NCBI RefSeq assembly: GCF_027359925.1 | Contig: NZ_CP114767.1 | Location: 806,001-870,000, forward strand | DNA length: 64,000 nt | Direction of reading: 5' to 3' | From: Hymenobacter canadensis | GTDB lineage: Bacteria; Bacteroidota; Bacteroidia; Cytophagales; Hymenobacteraceae | Shown here: positions 1 through 64,000 of the stretch, piece after piece | Numbering within the stretch: the first letter of the stretch is position 1 | Layout of the letters: each line of letters opens with the position of its first letter | Notes under the pieces: generated by a model | What the model was told of the DNA's origin: nothing | Seen by the model: the letters and a program-made list of their open reading frames with translations, nothing else | Database searches by the model: none | Translations under genes and position numbers: made by a program

Positions 1-1059
1 CATCTTCTCGGGCAAACCGCCCACGTTGTGGTGGCTCTTGATGGTCACGGATGAGCCGTGTACCGATACACTCTCAATAACATCCGGATAAATGGTGCCC
101 TGGGCCAGCCAGCGGGCGCCCTCCACCTTCTGGGCCTCGCGGTCGAACACCTCAATAAAGGTGCGGCCGATGGCCTTGCGCTTCTGCTCAGGGTCCGTCA
201 GGCCCGCCAGCGCGTCGTAAAATTCCTGCGAGGCATCTACGCCGCGCACGTTCAAACCCAAGCCCTGGTAGGAGTGGAGCACCTGCTCGTACTCGTCTTT
301 GCGCAGCAGGCCGTTGTTCACGAAAATGCCATGCAAACGCGTGCCGATGGCCTTGTGCAGCAGCAGCGCCGCCACCGATGAATCCACGCCGCCCGAAAGG
401 CCCAGAATCACTTGGTCCTGCTCGCCGATAGTGCGCTGCAGGGTTTCTACCATGCTGTCCACGAAGTGCTCCGGCGTCCAGCTCTGGTCGAGGCCGCAGA
501 TGTTCACCACGAAGTTCTGGAGCAGCGTTTTGCCGTCCGTCGAGTGCGTGACTTCCGGGTGGAACTGGATGCCGTAGGTTTCCTGACCGGCTATTTTGAA
601 AGCCGCCACGGCCACTTCCGGCGTGCTGGCTACAATGTCGAAGCCGGCTGGTAGCGTCTTAATCGTGTCGCCGTGCGACATCCACACCTGCGACTCGGTG
701 GGCACACCGTGCAGTAGTGGGCTTTCGTGGTGGACGTGGCTGAGGCGGGCGCGGCCGTACTCGCGGATGGTGGCGGGCAGCACTTCGCCGCCCTGCTGGT
801 GGGCCAGCAGCTGTGCGCCGTAGCACACGCCCAGCACCGGTACCTGGCCTAGGTAGGCGCTCAGGTCAGGGCTCGGCGAGTCGGCGTCGCGCACGGAACA
901 TGGGGAACCCGAAAGCACAACGCCCCGGATATCCTCAGTGAGGGCCGGGGCGTGGTTATACGGATGGATTTCGCAGTAGACATTCAGCTCCCGGATGCGC
1001 CGGGCAATGAGTTGCGTGTACTGCGACCCAAAATCGAGAATCAGGATTTGTTGAGGCAT
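1..1059 (-). CDS. guaA: GMP synthase (glutamine-hydrolysing), 3' part missing
   Basis: Converts XMP to GMP using ATP and glutamine in cytosolic purine synthesis. The first 353 residues are present and the reading frame runs off the left edge. The protein opens [20 protein letters not shown], typical of GuaA. The class I amidotransferase domain shows the nucleophile Cys77 in GVCYGAQL and a later HPEVTHS His/Glu pair. The ATP-pyrophosphatase loop LSGGVDSS follows, then the start of the dimerisation region. The ATG at 1059 lies four bases after a TAGCTTTG word, which suggests a leaderless or nearly leaderless mRNA. Identity is very secure; only the C-terminal part is unseen. Confidence 0.97.
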
Positions 1060-1063
1060 AGTG

Positions 1064-1071
1064 CAAAGCTA
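1064..1071 (-). promoter_or_regulatory. -7 promoter element of guaA
   Basis: On the minus strand this reads TAGCTTTG, a full match to the Bacteroidota -7 consensus TAnnTTTG. Four bases separate it from the guaA ATG, so transcription probably starts at or next to the start codon. I see no clear -33 TTG. Confidence 0.55.
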
Positions 1072-1288
1072 CTAACGGATTTTGCGGAATAGGAAACTTC
1101 CGGCATATTAATCAGGTAAAAGCGTCTGTCAGCAATCTTGCTCGGGCCTGCAGGCGCCGTACCTTGCCGCATAGTGGCCAGGATGCCAATTGCGGCGTGA
1201 CGTTTGTTATACCGGTACGCATCTGCCCGGGCAGATGCGGCAGGGCCGGGTTTGCAGATTGGAAGTTTCATCATCTTTTACGTTTGCC

Positions 1289-1699
1289 ATGCTTTTCAAG
1301 AGCGTTTTTGTAGGGGTGTTGGCGGTTGCGGGCCTGGCATCATGGGTGCCGGCTGCTTCGTCGGTTGTTCAGGCACGGACAGAGCCTCAGCAGACGGCCC
1401 CGCACCAGCTGGTGGGCACCGTGGCCAACCGCAGCGGCGAGCCGCTGGCTGGTGCCACCGTCATGCTGGCCGCCAACCGCAACTCGTCGGTTATCACCAA
1501 TTCCGCCGGGCGCTTTCTGCTGCCCAGCCCACAGCCTACCCCTGAGCTGCGCGTCAGCTTCGCCGGCTACTACGACACCACCGTGGTGATGCCGCCGGCC
1601 GGCCAGCCGCTGGTGGTGGAGCTGCGGGCCGTGGCTCGTTACAAAAAGCAGCTTAAAAAGCAGCTGAAATCGGCTGATAAAGCCTGGCGCAAAAACTAG
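1289..1699 (+). CDS. Small exported protein with CarboxypepD_reg-like domain
   Basis: A 136-residue protein with an N-terminal signal peptide (MLFKSVFVGVLAVAGL, cleavage probably after a V-Q-A motif). A single beta-sandwich of the carboxypeptidase-regulatory-like type follows: LVGTVANRSGEPLAGATVML, then NSAGRFLLP and FAGYYDTTVV. The tail is Lys-rich (KKQLKKQLKS). In Bacteroidota this domain usually sits at the front of TonB-dependent receptors; here it stands alone, so a periplasmic or surface role is inferred and the ligand is unknown. I chose the ATG at 1289 because it gives a good signal peptide. A TACGTTTG word at 1279-1286 ends only two bases before it, so if that promoter is real a later start is possible. 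The 1060-1288 gap otherwise shows nothing. Confidence 0.75.
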   Translation: MLFKSVFVGVLAVAGLASWVPAASSVVQARTEPQQTAPHQLVGTVANRSGEPLAGATVMLAANRNSSVITNSAGRFLLPSPQPTPELRVSFAGYYDTTVVMPPAGQPLVVELRAVARYKKQLKKQLKSADKAWRKN

Positions 1700-1815
1700 G
1701 GCAGCTCTTTGGGCAAGAACGACTTACTGCCTGCCGACAACCTCCCGCCCGGTTGCTGCCGCAGAATTTCCAGGAAAATAGTTGCCAGGGATGGCGCAAT
1801 AGCCGAATCTGTGCG

Positions 1816-1823
1816 TACCTTTG
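1816..1823 (+). promoter_or_regulatory. -7 promoter element of the SRP RNA
   Basis: TACCTTTG matches TAnnTTTG exactly and ends five bases before the first paired base of the SRP RNA, as expected for its transcription start. No convincing -33 TTG at about 20 bases upstream. Confidence 0.6.
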
Positions 1824-1828
1824 ACCCG

Positions 1829-1920
1829 GCGAGTCAGAACGACCAGCTCCTGTTGAACTCCCCCAGGACCGGAAGGTAGCAAGGGTAGACGGTTGAGCGG
1901 TGCGATTTTGGCTCGCTTTT
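1829..1920 (+). ncRNA. ffs: Signal recognition particle RNA (small bacterial 4.5S type)
   Basis: The conserved SRP domain IV core is visible: CCCCCAGGACCGGAAGGTAG at 1859-1878 followed by CAAGGGTAGA, with the GGAA tetraloop and the asymmetric internal loop bound by Ffh. The ends pair: GCGAGTC (1829-1835) with GGCTCGC (1910-1916), one G-U. A run of T follows (1917-1922), so the 3' end is probably an intrinsic terminator. The RNA works with Ffh, encoded at 30877-32226, to target membrane and secreted proteins. No Alu domain is seen, consistent with the short form. Confidence 0.9.
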
Positions 1921-1983
1921 TTATTACGGATTGCGCCGAATATTTTCGGATTTCACGGAAGCGTGGCCAGTTCGACAGCAAGC

Positions 1984-2010
1984 AAAAAGCGGCTCCTGAA
2001 GCCGCTTTTT
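1984..2010 (+). terminator. Intrinsic terminator hairpin
   Basis: AAAAAGCGGC-TCCTGAA-GCCGCTTTTT forms a strong stem with A and T runs on either side, so it can act in both directions. It lies after the SRP RNA and before the transaldolase promoter. It is flanked by AATCCG-rich sequence (1922-1962 and 2060-2097). Confidence 0.75.
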
Positions 2011-2097
2011 GTGTTTTATGGCCTCAGCAGAGGGCTATACGCTGGCGTGGTAGGCTACAAAATCCGCGCAATCCGAAGAATCCGTTTAATCCGTGAG

Positions 2098-2105
2098 TAG
2101 CTTTG
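2098..2105 (+). promoter_or_regulatory. -7 promoter element of the transaldolase-family gene
   Basis: TAGCTTTG, an exact TAnnTTTG match, 28 bases before the ATG at 2134. The sequence just upstream is a degenerate run of AATCCG units (2060-2097). No clear -33 element. Confidence 0.5.
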
Positions 2106-2133
2106 CAGCCATTGTTGTTCCCAACCTACCCGC

Positions 2134-2790
2134 ATGAAATTCTTCATTGACACCGCCAACCTGAAAGAAATTCAGGAGGCCGTAGAACTTGGCGTCCTCG
2201 ACGGCGTGACCACCAACCCTTCGCTGATGGCCAAAGAGGGCATCCGCGGCACCGATGCGGTGCTGAGCCACTACAAGCAGATCTGCGAGTTGGTGGACGG
2301 CGACGTATCGGCCGAGGTAATTGCTACCGATTTCGAGGGCATCATCCGGGAAGGCGAGGCCCTGGCCGACCTGCACCCCAACATCGTGGTGAAAGTGCCC
2401 ATGATCCGGGACGGCGTGAAAGCCATCAAGTATTTCTCGGAGAAAGGCATCAAAACCAACTGCACGCTGATTTTCTCGGCCGGGCAGGCACTGCTGGCCG
2501 CCAAAGCCGGCGCCACTTACGTGTCGCCGTTTGTGGGCCGCCTCGATGATATCGGGCACGACGGCCTGCAACTGGTGCAGCAGATCGTGGACATCTTCTC
2601 GAACTACGGCTACCCCACGCAGGTGCTGGCGGCTTCTGTGCGCCACGTGCCGCACCTGCTGCAGTGCGCTGAGCTTGGGGCCGATGTGGTAACCTGCCCG
2701 CTGAACGTCATCACCGGCCTGCTCAACCACCCGCTCACCGACAAAGGCCTGGCCACGTTCCTGGCCGACCATGCCAAGGTGAATGGCTAG
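2134..2790 (+). CDS. Transaldolase / fructose-6-phosphate aldolase family protein
   Basis: A 218-residue short transaldolase of the TalC/MipB/FSA subfamily, a cytosolic TIM-barrel that uses a lysine Schiff base to cleave or transfer a dihydroxyacetone unit. Diagnostic stretches are [21 protein letters not shown] (residues 25-32) and NIVVKVPM with the catalytic lysine at 87. Later come [20 protein letters not shown] and the LGADVVTCP strand. The length matches this subfamily rather than the roughly 320-residue E. coli TalB type. Most annotated members act as transaldolases in the pentose phosphate pathway; some are fructose-6-phosphate aldolases, and sequence alone does not settle which. Confidence 0.9.
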
Positions 2791-2791
2791 C

Positions 2792-2917
2792 TGAGGTGCT
2801 GATTTTTGATGTGTTGATGTGCTGACTGGCTTCGCTACGTATCGTCGTCAACTACCGGCTAAGCTCATTCACAAGCAACGCATCAGCATATCAACAGATT
2901 AACAATCAGCCCATCAA
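2792..2917 (+). repeat. Imperfect inverted low-complexity repeat upstream of the 67-residue ORF
   Basis: The left part is built from GTGCTGA/TTGATGTG words (GCTGATTTTTGATGTGTTGA). The right part (about 2876-2917) carries their complements: CATCAGCATATCAACAG and AATCAGCCCATCAA. The right arm ends four bases before the ATG at 2921. Similar degenerate spacers abut other start codons in this window. Confidence 0.45.
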
Positions 2918-2920
2918 GCT

Positions 2921-3124
2921 ATGTACATTATCAAAGTAAAAGGCAAGGCCAAGATTCCGGATTACATCCAGCTGCGCGACGAGGAGTTTGTGCTCATCGC
3001 CTACTTCCGCGCCGACCGGCCGCTGAAGGACCTGCACCGCTACGGGCTGCAGGGCAAGGAAGAGCCGCTGGCCGCCGTTATCGAAGGCCTGGCGTTTGGC
3101 AAGCTGCAGAAGCTGGAAGTCTGA
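2921..3124 (+). CDS. Small conserved-looking hypothetical protein
   Basis: A 67-residue soluble protein beginning MYIIKVKGKAKIPDYIQLRD. It has an alternating hydrophobic/charged pattern (EFVLIAYFRADRPLKDLHRY), no signal peptide and no membrane segment. Codon use resembles the neighbours, which favours a real gene. It lies upstream of the FtsE-type ATPase on the same strand, but a large hairpin followed by six T separates them, so co-transcription is doubtful. I do not recognise the family. Confidence 0.7.
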   Translation: MYIIKVKGKAKIPDYIQLRDEEFVLIAYFRADRPLKDLHRYGLQGKEEPLAAVIEGLAFGKLQKLEV

Positions 3125-3146
3125 GCTGCCGCGCCCCGTTTTAGGG

Positions 3147-3226
3147 TTCCGGATGAAGTGAAACTGTGGGGCTGGCCGGGTTTACCGGCCGGCCACCAGT
3201 TGGCTTCATCCGGAATTCTGTTTTTT
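3147..3226 (+). terminator. Long inverted repeat with terminator-like T run
   Basis: TTCCGGATGAAG (3147-3158) pairs exactly with CTTCATCCGGAA (3204-3215). An inner stem GGCCGG...CCGGCC and a T-rich tail (TTTTTT at 3221-3226) follow. It probably ends the transcript of the 67-residue ORF just before the ftsE-like promoter, and it also has the form of the other intergenic palindromes in this window. Confidence 0.6.
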
Positions 3227-3246
3227 CAGGAAGTCCATCTGCCCCG

Positions 3247-3254
3247 TATCTTCG
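3247..3254 (+). promoter_or_regulatory. -7-like element, leaderless start of the FtsE-type gene
   Basis: TATCTTCG, one base from TAnnTTTG, placed exactly four bases before the ATG at 3259. The same spacing is seen at guaA, pseI and the GT4 gene. It supports choosing the start at 3259. Confidence 0.45.
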
Positions 3255-3258
3255 CCCT

Positions 3259-3972
3259 ATGCCTACTGCCACCAACCCCGTTATTGAGCTCCACGACGCC
3301 TATATTATGCAGGACGTGAACACCGTGCTGCAGAAGGTGACGTTCACGCTCGACAAAGGCGAATTTGCCTATCTGGTGGGCCGCACCGGCTCCGGCAAAA
3401 GCTCGCTGCTGAAAACCCTGTACGCCGATCTGGCGCTGGGCGGCGGCACGGGCACGGTGGTCGGCTTCCCGCTGCCTAAGCTCAGCAGCGGCAGCAAGGT
3501 GCCGTTTCTGCGGCGGAAGCTGGGCATCATCTTCCAGGATTTCCAGCTGCTGTTCGACCGCACGGTGGCCGAAAATATGCTGTTTGTGCTGAACGCCACC
3601 GGCTGGAACGGCAAAGCCCGCAAGCAGCAGCGCATTTCGGAAGTGCTGATGCAGGTGGGGCTGGCCAACTCGGCGGCTAAGATGCCGCACCAGCTTTCTG
3701 GCGGCGAGCAGCAGCGGGTGGTTATTGCCCGGGCCCTGCTCAACGAGCCGCTGCTGCTGCTGGCCGACGAGCCCACCGGCAACCTCGACCCCGACGTGGC
3801 CGACAGCATCATGCGCCTGTTCGTGGAAATCAACAACTCCGGCACGGCCGTGCTCATGGCCACCCACAACTACCAGATCATCCAGCAGTATCCCAAGCGC
3901 GTGCTCAAGTGCGAGCAGGGCCAGCTGGTGGACTCGGCCACCACGCCCTTCCAGCTGCAGGGCGACCGGTAA
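3259..3972 (+). CDS. ftsE: FtsE-type ABC transporter ATPase
   Basis: A 237-residue ABC ATPase resembling FtsE, which pairs with the membrane protein FtsX to couple cell division to peptidoglycan hydrolysis. Walker A is GRTGSGKSS at residues 41-49. The Q-loop is FQDFQLL, the signature LSGGEQQR and Walker B LLLLADEPT, followed by a D-loop NLDPD and the switch histidine in MATHNYQII. The start at 3259 is preferred over an upstream in-frame ATG at 3166, which would fall inside the inverted repeat and add non-homologous residues. No FtsX-like permease is adjacent, so the partner must be elsewhere; a MacB/LolD-like role cannot be excluded. Confidence 0.85.
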   Translation: MPTATNPVIELHDAYIMQDVNTVLQKVTFTLDKGEFAYLVGRTGSGKSSLLKTLYADLALGGGTGTVVGFPLPKLSSGSKVPFLRRKLGIIFQDFQLLFDRTVAENMLFVLNATGWNGKARKQQRISEVLMQVGLANSAAKMPHQLSGGEQQRVVIARALLNEPLLLLADEPTGNLDPDVADSIMRLFVEINNSGTAVLMATHNYQIIQQYPKRVLKCEQGQLVDSATTPFQLQGDR

Positions 3973-4030
3973 GCGGTGGCGTTGGTCAAGCAGAATGGGA
4001 GAGTAGGGCTGCTCTTGCGCGTCACTGCTA

Positions 4031-4066
4031 ATTCTTAATTCCTAATTCTCAATTCTCAATTCTCAA
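4031..4066 (+). repeat. AATTCTC-type degenerate tandem repeat before a start codon
   Basis: About five copies of a 7-base unit (AATTCTT, AATTCCT, AATTCTC x3) run directly into the TTG start at 4067. The third of the window's gene-abutting low-complexity spacers; function unknown. Confidence 0.6.
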
Positions 4067-4963
4067 TTGAATCCCCCCGGCCTTTCGGTGCTGATTCCGG
4101 TGTATAACCGCGACGTGACGCCGCTGGTCCGTGCCCTGCTGGCCCAGGCTGCTGACTGGGGTGGGCCGGTGGAAATCCACTGCCTCGACGACGCCTCCGC
4201 CCCGCAGTATCGCCGCCTGAACCAGGCGCTGGCCGCGCTGCCGGGCGTGTGCTACCAGGAGCTGCCCCGGAACGTAGGGCGCGCGGCCATCCGCAACCAA
4301 CTGGCCGCCGCCGCCGCCCACGAGTGGCTGCTGCTGCTCGACAACGACAGCCTGCTGCCGGATGGACAGTTTCTGGCCCGCTACGCCGCGGCCCGACTGC
4401 TGGCGCCAGTGCTGGTGGGCGGCACCACTTATGAGGCGCTGCCACCAGTTGAGCCGGAGCTGTACCTGCGCTGGTTGTACGGGCGGCGGCGCGAGGCCCG
4501 GCCGGCGGCCCTGCGCCAGCGGGCTCCGCACGGCCAGCTTACGCTCAATAACATGCTGGTGCAGGCGACCGTGTTCCGCCGGTTTGGCCTCGATGAAACC
4601 CTGACCCGCTACGGCCACGAAGACACCAAGTTCGGCTGGCTGCTGCGGCAGGCCGGCACCAGCGTGCATCACCTCGATAACCCCGTATTGCACGATGGGC
4701 TGGAGCCTGCGGCCCTGTTTCTGAGCAAGACGCACGATGCCGTCCGCAACTTGGCGCGCCTTTACCACGCCGAGGGCCTGGGCGCCGATACCAAGCTGCT
4801 AAAGGCCGCGTTGCAGCTGCGCCGCTGGGGCCTCGGCGAGGCAGTGCGCGTGGCGTTTGCGCTGCGGCAGCAGCAGGTGCGCCAAAACCTGCTCTCCGGC
4901 CAGCCCAGCCTGCGCCAGCTCGATGCCATCAAGCTCTACTGGCTGCTAACAGAGCTGAAGTAG
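4067..4963 (+). CDS. Glycosyltransferase family 2
   Basis: A 298-residue GT-A fold transferase that would move a sugar from a nucleotide-sugar to an acceptor at the cytoplasmic face of the membrane. The N-terminus LSVLIPVYNRDVTPLV is the typical GT2 opening. CLDDAS and the DXD-like LLLLDNDSLLP follow, with a later GHEDTKFGWLLRQAG, which is like the ED motif of GT2 enzymes. The only in-frame start near the first beta strand is TTG at 4067, straight after the AATTCTC repeat. Acceptor and sugar are unknown. It stands alone rather than in a glycan cluster. Confidence 0.85.
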   Translation: MNPPGLSVLIPVYNRDVTPLVRALLAQAADWGGPVEIHCLDDASAPQYRRLNQALAALPGVCYQELPRNVGRAAIRNQLAAAAAHEWLLLLDNDSLLPDGQFLARYAAARLLAPVLVGGTTYEALPPVEPELYLRWLYGRRREARPAALRQRAPHGQLTLNNMLVQATVFRRFGLDETLTRYGHEDTKFGWLLRQAGTSVHHLDNPVLHDGLEPAALFLSKTHDAVRNLARLYHAEGLGADTKLLKAALQLRRWGLGEAVRVAFALRQQQVRQNLLSGQPSLRQLDAIKLYWLLTELK

Positions 4964-4997
4964 CCGCTGCGCAGAAACAAACCCCAAAGCATAAGGC

Positions 4998-5036
4998 ACA
5001 AAAAAAGGCCCCTTCCCTTGCAGGAAGAGGCCTTTG
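4998..5036 (-). terminator. Intrinsic terminator of the coiled-coil gene
   Basis: On the minus strand AAAGGCCTCTTCC pairs with GGAAGGGGCCTTT around a TGCAAG-type loop and is followed by a T run (the A7 at 4999-5006 on the plus strand). It lies 15 bases past the stop of the minus-strand gene at 5051. Confidence 0.75.
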
Positions 5037-5050
5037 ACCCGGGTGGGTGC

Positions 5051-5950
5051 TTAGTCGTTATCGGTGTTTTTAACTTCCGATTTCACTTCTTTGAACGCGC
5101 CCTTCACGGCGCTGCCAACTTTCTTGCCGGCACCTTTCACGTCGGAGGCAGTGTTGCTGGCGGCCTGGCCTACCTTGCTGCGCTCGTCGGCGGTTTCTTC
5201 CTCCACATTGTTGGCGCCCTGGCTCACGGCGTCAGCTCCCTGAGCGGCCCGGGCTTCCGACTTGTCAAACGATTTAAAGGCGGCGTATTTCAGCTTTTCC
5301 TTCTGAATCTCGGCCAGATCTTTGGCCGGAATGTCGCCTTTCACCTTGTCGTAGGCTTCATCCAACGCACGCCACTCGGTATTGATATAGCGCCAGTCTT
5401 CGATGTCGTACTTGTCTTCGTTCTGCTTCACGTTGGCCACGAACTTCTCGTACGTAGCGCGGGCGTTGGAAGCAGTAATCTGGGCGGCCGGGCTCATGGG
5501 CTTGTAGTATTTGCCCGGCTTGGCGGTGCTCATGTCGGTAGTGGCAGCCGTACCTGTTGCTGCGGTAGCCATGTCAGCGCCGGCGCGGTTCTTCCAAGCC
5601 ATTTCGCGCTTGTCGTAAGCGGCGGTGTAGCGGGTGCGCAGGGTTTCTATTTCCTGACGGCGGGCGTCATCGTAGCCATCGGCGTATTTGTCTACGGCGG
5701 CTACTTTGGCATCGAAATCAGCTTTCATCTGCGCAGTTTCGCGGTCGTAGTCGGCTTCGGCTTCGGTCGCTACGGCGTCGGCTTTGGCTTCAGCATCCGA
5801 AACGAAGGTGGCGAAGTCGTTGTAGGCCTGGTCGCTTTCGGCCGAAATTTCTTTTTTCTGATCCTGGCTGCAGCTTACCTGCGTGAAGGCGCCGCCGCCC
5901 ATCAGCATCAAGGCTGCCAGGGCGCGGAGAGTGAGTTGTTTTTTGAACAT
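5051..5950 (-). CDS. Exported alpha-helical protein of unknown function
   Basis: A 299-residue protein with a signal peptide (MFKKQLTLRALAALMLMGGG). A cysteine at residue 28 (FTQVSC) could be a lipidation site, although the lipobox is not canonical. The rest is rich in Ala, Lys, Glu and Asp with heptad-like runs (residues about 35-110 and 160-235), so long helices or coiled coil are expected. The C-terminal 60 residues are LEA-like repeats of small and charged residues (GQAASNTASDVKGAGKKVGS, VKGAFKEVKSEVKN). This tail resembles CsbD/LEA-type stress proteins in composition only. A periplasmic stress or envelope role is a guess. Single gene with its own terminator. Confidence 0.75.
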   Translation of the reverse strand: MFKKQLTLRALAALMLMGGGAFTQVSCSQDQKKEISAESDQAYNDFATFVSDAEAKADAVATEAEADYDRETAQMKADFDAKVAAVDKYADGYDDARRQEIETLRTRYTAAYDKREMAWKNRAGADMATAATGTAATTDMSTAKPGKYYKPMSPAAQITASNARATYEKFVANVKQNEDKYDIEDWRYINTEWRALDEAYDKVKGDIPAKDLAEIQKEKLKYAAFKSFDKSEARAAQGADAVSQGANNVEEETADERSKVGQAASNTASDVKGAGKKVGSAVKGAFKEVKSEVKNTDND

Positions 5951-6108
5951 GGCGGGAGAGAGTGTGGTGGGTGAAGGGCCGTAGCAGCTGGTGCCCCGGC
6001 CTTGGCAGATATAACGCAGGCCGAACGCCGGAGGTTACGCCGGCCGTTTTGGCGGCCGGCGGGCCGGGGTTGTTCTATCTTTCGCGCTCATTCGCTTGCT
6101 TTGCCCCC

Positions 6109-7284
6109 GTGCCCACATCCACCCCGCCTTCATCACCCATTCAGCTGCTCGATTTGCCCGCCCAGCACGCGCCCATCCGGGCCGAGCTGGAAACGGTTCT
6201 GCGCCACGCCCTCAACGAGGCGGCTTTCATTCAGGGGCCGGCCGTGCAGCAGTTTGCGCAGGAGCTGAGCGACTACCTCGGCGGGCCGTACGTGGTGCCC
6301 TGCGCCAACGGCACCGACGCCCTGCAGCTGGCCCTGATGGCGCTACGCCTACCGCCTGGCACCGAGGTAATTGTGCCGGCCTTCACCTACGTGGCCACGC
6401 TGGAGGCCGCCGCCGTGCTGGGCTTGGTGCCCGTGCCGGCCGAGGTGCTGCCCGGTACCTTCAACCTCGATCCGCAGGCCGGTGCGGCTGCCATTACTGC
6501 CCGCACCGGCGCTATCGTGGCCGTGCACCTGTTCGGGCAGTGCGCCGATCTGGAGGCGCTGCGCACTCTGGCCGACCAGCACAGCGTGGCCCTGATTGAG
6601 GACAATGCCCAGGCCATCGGGGCCACGTTCCGCACCAGCTTGGGCGAAACCTGGGTGGCCGGCACGGTGGGAGAGGTGGGCACCACCTCGTTTTTTCCCA
6701 GCAAAAACCTGGGCGGCTTCGGCGACGGGGGCGCTTTGTTCACCCGCGATGAAGCCCGCGCCACCTACCTGCGCCAGCTCGCCAACCACGGCCAGACGCG
6801 TAAGTACCACCACGCCCATATCGGCCTCAACTCCCGCCTCGATACGCTGCAGGCCGCGCTGCTGCGCGTGAAATTGCCCCACCTGCCCGCCTGGACCGCC
6901 GCCCGTCAGCACGTAGCCGCCCGCTACGATGCCGCCCTGGCCGACGTACCCGGCCTGGCCGTTCCCGCCCGCGACCCGCGCAGCACCCACGTTTTCCACC
7001 AATACACCCTCACGCTAACTGACGACACGCCCGGCCGCCGCGACGCGCTGCAGCAGCACTTGGCGGCGCACGGCGTGCCCAGCGCCGTGTACTATCCGCT
7101 GCCCACGCATCTGCAGCCGGCCTATGCCCACCTGAGCTACCGCGCTGGGCAGTTTCCGGTGGCCGAGCGGCTGTGCAGGACGGTACTGTCGCTGCCCATT
7201 CACCCCACACTCAGCGACGAGCAGGTAGCCTACGTGGCTGCTGTGGTGCGCGCTGGCTGTCATTCCGACGAAGGAGGAATCTGA
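6109..7284 (+). CDS. DegT/DnrJ/EryC1 aminotransferase, WbpE/WlbC-like
   Basis: A 391-residue PLP sugar aminotransferase. It resembles WbpE/WlbC, which makes the 3-amino group of UDP-2-acetamido-3-amino-2,3-dideoxy-glucuronate. Matching stretches are IQLLDLPAQHAPIR, CANGTDALQLALMALRL, HLFGQCADLEAL and SFFPSKNLGGFGDGGALF (Schiff-base Lys199), then NSRLDTLQAALLRVKL. The GTG at 6109 is chosen because the homologous N-terminus starts about ten residues later; a TATCTTTC word at 6076-6083 may be its -7 box. The last residues (CHSDEGGI) and the stop codon are encoded by the left arm of the palindrome at 7258-7334. A WlbA-like dehydrogenase two genes downstream supports the pathway assignment; exact substrate is inferred. 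Confidence 0.85.
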   Translation: MPTSTPPSSPIQLLDLPAQHAPIRAELETVLRHALNEAAFIQGPAVQQFAQELSDYLGGPYVVPCANGTDALQLALMALRLPPGTEVIVPAFTYVATLEAAAVLGLVPVPAEVLPGTFNLDPQAGAAAITARTGAIVAVHLFGQCADLEALRTLADQHSVALIEDNAQAIGATFRTSLGETWVAGTVGEVGTTSFFPSKNLGGFGDGGALFTRDEARATYLRQLANHGQTRKYHHAHIGLNSRLDTLQAALLRVKLPHLPAWTAARQHVAARYDAALADVPGLAVPARDPRSTHVFHQYTLTLTDDTPGRRDALQQHLAAHGVPSAVYYPLPTHLQPAYAHLSYRAGQFPVAERLCRTVLSLPIHPTLSDEQVAYVAAVVRAGCHSDEGGI

Positions 7285-7334
7285 GTAGAAATCGTCTGGC
7301 TTTTACCTCAGATTCCTCCTTCGTCGGAATGACA
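7258..7334. repeat. Perfect 28-bp intergenic inverted repeat (GTCATTCCGA family)
   Basis: TGTCATTCCGACGAAGGAGG continues to position 7285 and is repeated in exact inverse at 7307-7334, with a 21-base loop. The TGA stop of the aminotransferase (7282-7284) lies in the left arm. It shares the terminal TGTCATTCCGA with the palindrome at 10920-11000. Confidence 0.9.
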
Positions 7335-7406
7335 AATACGTACTGGCACTGTTTTTTCTTTTCGCCGTATAGACACCACTTTTCACGCTTCCAGAATCTC
7401 CGATAT

Positions 7407-8213
7407 ATGCGCCGTTCCTTCCTGACGCTTCTTCTGCCACTGGCCGGGGTAGCCGCCCTCACCACCGCCGCCATCCACAAGCCCGCGCAGTTCAGCCTGT
7501 TTTCCATTCAGCAGGACATTGAGCTAGGTGCCCAGGTGGCCCGCCAGACCGACTCCACCTACCGTGCCAAAGGCCAGCTGCTGGAGCGCAGCCGTAACCC
7601 GCGCGCCTACCAGCTGCTCGATGGCGTGGTGAAGCGCGTGCTCGACAACGGCAACGTGAAGTACCGCACCCAGTTTCCCTGGGACGTGAAAATCATCAAG
7701 GACGACGCCGTGCAAAACGCCTTTGCCACGCCCGGCGGCCACATTTATGTGTATTCAGGATTGGTTAAGTTCCTGGATAATGAAAGCGAGCTGGCCGGTA
7801 TCCTGGGCCACGAAATTGCGCATTCCGACCGCCGCCACAGCACCCAGATGCTCCAGAAGCAGTACGGCACCAGCTTGCTGCTGGGCATCGTGCTCGGCAA
7901 CCGCTCCAATAGCCAACTGGTGCAGCTGGCGGCCGGCGTGGGCCAGCTCAAGTTCAGCCGCGACTACGAGCTCGACGCCGACAAATACTCCACCATCTAC
8001 CTCAACGGTACCCGCTATTACGACTGCGACGGCGCCGCCGGCTTCTTCATCAAGGCCGAAAAGCAGGGGGGAGGCGGCACGCCCGAGTTCCTGAGCACCC
8101 ACCCCAATCCCGGCTCGCGCATCACCAACATCCAGAAAAGTGCCCAGGCCCTGGGCTGCGCCAGCCGCTCGGTCAGCAACACCAACTTCGCGGAGCTGAA
8201 GCGGATTCTGTAA
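7407..8213 (+). CDS. M48-family zinc metalloprotease (membrane-anchored or lipoprotein-like)
   Basis: A 268-residue peptidase of the M48 family (HtpX/Oma1/BepA/LoiP type), likely periplasmic and involved in envelope protein quality control. It has an N-terminal hydrophobic signal/anchor (residues 5-22). The zinc site HEIAH is at 135-139 and the third ligand, Glu188, is in SRDYELDAD. A typical FATPGGHIYVYSGLV strand precedes the active site and STHPNPGSRI lies near the end. The ATG at 7407 gives a clean signal peptide; the longer frame runs back into the palindrome. It sits between the WbpE-like and WlbA-like genes but has no obvious link to them. Confidence 0.88.
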   Translation: MRRSFLTLLLPLAGVAALTTAAIHKPAQFSLFSIQQDIELGAQVARQTDSTYRAKGQLLERSRNPRAYQLLDGVVKRVLDNGNVKYRTQFPWDVKIIKDDAVQNAFATPGGHIYVYSGLVKFLDNESELAGILGHEIAHSDRRHSTQMLQKQYGTSLLLGIVLGNRSNSQLVQLAAGVGQLKFSRDYELDADKYSTIYLNGTRYYDCDGAAGFFIKAEKQGGGGTPEFLSTHPNPGSRITNIQKSAQALGCASRSVSNTNFAELKRIL

Positions 8214-8303
8214 CGTCTGCTGCCTTCTGCTTCAATTCAAAAAGTCAGTTCTATTGCCTCAACCGGCCGGAACTGGCTTTTTTACGTTTCCAACAGACCG
8301 TAG

Positions 8304-8401
8304 CAGTAGCGCGAACTTTGTGGTTCGCGCCCTCGCGCCGGTAGAACTACCTGAATGAGGCAAACGGCGCGGGGGCGCGAACTACAAAGTTCGCGCTACT
8401 G
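8304..8401. repeat. Intergenic inverted repeat (GCGCGAAC family)
   Basis: CAGTAGCGCGAACTTTGTGG (arm 8304-8332) is inverted at 8373-8401 with one mismatch in 29 bases and a 40-base loop. It occupies the gap before the WlbA-like gene and argues that the coding region starts after it. Confidence 0.85.
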
Positions 8402-8507
8402 GCTGCTGCGTGCGGCGTGGCTGAAACGAGCGGCAGGGGAGGTGCAGGAGAAACCCGCGTTTTTTCGGAGCTTGCCGAACATTCCTGTGCTCCGAAACCC
8501 GCTTTCC

Positions 8508-9533
8508 TTGGCTGATTCTCCTGCTGCCGTTCGTTTTGCCATCTGCGGCGTGGGCCACATCGGCCGCCGCCACGCCGCGTTGGTGACGCGCCACGCCGAT
8601 GCCCAACTGGTAGCCCTCATCGATGCAAACCCCGAAGTCCAGGCTGCCCTGGCCACTGAGTTTCCCGGCGTCCCGTTCTTCGCCTCGCTCGATGACTACC
8701 TCGCCCACGGCCCCGCTGCCGACGTGCTGACCATTGCCACGCCCAACGGCCTGCATGCCCCGCAGGCGGTGCGCGGCCTGCGCGCCGGCCTGCACGTGGT
8801 GGTAGAAAAGCCACTGGCCCTCAGCAAAGCCGACGCCGAGCAAATTGTGCACAAGGCGCTGCAAACCGGCCGTTTTGTGTTTGGGGTGATGCAGAACCGC
8901 TACTCGCCGCCTGCTGCTTGGCTGAAGCAGGTGATGGACGAAGGCCGACTGGGGCAGGTGTATCTGGTGCAGCTCAACTGCTTCTGGAACCGCGACGAGC
9001 GGTACTACACGCCCGGCAGTTGGCACGGCACCCAGGCCCTCGACGGCGGCACGCTCTTCACCCAGTTCAGCCATTTCGTGGATTTGCTCTACTGGGTGTT
9101 CGGCGACATCACCAATATCTCAGCCCGCTTCCGCGACTTCAACCACGCCGGCCTCACCGAATTCGAGGACAGCGGCCTCGTCACGTTTGACCTGTTGCGC
9201 GGCGGTAGCGGCACCCTGCAGTACAGCACCGCCGTCTGGGACCGGAACTTGGAAAGCTCCCTCACGGTGGTGGCCGAGCACGGCAGCCTGCGCCTCGGCG
9301 GCCAGTACATGGATAAAGTGGACTACTGCCACCTGCGCGACTACCAGATGCCCGAACTTGCGCCCACCAACCCCGCCAACCAGTACGGCCCCTACCAGGG
9401 CTCCGCCGCCAACCACGTCCACGTCATCGATAACGTAGTCGACACCATCCAAAAGCGCGGCGTAGCCACTACCAATGCCCTGGAAGGGTTGAAAGTGGTG
9501 GAAATGATTGAGCGGATTTATGCGTTGAAATAA
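8508..9533 (+). CDS. Gfo/Idh/MocA oxidoreductase, WlbA-like
   Basis: A 341-residue NAD(P)-dependent sugar dehydrogenase. The Rossmann motif is FAICGVGHIGRRH near residue 10; VVEKPLAL carries the conserved EKP lysine. The C-terminal part has FWNRDERYYTPGSWHGTQAL and GGTLFTQFSHFVDLLYWVFG, very like WlbA/WbpB, which oxidises UDP-N-acetylglucosaminuronate at C3. WlbA would feed the WbpE-like aminotransferase encoded two genes upstream. The upstream palindrome and the Rossmann strand position favour the TTG at 8508; a GTG at 8487 is also possible. Genes for the preceding UDP-GlcNAc 6-dehydrogenase and the N-acetyltransferase are not in view. Confidence 0.85.
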   Translation: MADSPAAVRFAICGVGHIGRRHAALVTRHADAQLVALIDANPEVQAALATEFPGVPFFASLDDYLAHGPAADVLTIATPNGLHAPQAVRGLRAGLHVVVEKPLALSKADAEQIVHKALQTGRFVFGVMQNRYSPPAAWLKQVMDEGRLGQVYLVQLNCFWNRDERYYTPGSWHGTQALDGGTLFTQFSHFVDLLYWVFGDITNISARFRDFNHAGLTEFEDSGLVTFDLLRGGSGTLQYSTAVWDRNLESSLTVVAEHGSLRLGGQYMDKVDYCHLRDYQMPELAPTNPANQYGPYQGSAANHVHVIDNVVDTIQKRGVATTNALEGLKVVEMIERIYALK

Positions 9534-9546
9534 TATAGCAGCAAGT

Positions 9547-10137
9547 ATGGTTTATTTTATTGGTGGAATAAGGTTGTTTTATAAAGTTTTATTAATTGAG
9601 TGTGTTGTATTTTGCCTGAACATTTCTCTGTTATTTTCAGAAAATGCGTTGGATGCGTTGAATAAATCGAGAGAAAGTATTTCTATCGAGTCATCCTTAT
9701 TTATTGTATTCTATGGGAGTGTGATAGTGCTTGGGCTGTGGGCGCTCAGCGAACTTGTTTTACCCCGTGAAGTGAGCCTGGTGAGCGGAGGAATGGTCGT
9801 CAAAAGAGGGTTCATTGTTGTCGATAGAATATCATATGATTCAATAAGTACTTTAACTTTCGACAAGGCCAATATTGAAAAGAGTCGCGCCGGGTCGCTC
9901 AAGAACGATACTGTGGCCAAGGGTGAGAAGGTGCAAATTCAGGCACATAATAAGACGGTTCAGGTTTATTCCTTTCAGATGAACGGGTATGCTGTTTTCA
10001 GGCAGAAATTAATTAATCTGTCTGTCAAAGCAAAAACTGTGGGCGCCCGTAAATATTCTGACGATGTGGACTATGGATTTCTATTCGTGGGTGGTTTGTT
10101 CGTGCTGGCAATGACTTACATTGTTGTGCTCAAGTAG
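9547..10137 (+). CDS. AT-rich hypothetical membrane protein
   Basis: A 196-residue protein with about three hydrophobic segments: residues about 10-32, 50-70 and 177-195. Between the last two is a soluble beta-rich domain of around 100 residues (VSGGMVVKRGFIVVDRISYD) that looks like a PH-like or bPH-type fold, though this is only a resemblance. Base composition is strikingly AT-rich compared with every neighbour (many ATT, TTA, AAT codons), pointing to recent transfer. It begins only 13 bases after the WlbA-like stop. No family is recognised. Confidence 0.7.
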   Translation: MVYFIGGIRLFYKVLLIECVVFCLNISLLFSENALDALNKSRESISIESSLFIVFYGSVIVLGLWALSELVLPREVSLVSGGMVVKRGFIVVDRISYDSISTLTFDKANIEKSRAGSLKNDTVAKGEKVQIQAHNKTVQVYSFQMNGYAVFRQKLINLSVKAKTVGARKYSDDVDYGFLFVGGLFVLAMTYIVVLK

Positions 10138-10168
10138 ATACTCATCCTGCTAAATCAACAAACCGCGG

Positions 10169-10918
10169 TTGAAATCCCCCGACCACCAAGCCCTCCACGA
10201 CCTGCAGGCCTGGCAGCGCCGGATGCAGCAGCAACCCACTTGGCTGAACCAGATAGCGCGGCGCGTACAGGCGCGGCTGAATGCGTTGCTGCCGGAGAAA
10301 GTGCACGTGGCCATTACCGCGGCCATTCAGAAAATGGTGCAGGGCGTGTTGTTCGGGTCCACGCACACCACCCAACGGCCGGTATTAGCGGGCACACTGC
10401 AGGAGCGGGAGGCACGGGTGCGGGCGCGCATTCGGGCGTACCGCAACACGGCGGCTCTGGAAGGCGGCGTGACCGGGGCCGGCGGCTTCCTGCTGGGTCT
10501 CGCCGATTTTCCGCTGCTGCTGGGCATCAAGCTGAAACTGCTCTTTGATATTGCCGCCCTCTACGGCCACGATGTACGCAGCTTCCCGGAGCGGCTCTAC
10601 CTGCTGCACATCTTCCAACTGGCCTTCAGCAGCCAGCACACCCGCCGCGAAACCTACCGCCAGCTAGCAGCCTGGCCCGAAACGCAGCAAACCGTTACGG
10701 CCGAAACCTTCGACTGGCGCACTTTCCAACAGGAGTACCGCGACTACATCGACCTGGCCAAGCTGGCCCAGCTGGTACCGGTGATTGGGGCGGCCGTGGG
10801 CGCCGTGGCCAACTACCGCCTGCTGGCCCAGCTCGGCGAAACGGCCATCATGTGCTACCGCCTGCGCTGGTTTGCCGAGAAGGGCCGGATTGCTGGAGAA
10901 GCGGATCCTGCACAGTAA
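10169..10918 (+). CDS. EcsC family protein
   Basis: A 249-residue protein of the EcsC family, named after the third gene of the Bacillus ecs ABC-transporter operon; biochemical role unknown. Visible hallmarks are an N-terminal helical region (YRNTAALEGGVTGAGGFLLG) and a hydrophobic LADFPLLLGIKLKLLFDIAA. A second glycine-rich hydrophobic stretch, VPVIGAAVGAVANYRLL, follows near the C-terminus, typical of membrane-associated EcsC proteins. The start is TTG at 10169. It is a single gene ending just before a palindrome and a terminator. Confidence 0.85.
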   Translation: MKSPDHQALHDLQAWQRRMQQQPTWLNQIARRVQARLNALLPEKVHVAITAAIQKMVQGVLFGSTHTTQRPVLAGTLQEREARVRARIRAYRNTAALEGGVTGAGGFLLGLADFPLLLGIKLKLLFDIAALYGHDVRSFPERLYLLHIFQLAFSSQHTRRETYRQLAAWPETQQTVTAETFDWRTFQQEYRDYIDLAKLAQLVPVIGAAVGAVANYRLLAQLGETAIMCYRLRWFAEKGRIAGEADPAQ

Positions 10919-10919
10919 A

Positions 10920-11000
10920 TGTCATTCCGAGCAAAGCGAGGAATCTGAGTAAGCACATGCAACGTCAGCACCCATATTCCTCGCTCCGCTCGGAATGACA
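10920..11000. repeat. Intergenic inverted repeat (GTCATTCCGA family)
   Basis: TGTCATTCCGAGCAAAGCGA (arm 10920-10944) pairs with 10976-11000 with two mismatches in 25 bases. Same outer ends as the repeat at 7258-7334, but a different inner sequence. Confidence 0.85.
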
Positions 11001-11003
11001 CAA

Positions 11004-11042
11004 AAAAACAGCCCTGACGGAAACGTCAGGGCTGTTTTTTTG
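11004..11042. terminator. Bidirectional terminator between convergent genes
   Basis: AAAACAGCCCTGACG-GAAA-CGTCAGGGCTGTTTT, flanked by A and T runs, between the EcsC gene and the minus-strand gene at 11056. Confidence 0.85.
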
Positions 11043-11055
11043 TAAACTGAAAAGC

Positions 11056-11502
11056 TTAGCCTTTGGCTTGCTTGCTGCCCTGGTGGGCTTTGCGCTTGGC
11101 CATGCGGTCCGACTGCAGTTGGCTGTACTTGGCGTACTGGTCAGCGCTCAGGATTTGCTTGAGTTGGGCATCGTACTGGGCTTTTTTGCCCTTCATGGCC
11201 TCATGCTGCTGGCGCTTTGTAGCGGGCGTGGTGCCGGCCTGGGCTTTGTAGGCCTGCATTTCCTGGGCGCGGCTCAGGTGTAGCTGGCGAACCTGCTCAG
11301 TCTGGGCGGCGGAGAGGCCGAGCTGCTTGGTGAGAGCCTGAGCGGCGTGGGCGGCGCGCTGCTCAGGCGTTTTGGCGGCCTTGTCGCCTTTCTCGCCCTT
11401 CATGCGGTGCTGGCCGTGGGCGGCTTTGGTGGGTAGCGTCTGGGCCGAAACGGCGGCGGCGGAGAACGAGAAAGCGGCGAGGATTACGAGGAACTTCTTC
11501 AT
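11056..11502 (-). CDS. Small periplasmic helical protein (DUF4890/Spy-like)
   Basis: A 148-residue exported protein: signal peptide MKKFLVILAAFSFSAAAVSA followed by Gln, then a mostly helical, Lys/Gln/Ala-rich body. It contains TPEQRAAHAAQALTKQLGLS and KQILSADQYAKYSQLQSDR, in the pattern of Spy/CpxP-type LTxxQ helices and of the DUF4890 family common in Bacteroidota. Periplasmic chaperone-like or metal/stress role is an inference from that resemblance. It stands alone with its own terminator. Confidence 0.75.
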   Translation of the reverse strand: MKKFLVILAAFSFSAAAVSAQTLPTKAAHGQHRMKGEKGDKAAKTPEQRAAHAAQALTKQLGLSAAQTEQVRQLHLSRAQEMQAYKAQAGTTPATKRQQHEAMKGKKAQYDAQLKQILSADQYAKYSQLQSDRMAKRKAHQGSKQAKG

Positions 11503-11840
11503 GGCTATGGTTGGAAAAATTATGGCGGGTGAAAGAAGCCCGCTGCCGTCCGGACTGGCGTTTAGGCTTCTGCAGGGTCATTTGCAACTCCGATGCCAGT
11601 TTTCAGTGCCAAGCCCGAAAAAGCGCCTCTTGAAAAATTTAAATTTTCCGGTTAAACCTTCGTTTGCTGGCTCAGTCGCGGGTTTTTATCGGGGCTTATG
11701 CTCTGAAAAAGACTGGTTTCAGCACTGGCAGGCAAGGGCCGCTGCCCCGGCTTTGGGTTGGCAGGGGCAGGCTGCTGGAGTGGAAGAAACAATCGCCGGC
11801 CGCAACAAAACGTGGCGGTTCGGGCTTTGTACAGTCCGGG

Positions 11841-11871
11841 TTGCGGGGGCAGCAATCCGGTTTTACCTTTG
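11841..11871 (+). promoter_or_regulatory. Promoter of the SAM riboswitch transcript
   Basis: TTG at 11841-11843 and TACCTTTG at 11864-11871, 20 bases apart, match the Bacteroidota -33 TTG / -7 TAnnTTTG pattern. Transcription would begin near 11876, some 24 bases before the riboswitch P1 stem. The 11503-11840 stretch before it shows no gene that I can support. Confidence 0.75.
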
Positions 11872-11899
11872 CCCCATCAATTCTTTCTAGCCCGAAGGA

Positions 11900-11999
11900 T
11901 TGTTTTTATACAGAGGCGCTGAGAGACAGGCTCGATGAAGCGTCGGCAACCACCCGGAACCCTCCGGAACGGTGCCAATTCCTGACCATATAAAAACAA
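11900..11999 (+). promoter_or_regulatory. SAM-I (S-box) riboswitch
   Basis: The closing stem P1 is perfect over 11 bp: TTGTTTTTATA (11900-11910) with TATAAAAACAA (11989-11999). Inside are the S-box core strings CAGAGGCGCTGAGAGACAGG, CTCGATGAAGCGTCGGCAACC and GGTGCCAATTCCTGAC in the right order. P3 is the CCGGAACCCTCCGG-type hairpin at 11954-11968. S-box RNAs sense S-adenosylmethionine and turn off sulfur and methionine genes. No intrinsic terminator directly follows P1, so control is more likely by antitermination farther down or at translation of the leader ORF that starts seven bases later. Confidence 0.92.
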
Positions 12000-12005
12000 G
12001 TTGCC

Positions 12006-12113
12006 GTGGACGCTTCCAACAACCTCCTGCATTCAACCTCCGCTTTTTTGGCTCCGGCTGCCGCGTTGCGGCTGGCGGGCCGGGGCTGTTGTTGCTGTTG
12101 TTGTCGGGCGTAG
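12006..12113 (+). CDS. Candidate polycysteine leader peptide
   Basis: A 35-codon ORF with a GTG start six bases after the end of the SAM-I P1 stem. The peptide begins MDASNNLLHSTSAFL and ends GRG-Cys6-Arg-Ala-stop; the six Cys codons (TGT TGT TGC TGT TGT TGT) span 12087-12104. A run of one amino acid's codons just before the stop of a leader ORF is the hallmark of ribosome-stalling attenuators, here suggesting cysteine or Cys-tRNA sensing in series with SAM sensing. It is too short for standard gene finders. Against it: the run can also be read as a GTT/TGT low-complexity stretch, there is no clear ribosome-binding site, and other frames are open through it. No homologue could be searched. 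Confidence 0.5.
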   Translation: MDASNNLLHSTSAFLAPAAALRLAGRGCCCCCCRA

Positions 12114-12133
12114 CTAGCCCTTTCTCTGTTTTC

Positions 12134-12165
12134 GCGGGTACGCACCCGCCGACGTCGCACGTCGG
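12134..12165 (+). promoter_or_regulatory. Tandem hairpins after the leader ORF
   Basis: GCGGGT-ACGC-ACCCGC (12134-12149) is followed at once by CCGACGT-CGC-ACGTCGG (12149-12165), 20 bases past the leader stop. These are candidate attenuator or anti-attenuator stems. The remaining 12166-12425 leader is GC- and T-rich with no gene I can support, so the 5' untranslated region is about 550 bases long. Confidence 0.45.
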
Positions 12166-12425
12166 TCGGCTGCTGCGCTAAGCGGCTTCGCGCCCGCACC
12201 TCCTCTTTTTCTCGGATTGTCACCCGATGGCCGGGCCGGGCACAGGCTTTGCGCTCCGGTTGGCGGCCTGCGGTGGCTGCTGATTCGCTCGTTGCGCGGT
12301 TTGCGGGCGGCGTAATCGGCTAGGCCGGACTTCCGTTCCTGCTTTGTTTTCTCCCGGGAGCCGGTGGCGTTGCGCTGCTGCCGGCGCCGTTTCGTTTTTC
12401 ATTTTCCGTCTTTTTGCTTCTGACT

Positions 12426-13415
12426 ATGTCATCCCTCCAAAAGCCCATTGGTATCTATTTCGAGCACCCCGAGTGGTTTAAGCCGCTGTTTGCGGAGCTG
12501 GACCGCCGCGGCCTGCCCTACGAGAAAATCGACGCCGCCCATCACCTGTTCAACCCCTCGGAAAAGGAGAGCCGCTACAGTCTGGTGGTGAACCGCATGA
12601 GCTCGTCGGCGTACCTGCGCGGGCACGGGCAGGGCATCTTCCACACGGCCGGCTTTGCCACGCATTTGGAGCGTATCGGCACGCGCATCATCAACGGCTC
12701 GGCGGCCACGGCCATCGAAACGAACAAGGCTCGTCAACTGTCCCTGTTCGAGTTGCTGGGGCTGAAATACCCGGCCTCGCGGGTCATCAACCACGCCTCC
12801 CGGGCTGTGGACGCAGCGCGCGAGCTGCGCTTTCCGGTGGTGGTGAAGGTGAACATCGGGGGCAGCGGCGCTGGTATCATCCGCTTCGATACGCCCGAGG
12901 GCCTGCAGGCCGCCGTCGACAACAACCAGATCGATCTGGGTATCGACCAGACGGCGCTGGTGCAGGAGTACGTGACGCCCCGCGGCGGCCACATTCACCG
13001 CGTGGAAATGCTCAATGGTAAGTTTCTCTACGCCATGAAGGTGTATACCACCGGCGAGAGCTTCAACCTTTGCCCGGCCGAAATCTGCCAGATTCCGGAA
13101 GAGCAGTCGGCCGAGTTCTGCCTGACCGAAGCCCCGAAAAAGGGCATCCAGGTGGAAGCCTTCACGCCGCCCGCCGAAGTAATCGAAGCCGTGGAGCGCA
13201 TTGTGGAGGCCGCCAAAATCGACGTGGGCGGCATCGAGTACCTCATCGACGACCGCACTGGCGACGTGCTGTTCTACGACATCAACGCCCTGTCCAACTT
13301 CGTGGCCGACGCCGTGAACGTGGTCGGCTTCGACCCCTACGCCCGCTTCGTGGACTACCTGGAGTCGCAGCTGCCGGTGGCGGCGGTGGCTCAGGAGGAA
13401 GTAGCCACGGCGTAG
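12426..13415 (+). CDS. RimK-like ATP-grasp ligase under SAM/Cys leader control
   Basis: A 329-residue ATP-grasp enzyme, a cytosolic carboxylate-amine ligase fold that activates a carboxylate as acyl phosphate. Visible parts are the N-terminal preATP-grasp region (IGIYFEHPEWFKPLFAELDR), the central ETNKARQLSLFELLG, the ATP-binding FPVVVKVNIGGSGAGIIRF and the metal-binding DVLFYDINALSNFVAD. RimK relatives add glutamate or make small peptides; the substrate here is not evident. It is the first gene after the SAM-I riboswitch and polycysteine leader and precedes a flavin monooxygenase. A role in a sulfur-containing peptide or sulfur scavenging is therefore inferred. The ATG at 12426 is preferred over the ATG four codons upstream. 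Confidence 0.8.
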   Translation: MSSLQKPIGIYFEHPEWFKPLFAELDRRGLPYEKIDAAHHLFNPSEKESRYSLVVNRMSSSAYLRGHGQGIFHTAGFATHLERIGTRIINGSAATAIETNKARQLSLFELLGLKYPASRVINHASRAVDAARELRFPVVVKVNIGGSGAGIIRFDTPEGLQAAVDNNQIDLGIDQTALVQEYVTPRGGHIHRVEMLNGKFLYAMKVYTTGESFNLCPAEICQIPEEQSAEFCLTEAPKKGIQVEAFTPPAEVIEAVERIVEAAKIDVGGIEYLIDDRTGDVLFYDINALSNFVADAVNVVGFDPYARFVDYLESQLPVAAVAQEEVATA

Positions 13416-13444
13416 GCCGACGATTCATTCAAGCAAACAATCAG

Positions 13445-13554
13445 AACGTCATGCTGAGCGAAGGCGCAGCCGCAGTCGAAGCATCTCTACCGCTTCGTTG
13501 CAGTAGCAATCTAACGAAGCGGTAGAGATGCTTCGGCAAGCTCAGCATGACGTT
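13445..13554. repeat. Intergenic inverted repeat (GTCATGCTGAGC family)
   Basis: AACGTCATGCTGAGCGAAGG (13445 on) pairs with CTTCGGCAAGCTCAGCATGA through GTT at 13554; the inner arms CATCTCTACCGCTTCGTT and AACGAAGCGGTAGAGATG match exactly. The left arm has an extra GCGCAGCCGCAGT segment. It lies between the ATP-grasp and monooxygenase genes. Confidence 0.85.
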
Positions 13555-13578
13555 CTATCAATCTCAACTCAACGAACC

Positions 13579-14598
13579 ATGAAATTTGGCTATTGGATGC
13601 CCATATTCGGGGGCTGGCTGCGCAACGTCGAGGACGAGCAGATGCCCACCGACTGGAGCTACGTAAAGCAGCTGGCCCAGCGCAGCGAGGCCCTGGGCTA
13701 CGACCTGACGCTGATTGCGGAGCTCTACCTGAACGACATCAAAGGCACCGAGGCGCCCTCGCTGGAGGCCTGGAGCACGGCCGCCGCGCTGGCCGCCGTG
13801 ACCGAGCAGTTGGAAATTATGGTGGCCGTGCGCCCCACCTTCCACAACCCCGCGCTGCTGGCTAAGCAGGCCGCCAACATCGATTTGATTGCGCCCGGGC
13901 GGTTGTCGCTGAACGTGGTGTCGTCGTGGTGGAAGGACGAGGCCACCAAGTACGGCCTGCACTTCGAGCAGCACGACGACCGGTACGCCCGCACCCGCGA
14001 GTGGCTGGACGTGGTGACCAACGTGTGGAAGCAGGACCATTTCAGCTACGACGGCAAGTACTACCAAGTGGCCGACAACGTGCTGCAACCCAAGCCCGCC
14101 AAAGCCCCGTTCCTGTACGCCGGCGGCGAATCGGAAGCGGCCAAGGACCTGATTTCGACGCAGTGCGACGGCTACGTGATGCACGGCGACTCGCCAGAGC
14201 TGATTGGGGCCCGCATTGCCGATATGCGCCGCCGCCGCGAGCAGAAAGGGTTGCCGCCGATGAAATTCGGCGTGGCCGGCTACACCATTGTGCGCGACTC
14301 GGAGCAGGACGTGAAAAAGGAGCTGGACCGCATCACCAACGTGAAGGCCTCGGCCTCGGGCTACGGCAACTACCAGCAGTGGCTGGCCGGCACCCAGCTG
14401 GAGCAGCAGGTGTCGTTGCAAGACTACTCGGTGTCCAACCGTGGCCTGCGCACCGGCCTGACCGGCACGCCCGCCCAGCTGCAAGACCGGATTGGCGCTT
14501 TCGAGGCTGTAGGCGTTGATTTTTTCCTGTTGCAGGCCAGCCCGCAGCTGGAAGAAATGGAGCGTTTCTCCGAATCTGTTATCCAGGTAGTGGCGTAA
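13579..14598 (+). CDS. LLM-class flavin-dependent monooxygenase (SsuD/SfnG-like)
   Basis: A 339-residue luciferase-like TIM-barrel enzyme that would use reduced FMN and oxygen. The opening MKFGYWMPIFGGWLRNVEDE, the RLSLNVVSSWWKDEA segment and the GESEAAKDLISTQCDGYVMH stretch fit the branch containing alkanesulfonate (SsuD) and dimethylsulfone (SfnG) monooxygenases. Those release sulfite or sulfinate from organosulfur compounds when sulfate is scarce. Placement downstream of a SAM-I riboswitch agrees with a sulfur role, but the substrate is not known and an F420 or non-sulfur substrate is possible. The ATG at 13579 fits the conserved N-terminus. No flavin reductase is adjacent. Confidence 0.85.
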   Translation: MKFGYWMPIFGGWLRNVEDEQMPTDWSYVKQLAQRSEALGYDLTLIAELYLNDIKGTEAPSLEAWSTAAALAAVTEQLEIMVAVRPTFHNPALLAKQAANIDLIAPGRLSLNVVSSWWKDEATKYGLHFEQHDDRYARTREWLDVVTNVWKQDHFSYDGKYYQVADNVLQPKPAKAPFLYAGGESEAAKDLISTQCDGYVMHGDSPELIGARIADMRRRREQKGLPPMKFGVAGYTIVRDSEQDVKKELDRITNVKASASGYGNYQQWLAGTQLEQQVSLQDYSVSNRGLRTGLTGTPAQLQDRIGAFEAVGVDFFLLQASPQLEEMERFSESVIQVVA

Positions 14599-14620
14599 CT
14601 TGGTTGCCTGAAATTCGCCT

Positions 14621-14713
14621 GTCATCCTGAGCTTGCGAAGGATCTTATCACGTCGAAACGAGTCGTCAAAGGATAACTCGAACGTGATAAGGTTCTTCGC
14701 AAGCTCAGGATGC
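14621..14713. repeat. Intergenic inverted repeat (GTCATCCTGAGC family)
   Basis: GTCATCCTGAGCTTGCGAAG (14621-14640) pairs with CTTCGCAAGCTCAGGATG near 14695-14712. An inner stem TTATCACGTCGAA / TTCGAACGTGATAA-like is also present. Related to repeats at 13445 and 26648. Confidence 0.85.
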
Positions 14714-14831
14714 CAGATAGGCAAAGCCTGACACAACCCAAAAAATCCTAGCGTCCGACCGGACATATACCCATTTTGCAGTGCGTGCAGCCGCAGCAGC
14801 GGCCCGCAGTGTCTCAACACAACTATGCAGG

Positions 14832-14857
14832 AGACGCCCCGGCCCGGGGCGTCTTTT
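14832..14857 (+). terminator. Terminator or attenuator just before the permease
   Basis: GACGCCCC-GGCC-CGGGGCGTC followed by TTTTT, ending 12 bases before the permease ATG. It either ends the monooxygenase transcript or acts as an attenuator for the permease. Confidence 0.75.
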
Positions 14858-14868
14858 TCTCCCCTTTC

Positions 14869-16332
14869 ATGATCAGAAAATCACTGGAACTGCTGCGGCA
14901 GGAGGCGGCCGAAACCGGCGCCGGAACGCTTAAACGAAGCCTGAACGGCTTCAACCTCATTACCATCGGCATCGGCGTGATTATCGGGGCGGGCCTGTTC
15001 TCGCTCACCGGCATTGCCGCCGCTAATAATGCCGGCCCGGCTGTCACGCTCTCGTTTGTAGTGGCGGCGGTGGGCTGCGCCTTTTCGGCGCTGTGCTACG
15101 CCGAGTTTGCCTCCATGGTGCCCGTGGCCGGCTCGGCCTACACCTACGCCTACGCCACCATGGGCGAGCTTTTCGCCTGGATTATCGGCTGGGATTTGGT
15201 GCTCGAATACTCAGTGGGCGCGGCTACGGTGGCCATCAGCTGGTCGCAATACCTGCTCAAGTTCCTGAGCAAGTACGGCATCATCGTGCCGCCGCAGCTG
15301 GTGATGTCGCCGTTTGAAACGGCCACGCTGGCCGATGGCAGCGTGGTGCACGGCTTCGTCAATATTCCGGCCATGCTGATTGTGCTGGCCATTACTATGA
15401 TTATCATTCGCGGCACGTCGGGCTCGGCGTGGTTTAATGCGCTGGTGGTTACGCTAAAGGTGGCCGTGGTACTAGTGTTTATCGCGCTGGGCTGGCAGTA
15501 CATCGATCCGGCCAACTACCAACCCTACATTCCGCAGAATACCGGGGTGTTCGGCGAGTTCGGCTGGAGTGGGATTTTGCGCGGGGCAGGCGTGGTGTTC
15601 TTCGTGTTCATCGGCTTCGATATCGTGGCCACCATGGCCCAGGAAACCAAGAATCCGCAGCGCAACATGCCCATCGGTATCATCGGCTCATTGCTGATCT
15701 GCACCGTGCTGTTCGTGCTGTTCGGGCACGTCATGACCGGTCTGGCCAACTACACCGAATTCAAGAACAGCGCCGCGCCGGTGGCTATTGCCATTGAGAA
15801 AACGCCCTACGCCTGGCTGTCGTCGGCCGTGATTCTGGCTATCATCATCGGCTACACTTCCGTGATTCTGGTGGATTTGCTGGGTCAGAGCCGGGTGTTT
15901 TTTAGCATGGCAAAAGACGGCCTGCTGCCCCCGGTTTTCGCCCGCATCCACGAGCGGTTCCGTACCCCCCTGCAGTCGAACCTGCTGCTGGGGCTGTTCA
16001 TTGCGCTGTTTGCCGGCTTCGTGCCCATTTCGGTGGTGGGTGAGATGACGAGCATCGGCACGCTGCTGGCATTCGTGATGGTGTGCATCGGCATCCTGAT
16101 TATGCGCAAGCGCGAGCCCGACGCCCCGCGCGGGTTCCGCACGCCCTGGGTGCCGCTGGTGCCCATACTGGGCATCCTCACCTGCGTGGTGATGATGCTG
16201 GCGCTGCCTTGGGAAACGTGGCTGCGGCTGGCCGTGTGGCTGGCTATCGGTCTGGCCATCTACTTCGGCTATGGTCGCAAGCACAGCAAGCTGGGAAATC
16301 CGGGAAAAGCTGATGAGTTGAAGGAAGTATAA
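14869..16332 (+). CDS. APC-family amino acid permease
   Basis: A 487-residue inner-membrane transporter with about 12-14 membrane helices of the amino acid-polyamine-organocation (cationic amino acid transporter-like) superfamily. The hallmark TIGIGVIIGAGLFSLTGIAAA in helix 1 carries the substrate-binding glycines. FVFIGFDIVATMAQETKNPQ (helix 6 region) and RVFFSMAKDGLLPPVFARIH follow. The ATG at 14869 is favoured because it follows the terminator hairpin directly and matches the family start. Since it follows the riboswitch-controlled genes it might take up a sulfur amino acid, but the intervening palindrome and terminator make that a weak inference. Confidence 0.88.
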   Translation: MIRKSLELLRQEAAETGAGTLKRSLNGFNLITIGIGVIIGAGLFSLTGIAAANNAGPAVTLSFVVAAVGCAFSALCYAEFASMVPVAGSAYTYAYATMGELFAWIIGWDLVLEYSVGAATVAISWSQYLLKFLSKYGIIVPPQLVMSPFETATLADGSVVHGFVNIPAMLIVLAITMIIIRGTSGSAWFNALVVTLKVAVVLVFIALGWQYIDPANYQPYIPQNTGVFGEFGWSGILRGAGVVFFVFIGFDIVATMAQETKNPQRNMPIGIIGSLLICTVLFVLFGHVMTGLANYTEFKNSAAPVAIAIEKTPYAWLSSAVILAIIIGYTSVILVDLLGQSRVFFSMAKDGLLPPVFARIHERFRTPLQSNLLLGLFIALFAGFVPISVVGEMTSIGTLLAFVMVCIGILIMRKREPDAPRGFRTPWVPLVPILGILTCVVMMLALPWETWLRLAVWLAIGLAIYFGYGRKHSKLGNPGKADELKEV

Positions 16333-16358
16333 ACTGAGCCAATATGCCCACTGCAACA

Positions 16359-16390
16359 GCCGGAGCCGCGAGGTTCCGGCTGTTTGCGTT
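16359..16390 (+). terminator. Terminator of the permease gene
   Basis: AGCCGGA-GCCGCGAGG-TTCCGGCT followed by GTTTGCGTT, about 27 bases after the permease stop. Confidence 0.55.
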
Positions 16391-16410
16391 GCGGGGTGGT
16401 TTGCGAAGAA

Positions 16411-16436
16411 AACCCGGTTAGCGCCGGGTTTTTTCG
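16411..16436 (+). terminator. Second hairpin with T run
   Basis: CCCGG-TTAGCG-CCGGG followed by TTTTTT, 13 bases before the next ATG; backs up the previous terminator. Confidence 0.6.
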
Positions 16437-16448
16437 TATACCCCGGTT

Positions 16449-17207
16449 ATGTCTACTCGTCGCACGTTTCTTTCCTCACTCGCGCTGGCTGCCACGGCGG
16501 CCGCGCTGCCTTCTTCGCTTATGGCCATGCCTCTCGCCGCCCGTCCCAAACTGCTGCTGTTCGACGTCAACGAAACCCTGCTGGACCTGAGCAAGCTGCA
16601 GATGGCCATCAACCAGGAGTTCAAGTCGGAATTTGCCTTCAAACAGTGGTTTTCGCTGCTGCTGCAATACTCGCTGGTGGATACCACCACGGCCGCCTAT
16701 CACGATTTCGGGCAGATTGGGGCCGCCGCCCTCGATATGCTGGCGCAGGCCCTCGGCCAGCCCGCTCGCCCCGAAACGCGCAAAAAGGAGCTGCTGGGCT
16801 TGATTACCGAGCTGCCGCCGCATCCCGACGTGGTGCCGGCCCTCACGCGCCTGCAAAAAGCCGGATTTCGCATGGCAACGCTAACCAATTCTTCGGGCCC
16901 GGCCGTGAAAAAGCAGATAGCCTACGCTGGCCTCAGCAGCTTCTTCGAGCAGTTACTGAGCGTGGATGCCGTGCAGCGCTACAAACCCCACCCCGACACC
17001 TACCGCATGGCCTGCCAAACCCTGAAAACCGCCCCCGCCGACACCCTGCTGATTGCGGCTCACGGCTGGGATACGGCTGGGGCCGTGCGTGCCGGCTTGC
17101 AGGCAGCCTTCGTGGCGCGCCCCGGACAGGCCCAATACCCGCTGGCCGCCGCCCCCGCCTACACCGGACCTACGATAGGAGATATTGCCCGACAGTTGGG
17201 CGCTTAG
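16449..17207 (+). CDS. Tat-exported haloacid dehalogenase-like hydrolase (type II)
   Basis: A 252-residue HAD-superfamily protein of the 2-haloacid dehalogenase type II group. The core shows the nucleophile Asp39 in LLLFDVNETLLDL, motif II TNSSGPAVKK, and the motif III lysine in RYKPHPDTYRMA with the downstream AAHGWDTAGAVRAGL acidic motif. It starts with a twin-arginine signal, STRRTFLSSLALAATAA, so export in folded form is likely, which is unusual for this mostly cytosolic family. Substrate could be a haloacid or a phosphate ester. Start ATG at 16449 places the RR motif at residues 4-5. Confidence 0.85.
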   Translation: MSTRRTFLSSLALAATAAALPSSLMAMPLAARPKLLLFDVNETLLDLSKLQMAINQEFKSEFAFKQWFSLLLQYSLVDTTTAAYHDFGQIGAAALDMLAQALGQPARPETRKKELLGLITELPPHPDVVPALTRLQKAGFRMATLTNSSGPAVKKQIAYAGLSSFFEQLLSVDAVQRYKPHPDTYRMACQTLKTAPADTLLIAAHGWDTAGAVRAGLQAAFVARPGQAQYPLAAAPAYTGPTIGDIARQLGA

Positions 17208-17252
17208 GCGGCGCTAGTCGGTTGCGTGCGGTTTCGAAGGGGTATATATGGA

Positions 17253-17293
17253 CCTGAATAAACGCGTAGCTTTAAGCGGTTATTCAGGTTTTA
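17253..17293 (+). terminator. Terminator before the CPBP protease gene
   Basis: CCTGAATAA (17253-17261) pairs with TTATTCAGG (17280-17288) and is followed by TTTTA; an inner CGCGTAG...TTAAGCG stem is possible. It ends the dehalogenase transcript five bases before the next ATG. Confidence 0.65.
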
Positions 17294-17297
17294 TTAC

Positions 17298-18191
17298 ATG
17301 TCATTCGCGGAAACTACTGTGGTGGATATGCTTCCACCAACACCGGCGCGGCCAGCACCGGTGTACCCAACTATCAAGGAAAGCTGGGGCTTTTTGGGGT
17401 GGTATCTGCTGGCTTCGCTGGTGGTGGGAGTCCCGACCTTTTTGATAGGGGAAAAGCTGCTCTCGCTGCCGACAGCCGTGGCGCTATTGCTGGTAGCGGC
17501 GGGCAGCAATGGTACGCTGCTATGGTTTCTGCGGCGGCGGTACTCAGCCCGCTGGCCCGGTATCAACCTAAACGGACGGGTGCCCGGCTGGTTGGTCGTG
17601 GCCTTGCCTGCGTTAGTGCTGGCAGCAGATATGGTGCTCTCACTGATTGATTTGCTGCACCTGCCGGCATTCAGTCCAGACACTTATCAGAAACTGTTGA
17701 AACTACCCGCAGTGGCGTTTCTGGTTTTGTGCGTGGCAGCTCCGGTGCTGGAAGAACTATTGCTGCGGGGCGTGCTGCTGCAAGGGTTGCTGCGCAATTT
17801 TCCAGGCCGTCCGTGGATAGCTATCGGCCAGTCGGCTCTCATTTTTGGGCTGATGCACGCCAACCCACCGCAGAGCTTGGCGACGTTTGTACTGGGGTTG
17901 CTGATGGGCTGGCTGTATTACCGTACCCGCTCACTGTGGCTGTGTATGGGTGTGCACTTCCTCAACAACCTGTTCGCTTTTACGGCTATGCTGGCCACCA
18001 CCGAAGCTGCAAAGGATGAAGAGATTACGGCTATGTTTGGGGCGCCTTGGATATACGTTACAGTGGTGGCACTAAGCGCCCTCGTACTGGCCGGGCTATT
18101 GTGGCGCGTACACAAAACCACTGTTTTGCCGGAAGCAGTTGTTGCAGCGGTTACGCCGCAGATGTTGGAGGTTGTGGCGGCTGCAGATTAG
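17298..18191 (+). CDS. CPBP-family intramembrane metalloprotease
   Basis: A 297-residue polytopic membrane protein of the CPBP (Abi/Rce1-like) family. The three signature motifs are present: EELLLRG with Glu152, Glu153 and Arg157; FGLMHANP with His187; and HFLNN with His220 and Asn223/224. The Rce1 relative cleaves prenylated proteins; bacterial members are linked to bacteriocin immunity or membrane protein processing, with most substrates unknown. About eight hydrophobic segments are seen. The start ATG at 17298 comes just after a terminator and the gene is probably monocistronic. Confidence 0.88.
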   Translation: MSFAETTVVDMLPPTPARPAPVYPTIKESWGFLGWYLLASLVVGVPTFLIGEKLLSLPTAVALLLVAAGSNGTLLWFLRRRYSARWPGINLNGRVPGWLVVALPALVLAADMVLSLIDLLHLPAFSPDTYQKLLKLPAVAFLVLCVAAPVLEELLLRGVLLQGLLRNFPGRPWIAIGQSALIFGLMHANPPQSLATFVLGLLMGWLYYRTRSLWLCMGVHFLNNLFAFTAMLATTEAAKDEEITAMFGAPWIYVTVVALSALVLAGLLWRVHKTTVLPEAVVAAVTPQMLEVVAAAD

Positions 18192-18265
18192 TTCTGGCGG
18201 AAGGCATATCAGAAATATGCTTGATAAGGTCATCTCGCCCGAAGGTGGCAACCGTTAAGCGCGGG

Positions 18266-19789
18266 TTACGAAGTCAGCCGTTTCAGCAGCTTCTGCAGCA
18301 CCTCGCGCACCTGGGGCTCGGCGTTGGTGAGCAGCAGCAAGCCGCCGTACACGGCCGTCAGCAACGAGGAGCGTAGTAGCATCGTGATGAATAGGGAGTG
18401 CACGAATGGCACCAGCCACGCCGCCAAACCGGCCACGGCGGCCAGCAGCAGAATCAGCGGCACGCGCTTATCAAACGGCTGCAGCCCGAAGCTGCGCCAC
18501 ACAAACCAGGTGCGCGCCGTGTTGATGAGCACCATGGCCACGGAAGCGGCCACGGCGGCGCCCGTCAGGCCCATGCGCGGAATCAGCAGCAGGTTCATGA
18601 GCACCGTAGCGCCGGCCAGCGAGGCGTTGAATAGCAAATCGTAGCGGTAGCGCGGCGACGTGACGACGATCAGGCCGTTGACGCCGGTAATGCCGTCGAA
18701 TAGCCGGCCGGCCAGTAGTATCAGTACCGAGGTGGAGCCGGCAGCGTAGGCGGGCTTCATCTGAGCGAAGATGAAGTCGAGGTTGAGGCCGATGCCCAGC
18801 GCCAGGTAGCAGCCGAGCAGCGTGTTGAGGCGGGTGGTGCGCTGGTAGAAATCGGCCATGCGGATGTGGTCGTTTTCCTTCCAGTAGTCGGCCAGCAGCG
18901 GAAAAGCCACCTTGTAGAGCGCCCGAAACGGCAGCACCAGCGCCGTGCTGATGAAAAACGCCACGCTGTAGATACCTGCCCCGTCGAAGCTCACTTTGGA
19001 GCTGACCATCAGCGAATCAATGGTGGTGATGATGACGCCCGACACGTTGCCGAGCAGCGCAAACGCCCCGAAGCTGAGCATCTCGCCGAGCGGCCGTACC
19101 CGCAGCGCTGCCCGCGTGGGCCGCAGGTGCAACTCCCCGATGTAGGCCGTGTAGAGTGTCAGCAGTAGGGCAATACTGCTGCTGGCCCCGATGTACCACA
19201 GCACATAGCCGTGAAAATCGAGGTAGCCGCCGCCAAACAGTAGCGCCCCGGCCGTAATCAGCAGCCTCAGGATGATTTCCTGCGCAAACGACGAGAAGGC
19301 CGTGTGGTAGAGCGACTTCAAGTAGGTATCCTGCAGGTTGAGCAGCAGCGTGAACAAGGCCAGCACCAGCCCCCACACATAGTACTCGCTGATAAAGTCT
19401 GCATCATGGCCGTACCAGCTCAGCACCAGTGGCTTACCCGACAGGTACACCGCCCCCACCAGCCCGAAACCCAGCAGCGGCACGCTCAGCAGGAACGGCA
19501 GAAACCCCCGGTGCCCGGTTTCGGGGTGCCGGAAATACGGGAAAAACCGGACGCCCATATTCCCAAACCCAAAAGCCGACACCTGCGCAAACATGGTGGC
19601 CAGCGCCACCAGCACGCTGGTGAGGCCAATTTGGCGCGGCTCCAGCACTTTGGGCAGCACCAGCACCGTATTCACGAAGCCCAGCGCCAGGCCCGCGTAA
19701 GAAATAACCGTATTGCGCAGCCCCTGCCGCCGAACGATACCCAAAGGATGTGATGAGGTGATGGGGTGAAAAGTCTGGAGGCTAAGCAT
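18266..19789 (-). CDS. Wzx-like oligosaccharide flippase
   Basis: A 507-residue MATE/MOP-type membrane protein with about 14 helices. Strings such as LRNTVISYAGLALGFVNTVL at the N-terminus and AFALLGNVSGVIITTIDSLM mid-protein fit Wzx flippases, which turn undecaprenyl-linked glycan units across the inner membrane. It is the last gene of the minus-strand glycan cluster that makes pseudaminic acid, so moving that glycan is the natural inference. The start is the ATG at 19789. There is a 33-base gap to the deacetylase gene upstream of it on the minus strand. Confidence 0.85.
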   Translation of the reverse strand: MLSLQTFHPITSSHPLGIVRRQGLRNTVISYAGLALGFVNTVLVLPKVLEPRQIGLTSVLVALATMFAQVSAFGFGNMGVRFFPYFRHPETGHRGFLPFLLSVPLLGFGLVGAVYLSGKPLVLSWYGHDADFISEYYVWGLVLALFTLLLNLQDTYLKSLYHTAFSSFAQEIILRLLITAGALLFGGGYLDFHGYVLWYIGASSSIALLLTLYTAYIGELHLRPTRAALRVRPLGEMLSFGAFALLGNVSGVIITTIDSLMVSSKVSFDGAGIYSVAFFISTALVLPFRALYKVAFPLLADYWKENDHIRMADFYQRTTRLNTLLGCYLALGIGLNLDFIFAQMKPAYAAGSTSVLILLAGRLFDGITGVNGLIVVTSPRYRYDLLFNASLAGATVLMNLLLIPRMGLTGAAVAASVAMVLINTARTWFVWRSFGLQPFDKRVPLILLLAAVAGLAAWLVPFVHSLFITMLLRSSLLTAVYGGLLLLTNAEPQVREVLQKLLKRLTS

Positions 19790-19822
19790 TCGGCTTGTTA
19801 TGCCCTGTGTTTAGCCTGACAG

Positions 19823-21193
19823 CTACATCACGGCCTGCCATATGTCTGTGCCGTTGACGAAGGCCGTGTTGCGGCTGCGAAGGTAGTGCATCAGCTCGGC
19901 GAACTGGCGCGGGCCGGTGGTGGTGTTGGCCGGGTCGAAGTGGTCGTTGTGCCAGAGCAGCGTGCAGACGCCGCCGAACCGCTCGATTTCCTGGAACATG
20001 GGCGTCAGGGCCGGCAGGATTTCGTCGGGGGCCAGCTGCAGGTAGTTGGGGTGGTGCAGCGTGGCATCCATGACGTTGAGCGGAATTTCCAGGAAGTCGA
20101 ACCGCTTGCCGGTTTGGAAGTCGAATGGCTGGAACGGCAGGCAGTAGGAGTTGCGGAAGCCGTAATGCTCGGCGAAGCCCAGCGTGGAGTCGTACTCAAA
20201 AGCCAGATCATCCACTAAAGCCGGCGTGATGCGTGGCTCCCACTGCAGATAGTGGAACCGCACCCCTGGCACATTATCGGGAGTACAGAAACCAATAGAT
20301 GCTTCCTGCATAAGCTGGCTGGCATTATTGGCAGTGCCGATGCTGGCGTGTAAGCGAATTTCAGCTCCAGCCGCTTCCAGTGCCCGGATACGGGGCAGCA
20401 CAGTTGTAAGTTTATAATCCGCATTGGGCGTGCCGTTGGCTGCCTTCCGGTGCTCAGGCAGAAACAAATATGTACTCTTCGCCCCGAACTCCGCCACCGT
20501 GCGCTGCACCAGCTCCAGGTTGTCCCATGCATCGGGCTGCGTGAAATGCCGCCACAGCTGCCGCCCGAAATCCAGCAGCCGGCCACTCCGAAGAGCGGCT
20601 TTGGCCGGTGCCTTCCAGGCGCCGTGCAGGCTGTCGATATCGTGCGTGACGAAGGTGGCGAAGGGCGCGCCGCCTGCCCAGCGGCGCGGCGGCAGCGGCT
20701 GGCCCGTGGCGTGCTCCACGGCCGTTTTTAGCACCTCGAAGTAGTAGTTAACGACCGGCACGGTCACGAAGCCGTAGCGGTGCTGCACGCTGGCCGCAAA
20801 CGGAAAGCGGCCGTGCCGGTCCCGCTCGTCGGAAAAGAACTCCTGCCAGCCGCTAAGCAGATAAAACGCCGCCGACACGACGTCGGCGTTGATGCGCGCC
20901 CGGCCGGCCGGCAGCAGCTCCAGTAGCGGCGCTTCTGGGTGCGGGTCGAAGAAGAACGGCAGTTGCTGCCCGTGCCAGTCGCGCCAGATAGGGGCGGCCG
21001 GGTAGGGGTTGGTTTCGCTGAAAAAGATGCCGGCAGTCTCGATAATTTCCACCTGCGGCTGCGTGGCGGCATAGCCGATGTCCATCTCTTGTACGCCGTC
21101 GTAGGCCTGCCGGAAGTGGTGTAGCACGTATGCCAGCCGGCTTTCGGGCGTGGTGGCAACAACGGGAGGCAACGGCGGCAAAGTATGTAGCAT
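19823..21193 (-). CDS. Polysaccharide deacetylase-like protein
   Basis: A 456-residue protein of the bacterial polysaccharide deacetylase type as found in Bacteroidota glycan clusters. The metal-binding motif THDID occurs in FATFVTHDIDSLHGAW. A second motif of the HASI type is in EIRLHASIGTANN, and the C-terminal GGVCTLLWHNDHFD contributes the last histidine region. It would remove an acyl group from a glycan; cytosolic or periplasmic location is unclear because no signal peptide is seen. I chose the ATG at 21193. A GTG at 21265 gives 24 more residues, but those would be read from the loop and arms of the palindrome at 21185-21286. The ATG itself lies in the repeat's left arm. Confidence 0.8.
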   Translation of the reverse strand: MLHTLPPLPPVVATTPESRLAYVLHHFRQAYDGVQEMDIGYAATQPQVEIIETAGIFFSETNPYPAAPIWRDWHGQQLPFFFDPHPEAPLLELLPAGRARINADVVSAAFYLLSGWQEFFSDERDRHGRFPFAASVQHRYGFVTVPVVNYYFEVLKTAVEHATGQPLPPRRWAGGAPFATFVTHDIDSLHGAWKAPAKAALRSGRLLDFGRQLWRHFTQPDAWDNLELVQRTVAEFGAKSTYLFLPEHRKAANGTPNADYKLTTVLPRIRALEAAGAEIRLHASIGTANNASQLMQEASIGFCTPDNVPGVRFHYLQWEPRITPALVDDLAFEYDSTLGFAEHYGFRNSYCLPFQPFDFQTGKRFDFLEIPLNVMDATLHHPNYLQLAPDEILPALTPMFQEIERFGGVCTLLWHNDHFDPANTTTGPRQFAELMHYLRSRNTAFVNGTDIWQAVM

Positions 21194-21286
21194 ACGCTTT
21201 AGCTTGTGCCGGATTGCTGGTGAAAAATAGAGCGGCGTACTGATTTTGGGGCGTGTTTCGGGCACAAGCTAAAGCTTATGCTACAT
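21185..21286. repeat. Inverted repeat (TGTAGCATA/GCTTTAGC family) spanning two gene boundaries
   Basis: Arm ATGTAGCATACGCTTTAGCT (21185-21210) is inverted at 21261-21286 with one mismatch in 26 bases. The right arm contains the stop codon of the GT-B-like gene (ends Asp-Val-Ala-stop) and the left arm contains the ATG of the deacetylase. A degraded relative lies at 29141-29229. Confidence 0.85.
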
Positions 21287-22580
21287 CTTCCAGCCACTTG
21301 TCGAGCAGGCGGGCGGCGCGATGCCGGCTGTGGCCCTCGTCGGAGGTGCCCAGGGTGGCATTGTAGTAAGTTGCCCGTTGATATAAATCCAGCGGTTTGT
21401 GCTGCTGGTAGCCGCGCAGCAGCGCCGCCAGCTCCGGCAGGGTGGCGGCCCGCGGCACCAGGCCGTGCGCCACGTAGCCGTAGTAGTCGTCGGCCACGGC
21501 GTGGGTGCCGAAGCGGAAGTACAGGCTGGCAAGATTCAGCAGCGTGGCTTCGAGGTGGGTGCTGGTGTCGGCCGCAATCAGCGCATCCTGCTGCTGCAGA
21601 AACTCAAACACGTTTTGCTGCCGCGCATCCGAAAACAGCAGCTGCGGGTGCTGCTGGCGCAGAAACGAGAAGTCGCGCGGGTCGCCAGGGTGGGGGCGGA
21701 AGGTGAAGGTGAGGGCCGGGAACTCGCGCAGCAGGTAGGCCAGCGTTTCCCGGATGGCCTCAGTGTTATCAAGCGTGTTGCAGGCCACGCCCACGCGCCG
21801 CACGGCCGGGCGCTGGTTTTTCTGACCAAGAAACGCGTCGGCTTTGGGCATGCCCACCAGCTCCACCTGGCCCCGCACGGGGCCGCACTGCCGGTACTTG
21901 TCCAGCGCATCCTGGCCTTCCAGCAAGCTCAGGTCGAAGCCCAGGGGCGGGAAGTTGGTGCTCACGCTGGCGTGCTGCACATAAGCCGTGGGCACGCCTT
22001 CAGCGTGGCAGGCCAGTAATAGAGCGCGGGCGTCGTCGTTGTGGTCGTTGGCAAACACCACGGCCCGTGGCCGGTAGTGACGCAGGGCCCGCCGGTACAC
22101 CTCGTAGTAGCCGATGGCGTTGAAAATCAAATCAAAAAACCGCCAGGCCCGCTCGCCCTCCGTGCGCCGCAGCGCCCGGTACACGCCCGGCAGCTGCCCG
22201 TAGTACAGTAGCTTGCGCCGCAATGACAGCCGGTTCACCTGCCCATTGTAGCGCCCGATTTCCTTGCTCTGCCCGGCCACCAGCACGGCATCGGGCCGGG
22301 CTTCGCGTAAAAAATGCAGGGCGTCGTAGTTGTTCTGGCTTACCGTGTAGAGCCACACTTTGCCGCGCAACTCATCTGGGTTTCGCACCTTATGTAGCAT
22401 GTTGCCGACAAGCCGCAGTCCAGCATATCCAGCCACTTTCAGCAGCCGCTTCCACGGGCTGGCCGGCGAAATGGGTTCCAGCATGCGGGCCGGTAGCGCT
22501 GCAAACAGCGGCGTAAACCGTAGCTGCAATATGTCGCGCAGGCGGGCAGCGGGGGTGGGCGGAAGGGCAGCTTCGGGCAT
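21276..22580 (-). CDS. GT-B-like surface carbohydrate transferase
   Basis: A 434-residue soluble protein without a signal peptide. It resembles the capsule biosynthesis/CDP-glycerol glycerophosphotransferase-like GT-B group: VVFANDHNDDARALLLACHA, AYVQHASVSTNFPPL and the C-terminal TFTFRPHPGDPRDF followed by LIAADTSTHLEA. The RPHPGD motif is usual in enzymes that bind nucleotide-activated sugars of the sialic acid or glycerol type. Placed eight bases after pseI, it may transfer pseudaminic acid from CMP; this is inference. The long frame extending to 23087 is not used because it overlaps pseI; the ATG at 22580 fits the operon. Confidence 0.75.
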   Translation of the reverse strand: MPEAALPPTPAARLRDILQLRFTPLFAALPARMLEPISPASPWKRLLKVAGYAGLRLVGNMLHKVRNPDELRGKVWLYTVSQNNYDALHFLREARPDAVLVAGQSKEIGRYNGQVNRLSLRRKLLYYGQLPGVYRALRRTEGERAWRFFDLIFNAIGYYEVYRRALRHYRPRAVVFANDHNDDARALLLACHAEGVPTAYVQHASVSTNFPPLGFDLSLLEGQDALDKYRQCGPVRGQVELVGMPKADAFLGQKNQRPAVRRVGVACNTLDNTEAIRETLAYLLREFPALTFTFRPHPGDPRDFSFLRQQHPQLLFSDARQQNVFEFLQQQDALIAADTSTHLEATLLNLASLYFRFGTHAVADDYYGYVAHGLVPRAATLPELAALLRGYQQHKPLDLYQRATYYNATLGTSDEGHSRHRAARLLDKWLEDVA

Positions 22581-22588
22581 GGCTGGGG

Positions 22589-23629
22589 CTACAGCGCTTC
22601 CCAGGTGAGCGGGGTGCCGGCGTGCAGGTCCTGGCGGGCCGGCTTGCCCAGCAGCTGGTCGTAGTAGCGCGGGGGCAGGCCGTCGCCGGGGCGTACTACG
22701 CGCAGATTTTGCGCCGTGAATAGCTCGCCGGCCCGGATATCCTGCGCCACGTAGAGGCTGCGCTTGTAGAGGCGGCTTTTCTCTTCGGCGCGCTGCACGC
22801 CGTACTGAATCTGACCCAGGGCCTGCCAGGCGCGCTCGGTTTCGGTTACCAGCTGCGCCACTTCCTCGGGCTCCAGCGAGAAGGCTGAGTCCACGCCGCC
22901 GTCGGCGCGGCGCAGCGTCACGTGCTTTTCCACCACGCAGGCCCCCAGAGCTACGGCCGCTACGGCCGCACCCACGCCGGCGGTGTGGTCGGAGAGGCCC
23001 ACCAAGGCATCGGGGAAGAGCTGCTGGAAGTGGGGCAGCGTACGCAGGTTGGTGTTCTGGGGCGTGGCGGGGTAGGTGCTGGTGCACTTGAGCAGCACCA
23101 GCTCGCGGCAGCCGGCCTCGCGTAGCACCTGCACGGCCTCGGCCACCTCGGCCAGTGTGCTGGCCCCGGTGCTCATAATCACGGGCTTGCCGGTGGCGGC
23201 CACCCGGCGCAGCAGCGGCCAGTCGGTATTCTCAAACGAGGCAATCTTGTAGACCGGCACATCGAGGGTTTCCAGAAAATCGACGGCGGTTTCATCGAAA
23301 GGCGAGCTAAAAGCCAGCATGCCGTGCTGCCGGGCGCGGTCAAACAGCGGCTTGTGCCACTCCCAGGGCGTATGGGCCTCCTGGTATAACTCGTGCAGCT
23401 CGCGGCCGAACCACAGCGAGTTGGGGTCGTCGATGCGGTAGGCGCCGGGCAGCGTCATGGTATCGGCGGTGTAGGTCTGGAGCTTGATGGCGTGGGCGCC
23501 GGCGGCCGCCATAGCATCCACGATGGCCAGGCCACGATTGAGGTCCTGGTTGTGGTTGCCGCTGAGCTCGGCAATGATGAGCGGTGGCTGATCGGGGCCC
23601 ACGAGGCGGGAGCCAAAGGAAATCGTCAT
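22589..23629 (-). CDS. pseI: Pseudaminic acid synthase
   Basis: A 346-residue NeuB-family enzyme that condenses 2,4-diacetamido-2,4,6-trideoxy-L-altrose with phosphoenolpyruvate to pseudaminic acid. The N-terminal TIM barrel shows IIAELSGNHNQDL, AIKLQTYTADTMTL, KIASFENTDWPLL and VGLSDHTAGVGAAVAAVALG. The SAF antifreeze-like domain (YVAQDIRAGELFTAQNLRVV) ends the protein. The ELSGNHN form and cluster context favour PseI over sialic acid synthase NeuB, which usually has EIG.NH.N. The ATG lies four bases after a TAGTTTTG word, suggesting its own leaderless promoter within the cluster. Confidence 0.9.
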   Translation of the reverse strand: MTISFGSRLVGPDQPPLIIAELSGNHNQDLNRGLAIVDAMAAAGAHAIKLQTYTADTMTLPGAYRIDDPNSLWFGRELHELYQEAHTPWEWHKPLFDRARQHGMLAFSSPFDETAVDFLETLDVPVYKIASFENTDWPLLRRVAATGKPVIMSTGASTLAEVAEAVQVLREAGCRELVLLKCTSTYPATPQNTNLRTLPHFQQLFPDALVGLSDHTAGVGAAVAAVALGACVVEKHVTLRRADGGVDSAFSLEPEEVAQLVTETERAWQALGQIQYGVQRAEEKSRLYKRSLYVAQDIRAGELFTAQNLRVVRPGDGLPPRYYDQLLGKPARQDLHAGTPLTWEAL

Positions 23630-23633
23630 GCCG

Positions 23634-23641
23634 CAAAACTA
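23634..23641 (-). promoter_or_regulatory. -7 promoter element of pseI
   Basis: TAGTTTTG on the minus strand, an exact TAnnTTTG match, four bases before the pseI ATG. It fills the 28-base gap after the DUF4328 gene, so pseI may be transcribed independently. Confidence 0.5.
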
Positions 23642-23657
23642 CGAAGCCTATAGCTGG

Positions 23658-24356
23658 CTAACCGTAGCTTTCTTCGCTGGTCGGCTGCAGGTCGTCGGAA
23701 TCCAGTAGCGGGGCCGCACCGCCTAGTTGTGTCACCTGCTGAAACAGTTGCATCTCCTGCTCTGAGCGATGCACATATTGCACCACGCGGATAGTGAGGT
23801 AGGCTGATATGATGCTGAAGACGCAGGACATGATGTTGAGCGCCGCTGCATTTTGCAGGGTATACATGGTCACATCATCTGCCGTGTTCTTACTGGCGGC
23901 ATTGGTAATCACACTATGCACCAGATATGCCGCCCACCACCATCCTACCAGAGTGTGGTCTTTGGTGCGGCCTGCCATATCGTTGGTGTCGTGCCATATT
24001 TCTTTCATGATGGTGTAAGGCCGCACCAGATTCAGAAATGGTACAAACCAGGCACCTACAGCCCATCCATCCGTGTGTTCCGGCCAGCGCCCGGCCAGGC
24101 GCAGGTTAAGATAAGCCCGCCGAAACCATTGCAAAAAGAAGACGGTGGCCAGCACCATTATAGCTACATACACTATTTCCAGTAGCCCATGCAACAGAAC
24201 AAGCACTGGCGCAAAGCTGTCTGAACTGGTGATATCGAGACCGGCCGGGAGCGTGGTGTAGATAAAATTGGTGAGGATTAGAATGGCATTTATTGCAATG
24301 ATGACCCAGAACAGCAAGAGCGTCTGGCGGGCCCGTTGAGTATTATCACGCACCAT
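23658..24356 (-). CDS. DUF4328 membrane protein
   Basis: A 232-residue inner-membrane protein with about five or six helices. It carries the WxVGAWFVPFLNLVRPYTIM motif and the WWWAAYLV stretch that mark the DUF4328 family, whose function is unknown. The last 30 residues are acidic and soluble. Its location between pseI and the pseG fusion is surprising because no link of this family to sialic-type sugars is known. Somewhat lower GC than its neighbours suggests it may be an insertion. The gaps on either side are 28 and 21 bases. Confidence 0.8.
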   Translation of the reverse strand: MVRDNTQRARQTLLLFWVIIAINAILILTNFIYTTLPAGLDITSSDSFAPVLVLLHGLLEIVYVAIMVLATVFFLQWFRRAYLNLRLAGRWPEHTDGWAVGAWFVPFLNLVRPYTIMKEIWHDTNDMAGRTKDHTLVGWWWAAYLVHSVITNAASKNTADDVTMYTLQNAAALNIMSCVFSIISAYLTIRVVQYVHRSEQEMQLFQQVTQLGGAAPLLDSDDLQPTSEESYG

Positions 24357-24377
24357 AAAGAGGAAAGAATATACGCG

Positions 24378-25877
24378 TCAAAAATTATCGGTTAACCATT
24401 CAAATGTAAGTGGAGAGCTCAGATTTTCAGAGTCTACCCGCGTAATTATTCGCTGAAACCCAGTCCGCTCAAATGCCTTCACCGACGCTACGTTGGCGGC
24501 CTGCACATGCCCCACCACCTGCCGAACCCCGCCAAATGCCTGCGCCAGCGCCCGAGTGCCAGCCAGCAGCAGCAAAGGCGCAAGCCCCCGGCCCCGGAAC
24601 CGAGCATCGAGCAAGTAGCTGAGCGTGGCACGGGCTTCCTCCACCTGAAACCGGATCAGGCCCAGAGGCTGGCCGCTGGCGGCGTCTTCGGCCAGTAGCA
24701 GCAGACTGTTGGGGTCCCGGAGGCGGGCAGCCAGCCACAGCTCGTGCATAGCCTGCGCCACCGGCTGCGGGTTGAAGGAAAACTGCCGTACGGTGGGGTC
24801 GTTGGTCCAGGCCAGCAGCTGCGCGGAATCGGCAGCTACTACCGGGCGCAGCAGGAACGGCGGCGCCGGCAGCTCCAGCGCCCGGAACTCCTGGCGCAGC
24901 CGCACCGGCGCCAGCCCATCGAACACTCGGCGCTGCGCCTGGCGCAACTGGCGGATCAGGCGGTCGGCCTCGGGGCTGGTCAGCACGTTGGGGGCGCTGG
25001 GGTAGGGCAGGGCCAGGCCAGCTTCCAGCAGAAAGTGGTTGATGTCGTGCTGGTTGTCGGCCACGGGCAGCAGCAGCAGCAGGCCGCTCCCGGCCGCGCA
25101 GTACTCGTAGCTGATGGTGCTGGGCGAGCACACGGCCGCGCCGCAGCGGCGCATCAGCGCCACCAGCTCCGGGGCCGGCAGGCTGTGGTGCAGCGTCAGG
25201 CGTGGCTGCTGGTCGGCCCAGGTTTGCAGGGCTTCCCGGCCGCTATAGGCGCTGCCCACCACGGCGTGCACCTGCGCCACGTTGGGCAGCGCCAGTAGGG
25301 CGGCGGCTACGTGGCGGGTCTGGTGGGTGGGGTCAGCGCCGCCCAAGCACACCAGCACCGACGTGTGGGAGGCCTCAGAGGCAGGCTGCCGGGCGGCTTC
25401 GCGGAAGGCGCTGCGCAGCGGCGCGAAAGCCGGGCCGGCCAGCAGCCGGGCGCCGGGCTGGCGCATCTGGTACTGGTTGAGCTGCACGCCGCCGGCCGGG
25501 TTCAGCACCAAGTCGGCTGCCAGCGGAAAGCCGTGCAGATCATCCACATACACCAGCCGGGCCACTGCCCCGCGCACCGTGTTCTGGTAGTCGTAGCGGA
25601 AATCGTAGCCATCGAGTACCAGCACATCGGTGGCGCGCAATACGTGGCGCACCAGATGGGCCGCTTCCTCGGGCTGCGGCTGGGTAGGCAGCGCCACCAC
25701 GCGCAGGCCGGCGGCCGCCAGTTGCTGCGCCAGCGCCTCATCCGGCTCCCGAATCAGAAACAGTTGCTCGGCAAAGTCCGGCCGCAGAATCTCAGCCAGC
25801 GCCAGCAGGCGCATCACGTGGCCCAGCCCGATGCGGGAGTTGCCGTCAGCGCGTAGCACAAGGCGGGGAGGAGCCAT
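24378..25877 (-). CDS. Bifunctional PseG hydrolase fused to PseH-like GNAT acetyltransferase
   Basis: A 499-residue fusion. Residues about 1-335 match PseG, a GT-B-like hydrolase that removes UDP from UDP-2,4-diacetamido-2,4,6-trideoxy-L-altrose: LRADGNSRIGLGHVMRLLAL, VLDGYDFRYDY, VLVCLGGADPTHQT and VCSPSTISYEYCAAG. Residues 341-499 are a GNAT domain: FLLRPVVAADSAQLLAWTND, acetyl-CoA loop RFRGRGLAPLLLL, then ANVASVKAFERTGF. That matches PseH, which N-acetylates the 4-amino sugar. A single polypeptide would catalyse two adjacent steps of the pathway (acetylation, then UDP release). Its ATG overlaps the stop of the upstream cytidylyltransferase by one base, a translationally coupled pair. Confidence 0.88.
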   Translation of the reverse strand: MAPPRLVLRADGNSRIGLGHVMRLLALAEILRPDFAEQLFLIREPDEALAQQLAAAGLRVVALPTQPQPEEAAHLVRHVLRATDVLVLDGYDFRYDYQNTVRGAVARLVYVDDLHGFPLAADLVLNPAGGVQLNQYQMRQPGARLLAGPAFAPLRSAFREAARQPASEASHTSVLVCLGGADPTHQTRHVAAALLALPNVAQVHAVVGSAYSGREALQTWADQQPRLTLHHSLPAPELVALMRRCGAAVCSPSTISYEYCAAGSGLLLLLPVADNQHDINHFLLEAGLALPYPSAPNVLTSPEADRLIRQLRQAQRRVFDGLAPVRLRQEFRALELPAPPFLLRPVVAADSAQLLAWTNDPTVRQFSFNPQPVAQAMHELWLAARLRDPNSLLLLAEDAASGQPLGLIRFQVEEARATLSYLLDARFRGRGLAPLLLLAGTRALAQAFGGVRQVVGHVQAANVASVKAFERTGFQRIITRVDSENLSSPLTFEWLTDNF

Positions 25878-26602
25878 CAGAGCTTTTTCTGTTCGATATG
25901 GGCGTTGAGCGCCACCAGTTCAGGGTGCGCGTCCAATAGCGCAATCAGACCATCGGTGGGCAGCGTGGCAGCGTCGTAGTTCTCTATCAGTTGCCGGATC
26001 AGCTCGAAATCATCGGCCGTATCCACTGTGAGACGGTAGGCGCTGCGGTCTTCGGCGCGCCGCACGTGCCGGAACTGCACCCGCCCCGAGCGGTTCTGAT
26101 GGATATAGGGTGTCACATGCTCGCGGTCGGAGGGCAGCGTGGCCTGCGCGGCGGCCTCTTCCAGCAGCTCCCGCGAAAATACCTCGAAGTCGAAACCGCG
26201 CGGAAACGTGCGCTCCAGCACATTCGACAGGTACAGGCGCGGGTTGTCAGCGGCTAAGTAAGTCCGCACGGCGTCGGCTACCAGCGCTCCGTCTAGTAGC
26301 GGGCAGTCGGACGTCACGCGCACTATCACATCCAGGTTATGGGCGGCGGCGCACTGCTGGTAGCGGGCCAGCACGTCGTCCTCGGGGCCGCGGGTGCAGG
26401 GCAGCTGGTGGGCGGCCCCGAATTCGGCCAGCACGTCGTCGGTGGCGTTGGTGGTAGTGGCCAGGTACAGCGGCAGGCCGCTGGCCTGCAGGCGCAGCAC
26501 ATGGTGCAGCAGCAGCGGCTGGCCGGCCATGGGCCGCAACACCTTGCCCGGCAGCCGGGTGCTGGTCATGCGGGCCTGCGAGATGATGCCGACGTTTTTC
26601 AA
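25877..26602 (-). CDS. SpsF/PseF-like cytidylyltransferase
   Basis: A 241-residue nucleotidyltransferase: GIISQARMTSTRLPGKVLRP is the CTP-binding motif of the SpsF/KdsB/NeuA superfamily and VRVTSDCPLLDGALV carries the metal-binding acidic residue. By family it belongs to the spore-coat SpsF-type cytidylyltransferases rather than the classical Campylobacter PseF. In this cluster it is the only candidate for making CMP-pseudaminic acid, so that role is inferred from context. A one-base overlap with the downstream PseG fusion indicates one transcript. Confidence 0.85.
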   Translation of the reverse strand: MKNVGIISQARMTSTRLPGKVLRPMAGQPLLLHHVLRLQASGLPLYLATTTNATDDVLAEFGAAHQLPCTRGPEDDVLARYQQCAAAHNLDVIVRVTSDCPLLDGALVADAVRTYLAADNPRLYLSNVLERTFPRGFDFEVFSRELLEEAAAQATLPSDREHVTPYIHQNRSGRVQFRHVRRAEDRSAYRLTVDTADDFELIRQLIENYDAATLPTDGLIALLDAHPELVALNAHIEQKKL

Positions 26603-26640
26603 AAGAGGTAATGAAGTGATGAGGTAATCAGGTAATGAGG
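26603..26640 (-). repeat. GAGGTAATGA-type degenerate repeat abutting the cytidylyltransferase start
   Basis: On the plus strand: GAGGTAATGAAGTGATGAGG then TAATCAGGTAATGAGG, a degenerate run of GAGGTAATCA units ending a few bases before the start codon (26602). Similar in style to the spacers at 2792, 4031 and 30837. Confidence 0.45.
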
Positions 26641-26647
26641 CCCGTCT

Positions 26648-26753
26648 GTTATCCTGAACTTGCGAAGGACCTTGTCAGACTGAAGCCATTGACAATGAGC
26701 CGTTCATTGAAACGCTCAAGGTGGTAAGGTCCTTCGCTCTGCTCAGGATGACA
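26648..26753. repeat. Intergenic inverted repeat (TCCTGAAC/GCTCAGGATGA family)
   Basis: GTTATCCTGAACTTGCGAAG (26648 on) pairs with AAGGTCCTTCGCTCTGCTCA continuing to GGATGACA at 26753, with some mismatches. An inner CATTGACAATG / TCATTGAAACG region is less regular. Lies between pseC and the cytidylyltransferase gene. Confidence 0.8.
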
Positions 26754-26758
26754 AAGAG

Positions 26759-27934
26759 CTACCCCGCCACAAATTCCCGGATGCAGTCGATGACGTACTG
26801 CTGCTCGTCGTCGGTGAGGCTCGGGAACAGCGGGATGCTGAGGCAGTGGGCGTAGTAGGCTTCGGCCAGCGGGAAGTCGCCGGGCTGCCAGCCCAGGCCC
26901 TGGTAGTAGGGCATAGTGTGCACCGGAATGTAGTGCACCTGCGCAAAGATTTCCCGGGTTCGGAGAAAGTCGTAGAGGCCTTTGCGGTCGGGCACCTGAA
27001 TCACGTAGAGGTGGTAGGCGTGGCCGGGCGTGCAAGCTAGCGGCCGCACAGCGGGCAGGTCGGCAAAGGCGGCATCGTAGCGGGCGGCCAACTGGCGGCG
27101 GCGGGCCAGGCCCTCGTCGGCGCGGGTCAGCTGGCTGATGCCCAGCGCGCAGAGCATGTCGGGCATCCGGTAGTTGTAGCCCAGCTCCTGCATTTCCATG
27201 TACCAGCCGCCGTCGTTGCGCTGCATCTGGGCGGGGTCTTTGGTGATGCCGTGGGTGCGCAGCTTAAGTAGCTCCCGGTACAGGTCTTCGCGGTTGGTGG
27301 TAATCATGCCGCCCTCGCCGGTAGCAATGTGCTTGACGGGGTGGAAGCTGAAAATGGCCAGATCAGCAAACTGCCCGTTTCCGCAGCGCTGCTCCCGGCC
27401 CTGCAAGTCCGTGAAGAAGCCGCCAGGTGAGTGGCAGGAGTCTTCTATCATCCACAGGCCAAACTCGTCGCAGAGTTGGCGGGCGGCTTCCAGGTTCACG
27501 GGCAAGCCAGCAAAATCCACCGGAATCAGGCCGTGGAAGTGGCCCCGGGGGTAGCTTTCCAGCAGCCGGCGCACCTGTTGCAAGTCAATCAGGGCCGTGG
27601 CCGGGTCAATGTCGGCGAAGTGCACCTCGCCGCCGCAGTAGCGCACGCAGTTGGCCGACGCCGCGAAGGTGATGGGCGTGGTGATGACCCGCTGGCCGGG
27701 CTGCACGCCCAGCGCCAGCGCGCACAGGTGCAGCGCCGCCGTGCCGTTGCTCACGGCCACCGCGTACCGGGCGCCCATGTAGGCGGCAAACTTTTCCTCG
27801 AACTCCGCCACTTTCGGCCCCTGCGTGAGGTAGTCAGAGTGCAGGGTTTCCACCACGGCCCGCACGTCGTCGTCGGTGATGTGCTGGCGGCCGTAGGCGA
27901 TGGGGCGGGTGGGCTGGAAAACAGGAACACTCAT
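26759..27934 (-). CDS. pseC: UDP-4-amino-4,6-dideoxy-N-acetyl-L-altrosamine transaminase
   Basis: A 391-residue DegT-family PLP aminotransferase, second step of pseudaminic acid synthesis. Diagnostic strings are IAYGRQHITDDDVRAVVETL, SDYLTQGPKVAEFE, AVSNGTAALHLCALALG and SFHPVKHIATGEGGMITTN with Schiff-base Lys201. The PVKHI.TGEGG form is typical of PseC. The ATG at 27934 (MSVPVFQPTRPIAYG) is chosen because it lies six bases after a TACTTTTG word; an upstream in-frame start at 28018 would run through the terminator palindrome. The start of pseB is more than 1 kb farther upstream on the same strand. Confidence 0.92.
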   Translation of the reverse strand: MSVPVFQPTRPIAYGRQHITDDDVRAVVETLHSDYLTQGPKVAEFEEKFAAYMGARYAVAVSNGTAALHLCALALGVQPGQRVITTPITFAASANCVRYCGGEVHFADIDPATALIDLQQVRRLLESYPRGHFHGLIPVDFAGLPVNLEAARQLCDEFGLWMIEDSCHSPGGFFTDLQGREQRCGNGQFADLAIFSFHPVKHIATGEGGMITTNREDLYRELLKLRTHGITKDPAQMQRNDGGWYMEMQELGYNYRMPDMLCALGISQLTRADEGLARRRQLAARYDAAFADLPAVRPLACTPGHAYHLYVIQVPDRKGLYDFLRTREIFAQVHYIPVHTMPYYQGLGWQPGDFPLAEAYYAHCLSIPLFPSLTDDEQQYVIDCIREFVAG

Positions 27935-27940
27935 AGACTT

Positions 27941-27948
27941 CAAAAGTA
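27941..27948 (-). promoter_or_regulatory. -7 promoter element of pseC
   Basis: TACTTTTG on the minus strand, an exact TAnnTTTG match, six bases before the pseC ATG; a very short leader is expected. Confidence 0.5.
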
Positions 27949-27975
27949 CAGGACGGGCTGTAAAGTTTGGCCCTG

Positions 27976-28020
27976 AAATGCCACCGCCGCTTCCTAAATC
28001 AGGAAGCGGCAGTGGCATTT
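27976..28020. terminator. Strong palindrome between pseB and pseC
   Basis: AAATGCCACCGCCGCTTCCT-AAATC-AGGAAGCGGCAGTGGCATTT: arms of 20 bases with one mismatch. It separates pseB from pseC and can terminate the pseB transcript, although the T run is short. Confidence 0.7.
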
Positions 28021-28080
28021 ATATATAGTGCCAAAAAACATTGCATACGGAAGCCCTATGCCGCCGTAATGAACTGCCGG

Positions 28081-29100
28081 CTACACCACAAAATCCGCAT
28101 CCACGTGCAGCCGGATTTCCTCGCGGATCTGCTCGGCGTCCAGCCAGTCGTCGTTGTTGGCCGAGTCGTAGTGGAAGCCTTCGGGCACGCGCTTGCCGTT
28201 GAAATGCTGGATGAACTGCTCCACATCCCACTGCGGCGTAAAGGGCAGGATAACGTAATATTTGGGCAGCTCCACTGTGCTGAGGGCGTCAGTGGAGGTT
28301 ATCATTTCCTCGTGCAGCTTCTCGCCGGGCCGGATGCCCACGATTTCCTGCCGGCAGTCGGGGCCGATGGCCTTGGCCACTTCCGTGATGACATAGCTCG
28401 GAATCTTGGGCACGAAGATTTCGCCGCCCCAGCTGTTTTCCAGCGCATATAACACCAAATCTACGCCCTGTTCCAGCGAGATGTGGAAGCGCGTCATGTC
28501 GGGGTGGGTGATGGGCAGCACGCCGGTTTCGCGGCGCTGCATAAAGAAGGGCACTACCGAGCCGCGGGAGCCGATTACGTTGCCATAGCGCACCACCGAG
28601 AAGCGCAGGTCGCGGGCACCTTTCATGTTGTTGGCGGCCACAAACAGCTTGTCGGAGCAGAGCTTGGTGGCGCCGTAGAGGTTAATGGGGGCGGCGGCCT
28701 TGTCGGTGCTCAGGGCCACCACTTCCTTCACGCCGCAGTCGAGGGCGGCGTTAATCACGTTTTCGGCCCCGAAGATGTTGGTTTTGATGCACTCCATCGG
28801 GTTGTACTCGGCGGCGGGCACCTGCTTGAGGGCGGCGGCGTGCACAATGATGTCGATACCTTCGCAGGCCCGCTTCAGCCGCTCGCCGTCGCGCACATCC
28901 CCGATGAAGTAGCGGATGGCGGGGTACTTAGCCTGCGGAAACGTCTGCGACATTTCGTACTGCTTCAGCTCATCGCGCGAGTACACCACTAGGCGCTTCA
29001 CCTGTGGAAACTGCTCGAATACAGTCTGCACAAACTGCTTGCCGAAGGAGCCGGTACCGCCGGTTACCAGGATGGATTTATGGTTGAGGTCGAGGGCCAT
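28081..29100 (-). CDS. pseB: UDP-N-acetylglucosamine 4,6-dehydratase (inverting)
   Basis: A 339-residue short-chain dehydrogenase-type enzyme, first step of pseudaminic acid synthesis, converting UDP-GlcNAc to a 4-keto-6-deoxy-altrose form with inversion at C5. The NADP-binding glycine motif TGGTGSFG is at residues 13-20. VVYSRDELKQYEM follows, the active-site Tyr142/Lys146 pair is in LYGATKLCSDK, and RYGNVIGSRGSVVPFF and GEKLHEEMI come later. The soluble length of about 340 residues fits PseB rather than the large membrane PglF/FlaA1-type dehydratases. Confidence 0.93.
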   Translation of the reverse strand: MALDLNHKSILVTGGTGSFGKQFVQTVFEQFPQVKRLVVYSRDELKQYEMSQTFPQAKYPAIRYFIGDVRDGERLKRACEGIDIIVHAAALKQVPAAEYNPMECIKTNIFGAENVINAALDCGVKEVVALSTDKAAAPINLYGATKLCSDKLFVAANNMKGARDLRFSVVRYGNVIGSRGSVVPFFMQRRETGVLPITHPDMTRFHISLEQGVDLVLYALENSWGGEIFVPKIPSYVITEVAKAIGPDCRQEIVGIRPGEKLHEEMITSTDALSTVELPKYYVILPFTPQWDVEQFIQHFNGKRVPEGFHYDSANNDDWLDAEQIREEIRLHVDADFVV

Positions 29101-29128
29101 TCAGGGGAGTTGGGTGAGGAGTGGGGCG

Positions 29129-29136
29129 CAAAGGTA
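29129..29136 (-). promoter_or_regulatory. -7 promoter element of pseB
   Basis: TACCTTTG on the minus strand, an exact TAnnTTTG match, 28 bases before the ATG of pseB at 29100. No clear -33 TTG. Confidence 0.5.
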
Positions 29137-29140
29137 ATGG

Positions 29141-29229
29141 TGTAGCATGACCTTCGGTTGTGCCAGATGGAGTTTGAACGGATACAACTGACAAGACGCA
29201 AGTCGGCATAGGCTAAAGCCTATGCTACA
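29141..29229. repeat. Degraded inverted repeat (TGTAGCAT/GCTTTAGCC family)
   Basis: TGTAGCATGACCTTCGGTTG at 29141 and the mirrored GGCATAGGCTAAAGCCTATG ending GCTACA at 29228 match the arms of the repeat at 21185-21286 with several changes. The stop codon of the GT4 gene (ends Gly-Val-Ala-stop) is read from the right arm. Confidence 0.65.
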
Positions 29230-30560
29230 CCACCCCGCACCAGCGCCACCAGCTGCTCCGTGAGGGCGCGGCGCGAGTAGCGGGCGTGGCCGAGCGAGGG
29301 CAGATCCAGCGAAGGGTTGATCTGCCACTGCGCCACCAGCTCCTCCAGATGCGCCAGCATGGCCTCGTAAGCGCCGTACGTAAACGCCTGGCCGGCGCCG
29401 CACTCCCGCAGCAGCAGGTCGGCGTCGGAGCCGGCGGGGCCGATGCAGATAACGGGCTTGTTGGCCGCCAGATACTCGAATATCTTGCCCGGCAGAATGC
29501 CCAGGTTGTGCGGCACGTCCGGAATGGCCATCAGCAGCACCGTGGCCCGGCGCAGGTAGCCCACCGACTCATCGTGCGGCACAAACGGCACCAGCTCCGT
29601 GATGGGCAGCAGGCCGTTGTCGGCCAGCTGGCGCTGCACCCCGTCCGACACCTTGCCCACGAAGCGCAGCCGCAGCGGCACTGCCGGGTGGCGGCGTGCG
29701 CACTCGGCCACGGCACTCAGCCACAGCTCAATGTGGTAGGTTTCGGAGATGGTGCCGGTGTGGGTGATGAGCAGCGCTTCAGTCGGCGGCTCGGAAGGAA
29801 GCTGAAAGTCGCTTTCGTCGTAGCCGTTGGGCAGCACGTGGAACTTGCCGGGCGGCAGCCCAGGCGACTTGCCCAGGAACAGCTGGCGCGTGTCGGCGCT
29901 GGTAGTCAGTACGATATCGGCCTGCTCCAGTACCTGCCGCTCGTAGCGTGCATCCAGCCGGCGGGCCAGCGGCGTCTGGTTGAGCTCTTGGTGATAGTAG
30001 ATGTCGGTCCAGGGGTCGCGCAGGTCGGCCAGCCAGCGCAGGCCGTAGCGCTGCTTCAGGGCCAGCCCGATAAGCTGGGTGGAGTGCGGTGGCGAGCTGG
30101 TCAGCACGGCGTCGAACTGCTCGCCTTGCGCTATCAGCTCGGCCACGGCCTGCAGGGCGTGGCGGTTCCAGCCGCGGCGGGCATCCGGAATGAACAGGTT
30201 GCCGCGCACAAACTTGAAAAAGCGTTGCGCCAAACTGGTTTTGCTTTCGCCCACGAAGCCGCCATACGGAATCTGCTGGCGCCCCGTGAGCTTCTTGTAG
30301 GAGCCAAACGGCTCGGAAGTGCCCGTGCGAATCACGCGCACGCCGGCCGGTACTTCGGCCGCCAGCGAATGGTCCAGCACCGGATACGCGCCTTTTTCGG
30401 GGTCGACGGTAATGACCGTGGGCTCGACGCCCAGCGCCGGCAGGTGCTTCACGAACTTGAGGCTGCGCTGCACGCCCGCCCCACCCGACGGCGGCCAGTA
30501 GTAGGTGATGACAAGCAAACGAAGCGGGCGGGCAGCAGACACAGGCAAAAGGCTAAGCAA
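29220..30560 (-). CDS. GT4-type glycosyltransferase
   Basis: A 446-residue GT-B glycosyltransferase. The N-terminal PLRLLVITYYWPPSGGAGVQ is typical of GT4-type enzymes, with LPNGYDESDF in the linker and GILPGKIFEYLAANKPVICI carrying the nucleotide-sugar-binding glutamate. It would transfer a hexose from a nucleotide sugar in glycan assembly. I chose the TTG at 30560 because a TACCTTCG word sits exactly four bases before it. A GTG at 30575, five codons upstream, would overlap that word. Transcribed alone upstream of the pse cluster. Confidence 0.85.
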   Translation of the reverse strand: MLSLLPVSAARPLRLLVITYYWPPSGGAGVQRSLKFVKHLPALGVEPTVITVDPEKGAYPVLDHSLAAEVPAGVRVIRTGTSEPFGSYKKLTGRQQIPYGGFVGESKTSLAQRFFKFVRGNLFIPDARRGWNRHALQAVAELIAQGEQFDAVLTSSPPHSTQLIGLALKQRYGLRWLADLRDPWTDIYYHQELNQTPLARRLDARYERQVLEQADIVLTTSADTRQLFLGKSPGLPPGKFHVLPNGYDESDFQLPSEPPTEALLITHTGTISETYHIELWLSAVAECARRHPAVPLRLRFVGKVSDGVQRQLADNGLLPITELVPFVPHDESVGYLRRATVLLMAIPDVPHNLGILPGKIFEYLAANKPVICIGPAGSDADLLLRECGAGQAFTYGAYEAMLAHLEELVAQWQINPSLDLPSLGHARYSRRALTEQLVALVRGGVA

Positions 30561-30565
30561 AGCGC

Positions 30566-30573
30566 GAAGGTAC
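30566..30573 (-). promoter_or_regulatory. -7-like element, leaderless start of the GT4 gene
   Basis: TACCTTCG on the minus strand, one base from TAnnTTTG, with CGCT and then a TTG start codon. Same four-base spacing as at guaA, ftsE and pseI. Confidence 0.4.
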
Positions 30574-30602
30574 ACAGATGCGGCCTTTCGGGGTTTTCTG
30601 GT

Positions 30603-30610
30603 TACTTTTG
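30603..30610 (+). promoter_or_regulatory. -7 promoter element of the small ORF and ffh
   Basis: TACTTTTG, an exact TAnnTTTG match, 37 bases before the ATG at 30648. It is the only good candidate before ffh and faces away from the GT4 promoter, 30 bases off. Confidence 0.5.
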
Positions 30611-30647
30611 AAGGCTAAACCCGTTTTTCATTCGCACGCTGCCAGTT

Positions 30648-30824
30648 ATGCCATCTGACGCCATCAACGGACCACTTCCAGCTCCGCTACCCAGTGGAAC
30701 CGGTTCCGTGAGTCAGGCGCCAGGTGTCGTGTCCAACGCTGCCGCATCAACATTAGCCCGCTGGGCGGATATGCTACACCGCCTGGAAATTCTGGAAAGC
30801 ATCGTGCTGCGCAACGCCTCCTGA
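30648..30824 (+). CDS. Small hypothetical protein upstream of ffh
   Basis: A 58-residue ORF, ATG to TGA. A Pro/Ser/Gly/Ala-rich first half (PLPAPLPSGTGSVSQAPG) is followed by an amphipathic helix, LARWADMLHRLEILESIVLR. It begins 37 bases after a TAnnTTTG word and ends 52 bases before ffh, so it would be on the same transcript. No known domain. It could be a true small gene or a leader of ffh; the helical C-terminus argues for a protein. Confidence 0.5.
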   Translation: MPSDAINGPLPAPLPSGTGSVSQAPGVVSNAAASTLARWADMLHRLEILESIVLRNAS

Positions 30825-30876
30825 GGCCGGCACCGAATCAGCGAAATCAAAAAAAATCTGCAAAATCTGCGATTAA

Positions 30877-32226
30877 ATGTTCGATAACCTCAGTACCAAG
30901 CTCGATAAAGCCTTTAAAACCCTCAAGGGCCAGGGCAGCATCACCGAAATTAACGTCGCCGCGACCGTTAAGGAAATCCGCCGCGCCCTCGTCGATGCCG
31001 ACGTCAACTACAAGGTAGCCAAGGAGGTAACCGACAAAATCAAGGACGAGGCCATGGGCCGCGACGTGCTCATCAGCGTGTCGCCGGGCCAGCTCATGAC
31101 CAAAATCGTCTACGATGAGCTCACCCAGCTCATGGGCGGCGAAAAGCAGGACATCGTTATCAAGGGCGAGCCGGCGGTGATACTGCTGTCGGGCCTGCAG
31201 GGCTCGGGCAAAACCACGTTTGCGGGCAAGCTGGCCGCTTACCTCAAGAAGCAGAACCGCACGGTGCTGCTCGTGGCCTGCGACGTGTACCGCCCCGCCG
31301 CCATCGACCAGCTGAAGGTGCTGGGTACGCAGGTGGACGTGGAGGTGTACTCGGAGCCCGAGAACAAGAACCCGGTGGACATTTCGCGCAATGCCATTGA
31401 GTACGCGCGCAAAAACAACAAGAAGGTCGTCATCATCGACACCGCCGGCCGCCTGGCCGTGGATGAGCAGATGATGAATGAGATTGAGGCCGTGAAGCGC
31501 GCCATCAATCCTTCCGAAACGCTGTTCGTGGTGGATTCCATGACCGGCCAGGACGCCGTGAACACCGCCAAAACCTTCAACGACCGGCTGAACTTCGACG
31601 GCGTGGTGCTCACCAAGCTCGACGGCGACTCGCGTGGCGGTGCGGCTCTGAGCATCCGGGCCGTGGTGGAGAAACCCATCAAGTTCATCTCCACGGGCGA
31701 GAAAATGGAGGCCCTGGATATGTTCTATCCCGACCGGATGGCGCAGCGGATCCTGGGCATGGGCGACGTTATCAGCCTGGTAGAGCGTGCGCAGCAGCAG
31801 TTCGACGAGGACGAGGCCAAGCGCATCAACCAGAAGATCCGCAAAAACCAGTTCAACTTCGATGACTTCCTCTCGCAGCTGGAGCAGATCAAGAAGATGG
31901 GCAACCTGAAGGATCTGGTGGGCATGATTCCGGGCATGAGCAAGGCCATCAAGGACGTGGACATCGACGACGATGCCTTCAAGCCAATTGAGGCCATCAT
32001 CCAGAGCATGACGCCCGCCGAACGTGCCCAGCCCGAGCTGCTGAACGGCTCGCGCCGCCGCCGCCTGGCCAAAGGCTCCGGCACCGATATTCAGCAGGTC
32101 AACAACCTGATGAAGCAGTTCGAGGACATGCGCAAAATGATGCGTACCATGAACAAGATGAGCCAGACCAAAGGCGGCATGCAGCAAATGGCCCGCATGA
32201 TGGGCATGAAAGGTCCGCTGCGCTAA
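30877..32226 (+). CDS. ffh: Signal recognition particle protein Ffh
   Basis: A 449-residue SRP54 GTPase that binds SRP RNA and delivers ribosome-nascent chains to FtsY and SecYEG. The N domain covers residues 1 to about 85; the G domain P-loop GLQGSGKTT is at 106-114. ACDVYRPAAIDQLKVLG, DTAGRLAVDEQMM and TKLDGDSRGGAALS follow. The M domain (about 330-449) is Met-rich (MRKMMRTMNKM) and contains the RNA-binding SRRRRLAKGSG helix. Between the small ORF and the start is a degenerate AATCTGC-type spacer (30837-30875). The SRP RNA gene lies 29 kb away in the same window. Confidence 0.97.
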   Translation: MFDNLSTKLDKAFKTLKGQGSITEINVAATVKEIRRALVDADVNYKVAKEVTDKIKDEAMGRDVLISVSPGQLMTKIVYDELTQLMGGEKQDIVIKGEPAVILLSGLQGSGKTTFAGKLAAYLKKQNRTVLLVACDVYRPAAIDQLKVLGTQVDVEVYSEPENKNPVDISRNAIEYARKNNKKVVIIDTAGRLAVDEQMMNEIEAVKRAINPSETLFVVDSMTGQDAVNTAKTFNDRLNFDGVVLTKLDGDSRGGAALSIRAVVEKPIKFISTGEKMEALDMFYPDRMAQRILGMGDVISLVERAQQQFDEDEAKRINQKIRKNQFNFDDFLSQLEQIKKMGNLKDLVGMIPGMSKAIKDVDIDDDAFKPIEAIIQSMTPAERAQPELLNGSRRRRLAKGSGTDIQQVNNLMKQFEDMRKMMRTMNKMSQTKGGMQQMARMMGMKGPLR

Positions 32227-32266
32227 ACCGGTTTTGCCGGCTACCGCGGCAGCACTTGCACCAACA

Positions 32267-32300
32267 AAAAGCCCCTGTTGCAGCTGCAGCAGGGGCTTTT
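32267..32300 (+). terminator. Terminator of ffh, shared with the convergent gene
   Basis: AAAAGCCCCTGTTGCAGC-TGCAGCAGGGGCTTTT, a near-perfect stem with A and T runs on both sides, 40 bases after the ffh stop. It can also serve the convergent minus-strand gene ending at 32326. Confidence 0.85.
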
Positions 32301-32325
32301 CGTTGGAGGAAAGTGGCGGATGGCT

Positions 32326-35271
32326 TTACCGCACAATCAGTATTTTTTCGGTGGGGGCCAGGGGCTGGCCGTAGGTATCAACCAGCCGTAGCTGGTATAG
32401 GCCGGGCGGTAGGTGGCTGATGTTAAGGCGGGTTTGTGGCTGGTAAGGCGCTTGCAAAGCCAGCTGCCCCAGTGCGTTGAACAGCTGCACCTGCTGGCCA
32501 AGCGCTGCCCCCGCAAACGAAACGGTCAGCTCCTGGCTGGCCGGAACGGGCTGCACCAGCACCCTGGGCTGCCGGACAACGCCGGGCACTATCACCACGG
32601 CCGAGTAGGTGGTTGCGTTGTCGTGGTCGGTCTGCACGAGCCGGTAATACGTCGGCTCGATGGGGGGCGTGAGGTCATCAATGGTATAGCTGGTGGGAGC
32701 GGCCGTGGTGCCGCGGCCGGGCCGGCTGCCTACTGCCCGGAAGGTGGTGGCGGCGGTGCGGCGCTCCACCGTGAAACCGGCGTTGCGCAGCTCGGAGGCG
32801 GTTTGCCAGCTGAGGCGTACGGTGCCGTCGGGCTGGCGGCCGGCCCCGAAACGCACTAGCTCCACCGGCAGCGGCCGCGCGGCCGCCGACACGAAGAAGC
32901 GGCCCGCCTGAATGAGGGTGAGGGTCAGCTGGCGGGTGCTGGCATCATAAGTGAAGCTGCGCACCCCGGCGCCCGTGACGTTGCCCGGCACGAAATGCAG
33001 AGCCAGCACCAGTTCAGTGGCGCGGCTGGCGTACCCTTCGTATTGGGTGCCACTCAGCTGCTGCCAGCTCAGGGTGGCGCGGCGGCTGGCCTGCAGCATG
33101 GGCTGGGGGCCATACTGCAGAAGCCGCCCGTCCTGCACAAACAGCTGGGCGAAGTTGCCCAGCGAATCGGTGGAGTAGAAGTTCAGGCGTCCATCGGCCG
33201 CTACCATTTCAGGCAGCGCCGACACCACCGTGCTCAGCACCGTATCGGCCTGGGCGAAGACCACGTCGGTGAAGGCGGCATGGCTGCTGAGCGTGGCCGT
33301 GCTGGCGGTGCTGGCCGCCAGCAGGCGCGGCGCGGCCGACGTGTACGGATACAGGGCCGCCAGAAACTGCGGGCTGGTGCCGGTGGCGTGCGCCAGCAGC
33401 GTGGTGTGCTGCTCTGGCGTGTTGTAGGTGAGCTCATGGCTGCCGGTGGCGGCCGTGTAGGTGGTGCCGCCCGTGGCCACCACCTGGGCCCGCAGCTGCA
33501 CGCCGTTTTTGTGCCAGATGCCGGCGCCCACCGTCAGGCTGTCGGTGAAGGTGCCGGTGCCGGCTGTGCCGCCGGCCAGGCCGTAGCCGTGCAGCTGCCA
33601 GGTGTAGGTGTGCGGCACTGGCGCGGCCAGCGCATCAGCCAGCAGAAAGTAGGTGCCGCGCACAAACAGCACCTTCCGCGTGATGCTGGCCTGCTGGTAG
33701 CTGGTTTGTACCTCGCCGTAACGCAGGCCGCTGGTCTGGAAGGTGTTCTGGACGAAGGCCGCGGCATCGTTGGCCGCACCGGTTGTGCCGATAGCTGGGC
33801 CGGCCCCGTCGACCAGCACCAGGTTGTGGTTGGTGGCGTTGCCAACTTCGGCGCGGCGGCTGTAGCTGAGGTAGCCGGCATCGAGGGCCAGCAGTTGGCC
33901 GTGGGCGTGCAGTAGAAAGCTGCCGGCATCGGCTTGGCTGTGGCCGCCGGAATTGGTCTGGGCCGCGCCGTTTTTGCCGTACAGGTGCAGGTAGGTGGCC
34001 AGCGTGTCGGGGCCGCTCCGGAACACTAGGTTACCGCTGGCGGGCAGCACCGTCAGGCCCGAATCGGCGGGGGCGGCCAGCGGCTGAAGGTTGGCGGCCA
34101 GGTAGGCCGCGCGCATGTCCACGGTGATGTCGCGCAGCTGGCTGCTGAGGGTGTTGAGCTGCTGAGGAGCCAGGTTGCGGAGCGCCAGGGGGCGCACGTA
34201 GCGGCGCTGGCCGGTGAGGGCCAACTCGGGCATGCCCATATCCACGTAGGAGTCTTCCAGGGCCGGCAGCCGGCCGTCGGGTAGCAAAATGGCCGTAATC
34301 CAGTCGTATAGGCGGGAGTAGCGCGGGTCGTAGTAGGGGTTGGGGATGTCGCGGGTGCGGCTGCCCACGGTGTAGGGTAGCGTGCCGGCCGGCAGAAAGT
34401 GGCCCATCGCCCGGAAGAAGGGCAGACAGTTGAGAAAGGCATACTTGAAATAATACGGCCCCTCAGCGTAGCCGGCTACCACCGCCGGGTCCGACTGCCG
34501 CTGCGCATCCTGCCACAGCACGTTGTCGAGGTGGTATATGCCCGCATTGATCCAGTTCTGGGGCTGCTGCTGGGTGTTGAGGCTGGTGGCATCGTTCAGC
34601 ACCACGGCCGCCATGCCCAGTGCGGCGGCTGTCATCAGGGTGTGGTTGTTTTTGATGGTGGCGTAGAAGCTCACCCCGAAAAACGGCTGGTTGCTTTGCT
34701 GGTACAGGTTGCCGGCAAACGTCTGCAGGCGGGCTTTGGCCGTGGCCAGCGCAGCCTCCGGCACGGCGGCACCCCGCAGCAGGTCGTAGGCAATCAGGTA
34801 GTCAATCAGCTCCTTGGAGCGCCACTGCCACTCCGTATAGCTGGCTCCCGCAAAGCTGGCAAACGGTTCTACGGCAAAGTTCAGCGTTTCCAGGGCCGAC
34901 TGCGCGCCGCTCAGCAGCGCCGCTTGCTCGGCCTCGGTGAGCGGCACCAGTGCCGCGCCATCGGGCCGGCGGTTCAGCAGCAGCACGAAAGCCGTATTTT
35001 TGGCAAATGTGGCCCGCGCCCGCCGGCCGCCGGAAGAGGTGTTATCAGTGGGTGGGGTGGCACCGGTGCCGGCATACAGGCCGGCGTAGAGCGTGTAGGC
35101 GCTGCGGCTGCCGGCCAGCGTAGCCTGCACGGCCGGAATGTCGGCGGCCTGCAGCAGGGTGCGCGGATATGCCGCGTTAGCGCCGGCAGGCAGCCAGGCG
35201 CCGGTTTGGGCATGGCTGCTCAGGCAGAACATCCAACACACTGCCGCAAGCAGAAAAGGTAATGGCTTCAC
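32326..35271 (-). CDS. Heparinase II/III-like polysaccharide lyase with T9SS sorting domain
   Basis: A 981-residue secreted protein. Signal peptide MKPLPFLLAAVCWMFCLSSHA. An all-helical toroid of the alginate lyase/heparinase type covers about residues 30-390 (WQWRSKELIDYLIAYDLLRG, IKNNHTLMTAAALG). A beta-sandwich follows, about 410-720, with the catalytic-type GGHSQADAGSFLLHAHGQLL and GNATNHNLVLVDG. Residues about 810-890 form a fibronectin-like module (GTVRLSWQTASELRNAGFTV). The C-terminal 80 residues are a type-A T9SS signal (VQPVPASQELTVSF, GLYQLRLVDTYG). It probably cleaves an acidic polysaccharide at the cell surface. No SusC/D pair is near. Confidence 0.85.
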   Translation of the reverse strand: MKPLPFLLAAVCWMFCLSSHAQTGAWLPAGANAAYPRTLLQAADIPAVQATLAGSRSAYTLYAGLYAGTGATPPTDNTSSGGRRARATFAKNTAFVLLLNRRPDGAALVPLTEAEQAALLSGAQSALETLNFAVEPFASFAGASYTEWQWRSKELIDYLIAYDLLRGAAVPEAALATAKARLQTFAGNLYQQSNQPFFGVSFYATIKNNHTLMTAAALGMAAVVLNDATSLNTQQQPQNWINAGIYHLDNVLWQDAQRQSDPAVVAGYAEGPYYFKYAFLNCLPFFRAMGHFLPAGTLPYTVGSRTRDIPNPYYDPRYSRLYDWITAILLPDGRLPALEDSYVDMGMPELALTGQRRYVRPLALRNLAPQQLNTLSSQLRDITVDMRAAYLAANLQPLAAPADSGLTVLPASGNLVFRSGPDTLATYLHLYGKNGAAQTNSGGHSQADAGSFLLHAHGQLLALDAGYLSYSRRAEVGNATNHNLVLVDGAGPAIGTTGAANDAAAFVQNTFQTSGLRYGEVQTSYQQASITRKVLFVRGTYFLLADALAAPVPHTYTWQLHGYGLAGGTAGTGTFTDSLTVGAGIWHKNGVQLRAQVVATGGTTYTAATGSHELTYNTPEQHTTLLAHATGTSPQFLAALYPYTSAAPRLLAASTASTATLSSHAAFTDVVFAQADTVLSTVVSALPEMVAADGRLNFYSTDSLGNFAQLFVQDGRLLQYGPQPMLQASRRATLSWQQLSGTQYEGYASRATELVLALHFVPGNVTGAGVRSFTYDASTRQLTLTLIQAGRFFVSAAARPLPVELVRFGAGRQPDGTVRLSWQTASELRNAGFTVERRTAATTFRAVGSRPGRGTTAAPTSYTIDDLTPPIEPTYYRLVQTDHDNATTYSAVVIVPGVVRQPRVLVQPVPASQELTVSFAGAALGQQVQLFNALGQLALQAPYQPQTRLNISHLPPGLYQLRLVDTYGQPLAPTEKILIVR

Positions 35272-35410
35272 TTATGAGTATTTGTTTAATCATATTTATG
35301 ATACAAAGTTAGAGTCTGGAAAAGCAGGGTAAGAGCGAATGATAGTTTATATTTTATGGACTTATTGTCTATTTAATGGACTTATGAATGATGTTTTGGG
35401 CTGGTGAAAG
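35272..35410. other. AT-rich intergenic region
   Basis: About 140 bases much richer in A+T than the surroundings, upstream of the lyase on its strand. It probably holds the lyase promoter, but I see no TAnnTTTG match at a convincing distance. Confidence 0.3.
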
Positions 35411-35455
35411 AAAAAAAAACACCCGGCCCGCACATTTTTTGCGGCAGGCCGGGTG
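35411..35455 (-). terminator. Terminator of the guanine deaminase-like gene
   Basis: On the minus strand CACCCGGCC (from 35455) pairs with GGCCGGGTG (to 35420), followed by a run of nine T. Confidence 0.85.
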
Positions 35456-35488
35456 AAGTTTCGCAGCGGAATTATATAATAAATGCTT

Positions 35489-35965
35489 TTAATAATCTGT
35501 GCGGCTTTCGTGCTGTTCCCAGGCCCGGAAACCAGCCGTGGCTTCGTCGCGGAGCAACTCGGTCATGGGAATCTGCCGGTCGGAGAGGGGCTTCTCAATT
35601 TCATCGTAGATGAACTGGTCATCGAAGCCGATGGCGGCGGCATCGGCCTTGGTGTTGCCGTAGAACACCCGGCGCGGGCGGGCCCAGTAGATGGCGCCCA
35701 GGCACATGGGGCAGGGCTCACAGCTGGTATACAGGTCGCAGCCGTTGAGCTGGAAGGTGCCCAGTGTGGCGCAGGCTTTCCGGATGGCATCCACCTCGGC
35801 GTGGCAGGTGGGGTCGTGGGTGCTGGTGACTTGGTTGAAGCCGCGGGCAATGATCTGGCCGTCTTTGACGATGACGCAGCCAAACGGCCCGCCGTGGCCG
35901 GCCTGCATCTTCTCAATAGACAGGCGAATGGCTTCGCGCATGAATTCGGGGTTGGGAGCTTCCAT
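35489..35965 (-). CDS. Guanine deaminase-like nucleoside deaminase
   Basis: A 158-residue cytidine-deaminase-fold enzyme of the GuaD/TadA group. The zinc site consists of HAE at residues 55-57 and PCPMC at 84-88 (in TSCEPCPMCLGAIYWA). The C-terminal region (KADAAAIGFDDQFIYDEIEK, then PLSDRQIPMTELLRDEA) resembles Bacillus guanine deaminase more than TadA tRNA adenosine deaminase. It would convert guanine to xanthine in purine salvage. The ATG at 35965 is chosen because upstream residues in the longer frame have no family counterpart. Confidence 0.85.
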   Translation of the reverse strand: MEAPNPEFMREAIRLSIEKMQAGHGGPFGCVIVKDGQIIARGFNQVTSTHDPTCHAEVDAIRKACATLGTFQLNGCDLYTSCEPCPMCLGAIYWARPRRVFYGNTKADAAAIGFDDQFIYDEIEKPLSDRQIPMTELLRDEATAGFRAWEQHESRTDY

Positions 35966-36142
35966 AAAGGAGTAGAATAGAGAACGGAAAAGACGGTTTG
36001 GTGCCGCCAGTGGCCGCGACAACGGCGGGTAAGCCCGCAATGACGCAATTTTATACATAACCTGCAGACAACGAAATGGTAGATTACAACGAGTTGGCCT
36101 GATAACCAACTGTCATTCCGTTCATTTCTATTTCCTGGTTCC

Positions 36143-38026
36143 ATGAAACAATTTCTTACTCGTTTGCTGCTGCTGTGCACGCTACTCGGCAGTAGCTCGG
36201 CTTTTGCCGACCACCTGCGGGCACATTTGCTATTGGGGGCTTCGCTCAGCGGGGCCCAGGAAGTGCCAGCCGTCACGACGGCTGCCCGCGGGGCCGTCAG
36301 CTTCACGCTCAATCCTACCCGCGACACACTCTTTATTTCGGGCTCCTTCACGGGGCTGAGCGGCCCGATTACGATGGCCCACACCCACAACGGCTTTCGC
36401 GGCGTGGCCGGGCCAGTCGTGACGGATCTGTTCCGCTTTATCCGCGGCAACCGCATCCAGGGCTTCCTGACCGGGGCCGACATTGACCGGGGCAAGCTGG
36501 ACCGCTACCTGCGGGGCGGCTACTACCTCAACATTCATACGGCGGCCAACCCCGGCGGTGAAATCCGGGGTCAGATTGAGGTGGAGAAGGACGAAGAGTT
36601 TGTGGCGTCGCTATCGGGCGCGCAGGAAGTGCCGCCCGTAACAACCAACGGCGTAGGCGTTGGCACGTTCAATCTGGCGCAGAGCCAGGACAAGCTGAAG
36701 TTTCGGGTAGTGGTAGGCGGGCTGAGCGGCCCGATTACCATGTGCCATTTCCACCAAGGTGCCGCCGGTGCCGCAGGCCCCGTGGTGCTGGACCTGATGT
36801 CGTTTGTAAGCGGCAACGTAATTGAGGGCGAGGTGGCGCCCACGCCCGCCATCGTGACGGCTATGCTGGCCGGGCAGATCTACATCAACGTGCATACGGC
36901 CGCCAACCCTGGCGGCGAAATTCGGGGCCAGTTGATCCGGGATGCGCGCTACCTGAGCCACGATGCCCGCCTCGACGGGGCGCAAATGGTGCCGGCTGTC
37001 ACGACGACGGCCCGGGCCGTCTCGTTTCTGCGGCTTAATACCACGCTGGATTCGCTTCGGCTTTTTGTGGCTCACACCGGCCTGAGCGGTGCGCCCACCA
37101 ACTTCACGCTGTTTCAGGCAGATGCCGGGCAGGCTAACCCGGCTGCTCCGATAGCCAACGTCGCCATTCCGGCCGGAACCCCGGCGGCGTTTTCGGTACT
37201 GTTCACGAGTCCAACCCCGGCGCTGATAAACCTGTTTCTGCAGGGTGGCGTGAACATGGTTTTCACCACAGCCGCTAATCCCAATGGTGAAATTCGCGGT
37301 CAGGTTTACCGCTTAGCGCGGGAAGGCTATACGTTCTCGATGAATGGCGCCCAAGAGCGGCCTACGCCCGTCGTCAGCGCTGGCTACGGCTCCGGCTTCG
37401 TGAGCATGGACCGCGACCAGAGCAACGTGCACTTCAGTATGGCCTGGGGCGGCTTGAGTGGCCCCGTCACAGTAGGGCACTTCCATTCGGCGCTACGCAC
37501 GCAGGCTGGCCCGGTGGTGTTTGATCTGGCGCCATTTTTCGGGCCCAGCGGCGGAGCCGCCATTTCGGCCGAGGGTTTCTGGCAGCCCACTGGCAATGCC
37601 GGCACCAACGCTACCCGGCCCTTCACGGCGCGCCGCGCCCTGCAGTTCCGCCGCGACAGTATGTATGTAAACATCCACACGGCGGCCAACCCCGGCGGCG
37701 AAATTCGCGGCCAGGTGTTCCGTGGCGCCAAAGACCTGAGTATTGTGCTGGCTACGCAGCCCGCCGCGCTGGTTGCTGAGAGCTTCGCGGCCTATCCCAA
37801 CCCCGTTCGCGACGCGCTGACGGTGACGTTTGAGGCCCGTCGCGCCAACAGCGGCACCCTGCAGATCCAGGATTTGCTGGGCCGCACGGTCGCCACGCAG
37901 GCCATTGCCGTTCGGGCGGGCGCCAACCGCCAGACGCTGCTGCTGCCCGGAGTAGCGCCGGGCGTGTATCTGCTCACGGTAGAGTCGGAGGGAAGCCGTA
38001 TGGTAAGCCGGATTGTAAAAGAGTAG
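36143..38026 (+). CDS. Four-repeat CHRD-domain surface protein with T9SS sorting domain
   Basis: A 627-residue secreted protein: signal peptide (MKQFLTRLLLLCTLLGSSSAFA), then four tandem CHRD domains at about residues 34-150, 156-272, 280-395 and 402-535. Each starts with a GAQEVP or GAQMVP/GAQERP motif and ends with HTAANPGGEIRGQ or a close variant; the third has degenerated histidines (TTAANPNGEIRGQ and no HTH/HFH). A T9SS type-A signal follows (AYPNPVRDALTVTFEARRA, GVYLLTVESEG). CHRD domains were first seen in chordin; their bacterial role is unknown. Confidence 0.9.
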   Translation: MKQFLTRLLLLCTLLGSSSAFADHLRAHLLLGASLSGAQEVPAVTTAARGAVSFTLNPTRDTLFISGSFTGLSGPITMAHTHNGFRGVAGPVVTDLFRFIRGNRIQGFLTGADIDRGKLDRYLRGGYYLNIHTAANPGGEIRGQIEVEKDEEFVASLSGAQEVPPVTTNGVGVGTFNLAQSQDKLKFRVVVGGLSGPITMCHFHQGAAGAAGPVVLDLMSFVSGNVIEGEVAPTPAIVTAMLAGQIYINVHTAANPGGEIRGQLIRDARYLSHDARLDGAQMVPAVTTTARAVSFLRLNTTLDSLRLFVAHTGLSGAPTNFTLFQADAGQANPAAPIANVAIPAGTPAAFSVLFTSPTPALINLFLQGGVNMVFTTAANPNGEIRGQVYRLAREGYTFSMNGAQERPTPVVSAGYGSGFVSMDRDQSNVHFSMAWGGLSGPVTVGHFHSALRTQAGPVVFDLAPFFGPSGGAAISAEGFWQPTGNAGTNATRPFTARRALQFRRDSMYVNIHTAANPGGEIRGQVFRGAKDLSIVLATQPAALVAESFAAYPNPVRDALTVTFEARRANSGTLQIQDLLGRTVATQAIAVRAGANRQTLLLPGVAPGVYLLTVESEGSRMVSRIVKE

Positions 38027-38045
38027 GCAACAGATTGCCTGATGC

Positions 38046-38083
38046 AAAAAGCCCCTTCGGAAACATCCGAAGGGGCTTTTTTA
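38046..38083. terminator. Bidirectional terminator
   Basis: AAAAAGCCCCTTCGGA-AACA-TCCGAAGGGGCTTTTT, between the CHRD gene and the convergent giant surface gene. Confidence 0.88.
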
Positions 38084-38106
38084 GGTTTTCTGCCTATCAG
38101 CAAGCG

Positions 38107-41100
38107 CTAGTTGTGGTGCGTGAGAGGCAGTGCCAGGCTCACGCCCTGGCCTACCACACGTACCACGTAAGAGCCCTGTGGCAGGCTGAGCAGGTTCAGC
38201 GGATGCTTATTGGCGCCTTCCAAGGTGTAGTTCTGTACCGCGCGGCCGGCTAGGTCCAGCACCTGGATCTGGTAGGTGCCGGCGGGCAGCCCGGTCAGGT
38301 CGAGGGTGGTGCGGCCCGGGGCTGGGTTCGGGTAGAGGCTGACGGCGGTTTTGTCGAGCCCGGAGAACCGGACTACCCGCACCGGGCTGAGCGACTCCTT
38401 GCCATCGGTATCAACCTGGCGCAGGCGGTAGTAGGCGAGCTGGGAGCCGCGGCGGCCGGCCCCGGCATCCGTGAAGCCGTAGTCGGTGCTGCGGCTGGTG
38501 GTGCCCTGGCCGCGTACAGTGCCTACCTGCTCAAAGCTGCGCGCATCGAAAGAGCGTTCTATTTCAAACCGGTCGTTGTTCACCTCGCTGGCGGTAGTCC
38601 AGGTCAGCAAGGCATCCAGCTGCACGGCTTTGGCTTCAAAAGCTTTCAGCTCCACTGGCAAAGGCCGCGCGATGGTCACATCTTCGGACGTACTGAAACT
38701 ACCGGAGTAGCCATTGCCGGGGGCGGCGGCCACGCCGGCCCCGGCGCCAGTGTAGCTGTCGTAGGTCAGGCCCGGCTGTACCGTCTTAGGCGTGGTCAGG
38801 CGCGTCGGATCGAGGTATTGCAGCAGCACGCTGGCCTGGTATGCGAAGTTGTCCTGCGCGGTGGCCGCCAGCCGGGCGCGGAAGGCAATGGTGGTAGTGG
38901 CGCCAGCCGGAATGCTCAGGCCGCCGAAAGCCGGCGTGCTGGTGCCATCGGCCGTGGGAAGGGTGTAGCTGCCGCTGCCAAGCGTGGAGGTGGTACCGTT
39001 GGCCAGCGTCAGCGTCACCGTCGGCGAAAACGAGGCATCATAGCCCACAATGTTGGCTGCCAGCGAGGCAGTGGCCGTAACGTTGGTAGCCGCGCCGCCC
39101 GTATTCGACACGGCCAGCAGGTAGGTAGCCGGATTGACTGCGCTGCCCGCGCCGCCAGTGCGCGTAATATTAGGGGTGCTGGTGCTCAGGGCAGCATTCA
39201 GCACCGGCTCGCAGGCCCCGGCCCCGGCCACGATGGGCGTAGTGGCGGGGTCAACGCTGGGCGTGATGATGCCGGTAGTGCCAGCCGTTGCCCCGAAGGC
39301 AGCGGCGCTGTTCCCATCGGTAACTCCGTTTGCGCCGGGGCGTACAGGTGACGTATTGCCGGTTGCACCAGAATTAGCAAATGCCCCGTTGCTGAAGATA
39401 AGTCCGCCGCCGCCGCCGCCACCGGGGCCAGTGCGTTGAGTAGTCTGGTTCTGGTCGGTATTGGCGCTGCCGCCGGTGCCGCCAATGGCACTGATGGTCA
39501 GGCCGCTCAGGCCATTGGCCACGCCGCTGGGAGGCGTGGCAAGCACCACGATAGCGCCCCCCGCGCCGCCGCCGCCGCCGCCCTGGTCGTCGCTCGGAGT
39601 AGCGGGGGCATTGCCGCCGTTGGCGCTCAGGGTGGCCGTGCCCGCAATGGCTCCCGTACGCAGCACAATAATGCCGCCGCCGGTGCCGCCGCTGGCGCGC
39701 AGGGCAGTGGCATCGTTGGAAGAGCCCGCCCCGCCGCCGCCGCCCAGCAGCAAGCGGCTGGCCGAAGTGCCGGAAGCGGCTCGTCCCCCATCTGCTATTT
39801 CACCGGTGCCGCCTGAGCCAAAGCCAAAGCCACCAGTGCCACCCGCGCCGCCATTGCTGCCGCCGCCGCCACCGGCATTGCCGGAATTGGTGCCGGGGGT
39901 GTAGTCGGTGGCGCCGCCGCCGCCGTTGCCGGGGGCGCCCTGGCCCTGGCTGCCGCCGAAGTAGCCTTCCACTAAGTTGTTCTGCAAAGCGGTGCCGCTG
40001 TACGTGTACTGGGGCGTGCCCGCGTAGCCTTCCCCTTTCGCAGCGTGTGCGGCGTTAGTGGCCGGTGCCACAAAGATGGCGCTGTTGTAAGACGTGCTGC
40101 CGGCCAAATTACGGCCGGCGCCGCCCCGGAAGCCCTTGGCGTCCATGTTTAGGGAAGCGCTAGTGGCAAACGTGGTTTTGCCGGCTACATCAAGGGCCAG
40201 GACACCGCCTGCGCGGCCGTTCCAGGCAGCGCCCGTAACGGCGCCACTCACGTTCAGGCTGGAGTACTGCGGCACCCGAATCACCTGGAAACGGCGCTGG
40301 CCCGTGAGCGTACCGCCGAAATCCTGGTTTACATAGCCGTTCGTTACGCCCTTCACCAGCGTGAGCGTACCGCCGGTGGTTGGTACGCTGTTCAGCGCAA
40401 TGCCATACTCATACTGGCCGGCCGTGTAGTTGCCGGTGCTGGTACCATAGGCCGTTGTATTGGTTGTGTTGATATCAGCTCCCTGCATCTGCATGATGAG
40501 CACAATATCGCCGGCACTGATGGGCGTGCTGCCACTGGCGGCCGCCGCCAGTGGAATACTGGTATTGCCGGCATTCACCACGGTGCCACTGGCTATCTGG
40601 AAGTAGGTGTTGGGCACCGAGGAGGCGGTAAGCGCGCCCGGCCCGTCCTTGCCCGGCTCGGAGCAGACCTTGTCGATGTTGGCCAGGCCCGTTACCTGGG
40701 TGGTAATGGCCGACGTGTTGTTGGTCGAAACCGGGTCCGGGGTGGCGGCCGTCGAGTTGCCCGTGCCGGTGATGGTTGTGGTGCCGGTTTCGGGCACCGT
40801 GAAGGTCACGGAGTTGGTAAACGGGCTGGCGCCGGCCGCAATGCTGGGAATGGTAGCAAACGTGACCAGACCTGTGCCCGCGGTGTAAGTGGCACCGGCC
40901 GGAAGCGTTACGCTGCCGGCTGGCAGGTTGGGTGCCAGCAGAATGGTGGGCACCACGCTGGTGGCGGGCTCAGTGCCCAGGTTGGTGGTGTTGAGCGTGT
41001 AGGTGATGCGGGCACCAGGATTGGCAGTGCTGGGGCCGCTTACGGTAGTGGCCACATCGGCTCCCTGCACGATGATGGTGATATTGGCCGGGCTGGACTG

Positions 41101-42252
41101 GTCGCCGAGTACATTGCGAACCGTGTACGGAACCGTGACCACGCCCGAGAACGTGCCCGAAGGCGTGAAGACCACCTCTCCCTGCGCAGTCACCGAAAAC
41201 GTGCCCTGGCCCGGTATCAACAGCGTTTGCTGAACCCCGGTAGCACTGATGTCGAGGTCTACCGTGGCCGGGTCGAAATTGCTGCCCGGCGCAACATCAT
41301 TGGCCAGGACATTCAGCCTAACGGCCTGGTTGAAGGGCGTGCCGGCCAGGTCGTCGTTGGCAAACGGTGCCCGCACAATGGCCAGATTGCGGATTTCGTG
41401 TACGTTGGTACTACCGCCGGTCGAACCCGAGAAGCCGATGCGCAGGGTAGGGGGCGGCGTCGGAACCGGTACGCTGCGGATGGCCGTAGTCACTTGGTTG
41501 CCGTGCTGAATTCGAACCGTAACCTGGTACGTGCCATTGGTGGGCACTAGGTCGATGTAGGCCCGGCGGTAGTCGCCGCTGCCTACCTGCGCCCTGGCCG
41601 TGGGAACGTCTAGGCTGAAAGGAAGCGTGCCGCTCCCGTCGAGATAGGGATAGTCGGTGGCGCTGCGCCCGTTGCCAGCGCCTCTGATGGACACGGCATC
41701 CGGCGTGGAGCCTGGGCCGCCGATGCGCCCTTCTGTAGGGTTGGCATAGTTGCCGAACTCGTCTATGCCAATGCCGATGTAGCCATTGGGCACCCCGTTG
41801 CTGATGGGGTCAACGGTTTTCTGCGCGTAGCCCAGCGAGCCGCCCGAAGCCCCCGGCGCAAACGTAACTGTGCTGCCATCAAACAGAAAACACGAAAATC
41901 CATCGGCCCCGGTGCCGCCATACGCGAAAAACTCAAACGATATACCGAAGCCCTGCGGTGCAGCAAAGGCCGTCTGGTCTACCGCAAAGCCCGACTGATT
42001 GAGGACTACTGAGGTAAGCTGCAGATAGCCCTGGCCGTTCGGGTCGCCTGCGCCACCGGTAAGCGAGGCACTGCCCCCCACCGTGAAGCCCGTAGCCGAA
42101 TTGTTTTTAAACGACTCAATTCGTGGGAATTGCGCCCGTGCTTCTGAAAAGCAACCCAGCGTAGTACTCAGCAGTGAGCCCAGCAACAGACTGCCGCCAA
42201 GGTACCGTATGGAAGAAGCTGCTCCAGGCCATTTGGGAAATAGTGTTTTCAT
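38107..42252 (-). CDS. Giant surface protein: lectin-like, DUF11, Gly-rich, T9SS signal
   Basis: A 1381-residue secreted protein. Signal region up to about residue 40. Next is an L-type lectin-like domain (FPRIESFKNNSATGFTVGGS, ISFEFFAYGGTGADGFSCFL) to about 300, then an Ig/cadherin-like module (FANDDLAGTPFNQAVRLNVL) and DUF11 repeats (ARITYTLNTTNLG, DPVSTNNTSAITTQV). A very Gly/Ala-rich region of about 280 residues at 760-1040 (GGGGGAGSSND, GGGGGGAGGAIVVLA) follows, then a further DUF11-like part. A fibronectin-like AKAVQLDALLTWTTASEVNN precedes the C-terminal T9SS type-A signal (LYPNPAPGRTTLDLTGLPAG). Probably a cell-surface adhesin or glycan-binding protein. Confidence 0.85.
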   Translation of the reverse strand: MKTLFPKWPGAASSIRYLGGSLLLGSLLSTTLGCFSEARAQFPRIESFKNNSATGFTVGGSASLTGGAGDPNGQGYLQLTSVVLNQSGFAVDQTAFAAPQGFGISFEFFAYGGTGADGFSCFLFDGSTVTFAPGASGGSLGYAQKTVDPISNGVPNGYIGIGIDEFGNYANPTEGRIGGPGSTPDAVSIRGAGNGRSATDYPYLDGSGTLPFSLDVPTARAQVGSGDYRRAYIDLVPTNGTYQVTVRIQHGNQVTTAIRSVPVPTPPPTLRIGFSGSTGGSTNVHEIRNLAIVRAPFANDDLAGTPFNQAVRLNVLANDVAPGSNFDPATVDLDISATGVQQTLLIPGQGTFSVTAQGEVVFTPSGTFSGVVTVPYTVRNVLGDQSSPANITIIVQGADVATTVSGPSTANPGARITYTLNTTNLGTEPATSVVPTILLAPNLPAGSVTLPAGATYTAGTGLVTFATIPSIAAGASPFTNSVTFTVPETGTTTITGTGNSTAATPDPVSTNNTSAITTQVTGLANIDKVCSEPGKDGPGALTASSVPNTYFQIASGTVVNAGNTSIPLAAAASGSTPISAGDIVLIMQMQGADINTTNTTAYGTSTGNYTAGQYEYGIALNSVPTTGGTLTLVKGVTNGYVNQDFGGTLTGQRRFQVIRVPQYSSLNVSGAVTGAAWNGRAGGVLALDVAGKTTFATSASLNMDAKGFRGGAGRNLAGSTSYNSAIFVAPATNAAHAAKGEGYAGTPQYTYSGTALQNNLVEGYFGGSQGQGAPGNGGGGATDYTPGTNSGNAGGGGGSNGGAGGTGGFGFGSGGTGEIADGGRAASGTSASRLLLGGGGGAGSSNDATALRASGGTGGGIIVLRTGAIAGTATLSANGGNAPATPSDDQGGGGGGAGGAIVVLATPPSGVANGLSGLTISAIGGTGGSANTDQNQTTQRTGPGGGGGGGLIFSNGAFANSGATGNTSPVRPGANGVTDGNSAAAFGATAGTTGIITPSVDPATTPIVAGAGACEPVLNAALSTSTPNITRTGGAGSAVNPATYLLAVSNTGGAATNVTATASLAANIVGYDASFSPTVTLTLANGTTSTLGSGSYTLPTADGTSTPAFGGLSIPAGATTTIAFRARLAATAQDNFAYQASVLLQYLDPTRLTTPKTVQPGLTYDSYTGAGAGVAAAPGNGYSGSFSTSEDVTIARPLPVELKAFEAKAVQLDALLTWTTASEVNNDRFEIERSFDARSFEQVGTVRGQGTTSRSTDYGFTDAGAGRRGSQLAYYRLRQVDTDGKESLSPVRVVRFSGLDKTAVSLYPNPAPGRTTLDLTGLPAGTYQIQVLDLAGRAVQNYTLEGANKHPLNLLSLPQGSYVVRVVGQGVSLALPLTHHN

Positions 42253-42690
42253 CTGTGGAAGGGTTAGGAGTGGAAGGCATTCTTGGTTTATTTCAATATA
42301 TAGTAAAGTAATTGTTTATATGGATTTATTGAAATAGTTAAATTAAAGTGCGCTTATTGAGCACAATTATAAGCGTATTTTATCATCTGGTGCTATTGGG
42401 CTCATTATTTTTTGATGAAGTTGTGAAAAGATTATAGCGGTATAATGCATAAACGTGATTTGAAGACTGCAAAGTGTCTTGCCGGATTCTCTATTGTTTA
42501 TTCTGGCCCGATAATTGAGGATAGCAAAAACATCTAAATAATATTTAGGTGTTTTGGTTGTGGGAAAGAGGACGGCTACTGGTCGTCCTTTTTTTATGCG
42601 CCGTCCTGTTCCTTCGGAGGCTCTTGTAAAGCAAAGCGCCCGGCAGCCATGTGGCTACCGGGCGCTGCCCAAGACAAGAACATAGAACGC
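42253..42690. other. AT-rich non-coding region with three hairpins
   Basis: About 440 bases without a supportable ORF and with low GC. It contains three stems: AAAACATCTAAAT / ATTTAGGTGTTTT (42527-42555), GGACG...CGTCC followed by seven T (42570-42595), and AGCGCCCGG...CCGGGCGCT (42635-42666). The last may terminate the minus-strand gene at 42691. The first two could be the 3' end of a small RNA transcribed on the plus strand from around 42430 (a GGTATAATG stretch is at 42439-42447). Evidence for an RNA is structural only. Confidence 0.4.
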
Positions 42691-43077
42691 TTAGTGTACT
42701 ACGCGCAGCTCATAGGTGCCCGCTGGCTGGCCGGGGAGTTCGAACGCTCCGACGCGGCTGGGGCCATAACCTAGATTGACTTTCACCCATTCGTTGCGCG
42801 CGGGGAGCAGCGCTATTATTTCGTGGCGAAGCCGGTCGAGGTCTTGCTGCAGATCAGTGAGTTGGTCGCGCACTTCCTCGGCGTGCTGCGGGAAACTGCC
42901 GGTAGCGGAGCGCTGCTCAAATTCCTCGGCGGCTATGGCCTGCTGTTGCTGCTGCTGTGGCAGGCTGGCACTGTCGGTTTTGGCGGTTCGCAACTCTTTT
43001 TCAGCAGCCAGATAGGCGTTCAGCTTGTCTTCCAGCGGCAGCAGGTTGGGGTCGAGGTAGTCGAGGTTAGTGGACAT
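42691..43077 (-). CDS. Hypothetical coiled-coil protein
   Basis: A 128-residue soluble protein. The first two thirds are helical with heptad-like spacing (EDKLNAYLAAEKELRTAKTD, HAEEVRDQLTDLQQDLDRLR) and a Gln-rich patch (QQQQQQA). The last 35 residues form short strands (NEWVKVNLGYGPSRVGAFEL). No signal peptide. I do not recognise the family; codon use is ordinary. A terminator-like hairpin lies just past its stop. Confidence 0.65.
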   Translation of the reverse strand: MSTNLDYLDPNLLPLEDKLNAYLAAEKELRTAKTDSASLPQQQQQQAIAAEEFEQRSATGSFPQHAEEVRDQLTDLQQDLDRLRHEIIALLPARNEWVKVNLGYGPSRVGAFELPGQPAGTYELRVVH

Positions 43078-43144
43078 AGGAAAGAGAGTCAGACATGAAC
43101 CTTGGCAAACGTAGCCGGCTAAGGAAAGATGCAGCGCCGGCTGG

Positions 43145-43864
43145 CTAGGGCTGCAGCCGGTCGTAGTAAGTCAGCAGCCGGACCACGTCGGCCTCCTTAT
43201 TCAGGTTGAGCTGCTGCTGGGAAACGTAGGCGCTGGCCTGCGCCTGGTATTGTGGCGCCAGCGCATCCAGCACGCTCCGGCTGCTCAGCCGCACGGGCAC
43301 CAGTGCTTGGTCGGGCAGCTTCAGGAAATACACGGTTTTACTGCTCCATTCCGACTTCTTTACCGTGGTCATGGCGCCATTGGAAGATTGGGTGCGGACC
43401 TGCCGCGTGAGGTGGCGGAGCAGCGCCGTGCGGCCGGCATCATAGCGCACATCAAAAAAAGTGGCCCGCAGCACCGGCTGTTCGGTTTTTACTTCAGGAT
43501 ACAGCCGGAAAAGGTGTGTCTGGTGTGTGGCCGAGTCGCGGAGCGTGAACTCCCGCACCAGCGTCGTGAACAGCTCCACCGAGTCGCCCTGAGGGCGTCG
43601 CCACAGCAGCCGCTCTGCCGAAAGGTCGTACTTCAGCCACTGCCCGCGCTGCACGTTGCCAGTGCGCAGCAGCACGGTGCCCAGCGCCCAGCCGGGCAGC
43701 AGAAACGGGCTGCCGGTGGCGGGTTGGCCGTCGCGCCGGTGGCCCAGCTCCCGGTTGATGTAGTCGTAGTTGTTGAGTCTGCCGCCTTCGTTGGCACGTT
43801 GGGCCTGGGCGGCGCCGGCAAGCTGCGTCAGCAGCGCCGGCAGTAGTAAGTAAGAGTAACTCAT
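43145..43864 (-). CDS. Exported hypothetical protein
   Basis: A 239-residue protein with signal peptide MSYSYLLLPALLTQLAGAAQA. The mature part is beta-rich and charged: NNYDYINRELGHRRDGQPAT, ERLLWRRPQGDSVELFTTLV and KTVYFLKLPDQALVPVRLSS. It ends with a helical AYVSQQQLNLNKEADVVRLL. The pattern resembles periplasmic hypothetical proteins common in Hymenobacter-like genomes, with no known function. The ATG at 43864 is preferred because it begins the signal peptide; the longer frame adds 60 low-complexity residues overlapping the divergent gene's upstream region. Confidence 0.7.
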   Translation of the reverse strand: MSYSYLLLPALLTQLAGAAQAQRANEGGRLNNYDYINRELGHRRDGQPATGSPFLLPGWALGTVLLRTGNVQRGQWLKYDLSAERLLWRRPQGDSVELFTTLVREFTLRDSATHQTHLFRLYPEVKTEQPVLRATFFDVRYDAGRTALLRHLTRQVRTQSSNGAMTTVKKSEWSSKTVYFLKLPDQALVPVRLSSRSVLDALAPQYQAQASAYVSQQQLNLNKEADVVRLLTYYDRLQP

Positions 43865-44021
43865 ATAAGGAATGAATGGCGGATAAGCGGTTGAAAACGA
43901 GCCAGCCGAGCGCGGCAGTAGAAATATGCGAAACTTTATTGAGCCCGCCCCGCTGTTGCGGCCCCGCCCGATGCCGTACCTTGCAGCGCCGGCGCCTGGC
44001 CGGCGCCTGACTTTTCCCCCG

Positions 44022-44768
44022 ATGCCTATGCCCGCCGCTGCCACGCCCGTTTCTGCCGACCCCCTGGGCCACGCCCTGCTCGACTATCTGCATGGCCGAC
44101 TGGAGGCCACCCTCACCGTATTCAGTGACGTAGCCGAGGAGGAGCCGCTGCCGGCCTCCTATTTTTTCCGGAGCCTGTGGGAGATGCCGGAGCTGGAGCG
44201 GCAGGCCCTGGAGCAGTGCCAGGGGCGCGTGCTCGACCTGGGGGCCGGCGCCGGCTGCCACGCGCTGGAGCTGCAAAGCCGGGGCTTCGAGGTGAAGGCC
44301 ATTGATGCCTCGGCCGGGGCGGTGCAGGTGATGCAGGCCCGCGGCGTACACCAGGTTGCGCACCACGACCTGCGCGACGCCGCCCTCACCCACGAAAAGT
44401 ACGATACCTTGCTCATGCTCATGAACGGGCTGGGCTTGGTGGGTTCCCTCGACGGGCTGGCGGATTTTCTGCGCCACGCGCGCCAGCTGCTGGCCCCCGG
44501 CGGCCAGATTCTGGCCACTTCCTCCGACATCAGCTACCTCTACGAGGACGAGGATGGCGCTTTGGTGTTCGACCTCAACGGCCCTTACCACGGCGAAGTA
44601 ACCTACACGATGCAGTACGGTGCCGAGCAGGGTGCAGCCTTCCACTGGCTGTTCGCCGGGGCCGGTATTCTGCAGGATTACGCCGAAGAAGCCGGCTACG
44701 AAGTGGAGTTTCTGGGCGAAGACGAGCAGCAGCAGTACCTGGTGCGCCTCACGCTCGCCAACAGCTAG
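44022..44768 (+). CDS. Class I SAM-dependent methyltransferase
   Basis: A 248-residue cytosolic enzyme with a Rossmann-like fold. Motif I is GRVLDLGAGAGCHALEL (residues about 70-86), motif II KAIDASAGAVQVM, and HEKYDTLLMLMNGLGLVGSL is the motif IV/V region. The substrate is unknown. Of several in-frame starts the ATG at 44022 is chosen: the preceding 43926-44021 part is a GC-rich leader containing a TACCTTGC word (43977-43984) that could be a -7 box. It lies divergent to the exported hypothetical gene. Confidence 0.82.
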   Translation: MPMPAAATPVSADPLGHALLDYLHGRLEATLTVFSDVAEEEPLPASYFFRSLWEMPELERQALEQCQGRVLDLGAGAGCHALELQSRGFEVKAIDASAGAVQVMQARGVHQVAHHDLRDAALTHEKYDTLLMLMNGLGLVGSLDGLADFLRHARQLLAPGGQILATSSDISYLYEDEDGALVFDLNGPYHGEVTYTMQYGAEQGAAFHWLFAGAGILQDYAEEAGYEVEFLGEDEQQQYLVRLTLANS

Positions 44769-44838
44769 GTAATTTCCGTGGCGGGGTGTTCCGGCGGATG
44801 ATTCAACCTTTTTTTGCTTCCACAAGTACGCTGCTACC

Positions 44839-45294
44839 ATGAGCTATAGCAAAACCTACACCGTGCGTTGGGCCGACATGGACCCCAACGTGCACATGCG
44901 CCACTCCGCCTACACCGACTACGCCGCCCAGGTGCGTTTGGAGTTTCTGGCCGACCAGGGCTTCACTATGCGGCACTTCGCCGAGCTGCAAATCGGACCC
45001 ATCCTGTTTCGTGAGGACACCCGGTTTCTCAAGGAAGTCCACATGAGCGAAACCATCCGCGTATCGGCGGAGCTGGGCGGCCTCAGCGCCGACGGCTCGC
45101 GCTGGCGCATCATCCACACCCTCTATAAAGCTGATGGCCGCGAAGCTGCCACCGTGACCGTCGACGGCGCTTGGCTGGATCTGCGCCTGCGCAAGCTCAC
45201 GCTGCCGCCGCCCGAGCTGGTGGCCGCCTTCACCGGCATCACCCGCCATGCCACCTACGCTGATATCATGCGCGAAAAGAAAACCGAGGAGTAA
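44839..45294 (+). CDS. Acyl-CoA thioesterase (4HBT hotdog family)
   Basis: A 151-residue hotdog-fold protein. The 4-hydroxybenzoyl-CoA thioesterase-like pattern is clear: KTYTVRWADMDPNVHMRHSA with the catalytic-region Asp, YTDYAAQVRLEFLADQGFTM, and a beta strand RDRHIIHTL-like WRIIHTLYKADG. It hydrolyses an acyl-CoA, substrate unknown. It follows the methyltransferase by 70 bases, probably in the same direction of transcription, and ends before a strong bidirectional terminator. Confidence 0.85.
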   Translation: MSYSKTYTVRWADMDPNVHMRHSAYTDYAAQVRLEFLADQGFTMRHFAELQIGPILFREDTRFLKEVHMSETIRVSAELGGLSADGSRWRIIHTLYKADGREAATVTVDGAWLDLRLRKLTLPPPELVAAFTGITRHATYADIMREKKTEE

Positions 45295-45330
45295 ACCCAG
45301 TTTATGATCGGTACTGCTCGGGTATCCGAT

Positions 45331-45378
45331 CCAGAAAAAAGCCCTTGGCACAATAGTGTGCCAAGGGCTTTTTTCTGG
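45331..45378. terminator. Strong bidirectional terminator
   Basis: CCAGAAAAAAGCCCTTGGCA and its exact inverse complement meet around a short CAATAGTG region; between the thioesterase gene and the convergent DinB gene. Confidence 0.9.
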
Positions 45379-45402
45379 ATGAAATCATCTGTTGCTGGCG
45401 CC

Positions 45403-45945
45403 TTAAGACTTTTTCAGGGCTTTGGCAATGCGCTCCATCTGGCGCTGATGGTGCAGCACGTGGTCGAGCATGAAGTCCAGGGTTTGGTAGATGGTGAGCA
45501 TGCCGGAGCGCGGGTGCTTGAAGATGGCCCGGTCCAGGAGCCGGCCGGGGTATTCGTTGAGCAGCTGCTCCAGCCGCCGCCGGGTCGACTGCCACTCGGC
45601 CTGCAGCTGCGGCAGCGGCTCCACCTGCTCGGGCGTGAGCTCGGCCAGGCGCCTGGGGGCCTTGAAGCGCGTGAACGGCAGCCGCAGCAACCCGCGCAGC
45701 AGCAGCGACTTGAGCGTGTGCAGCACGCCTGCCTTCTCCAGCTCTTCCGTCTGCTGCAGCTTTTTCTCCAGATACTGCTCGATGCCGGCTTCCGACACCA
45801 GCAGATGCTGCACCACCTGCGCCGCCGACCACTGCCCCGGCCCCGGCGACTGGTGGGCGCTGCTGCCCAGCGCTTCCGCGGCTTGCAGCAGATGGGTGGT
45901 GGCTAGTTCGAGTTGCTCGAAGCGTAAATGCAGACGATGATTCAT
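45403..45945 (-). CDS. DinB-like family protein
   Basis: A 180-residue four-helix-bundle protein of the DinB/YfiT superfamily. Typical parts are GQWSAAQVVQHLLVSEAGIE (first metal histidine) and the C-terminal YQTLDFMLDHVLHHQRQMER with HxxxH-type histidines. Family members are metal-dependent; some are thiol transferases, most uncharacterised. The ATG at 45945 matches the family start; a longer frame to 45999 has no support. Confidence 0.85.
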   Translation of the reverse strand: MNHRLHLRFEQLELATTHLLQAAEALGSSAHQSPGPGQWSAAQVVQHLLVSEAGIEQYLEKKLQQTEELEKAGVLHTLKSLLLRGLLRLPFTRFKAPRRLAELTPEQVEPLPQLQAEWQSTRRRLEQLLNEYPGRLLDRAIFKHPRSGMLTIYQTLDFMLDHVLHHQRQMERIAKALKKS

Positions 45946-45975
45946 GGCGTAGCGGGGGAGTGGGCGGTTAGAGCG

Positions 45976-45983
45976 TAGCTTTG
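45976..45983 (+). promoter_or_regulatory. -7 promoter element of the tandem membrane protein genes
   Basis: TAGCTTTG, an exact TAnnTTTG match, about 60 bases before the ATG at 46043 and on its strand. Confidence 0.5.
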
Positions 45984-46042
45984 GGCAAAAGGTACACAAA
46001 TCCCCGCCGCTGGCTTCTACGCGGGTTCTTGCTTCCGGTTAT

Positions 46043-47491
46043 ATGGCTGTTCCGCCTGCTTCGCTTTCTGGTTTTGCGCCACACGCCGCCGTGCCGCCCG
46101 GGCCTGGGCTGCTGCGCCGCGAGTGGCCGCTGCCCGTGCGGGTACTGGTGGTGTTGGTGCTTTATGGGGGCTACTTCTTGCTGGGCGGGGGCCTCACCGG
46201 GGAACGAATGCCCTACGATGCCGGCCACTACTGGGAGCTGGCCGTAGCGCTGAAAGACCCGGCCACCGGGTTTTCGCTGCTCAATTTCCAGGACCCCACC
46301 CGTGGCTACTGCGCGGCGCTGCTGCAGTTTCCGGCGCTCATTGTGCGCTTCATCACGCACTGCTCGATGCCGGTGGCCGCCAAAATCACCGGCGTAGCGT
46401 GGGCCACGCTGCTGTATGCGTGGCTGCTGCCGGCGCTGTGGCGAAGCATGGGGCTGGGGCGCGTGGCCGGAGGACGCTGGCTACTGCTACTGCTGCTGGG
46501 CTTTGCCTTCTGGCGCGACCATTTCAGCTTTTCTATGGCCGACATGCCCGCTTTATCGTTGCTGCTGCTGGCGCTATGGGCATTAAGTCGGGTTGGGCTA
46601 GGCTGGTGGCTGCTGGCGGGCCTAAGTCTAGCGGTGTCCTGCAACAGCCGGCCGGCTTATCTGGCAGCGGTGCCCGCAGTATTGGGGCTGGCAGTGTGGT
46701 GGAGCCTCCGGCATGGCCGGCGGCATGGCCGGAGCCGCTGGACGGTGCTGCTGCTGGGCATGGCGCTGGTGCTGGCCCCGCAGTGGCAGATCAATCGGCG
46801 CTACTACGGGCAGAATACGCCTTTGGTGTTGGCCCGTGTAAATCCCACCGACACCACGCCGCTCTACCTCCGGCAGCTCACCTGGGGCACCCGCGTGCTG
46901 CGCTACGATACCAGCCTGCAGCAGCGCCTTATCTACGCCGACCCGGCCGGCCTGGCCGTGCTACGGGCCGAAGGAATCCGCGAGTACGGCTCCTACGGCC
47001 AGTTTCTGGGTATCCTGCTGCACCATCCCTTCGACTACACCGTGCGCTACCTGCGGCACCTCTTCAACGGCCTTGACGTGCAGCAGCCCGCTCCCTACCT
47101 GATCCGCGACTATGGGCCGGAGCGGCCGTGGGTGCAGCTGCTCAACTACACTGCGCTGGGCGTGGGGTTGCTCACGCTGCTGCGCCGGCCTACCCGCTGG
47201 CTGACGTGGCCGCGGGCCCTGCTGCTGCTGGCTCTGCTGCTGCCCTGCATGGCCGGCATCCCCACGGCCATCGAGTGCCGCTTCCTGCTGCCGCTGCACT
47301 TGCTGCTGCTGGCAGTGGCGGCGTTCGGGTTTTCACCATCGTACTGGCAGTGGCTGCTGCGTGGCCGGCCCGGCCGGGCGCGGGCCGTGGTGCTGGTGGC
47401 CGGGTTGTGGCTGGGTGGCTGCTTCTGGCTTTCGGCCGCCACTTTCCGCAACTTGCAGCCCGACCACGGCAAGTCCCTGGTCGACGACTAA
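46043..47491 (+). CDS. Polytopic membrane protein, GT39/PMT-like, paralogue 1
   Basis: A 482-residue inner-membrane protein with about ten to twelve helices. It has an acidic loop after the first helix (GERMPYDAGHYWELAVAL) and the conserved SLLNFQDPTRGYCAALLQFP. The soluble part between late helices is HLFNGLDVQQPAPYLIRDYG. The layout (acidic motif in the first periplasmic loop, multiple helices) resembles membrane glycosyltransferases of the GT-C class that use polyprenyl-phosphate sugars, but no family is certain. The following gene is a clear paralogue in the same order and orientation. Expressed from the promoter at 45976. Confidence 0.75.
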   Translation: MAVPPASLSGFAPHAAVPPGPGLLRREWPLPVRVLVVLVLYGGYFLLGGGLTGERMPYDAGHYWELAVALKDPATGFSLLNFQDPTRGYCAALLQFPALIVRFITHCSMPVAAKITGVAWATLLYAWLLPALWRSMGLGRVAGGRWLLLLLLGFAFWRDHFSFSMADMPALSLLLLALWALSRVGLGWWLLAGLSLAVSCNSRPAYLAAVPAVLGLAVWWSLRHGRRHGRSRWTVLLLGMALVLAPQWQINRRYYGQNTPLVLARVNPTDTTPLYLRQLTWGTRVLRYDTSLQQRLIYADPAGLAVLRAEGIREYGSYGQFLGILLHHPFDYTVRYLRHLFNGLDVQQPAPYLIRDYGPERPWVQLLNYTALGVGLLTLLRRPTRWLTWPRALLLLALLLPCMAGIPTAIECRFLLPLHLLLLAVAAFGFSPSYWQWLLRGRPGRARAVVLVAGLWLGGCFWLSAATFRNLQPDHGKSLVDD

Positions 47492-47519
47492 GCCTTTGGC
47501 TTTCCATAGACTTCTACCC

Positions 47520-48914
47520 TTGAAACTCCCCTCCCTGCTATCTGTGAGCCGTGCCGCGGTGCCAACTTACTGGCGCCTGACGACGCTGATTCTGGTAGTG
47601 TATCTGGTGTATTTGCCGCTGTCGGGCTACCCCATGCTCTACAATGATGCGCTGAACTATTGGTTCATCTCCATCTTCTTCCACAAAGACGGCCACCTGT
47701 CGCTGCTCAACTTCCACGACAGTTTCCGGGGGTATCTGCTGCCGTTGGTGCTGCTGCCGTTGCGCATCACGCAGTTCTACAGCGGACTGCCCGTCATCCT
47801 GTTTGCGCAGGTATTTGGGGCGGTGCTGGCGGCGGTGGTCTTTGGCTGGCTGGGGCCGCGCCTCTGGCAGACGGCCAGCCAAAGACCACCGCTGAGCTGG
47901 CCACGCCGGGCGGCGTTTGCGGCGCTGGGCTTCGCCCTCTGGCGCGACTACTTCAACTTCCCCCTCACCGACTTCCCAAGCCTCGGGGCACTGCTGCTGG
48001 GGCTGCTGCTGCTCTACCGGCGCGGCCTGGGCTGGACGGCCCTGGCCGGGGCCTGCCTGGCGGCGGCCTGCAACATCCGGCCTTCTTACCTGATTGCGGC
48101 GCCGTTTTTTGTAGCACTGGCGCTGGTGCTGCCCGCGCCTTCACAGCTGGGGCGGCTGGCGCGCGGGCTGGCGCTGCTGGCCGGGGCGGCGCTGGTACTG
48201 GGGCCGCAGCTGCTTATCAACCAGCGCCATTTCCACCAGAACACGCCCCTGGTGCTAGCCCAGGATGAAAACCTGGAAACCGACAACCTCTACCGGGAAA
48301 AGCTGAAGTGGGGACTGCTGCACCAGAAATACGAAACCCGCATCGGCGATGACTACCCGGACCGGGTCATGATTTTCCGGGACTATGCCGGCGAAGCGCT
48401 GGTGCGGCAGGAGCACATCGGCTGGTTCAACTCCTACGGCAGCTACCTGCAGCTGGTACTGCGCCACCCCGTGCTGTTTGCCCGCATGTATGCGTGGCGG
48501 CTCTTCAATGGTCTCGATATTCAGTACCCGACACCCTATATCAAGCAGGTGTACGTGCCGACCTGGGGCTTGGCATGGCTGAACTATACGGTGTGGTTTG
48601 GGGCCGGGCTGATGCTGCTGCGCACCCGGTTTCGCTGCTTCACGCCACCGCAGTGGCTGGTGCTGGCCGTGCTGCTGGTGCCATGCGTGCCCATGCTGCC
48701 CATGAGTATGGAATGCCGCTTTCTACTGCCACTGCACCTGCTCCTGTACGCCGTATTGTGTTTCGGCTTGCCCGCCAAGTGGCGCCCGGCCCGGCTGCCG
48801 CGCCGGCAGCTGGTAGGCGTAGGCGTGGCGTACGTGGGGTTTGTGGCGCTCTGCTTCTGGGCCTCGGCCACAGCGCAGGCCACGCTGGAGTTGGGCCCGC
48901 GGATGTTGTGGTGA
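47520..48914 (+). CDS. Polytopic membrane protein, GT39/PMT-like, paralogue 2
   Basis: A 464-residue inner-membrane protein, a tandem duplicate of the preceding gene. Matching segments are MLYNDALNYWFISIFFHKDG, SLLNFHDSFRGYLLPLVLLP, RLFNGLDIQYPTPYIKQVYV and the MSMECRFLLPLHLLLYAV end, against IAIECRFLLPLHLLLLAV-type sequence in paralogue 1. The acidic DAGHYWE motif of paralogue 1 is NDALNYW here, so substrate or activity may differ. The start is TTG at 47520, 28 bases after the first gene. A long perfect inverted repeat ends the pair. Confidence 0.75.
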   Translation: MKLPSLLSVSRAAVPTYWRLTTLILVVYLVYLPLSGYPMLYNDALNYWFISIFFHKDGHLSLLNFHDSFRGYLLPLVLLPLRITQFYSGLPVILFAQVFGAVLAAVVFGWLGPRLWQTASQRPPLSWPRRAAFAALGFALWRDYFNFPLTDFPSLGALLLGLLLLYRRGLGWTALAGACLAAACNIRPSYLIAAPFFVALALVLPAPSQLGRLARGLALLAGAALVLGPQLLINQRHFHQNTPLVLAQDENLETDNLYREKLKWGLLHQKYETRIGDDYPDRVMIFRDYAGEALVRQEHIGWFNSYGSYLQLVLRHPVLFARMYAWRLFNGLDIQYPTPYIKQVYVPTWGLAWLNYTVWFGAGLMLLRTRFRCFTPPQWLVLAVLLVPCVPMLPMSMECRFLLPLHLLLYAVLCFGLPAKWRPARLPRRQLVGVGVAYVGFVALCFWASATAQATLELGPRMLW

Positions 48915-48916
48915 AA

Positions 48917-48977
48917 CCGGTTTCCACGAAAAAGCCCCGCAACCAAGCTGGTTGTGGGGCTTTTTCGTGGAAACCGG
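48917..48977. terminator. Very long perfect terminator palindrome
   Basis: CCGGTTTCCACGAAAAAGCC (arm 48917-48945) is inverted exactly at 48949-48977, a 29-bp stem with a three-base loop. It separates two convergent transcripts. Confidence 0.88.
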
Positions 48978-48984
48978 AGCTTCC

Positions 48985-49968
48985 TTATTTCTTCACGTAC
49001 ATCACCTCGCGCACGGCATTGATGGTGCGGCTCACGTTCGGCAGCGAGGCCTCAATGAGGGTAGGGGCGTAGGGCAGGGGCACGTCCATGCAGGTCACGC
49101 GCACTACCGGGGCATCGAGGTAGTCGAAGGCGCGGCGCTGCACGGTGTAGGCCAGCTCCGAACTGATGCTGGCCAGCGGCCAGGCTTCCTCTACCACCAC
49201 CATGCGGTTGGTTTTCTTCACGGAGTTCACCAGCGTGTCGTAGTCAATCGGACGTACGGAGCGCAGGTCGATTACTTCGGCTTCGATGCCTTCCTTGGAC
49301 AGCTCGTCGGCGGCGGCCAGGGCAATCTTCATCATCTTGCCGAAGCTCACCAGCGTCACCGATTTGCCTTCGCGCACGATGTTGGCTTTGCCGATTTCCA
49401 GCAGGTACTCTTCCTCCGGCACCTCGCCTTTGTCGCCGTACATCTGCTCCGATTCCATGAAAATCACTGGATCCGGGTCACGGATGGCGCTTTTTAGCAG
49501 ACCTTTAGCATCATAAGGGTTGGAAGGAACTACCACTTTCAGGCCGGGCGTGTTGGCAAACCAGTTCTCGAAGTTCTGCGAGTGCTGGCTGCTAAGCATG
49601 CCGGCGCTGCCCGTTGGGCCGCGGAATACGATGGGGCAGGAGTACTGCCCGCCAGACATCGAATAGATTTTGGCGGCCGAGTTAATCACTTGGTCAATGG
49701 CCACCAACGAGAAGTTGAAGGTCATAAACTCAATGACCGGAATCAGGCCGTTGATGGCCGCGCCTACGCCGATGCCGGCAAAGCCCAGCTCGGCAATCGG
49801 GGTGTCAATCACGCGCTCCGGGCCAAACTCGTCCAGCATGCCCTGGCTTACTTTGTAGGCGCCGTTGTATTCGGCTACTTCTTCGCCCATCAGGAACACG
49901 CGCGGGTCGCGGCGCATTTCTTCGGACAGGGCTTCACGCAGGGCTTCCCGGAATTGGATGGTCCGCAT
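48985..49968 (-). CDS. pdhB: Pyruvate dehydrogenase E1 component, beta subunit
   Basis: A 327-residue transketolase-like subunit that, with the alpha subunit, decarboxylates pyruvate with thiamine diphosphate. Recognisable strings are MRTIQFREALREALSEEMRR, FLMGEEVAEYNGAYKVSQGM, GPERVIDTPIAELGFAGIGV and FRGPTGSAGMLSSQHSQNFE. IDLRSVRPIDYDTLVNSVKK and the C-terminal MDVPLPYAPTLIEASLPN follow. Branched-chain E1 beta is close in sequence, but the GMLSSQHSQ form fits PDH. The alpha subunit is not in the window. Confidence 0.93.
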   Translation of the reverse strand: MRTIQFREALREALSEEMRRDPRVFLMGEEVAEYNGAYKVSQGMLDEFGPERVIDTPIAELGFAGIGVGAAINGLIPVIEFMTFNFSLVAIDQVINSAAKIYSMSGGQYSCPIVFRGPTGSAGMLSSQHSQNFENWFANTPGLKVVVPSNPYDAKGLLKSAIRDPDPVIFMESEQMYGDKGEVPEEEYLLEIGKANIVREGKSVTLVSFGKMMKIALAAADELSKEGIEAEVIDLRSVRPIDYDTLVNSVKKTNRMVVVEEAWPLASISSELAYTVQRRAFDYLDAPVVRVTCMDVPLPYAPTLIEASLPNVSRTINAVREVMYVKK

Positions 49969-50059
49969 AGTCTGTGGCAGTTCGAAAGTCAGAATGAAAA
50001 AGCCGGGCTAGCCGGCGCGTAAAGCTACAACGAGTAGCGCGGTTGGGCAAATAACCACT

Positions 50060-50223
50060 TGTCATTGCGAGCGGAACGAAGCAATCCTTCCTCTTAATTT
50101 GCTGAGCAGCCCTTCGCAGAAAGCCTCCATTGGTAAGTCGCTAACCCATTGCTGGGAGAACTTTGCGATGAGGAAAGTGTGTGCTGCGAGGGGAAGGATT
50201 GCTTCGCTCCGCTCGCAATGACA
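50060..50223. repeat. Long inverted repeat (GTCATTGCGAGC family)
   Basis: TGTCATTGCGAGCGGAACGA (arm 50060-50091) pairs with 50192-50223 with a few mismatches; the 100-base loop contains further stems. It ends five bases before the stop codon of the TPR lipoprotein gene and fills the pdhB upstream gap. Confidence 0.85.
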
Positions 50224-50227
50224 GCCT

Positions 50228-52036
50228 TTACCGCAGCGTCTCCAGAAACACCTTACCGCTGGCGTAATCCATGAATTCCAGGTCCTCAACGGCGCGGTTG
50301 GCATATTTGCGGTCCAGCTGCACGGCGCGGCGCAGGTTCTCGCCCAGTTTCGCTTCGTCTTTCTGGCGGGCGGCTACAACGGCTAGGCAGTAGTAGGCCA
50401 GCGGGTCGTTGGGCTGCAGCGTGAGGGCCTCCTGGTAGATGCCTGCGGCGCCGTCGTAGTTGCCCTTGAGCAGATAGATCAGGGCGCGGTTCATGGTATT
50501 CTGGTAGCTCTTGGCGCTGTAGCTGAGGCTGCCCAGCGCATCATCAATCTGCCCGATTTCGATTTCCAGCGCGGCTTTGTCGGCAAATACTTTGTCGAGG
50601 ACCGGGCGGGCGCCGCCGAGCTTGATGGCGTAGTCGTAGTTCTGCAGGGCCTCCAGCTTGTCGCCGGCGCGGTGGTAGGCGGTGGCCACGCGGTAGAACA
50701 TGGTGGCCGTGGGGTTGCGGTGCGCCGCCAGCGTGAAATTGACGGCCGCGCGGCGCAGGTAGGCCTTACGCACCTTGTCGCTGACTTCCTTTTCGGAGCG
50801 CTGCAGCAGCACCACGGCCAGGTTGTGGTAGGCCTCCCAACGGCCCGTAGTGGCGGCCGAAGTTTCGTAGATGCGCTGCTTTTCGGCCAGCAGCGGCGTG
50901 AGCGTGGCCGAGTAGCGCAGCTCCTCCGGCGTGAGGGCATCCACTTCCAGCTGCTTGTCGACAATCTTCTTGGATAGCAGGTAGATTTCCGAATCGTAGC
51001 GCTTGGGAGCCGTGTACTGCACGGCCACCGTACCGAAGCGCATGACAGGGTAGATGTACTGCTCCAGGTAGTCGAAGAACGACAAGCTGTGCAGGCTTTT
51101 CTCCTTCTGGGCGTAGGTGCCGGGCGTGTCGTTGATGAGCAGCAGCACCGAATCGACCTGCGCAGGCTTTAGCGCCGACTCCTGCACCTTGTTCAAAAAC
51201 AGGTCCCAGCGGCGGTGGTAGGCTTCGGTTTCGAAGTCGATGTCGCGCACCTGGTTGAGGTAGGAGTCGGTGTCGACGCGGTTTTTGTAGTAGCGCTGCA
51301 GCGCCTGCACCCGCTTGTCGGCCAAGCGCAAGTCGTGGGCATCGAGCGAGTCGGGCGAGTGACCGGCCACAATCATCACCTTCTCGGTGCGCTGGTTAGC
51401 CTCGATAAAGTCTTCCAGCGCTGCTACGTTGGTGCCCAGGAAATTGCGGATTTCCGAGCGGCCGGCGTCGAAGAAGAACGGCAGCACGCGGGTGCCGCTC
51501 ATGTTGTTGTCGGCCAGTTCGGGCAGCAGGCCAATGGCCGTGTCCTGGCGCACTACCAGGCGGCCGGTGCTGGCCACGCCCCGCGCCAGCCGGGTTTCCT
51601 GGCCTTTGAGGCGCTTGCCTTTCGGTTTCAGCTCCCGCACTTCGGCCAGGGCCAGCAGCTGGCCGGGGTTTTTGTTGGGCGCATACGGGAAGGAAAGCTG
51701 CTTTTTGATGACCAGCTGATCCTTCTTGTCCTCGTCGTAGACGTACTCGCCCGACTGGAAGCTGAGGCGGCCCAGCGTATCCTCGCGTAGGCCGTTGTCG
51801 TAGACGTAGCGCAGGTTGAGGCCGTAGGCGGCGCCTTTTTTGAGGTGGCTGGCCGGCACGCGGGCTGTTACTTCAAACAGCACGTTTTCGCCGTTGCTTT
51901 CGAGTACTGCGGGCTGCACGCTCACTTGCTGGCCGCTTTGCGCAACCTTCAGCATCCTGGGCAGCGTACAAGCAGGGAGCGTACCGGCCAGGGCCAGCAG
52001 CAGAATAGAAAGATTACGGGGCAACGGGCTTCTCAT
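50228..52036 (-). CDS. TPR/OmpA-like outer membrane lipoprotein
   Basis: A 602-residue lipoprotein: signal peptide ending GTLPAC, so Cys23 is the likely lipid anchor. Beta-rich domain about 30-170. An OmpA-like fold follows at about 185-280 (LPFFFDAGRSEIRNFLGTNV, EKVMIVAGHSPDSLDAHDLR), although spacing differs from classical OmpA_C peptidoglycan-binding sequences. TPR units occupy about 400-600 (WEAYHNLAVVLLQRSEKEVS, PTATMFYRVATAYHRAGDKL, NPLAYYCLAVVAARQKDEAK-type). The layout suggests a gliding/T9SS or peptidoglycan-linked outer-membrane role; the specific function is unknown. Confidence 0.78.
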   Translation of the reverse strand: MRSPLPRNLSILLLALAGTLPACTLPRMLKVAQSGQQVSVQPAVLESNGENVLFEVTARVPASHLKKGAAYGLNLRYVYDNGLREDTLGRLSFQSGEYVYDEDKKDQLVIKKQLSFPYAPNKNPGQLLALAEVRELKPKGKRLKGQETRLARGVASTGRLVVRQDTAIGLLPELADNNMSGTRVLPFFFDAGRSEIRNFLGTNVAALEDFIEANQRTEKVMIVAGHSPDSLDAHDLRLADKRVQALQRYYKNRVDTDSYLNQVRDIDFETEAYHRRWDLFLNKVQESALKPAQVDSVLLLINDTPGTYAQKEKSLHSLSFFDYLEQYIYPVMRFGTVAVQYTAPKRYDSEIYLLSKKIVDKQLEVDALTPEELRYSATLTPLLAEKQRIYETSAATTGRWEAYHNLAVVLLQRSEKEVSDKVRKAYLRRAAVNFTLAAHRNPTATMFYRVATAYHRAGDKLEALQNYDYAIKLGGARPVLDKVFADKAALEIEIGQIDDALGSLSYSAKSYQNTMNRALIYLLKGNYDGAAGIYQEALTLQPNDPLAYYCLAVVAARQKDEAKLGENLRRAVQLDRKYANRAVEDLEFMDYASGKVFLETLR

Positions 52037-52193
52037 ACAGGGCGAATCGGGGCGGAATTTCCAACAACAAACGCAAAACCGCGGGAGGGAGACGTATCTT
52101 CGAAAGAAATTACCCTGCTTCCGCTTGCTTGCGCTATCGTATCGTGCTATCTTGTACCAGGTTAGCAGCAGACCTCACTTACCACCAACCGTT

Positions 52194-52412
52194 ATGAAAC
52201 GACTTACCGACTACATCGAAAAGCAGAGCTTTGGTGTCTGCAACTCCTTGGGCAACCGGTTGGGCTTTTCCACGGGAAGCGTCCGGCTGTCGTTTGTCTA
52301 TGCCTCGTTCTTCACCTTTGGCTCGCCCATTGTGTTGTACTTCGCGCTGGCCTTCTGGATGAACGTACGCCGCGCCATGCGCCGGCAGCGCAGCACCGTC
52401 TGGGATTTGTAA
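52194..52412 (+). CDS. Small PspC-domain membrane protein
   Basis: A 72-residue protein. The PspC pattern is clear: a short N-terminal amphipathic part (RLTDYIEKQSFGVCNSLGNR) and one or two membrane segments (SVRLSFVYASFFTFGSPIVL, YFALAFWMNV), then a basic tail RRAMRRQRSTVW. PspC proteins take part in phage-shock-type envelope stress responses; here the partner genes are absent. The ATG at 52194 is used; a TATCTTGT word at 52149-52156 is a possible -7 box. Confidence 0.85.
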   Translation: MKRLTDYIEKQSFGVCNSLGNRLGFSTGSVRLSFVYASFFTFGSPIVLYFALAFWMNVRRAMRRQRSTVWDL

Positions 52413-52446
52413 GCTGATCAGTAGACTTTACTACAAATGATTTCTA

Positions 52447-52477
52447 AGCCTGCTCCTGCAAAAGGGCAGGCTTTTTT
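52447..52477 (+). terminator. Terminator of the PspC gene
   Basis: AGCCTGC-TCCTGCAAAAGG-GCAGGCT followed by TTTTT, about 35 bases after the PspC stop. Confidence 0.8.
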
Positions 52478-52567
52478 GTATCGCAGATTTTGTAGATTAA
52501 GAAAGGGGATTTCACAGATTCCTTCGTCGGTAATTTCCGCAAGCTGCCTACACTGTATGCCTGCTGC

Positions 52568-53641
52568 TCAGGTCAATAACTCCGCATCCAGCTCCGAAAA
52601 CTTCCGCCGTCCCTGCGCGAAATAGGCCCACACCAGACTTCCGCGATACACGCCGGGGCGCTCTGCCAGCGTGAGCCGGGGTGGAAACTGCTGCCGCTTC
52701 TGTTTCCAGTAGGTGCGGCGGCGGTAGAAGTCGCGTTGGGCCCGCAGGATGGCGCGGGCGTCGGCGGTGGCCCCCTGCAGCAGGAAGCGCAGGGCCGCTA
52801 CCCAGTCGAGCAGCACCCGCACGGCCACCGTGCTGGCCAGCTCCGCCGGGTGCGTGTTCTTATAGACCAAGGCCATGCCGTTGCGGAAGTTGAGGTAGGT
52901 TTTACGTGGGTTGGACTTATGCAGCGTGCCGCCACCCACGTGAAATACCGTGCTGCCACCGTGGTACCACACCTCGTGGCCGGCATTCCAGAGCCGCCAG
53001 CACAAGTCGATTTCCTCCATGTGAGCGAAAAACTCGGGTTCCAGGCCACCCAGCGCGTGCCAGCTGCTCAGGCGCACTGCCATGCAGGCGCCGGTGGCCC
53101 AGGCCACCGGCCGGGCGTCGTCGTACTGGCCGTGGTCGGCTTCGAGCGTATCGAAGAGGCGGCCGCGGCAGAAGGGGTAGCCCAGCCGGTCGAGGTAGCC
53201 GCCGCCAGCCCCGGCGTATTCGAACTGCGTCTGGTCGGCGTAGGCCCGGATTTTGGGCTGCACGGCGGCCACACTGGGGCGTTGCTCCAGCAGCTGGCGC
53301 AGCGGCTGCAGCCAACCCGGCGTCACTTCTACATCGGAGTTGAGCAGCACGGCGTACTGAAATGCGGCGGGCAGCTGCCGCAGGGCCTGGTTGTAGCCTT
53401 CGCAGAAACCCAGATTAGCAGCGTGCCGAAGCACCTGCACCGCTGGAAATTCGCGCGCCAGCACCGCCACCGAATCGTCGGTAGAGGCGTTATCAACCAC
53501 CCAAACGGTAGCCGCGTGGTTGTGAGCCAGCACCGACGGCAGAAACTGCCGCAGCAGGGCCGCGCCGTTCCAGTTCAGCACCACCACCGCCACATCGGCG
53601 CAGGTAGCCACCGCAGATTCCGGGGAACTGCTAGAGGCCAA
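52568..53641 (-). CDS. Glycosyltransferase family 2
   Basis: A 357-residue GT2 enzyme, rhamnosyltransferase-like. VAVVVLNWNGAALLRQFLPS and VVDNASTDDSV mark the UDP/dTDP-sugar site, NLGFCEGYNQALRQ the helix after it, and LLNSDVEVTPGWL the DXD position. HMEEIDLCWRLWNAGHEVWY holds the acceptor-side acidic motif. It acts at the cytoplasmic face in surface glycan synthesis. The TTG at 53641 overlaps the ybaB stop by 11 bases; a GTG at 53611 is an alternative start that avoids the overlap and still keeps the first strand. Confidence 0.85.
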   Translation of the reverse strand: MASSSSPESAVATCADVAVVVLNWNGAALLRQFLPSVLAHNHAATVWVVDNASTDDSVAVLAREFPAVQVLRHAANLGFCEGYNQALRQLPAAFQYAVLLNSDVEVTPGWLQPLRQLLEQRPSVAAVQPKIRAYADQTQFEYAGAGGGYLDRLGYPFCRGRLFDTLEADHGQYDDARPVAWATGACMAVRLSSWHALGGLEPEFFAHMEEIDLCWRLWNAGHEVWYHGGSTVFHVGGGTLHKSNPRKTYLNFRNGMALVYKNTHPAELASTVAVRVLLDWVAALRFLLQGATADARAILRAQRDFYRRRTYWKQKRQQFPPRLTLAERPGVYRGSLVWAYFAQGRRKFSELDAELLT

Positions 53642-53960
53642 ATCCGCCGAGGTCGAGGCCGGGAATGTTGGGAATCAGGCCGCTGGTTTTGCGCTTCAGC
53701 TCCTCTTTGGCTTTGTCGCCGGCCTCATCAAGGGCCTTGTTCACGGCGGCTACCACCAGGTCGGCCAGCATTTCGCGGTCGGAAAGCAGCGAATCGTCGA
53801 TTTCGAGCTTGATTACCCGGCGCTGGCCGTTGGCTGTGGCGCGCACCAGGCCGCCGCCAGCCTCGCCGGTAGCCGTTACAAACTGCATTTCCTGCTGGGC
53901 CTGCTGCATTTTCTCCTGCAGCTCTTTCATTTTGCCCATCATGCCCATCATATCAAACAT
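53631..53960 (-). CDS. ybaB: YbaB/EbfC nucleoid-associated protein
   Basis: A 109-residue small DNA-binding protein: MFDMMGMMGKMKELQEKMQQ, then VRATANGQRRVIKLEIDDSL and DLVVAAVNKALDEAGDKAKE, matching YbaB. Members are usually next to dnaX and recR; here it overlaps a glycosyltransferase gene, which suggests translational coupling rather than functional association. C-terminal GLIPNIPGLDLGGFGL is typical of Bacteroidota versions. Confidence 0.92.
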   Translation of the reverse strand: MFDMMGMMGKMKELQEKMQQAQQEMQFVTATGEAGGGLVRATANGQRRVIKLEIDDSLLSDREMLADLVVAAVNKALDEAGDKAKEELKRKTSGLIPNIPGLDLGGFGL

Positions 53961-54220
53961 AGGTTTCGCGTCGTTATTTCCGGCGAGCCGGAAAGGGGTT
54001 AGAAAAGTGACGGTTGCCGGGGCTGCCTCACCGCCAAGCCAGCCGGGAGAAGCACACTATAGCATCCGGTTTGCAACAGCTCAGCCAGTAAACCGGGTAA
54101 GCCGGGCGCAATTTACGGTACACATACGCCCAAAAGGCAACAAGCAGCGGACAGAACTCCGGAAGTTGCCTTATATACATGAAGATTCATTCATGCATAA
54201 AGGCAAAAAAAGTACTGTCC

Positions 54221-54565
54221 TTACAGGAAGGTGCAAGCGGCCAGACACTGAATAACGTCGACCACTTCCCGCATTTTCAGGCTGTAAAACACGTTTTTGC
54301 CCTCGCGCGAGCTGCTTAGAATCCCTTTCAGCTTCATGCCGGAAAGGTGATGCGACGCCAGGCTCTGCTCCACACTCAGCCGCTCACAGATATCGTTCAC
54401 CGACAGGCTGTCGTGCTGGGCCAGCAGTTGCACGATGGCAATGCGGGTAGGATGCGCCGTAGTCTTGAGAATGAACGCCACCTTCTCCATCTTCTCGACA
54501 GACATGTTCAAGTCGGTGGCAATATCAGCGGGAGAATTGGAAGCCATAAGGTGCTGCAAGTGCAT
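54221..54565 (-). CDS. ArsR-type winged-helix regulator
   Basis: A 114-residue winged-helix repressor/sensor: AFILKTTAHPTRIAIVQLLA, then the recognition helix SVEQSLASHHLSGMKLKGIL, and the wing SSSREGKNVFYSLK. A C-terminal pair of cysteines (CLAAC) may bind a metal or react with oxidants; the ELCVCDL metal site of ArsR/SmtB is replaced by SVNDICERL. Start could be ATG 54565 or ATG 54547. No target gene is obvious next to it. The 53961-54220 gap before it shows nothing I can support. Confidence 0.85.
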   Translation of the reverse strand: MHLQHLMASNSPADIATDLNMSVEKMEKVAFILKTTAHPTRIAIVQLLAQHDSLSVNDICERLSVEQSLASHHLSGMKLKGILSSSREGKNVFYSLKMREVVDVIQCLAACTFL

Positions 54566-54626
54566 GGTCAGTTGTTCATAAGCACAGGGGTCGACCGCAA
54601 ATATCTTCGGTCCTGGCTGCCCTGAC

Positions 54627-54675
54627 CTGCCGGGGCAGGCTACCGAGTGTCCTCCGCAGCCTGCCCCAGCGGCAG
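54627..54675. repeat. GC-rich inverted repeat
   Basis: CTGCCGGGGCAGGCT (54627-54641) pairs with AGCCTGCCCCAGCGGCAG (54658-54675) with a small bulge. Located upstream of the ArsR-type gene on its strand and so a candidate operator or structured palindrome. Confidence 0.6.
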
Positions 54676-54805
54676 CAATATTAGTGATTTGCAGCAGGCC
54701 CGCCTATTATGCAGCAGGTTTGCCAATAAAAGGCCGCGGCTCGCGCCGTCTCCCACGGCTTGCCTGGCCTGCCAGATACAGCGCGAACCACGGCCGCCCC
54801 GGACA

Positions 54806-55717
54806 CTACATCAGATAAAACGTGTCGGAGGTGAGGGTAGCGGGCACGTTCGGTTCCTGCAGCAGCTGCTTGAGGTTGATTTCGACGTTGCGGGCAATGG
54901 CCGTGACCGGCGTATCGGTGGGGGCATTGTTGAACGGGTCCTGCAGGTAGCGGGCGGTGCGCTCGATCAGGAAGAAGGTGGACGCAATGAGAAGTAGTAC
55001 AGGAACCTCCCAGAACCCCATCGACTCTACCAGGCTCAGCGACAAGGTGCCCAGAAACAGGTAGATCAGGAAATGCACCAGCAGCCGATAGTTGGCCGGA
55101 AATACGGTGCTCTTGATGCGTTCGGCCTGGCCCATCGACTCGCACAGGCGCACCAGCGTGGAATCCAGCTGCACCTGCTGAAAGGTATTGATGGTCTGCC
55201 GCTGATGCAGCTCCCTGAACTGAGCGGCGTGTAGCGCCAGCAACGCCAGAGGGCGGTTGTTCTGGGTTTTGGCATAGGCTAGCTCTGGCTCCGGCAGAAA
55301 CTTTGCCAGCGAAGCCAGCGGGTCTTGTCCGCGCAACGATTCGCCCAGGCTGTAGCACCAGGCAATCTGGCGGTGGGCCACCGCAGTGAGCTGGCTGGCG
55401 GCCTCGTGCGGGGGTAGCCCGTCAGCCTGCTGAAAGCTGCGCACCTGCAGCACCAGCGTCCGCGAGTCGTTCACAACGGCGCCCCATATTTTGCGGCCTT
55501 CCCACCACCGCTCGTACGACTGGCTAACGTTGAAGGCCAGCAGCAGCGAGATGGAGCTGCCCAGGATAGTGGCCAGCTGCAGCGGTATCTCTGGCAGGTA
55601 GCTGCTGAAAAACCACTTCAGCACCTGGAAAATGATAGAAATGAGCAGCACCCGCAGAATGTCGGGCAGGATGCGCTTGAAAATGTAGTAAACGGGAAGC
55701 TTGACGTCGAGCAGCAT
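54806..55717 (-). CDS. Bestrophin family anion channel
   Basis: A 303-residue membrane protein of the bacterial bestrophin (UPF0187) family, pentameric chloride/anion channels in characterised members. Key parts are the first two helices (VLLISIIFQVLKWFFSSYLP), the pore region LATILGSSISLLLAFNVSQS with YERWWEGRKIWGAVVNDSRT, and the ER-like QDPFNNAPTDTPVTAIARNV near the end. The protein probably sits in the inner membrane. Monocistronic; no transport partner nearby. Confidence 0.9.
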   Translation of the reverse strand: MLLDVKLPVYYIFKRILPDILRVLLISIIFQVLKWFFSSYLPEIPLQLATILGSSISLLLAFNVSQSYERWWEGRKIWGAVVNDSRTLVLQVRSFQQADGLPPHEAASQLTAVAHRQIAWCYSLGESLRGQDPLASLAKFLPEPELAYAKTQNNRPLALLALHAAQFRELHQRQTINTFQQVQLDSTLVRLCESMGQAERIKSTVFPANYRLLVHFLIYLFLGTLSLSLVESMGFWEVPVLLLIASTFFLIERTARYLQDPFNNAPTDTPVTAIARNVEINLKQLLQEPNVPATLTSDTFYLM

Positions 55718-55882
55718 AGGCAGAAAACAGGTACAACTGAAATCTGCCTACGCAAAAACGGATGGTTGCGCTACATTTTCGGTAGTGTATCCCGGATAAA
55801 GGCACGGTTTCTACCACGCTGCTACTGCTGGCAACTGTCTTTGCCAAGCCTGGCAAAATCCCCTCTGCGGGTGCAGGCGGGC

Positions 55883-57832
55883 CTACTTTACTATCGTGAC
55901 GGTGCCGTGCTGCACTACGGTTTTGCCCGCAGCATCCACGGCCTCAAACCGCCAGACGTAGGCCCCCAACACTGGCGGCTGGCCCCGGATGCGGCCGTCC
56001 CAGGCTTGGGTGCGGTCGGTGCCGCGGAACACTTCCTGGCCGTTGCGGTCCACCACTGTGAAGGTGTAGGTGCGAAGAAAGCGGCCTTTCACTTCCAGTA
56101 CATCGTTGAGGCCGTCGCCGTTGGGGGTGAAGGCCGTCGGAACGTAGGCTTCGAGGGGGCGCACCACGCTGGCAATGTTGGAGTAGCTGGCGGCGGGCAG
56201 GCCCGCGCCCGTCACTTCTAGGCGGTAGCGCACGGCCTGTAGGTCGGTGGGGGGCAGCTGGTCGAGGTAGGTGCCGCGGGAGCCGACGGCGTAGCTGTTG
56301 CGCACCGAGTTGTCGGGGTTGAGCACCAGCAGGCGGTAGCGCAGCGAGTCGGTGGCAGCTGGCGCGCCCCGCAGCCCCGACCATCGCAGCCGCACCGCTG
56401 AGTTGCGGGTGCCGGCCAGCTCGGCCGCCAGCACGGCCGGGCAGAAGGCCGCACTGGCCGCCGAGCGGTTGGCGCAGTCGTCCTCGAACCGCACCTGGTA
56501 GCACGGCGCCAAATCCGGGCTGTAGCTGGCCAGCGAATCGCGGAGCGCGCGGGCCGCCGTGGTACCCAGCACGGTGTTGTCGCGCAGGTAGGTGAGCTGG
56601 CCGGTGCTGGGGAAGCGGGCCACGCTGGCCGTCAGCACCACCCGGTTGCGCTCATCGAAAGTAGCCACCAGCCGTGGTGTGGCCGGCGCCTGCGTGGCCG
56701 CGGCCAGCACCGAAACGGCCTCCGAAACTGACGTGACGCCGCCCGCATACCGCGCCGTGAGGCGGTAGGTGTAGCGGATGCCGCAGGCCACGGCCGTATC
56801 GGAGTAGGAGCGGGCGGTGGGCGGCGGGGCGGGCAGGGCAGTGCCATTGCGCGTCAGCTCGTAGGTGGCAGGGCTGGGGCCGAACTGCCACGCCAGCTCG
56901 TTGCGGCGCTCAGCCGGCTGAACCGTCAGCGTGAGCGTGCTCACCGGTTCGGAAACAGCTTGAGCCTGCTGGCAGATGTCGGTGCGGCGCAGGCGGTAGT
57001 AGCCGGGGCGGCCGGCCGGTACCGTGAAGCCGCTCAGGCCGTTGGCCACGGCTCCCGGTACTGCCTGAAAAGTAGTTGGCGCGGTGAAATCGGCCTGCTC
57101 GACGGTGTATAAGTAGCCGGCAACCAGCGGCGCGGTTTCCAGAACCACTGAACTGCCCTGCACACTCAGGCGCTGAATAACCAGCGGCCCCGGCGCGGCC
57201 AGCTGCAGCAGCGGCTGCGTGGCCGAGCGGGTGCACAGGTCGCTGTCGGAGTAGACGCCGGCCACCGTGATGGACGTGGCGCCGGCTGGCACCGCAAACG
57301 TGCGCACCTGCCCGGGCTGGGCCGCAAACGTGCTGCTGCCAATCTGGACGGAGTAACTGTTGTAAGGTGCGCCAGGGAGCGTGAGCTGCACGAAGCCCGG
57401 CGAGCAGGCCGCCGCCGTGAAGGCCGGTATCGGGTTGTCGTAGACTTCAAATACCCGGAAATAGATGGTGGAAACGCCGCCGCCCGCCTGCGCTTGGCCG
57501 TTCTCGGTGACCGTGACGGGGCCGGCAGCGGTGGGCGTGTAGATGAAAGGCGAGGGGCGCAGGCCGGGGCCGCAGGGGTTAGGGTAAGTGTTGGTGCCCG
57601 GCAGTACTTGGTAGAAGTATACCAGCGGCGGCCGGCCCGCGCATAGGTCAAACCGGACGGCCCGGCCCACGCACAGCTTTTCCACGATGCGATTAGTCAG
57701 CACATCCACGGCCACGAAGGTGCAGGCGGGCGGGTTCGGCGACGAGGTGCAGGGCTGGGCCAGGGCCGGCGCCTTGGTGGCCAGCAGCGCCCCCAGCAAC
57801 AACCAGAGGTAGAGAAACTTCACGGAACGCAT
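55883..57832 (-). CDS. Secreted protein with T9SS type-B (gliding motility) sorting domain
   Basis: A 649-residue exported protein. Signal peptide MRSVKFLYLWLLLGALLATKAPALA. The body has beta-sandwich repeats with cysteines (residues about 25-330) and fibronectin-like modules (RRNELAWQFGPSPATYELTR, ELAGTRNSAVRLRWSGLRGA). The end, YVPTAFTPNGDGLNDVLEVK and GTDRTQAWDGRIRGQP, is the gliding-motility-associated C-terminal domain of type-B T9SS cargo. Type-B cargo remains at the cell surface by other links than type-A. Function unknown. ATG 57832 chosen for the signal peptide. Confidence 0.85.
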   Translation of the reverse strand: MRSVKFLYLWLLLGALLATKAPALAQPCTSSPNPPACTFVAVDVLTNRIVEKLCVGRAVRFDLCAGRPPLVYFYQVLPGTNTYPNPCGPGLRPSPFIYTPTAAGPVTVTENGQAQAGGGVSTIYFRVFEVYDNPIPAFTAAACSPGFVQLTLPGAPYNSYSVQIGSSTFAAQPGQVRTFAVPAGATSITVAGVYSDSDLCTRSATQPLLQLAAPGPLVIQRLSVQGSSVVLETAPLVAGYLYTVEQADFTAPTTFQAVPGAVANGLSGFTVPAGRPGYYRLRRTDICQQAQAVSEPVSTLTLTVQPAERRNELAWQFGPSPATYELTRNGTALPAPPPTARSYSDTAVACGIRYTYRLTARYAGGVTSVSEAVSVLAAATQAPATPRLVATFDERNRVVLTASVARFPSTGQLTYLRDNTVLGTTAARALRDSLASYSPDLAPCYQVRFEDDCANRSAASAAFCPAVLAAELAGTRNSAVRLRWSGLRGAPAATDSLRYRLLVLNPDNSVRNSYAVGSRGTYLDQLPPTDLQAVRYRLEVTGAGLPAASYSNIASVVRPLEAYVPTAFTPNGDGLNDVLEVKGRFLRTYTFTVVDRNGQEVFRGTDRTQAWDGRIRGQPPVLGAYVWRFEAVDAAGKTVVQHGTVTIVK

Positions 57833-57939
57833 AGAATAGCAGCAGATGAAACGGAGCGGAACCAGGCCAGACCCTAACGCCAAGATACCCACAAACGGCA
57901 TACGCCTGCGCCGCCGGACCTGGCCGCGTGCTCAGCGCG

Positions 57940-59439
57940 CTACTGCCACGGGTAGCTGCGCACGAAGTCGGCGGCGGCGTGCAGGTCGGGGTAGAGCACC
58001 CGGTCCTGGCTCACGAAGGATACTTTCTCGCGGAATGCGGCTACCACCTGTTCCAGCGCCTCAGAGGTGCGGGCCGGCCGCCGGAATTCCAGCGCCTGGG
58101 TGGCATTCAGCAGCTCGATGCCCAGCAGCTGCTCCACGTTCTGCACCACGCGCAGGGCCTTGGTGGCGGCGTTGGCGCCCATGCTCACGTGGTCTTCCTG
58201 GCCGTTGCTGCTCACCACGCTGTCCACCGAGGCCGGGGTGCAGAGCTGCTTGTTCTGGCTCACGATGCCGGCGGCCGTGTACTGCGGAATCATCAGGCCC
58301 GAATTCAGGCCAGGCTCGGCCACCAGAAACGGCGGCAGCCCGCGCTGCCCGCCAATGAGCTGGGTGGTGCGCTGGTGCGAGATGCTGCCGATTTCGGCCG
58401 TAGCAATGGCTAGCATGTCGAGGGCCAGGGCCAAGGGCTGGCCGTGGAAGTTGCCGCCGCTCAGGATAAGGTCGTCGGCGGGGAAGATAGTGGGGTTGTC
58501 GGTGACGGCGTTGCACTCGGTTTCCGCGGTTTGCCGCACGTAGGCCACGGCGTCGCGGGAGGCGCCGTGCACCTGGGGCATGCACCGGAACGAGTAGGGG
58601 TCCTGGACGGCGGTTTTGGGCTGGCGCTGCAGCTCGGAGCCGGCCAGCAGCGCCCGCACGCGGCCCGCCACCGCCACCTGCCCGGCGTGGGGCCGCAGCT
58701 GGTGCAGGCGCGCATCAAACGGCTCGGCCAGCCCATCAAACGCCTCCAGCGAAAGCGCCCCGATAACGTCGGCGGCGGCCAGCAGGCGCTGCACCCGCAG
58801 CAGCCCGTGCACGGCGTAGGCCAGCATAAACTGGGTGCCGTTGAGCAGCGCCAGGCCTTCCTTGGCTTCCAGCGTGAGCGGCGCCCAGCTGAACAGGCTC
58901 ATGGCGTCGGCCGCGGCCAGGCGGTAGCCTTCATAGTTGACTTCGCCCAAACTCAGCAGCGGCAAACACAGGTGCGCCAGCGGGGCCAGGTCGCCGCTGG
59001 CACCCAACGAGCCCTGCTGATACACCACCGGCAGCATGCCGCGGTTGTAGAAGTCGAGCAGGCGCTGGGCCGTGGCCACCTGCACGCCGCTGTGGCCGTA
59101 GCTCAGGCTCTGCACTTTCAGCAGCAGCATCAGGCGGACCAGCTCGGCCGGCACCTCCTCGCCCGTGCCGCAGGCGTGCGACATGAGCAGATTGGTTTGC
59201 AGCTGCTGGCGCTGTTCGGGGGCAATAACCTGGCCGCACAAAGCGCCGAAGCCGGTATTGATGCCGTACACCACGGCCTCCGGCGTGCGCTCCAGACGGT
59301 TGCGCAGGTACTGGTGGCACGTGTCGATGCGCTGGCGGGCGTCGTCGCCGAGCATCACGCGGGCCTTGGTGCGCAGCAGCTGGTCGAGGGTGGCGAGGTC
59401 GAGGTGGGTGGCGGGCGAAAGAACGTAGTCGTCGGGCAT
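57940..59439 (-). CDS. hutH: Histidine ammonia-lyase
   Basis: A 499-residue MIO-dependent lyase, removing ammonia from histidine to give urocanate, first step of histidine degradation. The MIO prosthetic-group triad Ala-Ser-Gly is at residues 147-149 in GSLGASGDLAPLAHL. YGINTGFGALCGQVI, QDPYSFRCMPQVHGA and SANGQEDHVSMGANA-like VVSSNGQEDHVSMGA are other family marks. Length is normal for HutH. The rest of the hut pathway (hutU, hutI, hutG) is not in view; it is placed next to hisS by chance or history. Confidence 0.93.
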   Translation of the reverse strand: MPDDYVLSPATHLDLATLDQLLRTKARVMLGDDARQRIDTCHQYLRNRLERTPEAVVYGINTGFGALCGQVIAPEQRQQLQTNLLMSHACGTGEEVPAELVRLMLLLKVQSLSYGHSGVQVATAQRLLDFYNRGMLPVVYQQGSLGASGDLAPLAHLCLPLLSLGEVNYEGYRLAAADAMSLFSWAPLTLEAKEGLALLNGTQFMLAYAVHGLLRVQRLLAAADVIGALSLEAFDGLAEPFDARLHQLRPHAGQVAVAGRVRALLAGSELQRQPKTAVQDPYSFRCMPQVHGASRDAVAYVRQTAETECNAVTDNPTIFPADDLILSGGNFHGQPLALALDMLAIATAEIGSISHQRTTQLIGGQRGLPPFLVAEPGLNSGLMIPQYTAAGIVSQNKQLCTPASVDSVVSSNGQEDHVSMGANAATKALRVVQNVEQLLGIELLNATQALEFRRPARTSEALEQVVAAFREKVSFVSQDRVLYPDLHAAADFVRSYPWQ

Positions 59440-59507
59440 GATGGGTGGCGAAAAGCAGCGGGTGGGCTGGGGTGGAGAGTAAAAGTGAGGTTTTCCCGCG
59501 CAACAAG

Positions 59508-59543
59508 AAAGCCCGTCATGCCGGGCGGGGCATAACGGGCTTT
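59508..59543 (-). terminator. Terminator of hisS
   Basis: AAAGCCCGTTATGCC / GGCATGACGGGCTTT stem on the minus strand, about 29 bases past the hisS stop codon and upstream of hutH. Confidence 0.75.
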
Positions 59544-59571
59544 GATCTGGACGATGCTCCGGCTGGCCCGG

Positions 59572-60975
59572 CTACTGCGCCAGCTCAGCCAGCACGTCGG
59601 CCAGCGAAACGGTGCGCTCCTCGCCGCTGGCCAGGGTTTTGAGCTTGAACAGGCCGGCGGCGCGCTCCTCGGGGCCTTGGATGAGCACGTAGGGAATGCC
59701 CTTGGCGTCGGCGTATTTGAACTGCTTGCCCAGCTTGCCAGCCTCCGGAAACAACTCCGAAGCCACGCCGGCTTCGCGCAGGGCGCGCAGCACCGGCAGC
59801 ACGGCCGTTTCGCTATCGGCGTCGAAGTTGGTGAGCAGGCAGCGGGTGGTGGTGGCTACTGCCTCCGGGAACAGCTGCAGCTCCTCCAGGCAGTCGTAGA
59901 GGCGGTCGACGCCGAACGAGAAGCCCACGCCCGATACGCCCGGCAGCCCAAAGGCTCCGGTGAGGTTGTCGTAGCGGCCGCCGCCGCTCACGCTGCCCAT
60001 GTTCACGTTGTTGATCTTGATTTCGAAGATGCAGCCCGTGTAGTAGCTCAGGCCGCGGGCCAGCGTCACGTCGAACTCCAGGTTGTCCCACTTCTCGAAG
60101 CCGAAGCCGCGCAGGTAGTCTAGCACGCGCTTCAGGTCCTGCAGGCCTTTGTAGCCGTCGGCGGTGGCGTTGTCGGGCGCCACGCCGGCCGTCACGAAGC
60201 CGGCCAGCAGGCGCTCCAGCTTCTCCTCGAAGCTGCCTTCCACGCCCAGCAGATCAAATAGCCGCTCAATGGCCGTCGCCGAGAAGTTGCGCTCGGCCAG
60301 CTCCTTTTCCACGCCTTCGCGCCCGATCTTGTCGAGCTTGTCGATGGCCACGAACAGGTCGGTTTCGGTGCCCTCGCCGCCCAGCGCCTGATAGAACGCG
60401 CCCAGCACGCGGCGGTGGTTGATTTTGATGGTGTGGTCGGTGAGGCCCAGCGTGGTCAGCACCTCGCTCATCATCAGCACGATTTCAGCCTCGCAGAGCA
60501 GCGAGTCGGTGCCCACCACGTCGGCGTCGCACTGGTAAAACTCGCGGTAGCGGCCGCGCTGGGGCCGGTCGGCGCGCCACACGGGCTGGATCTGGTAGCG
60601 CTTGAACGGGAACGTGAGCGTGCCGCGGTTCATCACCACGTAGCGCGCGAAGGGCACTGTGAGGTCGTAGCGCAACCCTTTCTCGGCCACTTTGGGCAGC
60701 AGGCGCTTGCTGCGATTATCGGCCCCGAGGTCGTCGGCCGTCACGTCCTTGGCGAAGTCGCCGGAGTTCAGGACTTTAAACAGCAGCTGGTCGCCTTCGT
60801 CGCCGTATTTGCCGGTCAGCACCGACAGGTTTTCCAGGGTCGGTGTTTCGAGCGGCGCGTAGCCGAACTTCTCGAACACACGGCGAATAACGCCGAAAAT
60901 ATAGTTGCGGCGGGCCACTACGGCCGGGCCAAAGTCGCGGGTACCGCGGGGAATGCTGGGTTTTTGAACGCTCAT
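59572..60975 (-). CDS. hisS: Histidyl-tRNA synthetase
   Basis: A 467-residue class II aminoacyl-tRNA synthetase. GTRDFGPAVVARRNYIFGVI is the N-terminal motif 1 region; QPVWRADRPQRGRYREFYQC is motif 2; the histidine-A segment LARGLSYYTGCIFEI and motif 3 SGVGFSFGVDRLYD are present. The C-terminal anticodon-binding domain follows (CLLTNFDADSETAVLPVLRA). Cytosolic. The start ATG at 60975 is supported by a TACCTTCG -7-like word 24 bases upstream. Confidence 0.95.
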   Translation of the reverse strand: MSVQKPSIPRGTRDFGPAVVARRNYIFGVIRRVFEKFGYAPLETPTLENLSVLTGKYGDEGDQLLFKVLNSGDFAKDVTADDLGADNRSKRLLPKVAEKGLRYDLTVPFARYVVMNRGTLTFPFKRYQIQPVWRADRPQRGRYREFYQCDADVVGTDSLLCEAEIVLMMSEVLTTLGLTDHTIKINHRRVLGAFYQALGGEGTETDLFVAIDKLDKIGREGVEKELAERNFSATAIERLFDLLGVEGSFEEKLERLLAGFVTAGVAPDNATADGYKGLQDLKRVLDYLRGFGFEKWDNLEFDVTLARGLSYYTGCIFEIKINNVNMGSVSGGGRYDNLTGAFGLPGVSGVGFSFGVDRLYDCLEELQLFPEAVATTTRCLLTNFDADSETAVLPVLRALREAGVASELFPEAGKLGKQFKYADAKGIPYVLIQGPEERAAGLFKLKTLASGEERTVSLADVLAELAQ

Positions 60976-60999
60976 CAGAAACGGGGCGGATTGATGGCG

Positions 61000-61007
61000 C
61001 GAAGGTA
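61000..61007 (-). promoter_or_regulatory. -7-like element of hisS
   Basis: TACCTTCG on the minus strand, one base from TAnnTTTG, 24 bases before the hisS ATG. Confidence 0.4.
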
Positions 61008-61024
61008 AGCAAATGGGCGCCCGC

Positions 61025-61672
61025 TTAGCGCGCCCGCCGCGCCTGCATCAGCACCGGCGCCGCCAGCGGCGACTTCAGCGGCACCCGCAGCCCAGCCCGG
61101 CGCAGGCTGCGCACCGTCCAGTCGTTGCAGGTGCGCAGGGCGTGGTAGCGGCCGGTGGCCCGGAAGAAGAAGTCGGTGGGCGTGTAGCCGGCAGCGTTGC
61201 GCAGCTGATAGTGCTGCAGGCTGTCGGCCTGAAACGAGGCGGCCACCTGAGCGGCCAGCGCCTGGTATTGAGCCACCGAAATGCGCAGCGGCACCACGCG
61301 GGGCCCAGCCACCGGGGCCTGGCGCAGAAACCGCATGTGCATGAGCGTGGGGCCCGGCACCACGGCCCGCAGCACCACGCCGGGGCCCGGCAGCTGGTGG
61401 CCGTAGGAGGCCAGATAGAATCCTTCGCTGCCCCAGCCGAACGCGGCGTAGGGGTAGCCGCCGAACCGGGCCCGCAGCGTGGAATCGGGTAGGTGGGGCA
61501 GCCAGCTGATGCCGGTGCGCGGCTCCTGCAGCGGCAGCACCACGTCGGTGTGGGTGCCGTTGGATACCACAAACACGGGCACGCCATCGGGCGTCTGCCG
61601 GAACCGGCGGTTGACGGGCAGCAGCGCGCCGGTCATCAGCAACAAGATAAAGGCGGTAAAAGCAGCTGACAT
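61025..61672 (-). CDS. DUF2459 / TIGR02117-family membrane-anchored protein
   Basis: A 215-residue protein with an N-terminal membrane anchor (SAAFTAFILLLMTGALLPVN). Its body is of the DUF2459 type: SNGTHTDVVLPLQ, GYPYAAFGWGSEGFYLAS and RTCNDWTVRSLRRAGLRVPL, with a conserved cysteine (Cys in RTCNDW) and histidine (GTHTD) that hint at a papain-like or NlpC-type site. The function is unknown. The ATG at 61672 is chosen to begin at the anchor; an upstream frame to 61795 starts inside the palindrome at 61751-61795. It lies 49 bases from the hisS start on the same strand. Confidence 0.8.
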   Translation of the reverse strand: MSAAFTAFILLLMTGALLPVNRRFRQTPDGVPVFVVSNGTHTDVVLPLQEPRTGISWLPHLPDSTLRARFGGYPYAAFGWGSEGFYLASYGHQLPGPGVVLRAVVPGPTLMHMRFLRQAPVAGPRVVPLRISVAQYQALAAQVAASFQADSLQHYQLRNAAGYTPTDFFFRATGRYHALRTCNDWTVRSLRRAGLRVPLKSPLAAPVLMQARRAR

Positions 61673-61750
61673 AGCCCGCAAGTTCGGAGGTGACTTGGGA
61701 TTGACCGTGTCTTCCTGCACGCAATGGCCATCCATCCTGGCCAACCTCTC

Positions 61751-61795
61751 ATGCCAGTGGCACCACTGCTCCGTATGCCGTGGTGCCACTGGCAT
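61751..61795. repeat. Short perfect inverted repeat
   Basis: ATGCCAGTGGCACCA (61751-61765) and TGGTGCCACTGGCAT (61781-61795), 15 bp perfect with a 15-base loop, in the gap between the DUF2459 and CarboxypepD_reg genes. Confidence 0.85.
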
Positions 61796-61866
61796 AATGT
61801 ACTATAGCTATAGCTAATTACCGTATTTCATCGTCTAGATGGACTAGTGTAGCTGTTTTTTGTAGG

Positions 61867-62310
61867 CTAGGAGCCCAGGCGCTGCGCCAGCACGTTGGTC
61901 GGCTGGCTGCTGCTGCGCTGAGCCACGCCCCGGCGGGCACCCACTGCCGGCTGACTCGGCAACGACTGCAGCGTGAGCGTGCCCAGCTGCTGGCGGTTGT
62001 GCAAAGGCCGGAACGCTACCGTGGGCTGCAGGGGCTGGTAGCCCAGCGCCGTCGATTGCACGATGTAGCGGCCCAGCGGCAGGTACTTGAACTGGAAGTC
62101 GCCGTGGGCATCGGTGGTGCCGGCAGCGGCCAGCTGGTGGTTGTCGGCGCGCAGCACTACCACGCTGGTGTACGGAATGGGCTCCTGGGTGTCGCCGTCG
62201 CGCAGGCTGCCGCTGACGGTGCCGTGGCCCAGCACCTGGGCCGAGAGCTGCAGAACAGCCAGCGAAGAAATGAAGCCAACAAGGGTGCGGTTCAAAAAGG
62301 AAGTTTTCAT
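61867..62310 (-). CDS. Small exported CarboxypepD_reg-like protein
   Basis: A 147-residue exported protein: signal peptide MKTSFLNRTLVGFISSLAVL ending near LSAQ. One CarboxypepD_reg beta-sandwich follows: VSGSLRDGDTQEPIPYTSVV, TTDAHGDFQFKYLPLGRYIV and STALGYQPLQPTVAFRPL. The final 30 residues are low-complexity (QRSSSQPTNVLAQRLGS). In outer-membrane beta-barrel proteins this domain is normally the N-terminal module of the same polypeptide. Here it is a separate gene directly downstream of one, so it may be a partner, or a duplicated, detached front end. Similar in plan to the gene at 1289. Confidence 0.8.
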   Translation of the reverse strand: MKTSFLNRTLVGFISSLAVLQLSAQVLGHGTVSGSLRDGDTQEPIPYTSVVVLRADNHQLAAAGTTDAHGDFQFKYLPLGRYIVQSTALGYQPLQPTVAFRPLHNRQQLGTLTLQSLPSQPAVGARRGVAQRSSSQPTNVLAQRLGS

Positions 62311-62341
62311 GATGCTCAGAAAGGTTGGAATGCGTGTGTTC

Positions 62342-62424
62342 GTTGATAGTTGTCAGTTGATAGTTGTCGGTTGTTAGTCTTGATTGGTTAGTTGGCTGAC
62401 AACGAGCAACTACCAACTGACAAC
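62342..62424. repeat. Low-complexity inverted/direct repeat between beta-barrel and CarboxypepD_reg genes
   Basis: GTTGATAGTTGTCAGTTGAT and a second GTTGTC unit (62342-62368) are mirrored by GACAACGAGCAACTACCAAC through TGACAAC at 62424. Direct copies of GTTGATAGTTGTC abut the upstream region of the small gene at 62310. Same style as the spacers at 2792 and 26603. Confidence 0.6.
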
Positions 62425-62445
62425 TTATTGCAGTACTGCGGAGGT

Positions 62446-64000
62446 CTAGCCGCCGAAGCCGCCACCGCCTTTGGGGGCGCCTTCAATGCGGCCGGCTTTG
62501 GCTTTGCTGGCACCCACGTACCAGGTGAAGCCCAGCCAGGCCACGCGGGTTTCAGGCTTGGAGTAGTAGCTGGAAGTCAGCTCCGGCGAGTCGATGACAG
62601 TGCGGTACACTTTGGTGTTGAGCACGTCGGACACGCGGAAGGTGAGGGCGGCGCGGTTCTGCCACAGGCGCTGGCGCAAGGCCACGTCAATGGCCCCCAC
62701 GGCCTGACTGCGGCCCTGGGCCGTCAGCTTCGCAGATTCCCAGGAGCCTGTGAGTTGCACATCCAGCGTCGGCAGCGGCGTGAAGTTCTGGGTGAGGCGG
62801 CCGGTTCCGATGAGGGCGCGGCGGGCCCCGATGTTGGAGGCGTTGGTTTGCAGCTGGGTGCGGTAGGCCGAGCCGGTGGCCTGCACGCGCCACCACTTCG
62901 TCAGGGGCTGGCTCCAGGTCATTTCCAGGCCCACGTTGGTGGTAGTGCCCGAGTTGCGGTAGGTTTCGGCCAGCACCAGGCCGGCGGCGGGGTTGAGGCG
63001 CGTGGCCACCGTATCCACGAAGCGCAGGCGCTGGATGGCCTGGGTTGTGTAGCGGCCGAAGAGCGTGGTGGTGATTTCGGCGCCGCCGGGCAAGCTCAGC
63101 TGGTGGCCCAGCTCCAGGTTGTGGCTGAACTGCGCCCGCAGGGACGGATTGCCGAGGCGGTAGGAGCGCGGATCTTGGTAGAGGGGCACGGCCAACTGCT
63201 GCATAAAGTTGGGCCGGTCGAGGCGGCGGGCGTAGCTGAGCTGCAGGCGCTGTGGCTGCTCGCCGCCGCTGGCCGAGTCGGCGCGGCCCAGGCTTTTGCT
63301 CAGGCTAGCCGTCGGGAACACGGCCAGGTAATCGAGCTGGAAGCTGCCGGCGCCGCCCTCCACGGCCCCGCTGGTGTTGGTGTACTCGGTGCGCAGGCCG
63401 CCCTCGGCGTTCCAGCCCTTGCCCCAGCGGCGCTGGCCGGTGATGTAGGCAGCAGGCACACATTCCTCGAAGTTGTAAGCCAGCGAGCGGGCCGGGTCGC
63501 GCACGTATTCAGTGGGATTGTCGCTGGATTGGGTGAGCAGGTCGGCAATGCCGCGGCTGGTCTGGCGCTGCGCTTTCAGGCCGGTTTCCAGCTTGCCTTT
63601 GCCATCGGCCAGCGGGTGCACATAGTCGATTTGCGCAAACTGCACGCCCAGGTTCACGTCCATCTGCTGGCGCCAGCCGCGCAGGTCGCCTTCGCTCAGC
63701 GTCTGCGTCACGGGCACTTTGGCCTCCACGAACACGGCCCCGGCAGTGGCCGTCAGCTCGCGGCCTTCGTGGGCAGCCCAGGTGCGGCGGTAGCTGGCCG
63801 TGTTTTCCAGCACCCGCACATCCACCTTCATCAACTGCGTGCCCTGCTGCGACGTAGCCGGCAAACCAGGCCGCTCGGTGCTTAGCAGCAGGTTGTTGGA
63901 GTCCACCTCGCCCTGCAGCGTCGGCGACACATTCACACTCAGGCTTTGCTCCTTATTCAGCTCATAGTCAAGGCCCAGGCGCAGGCTGTGGGAGTGGTTG
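62446..64000 (-). CDS. Outer-membrane beta-barrel (TonB-dependent receptor-like) protein, 5' part missing
   Basis: The last 518 codons of an outer-membrane protein of the OMP_b-brl_3 / TonB-dependent receptor-like group run off the right edge. The reading frame stays open to 64000. Alternating strand-turn patterns are clear (RLQLSYARRLDRPNFMQQLA, LELGHQLSLPGGAEITTTLF, YRLGNPSLRAQFSHNLELGH), with the LNPAAGLVLAETYRNSGTTT-type extracellular loop and a C-terminal strand VAWLGFTWYVG. It ends in an unusual Gly-rich tail (KGGGGFGG). The usual N-terminal CarboxypepD_reg and plug domains would lie outside the window. Confidence 0.85.
   Translation of the reverse strand, partial: NHSHSLRLGLDYELNKEQSLSVNVSPTLQGEVDSNNLLLSTERPGLPATSQQGTQLMKVDVRVLENTASYRRTWAAHEGRELTATAGAVFVEAKVPVTQTLSEGDLRGWRQQMDVNLGVQFAQIDYVHPLADGKGKLETGLKAQRQTSRGIADLLTQSSDNPTEYVRDPARSLAYNFEECVPAAYITGQRRWGKGWNAEGGLRTEYTNTSGAVEGGAGSFQLDYLAVFPTASLSKSLGRADSASGGEQPQRLQLSYARRLDRPNFMQQLAVPLYQDPRSYRLGNPSLRAQFSHNLELGHQLSLPGGAEITTTLFGRYTTQAIQRLRFVDTVATRLNPAAGLVLAETYRNSGTTTNVGLEMTWSQPLTKWWRVQATGSAYRTQLQTNASNIGARRALIGTGRLTQNFTPLPTLDVQLTGSWESAKLTAQGRSQAVGAIDVALRQRLWQNRAALTFRVSDVLNTKVYRTVIDSPELTSSYYSKPETRVAWLGFTWYVGASKAKAGRIEGAPKGGGGFGG

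Follow-up and report, generated by a model that had tools for sequence, protein, structure and literature searches.

The leader of the ATP-grasp operon in Hymenobacter canadensis

SAM-I elements are among the best-studied riboswitches. In a window of 64,000 nt from Hymenobacter canadensis (NZ_CP114767.1, 806,001-870,000, forward strand; all coordinates below are positions in this window), one such element is followed by a short upstream ORF (uORF) ending in cysteine codons, which precedes genes for an ATP-grasp protein, a flavin monooxygenase and an amino-acid permease (Table 1). The aptamer matches the RF00162 covariance model over its full length (70.9 bits against a curated cut-off of 44.4; E 1.4e-14), and its P1 arms (11900-11910 and 11989-11999) are 11 nt long and 100% complementary, which bears out the S-box RNA with a perfect P1 of the preliminary description. 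The coordinates and frame of the ORF named there were likewise confirmed, with its GTG six bases past the end of P1 and six Cys codons near its end; this start is the nearest element 3' of the aptamer.

The promoter proposed earlier, TTG-N20-TACCTTTG, is present in the window. As a predicted promoter it recurs among the orthologous leaders, where TAnnTTTG lies 37-39 nt 5' of the aptamer in 35 of 37 and a TTG stands 18-23 nt 5' of that motif in 30 of 37. The pattern TTG-N18-23-TAnnTTTG occurred between aptamer and gene in 0/37 leaders, so that this pattern check gave no sign of the start site after 12113 that had been named as speaking against the original reading.

Among the downstream genes, the ATP-grasp protein scores 63 bits against TIGR00768 (under the cut-off of 143), and the monooxygenase is nearest to SfnG (TIGR04021, 241 bits, under the cut-off of 383). 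In 46 of 48 loci, a gene for an LLM monooxygenase lies 3' of the one for the ATP-grasp protein. A permease gene similar to that of the window stands behind a SAM-I element and Cys uORF of its own in G005 and G031 (L108 and L106).

Table 1. Features of the leader and the genes behind it in the 64,000-nt window.
Feature	Position	Strand	Remarks
Promoter, which we take to be Bacteroidota-type	11841..11871	+	TTG 11841-11843, N20, TACCTTTG 11864-11871; read from sequence
SAM-I riboswitch	11900..11999	+	RF00162 match 11903-11996; A/U-rich 11-bp P1
Predicted uORF initiation region (-20 to -1)	11986..12005	+	Includes P1 3' strand 11989-11999
uORF	12006..12113	+	GTG start, 35 codons, TAG stop 12111-12113; peptide ends GRG-CCCCCC-RA
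Six-Cys-codon run	12087..12104	+	TGT TGT TGC TGT TGT TGT
Spacer, candidate termination zone	12114..12425	+	312 nt, uORF stop to ATP-grasp ATG
Tandem hairpins	12134-12149, 12150-12164	+	Readable in sequence
Terminator-like hairpin	12372-12387		
ATP-grasp protein (RimK-like)	12426..13415	+	329 aa, first regulated gene; PF08443 over cut-off
LLM-class flavin monooxygenase	13579..14598	+	PF00296
Amino-acid permease	14866..16332	+	

Conservation and recurrence of the uORF behind SAM-I elements

Each of the 37 leaders of the operon that were examined and bear the riboswitch (36 relatives and the window) has a uORF at nearly the same place, with a start near P1 and an in-frame Cys cluster. Loss of the Cys run or of its frame in relatives that keep the riboswitch, which the preliminary description had set as its refuting observation, was thus not seen. 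For this set we examined 40 loci, a count that leaves out L040, L041 and L047-L052; L006 and L016 dropped out because their upstream DNA was too short, L025 and L028 because no SAM-I core was found by pattern within 900 nt. That no SAM-I was found in this search near the ATP-grasp orthologues of L025 and L028 counts against reading the leader as an attenuator.

Across the order-wide sample, a fixed Cys-uORF rule picked out 44 of 110 SAM-I elements (shuffles: mean 0.32, maximum 3), and in the other two reading frames it picked out 1 and 1 of 48; the counts of 44 and 48 retain four passing but doubtful cases (L105, L183, L186 and L225). Because the arrangement is conserved in this way (37/37; 44/110 against a shuffle mean of 0.32), it lies beyond chance. 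The rule further selected 23 of 85 additional SAM-I elements in a second order (shuffles: mean 0.28, maximum 2), where 22 of 26 metY leaders carry a uORF and 0 of 26 metH leaders do. Over all samples, a Cys/Met uORF was found in 0/74 metH leaders, and the control with TPP riboswitches gave 0/30. The genes 3' of SAM-I plus uORF comprise metY, cysH, a sulfite-reductase-like gene and transporters. In the genome of the window itself, three of the four SAM-I elements carry a uORF, before the ATP-grasp gene, cysH and metY, and the metH element is without one. A uORF accompanies 69 of 101 elements with an A/U-rich P1 as against 2 of 183 with another P1. Two results count against the attenuator reading: the Cys rule misses 32 of the 101 elements with an A/U-rich P1, and it also misses 43 of 90 metY leaders, 29 of these 43 lying outside both orders' own samples.

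When a Cys codon was not required, the last ten residues of 58 uORFs from the first order showed enrichment of Cys (7.1x) and Met (4.8x), and those of 26 uORFs from the second showed both Met and Cys at 6.0x. Strong enrichment was confined to these two residues, the next being Gly at 1.4x and 1.8x, respectively. The leaders thus have one of the marks of a ribosome-mediated attenuator, a short, conserved upstream ORF enriched in codons of the pathway (Cys, Met). The combination of SAM-I and polycysteine ORF described earlier is real, as the 37 of 37 leaders and its recurrence before other sulfur genes attest, and the overall idea emerges strengthened and extended, with Met codons joining the Cys codons. 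Because the pairing recurs in two orders, a single leader probably monitors several sulfur metabolites before it lets a sulfur gene be expressed.

Two other readings of the uORF bear on these data. It could encode a small Cys-rich protein with a function of its own, such as the binding of metal or persulfide, with ORF and operon both under the control of the riboswitch. Clusters of Cys are suited to metal or sulfur binding, and start and cluster are kept in every orthologous leader. Against this, the N-terminal parts show no apparent relation from one leader to another, including leaders of a single genome (the three uORF peptides of the window's genome are mutually dissimilar), lengths run from 7 to 55 aa, and purifying selection on the uORF body is weak, as is the synonymous-site signal. 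The uORFs moreover favour the Cys codon that is rarer in the window's ORFs, with TGT:TGC at 160:40 in the 37 orthologous uORFs versus 15:112 in 34 long window ORFs. No homologue turned up when a 53-aa uORF peptide of the window's genome was used as the query of a protein search; the uORF search itself covered only the surroundings of SAM-I elements. We regard a separate small protein as improbable.

Alternatively, control might be by SAM-I in the plain way, and the uORF might have no role, having arisen incidentally from low-complexity T/G repeats or from an RNA element. The near-invariance of the Cys run as DNA within 13 close leaders fits such an origin. It also limits the earlier prediction that intervening bases would vary synonymously: synonymous changes make up 0.26 of the differing codons in the uORF frame and 0.18 and 0.16 in the two alternative frames, in weak agreement with that prediction, and the Cys run hardly varies at all. 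The frame specificity, the joint enrichment of Cys and Met despite their unrelated codons, and the missing uORF after metH and TPP elements all argue against an idle by-product, which we consider very improbable.

Initiation region, spacer and transcription termination

For start-region and spacing analyses, 44 of the 48 leaders were used, the four doubtful ones being dropped. An A occupies positions -14, -13 and -12 in 37, 34 and 28 of these 44 leaders, and the P1 3' strand coincides with this A-14 to -12 motif; an initiation motif at A-14 to -11 is described for Flavobacterium johnsoniae in the excerpted text of PMC6847099. Since the 3' arm of P1 is part of the A-rich region where the uORF is predicted to be initiated, riboswitch and uORF appear fused beyond mere placement in series, and SAM should therefore block leader-peptide translation. 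Two folding results count against such gating: the unpaired probability of the start region is 0.61 with the aptamer and 0.70 without the 5' strand, a small predicted effect of P1, and shuffled sequences have no more structure than this region does (mean z 0.07, p 0.54). In the window, a helix with the GTG bulged out can form between 12000-12016 and positions 11937-11950 of the aptamer, and by this model the pairing could mask the start codon when SAM is absent. It is not general, as the longest uninterrupted pairing of this kind spans 5-9 bp in the 37 leaders. We dropped a general anti-aptamer strand over the GTG, since GTTGCC after P1 occurs in only 18 of 37.

The distance from uORF stop to gene is 94-394 nt (median 165; 44 leaders), and since it is at least 94 nt in all of these, overlap coupling does not apply. 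Classical attenuation by hairpins would have the stalled ribosome alter the post-stop hairpins, with a hairpin and U-tract terminating transcription. The tandem hairpins noted earlier behind the ORF can indeed be read in the window, the stop codon can pair with a downstream GGGUA in part of Hymenobacter, with hairpins after it, and a terminator-like hairpin is present (Table 1), as it is at -8 kcal/mol or better in 21 of 46 spacers. In 8 of the 46, however, there is no terminator-like hairpin of any strength, and the stop-to-gene energies of such hairpins barely beat those of shuffles (p 0.047, 46 leaders), in contrast to 27 metH leaders, where terminator-like hairpins exceed shuffles with p 0.0009. 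A general intrinsic terminator is therefore at best weak. Over the 14 post-stop regions of close Hymenobacter, RNAalifold gave 9 pairs at -2.5 kcal/mol; five connect the stop codon and GGGUA sites and are mostly invariant, and a two-sided change was seen in only one of the nine. The earlier proposal that stalling refolds the downstream RNA finds no general support in these results, and we consider hairpin attenuation rather unlikely. The whole leader of the window has no excess folding over shuffles, its z being 0.27 with 57 of 100 shuffles folding as well. Within 100 nt of P1, terminator-like hairpins of -8 kcal/mol or better occur in 10 of 44 uORF leaders, an excess over shuffles (p 0.008) that counts against the compound attenuator favoured below.

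In base composition, uORF body and spacer (46 leaders) have an excess of C over G relative to genes (p 4e-11 and 4e-10) and to 29 metH leaders (p 3e-7 and 2e-6). The excess is suggestive of Rho sites, and Rho is encoded in the genome. As judged from composition, the C-rich, G-poor leaders fit better with Rho-type attenuation than with downstream refolding.

A probable compound sulfur attenuator and its relation to known systems

We think it likely that the SAM-I aptamer works together with a translated leader ORF as a single device, a compound sulfur attenuator. P1, stabilised by SAM, would contain the A-rich region from which uORF translation starts. At high SAM, with P1 closed, the uORF would stay untranslated and the leader bare, and transcription would stop before the sulfur genes, presumably through Rho rather than hairpins. 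At low SAM, a ribosome would initiate and reach the terminal Cys codons (in relatives, Met codons as well). Given ample charged tRNA it would finish and depart, and transcription would still end early; if charged tRNA-Cys or tRNA-Met were scarce, it would stall by the stop codon and shield the RNA, and RNA polymerase would proceed. Expression would thus need low SAM plus low Cys/Met. We are evenly divided on the broader proposal that a riboswitch with leader-peptide translation as its direct output, whose gate opens only when SAM and sulfur amino acids are low, is a standard control of sulfide incorporation and sulfur scavenging, as distinct from metH remethylation, in at least two Bacteroidota orders. 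If true, the recurrent fusion of SAM-I and Cys/Met leader would integrate three sulfur signals in one RNA. It would also explain why metH would be under SAM alone, in contrast to metY and cysH, and how riboswitches can operate in bacteria without Shine-Dalgarno sites.

The mycobacterial polycysteine ORF is reportedly leaderless, going by the title of Canestrari 2020. Unlike that ORF, the one described here has a promoter motif about 135 nt before its GTG and no promoter pattern from aptamer to gene in the 37 leaders, the start being predicted. It resembles the polycysteine ORFs of mycobacterial cys operons in being short, in having its Cys run close to the stop codon and in standing ahead of cysteine genes; those ORFs belong to another phylum, and the excerpted text of PMC1262725 mentions no riboswitch, describes no conserved hairpins and has Rho weakly predicted by its authors in 2005. 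A citing sentence in PMC13236596 ascribes translation attenuation to the mycobacterial ORF. Similarly, uORFC-8-2 before cysS in Rhodobacterales is a tandem-Cys uORF with predicted ribosome-mediated attenuation, but it has a predicted intrinsic terminator, and a SAM aptamer goes unmentioned in the excerpt of PMC8632094.

Multi-signal leaders offer further parallels. The Salmonella mgtA and mgtCBR leaders join an RNA sensor to a codon-rich short ORF and respond to several signals, with Rho in mgtA, but they sense Mg2+, ATP and proline instead of SAM and Cys/Met, and their sensor is not an S-box (PMC3641672, in excerpt). A SAM-I element of Xanthomonas likewise has a second, tRNA-based sulfur amino acid input; there the RNA binds uncharged initiator tRNA directly, and the abstract of PMC7270179 mentions no leader ORF. 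Two-input control of a methionine gene is also seen in the tandem SAM-I and AdoCbl elements of Bacillus clausii metE, which, according to the part of PMC2258182 at hand, are two aptamers that each terminate independently. Among the matches listed in our literature search, whose coverage did not extend to subscription papers and preprints, there was no earlier report of SAM-I with a Cys-rich uORF. The uORFs are short and easily missed in annotation.

The leader of the ATP-grasp operon

The preliminary description had proposed a SAM-I riboswitch in series with a polycysteine leader ORF (uORF), acting in dual sulfur control, and both elements are borne out by the Rfam match and by reading of the sequence. 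The closing helix of the aptamer (P1) comprises 11 perfectly paired bp, and six bases past it a GTG opens 35 codons ending with six Cys codons, Arg, Ala and TAG. A promoter-like TTG-N20-TACCTTTG can be read upstream of the riboswitch, and a 312-nt spacer separates the uORF from the ATP-grasp gene. The second gene codes for an LLM flavin monooxygenase, the third for an amino-acid permease. One further Rfam family, a small SRP RNA, was found in the whole 64-kb window. The H. canadensis genome holds four SAM-I elements, three of which carry the device, that is, SAM-I plus a uORF with Cys (or Met) codons near its end; the fourth, ahead of metH, has no uORF. Here metH and metY were named from sequence, homologues confirmed the family assignments of cysH and metY, and no N-terminal sequence shared by the three uORF peptides is visible.

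Features of the window operon and devices of the H. canadensis genome
Feature	Position	Strand	Evidence or detail
SAM-I riboswitch, Rfam match	11903-11996	+	Rfam search
ATP-grasp (RimK-like) gene	12426-13415
LLM flavin monooxygenase gene	13579-14598
Amino-acid permease gene	14866-16332
SAM-I + uORF	ahead of ATP-grasp operon		window
SAM-I + uORF	ahead of cysH		peptide end HGCCGMRGMGCCQG
SAM-I + ATG uORF	ahead of metY		peptide end GCCGACCCCC

The ATP-grasp gene has its nearest named relatives in Hymenobacter (98% for locus L005). Among 40 Hymenobacter or Solirubrum loci searched by pattern, 36 have a SAM-I core 355-563 nt ahead of the ATP-grasp gene; in two of the other four the available upstream DNA is too short, and the remaining two lack a core. 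With the window included, all 37 leaders contain a uORF that is 26-40 codons long and has neighbouring Cys codons within its last 16 residues; it starts with GTG in 36 and ATG in one, 13-18 nt (mostly 17) from the beginning of the P1 3' strand. No loss of the Cys run or of its frame, the outcome that would have spoken against the preliminary description, was seen in these leaders (37/37). ORF length varies and the body sequence drifts, and a conserved start and Cys end with a drifting body is how a leader peptide should look. The synonymous variation anticipated between them is weakly apparent: in 13 equal-length uORFs the synonymous fraction among differing codons was 0.26 in frame vs 0.18 and 0.16 out of frame. 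Cys codons in the 37 uORFs are TGT 160 and TGC 40, vs 15 and 112 in 34 long window ORFs (p = 6e-36, overstated because the uORFs are related); a wider uORF set gave 172 and 79, vs 20 and 48 in downstream genes. In the window, the strand around the GTG (12000-12016) can pair with the aptamer core (11937-11950) over 14 bp with the GTG bulged, a predicted fold that could act as a SAM-free competitor; this pairing is not general among the 37 leaders.

At two Hymenobacter loci (L025, L028), no SAM-I core lies in the 900 nt ahead of the ATP-grasp gene, upstream of position 5001, and a SusD-looking gene directly precedes it. A long inverted repeat at 13441-13575 (GAACGTCATGCTGAGC... plus its complement), between the ATP-grasp and LLM genes, is likely a dispersed intergenic repeat, and repeat-like DNA also occurs at 14620-14700. 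In another phylum, adjacent ATP-grasp and LLM monooxygenase genes (44-46% and 59-60% identity) are found at five Brevundimonas/Caulobacteraceae loci (L047-L050, L052), and a pattern search showed no SAM-I core ahead of them in L047-L050; the two form an unnamed conserved enzyme pair whose substrate is perhaps a sulfur compound. Genes similar to the window permease lie behind their own SAM-I and Cys uORF in two genomes of the same genus (L106 in G031, L108 in G005), which suggests that the window permease carries a sulfur amino acid.

Distribution, targets and codon content

In 59 genomes of the first order, Cytophagales, SAM-I gave 110 matches in 46 genomes, and all 110 leaders were read. Our rule (ATG or GTG 5-14 nt past the aptamer, a length of 6-70 codons, and Cys next to Cys among the final 16 residues) held for 44, against a mean of 0.32 (maximum 3) in 100 rounds of dinucleotide shuffling and of 1.45 (maximum 4) with the start codon retained. 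These hits bear 12 family labels, or ten after dropping f15 and f20, each with a single doubtful hit. A phylum-wide sample gave 4 of 89 among the matches listed, a picked part, all four from one family of the second order, another order of the same class. For these 48 hits, the other two frames qualified once each, Cys is the last residue in 30, and the longest Cys run is 2-7. Since the rule was fixed with the first-order data and nine loci of the second order already in view, the test is carried by 85 further second-order elements and by the TPP and metH controls. Reading 94 of 96 second-order matches, 85 of them additional to loci read earlier, we found that 23/85 follow the rule (shuffles: mean 0.28, maximum 2). 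TPP riboswitches in the first order (30 loci, one per genome, from 70 matches) gave 0/30, even with a start 0-60 nt away. The sequences are related, and p values are inflated by this kinship.

Device-bearing elements have a P1 of the TTTATA/TATAAA type: the uORF of the device follows 69/101 such elements vs 2/183 others, in classes defined after inspection. Four second-order leaders with an A/U-rich P1 fail the rule yet have uORFs, three of them Cys- and Met-rich near the end (L330, L335, L367) and one with a single Met there (L328). Other A/U-rich elements failing the Cys rule (L135, L136, L116, L099, L171, L179 and others) often have a short ORF that begins with ATG 7-10 nt past P1; on this pattern, control of a uORF by SAM could predate Cys sensing or be more widespread. 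When every uORF behind an A/U-rich P1 was counted, with no Cys demanded, the last ten residues of the 58 first-order uORFs were enriched 7.1-fold in Cys and 4.8-fold in Met; in the second order (26 uORFs) both stood at 6.0-fold. Gly came next, at 1.4 and 1.8. Cys and Met are precisely the sulfur-containing pair among the amino acids.

Target genes were called by scanning the following 1.5 kb for motifs, with NCBIfam run on one example each. The device precedes metY in 47/90 leaders (first order 21/31, second 22/26, phylum sample 4/33) and metH in 0/74. O-acetylhomoserine sulfhydrylase and phosphoadenylylsulfate reductase scored over the NCBIfam cut-off; NirA/sulfite-reductase-like, NhaC-like transporter and O-succinylhomoserine-sulfhydrylase-like examples fell below it. 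Named by sequence look, other targets are TonB-type receptors, the amino-acid permease, YceI-like and cysteine-desulfurase-like proteins, the last with no family at E 1e-20 for a 60-residue piece. The device thus stands mostly ahead of genes that import or incorporate sulfur and spares remethylation, for which Cys supply should be irrelevant. In L148 and L163, a 16-codon uORF ending CGRMCCY lies between SAM-I and a cysteine-desulfurase-like gene.

Predicted coupling of SAM and cysteine sensing

The uORF starts 6-14 nt past the aptamer, most often 9, leaving little space for a separate platform. A is found at -14, -13 and -12 in 37, 34 and 28 of 44 uORF leaders and, given the start spacing, these positions fall in the P1 3' strand. 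In Flavobacterium johnsoniae, from a phylum without Shine-Dalgarno sites, initiation regions are marked by A from -14 to -11, mRNAs with A at -12, -13, -6 and -3 are strongly translated, and those with pairing around the start codon tend to be weakly translated (PMC6847099). By this analogy, the P1 3' strand would also be the initiation signal of the uORF. Removing the P1 5' strand in silico raised the unpaired probability of the start region modestly, from 0.61 to 0.70. With so small a change, the argument for SAM gating is based on anatomy and on the established stabilisation of the SAM-I P1 by SAM. The default off state would be the SAM-bound, untranslated leader.

How the uORF might control the genes is narrowed by the distance from its stop codon to them: 94-394 nt (median 165, n = 44), which excludes overlap coupling in those leaders. 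Termination at hairpins is one possible route, since within 100 nt of P1 they exceed shuffles in both the uORF class (10/44, p 0.008) and the CTTATC type (11/36, p 0.0009). In the spacers, terminator-like hairpins are barely better than shuffles (p 0.047, 46 leaders), with 21/46 at -8 kcal/mol or better and 8/46 having none, and in 27 metH leaders they exceed shuffles at p 0.0009. In part of Hymenobacter the uORF stop codon can sit in a hairpin, with more hairpins downstream. Rho-loading RNA is C-rich and G-poor; median C-over-G skew is 0.31 in uORF bodies and 0.24 in spacers (46 leaders), 0.05 in metH leaders (n = 29) and 0.06 in genes. A rho gene is present in the genome. In tnaC, a stalled ribosome shields RNA; because the Cys run adjoins the stop, a ribosome stalled there would do likewise. 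Rho-type attenuation is the favoured candidate on account of the skew, the rho gene, the codon run beside the stop and the mycobacterial precedent: mycobacterial cys leaders, too, have Cys-codon ORFs, and for them Rho/shielding reasoning has appeared in print as a weak prediction (PMC1262725).

Both halves, SAM-I and the Cys-codon leader ORF, are already known separately, and no earlier report of their fusion appeared among the matches listed from open-licence PubMed Central papers. Related systems include a Cys-codon leader ORF upstream of Rhodobacterales cysS (PMC8632094), a Xanthomonas SAM-I that also senses tRNA but by direct binding (PMC7270179), and, in Salmonella mgtA/mgtCBR, the same architecture of an RNA sensor with a codon-rich leader ORF (PMC3641672).
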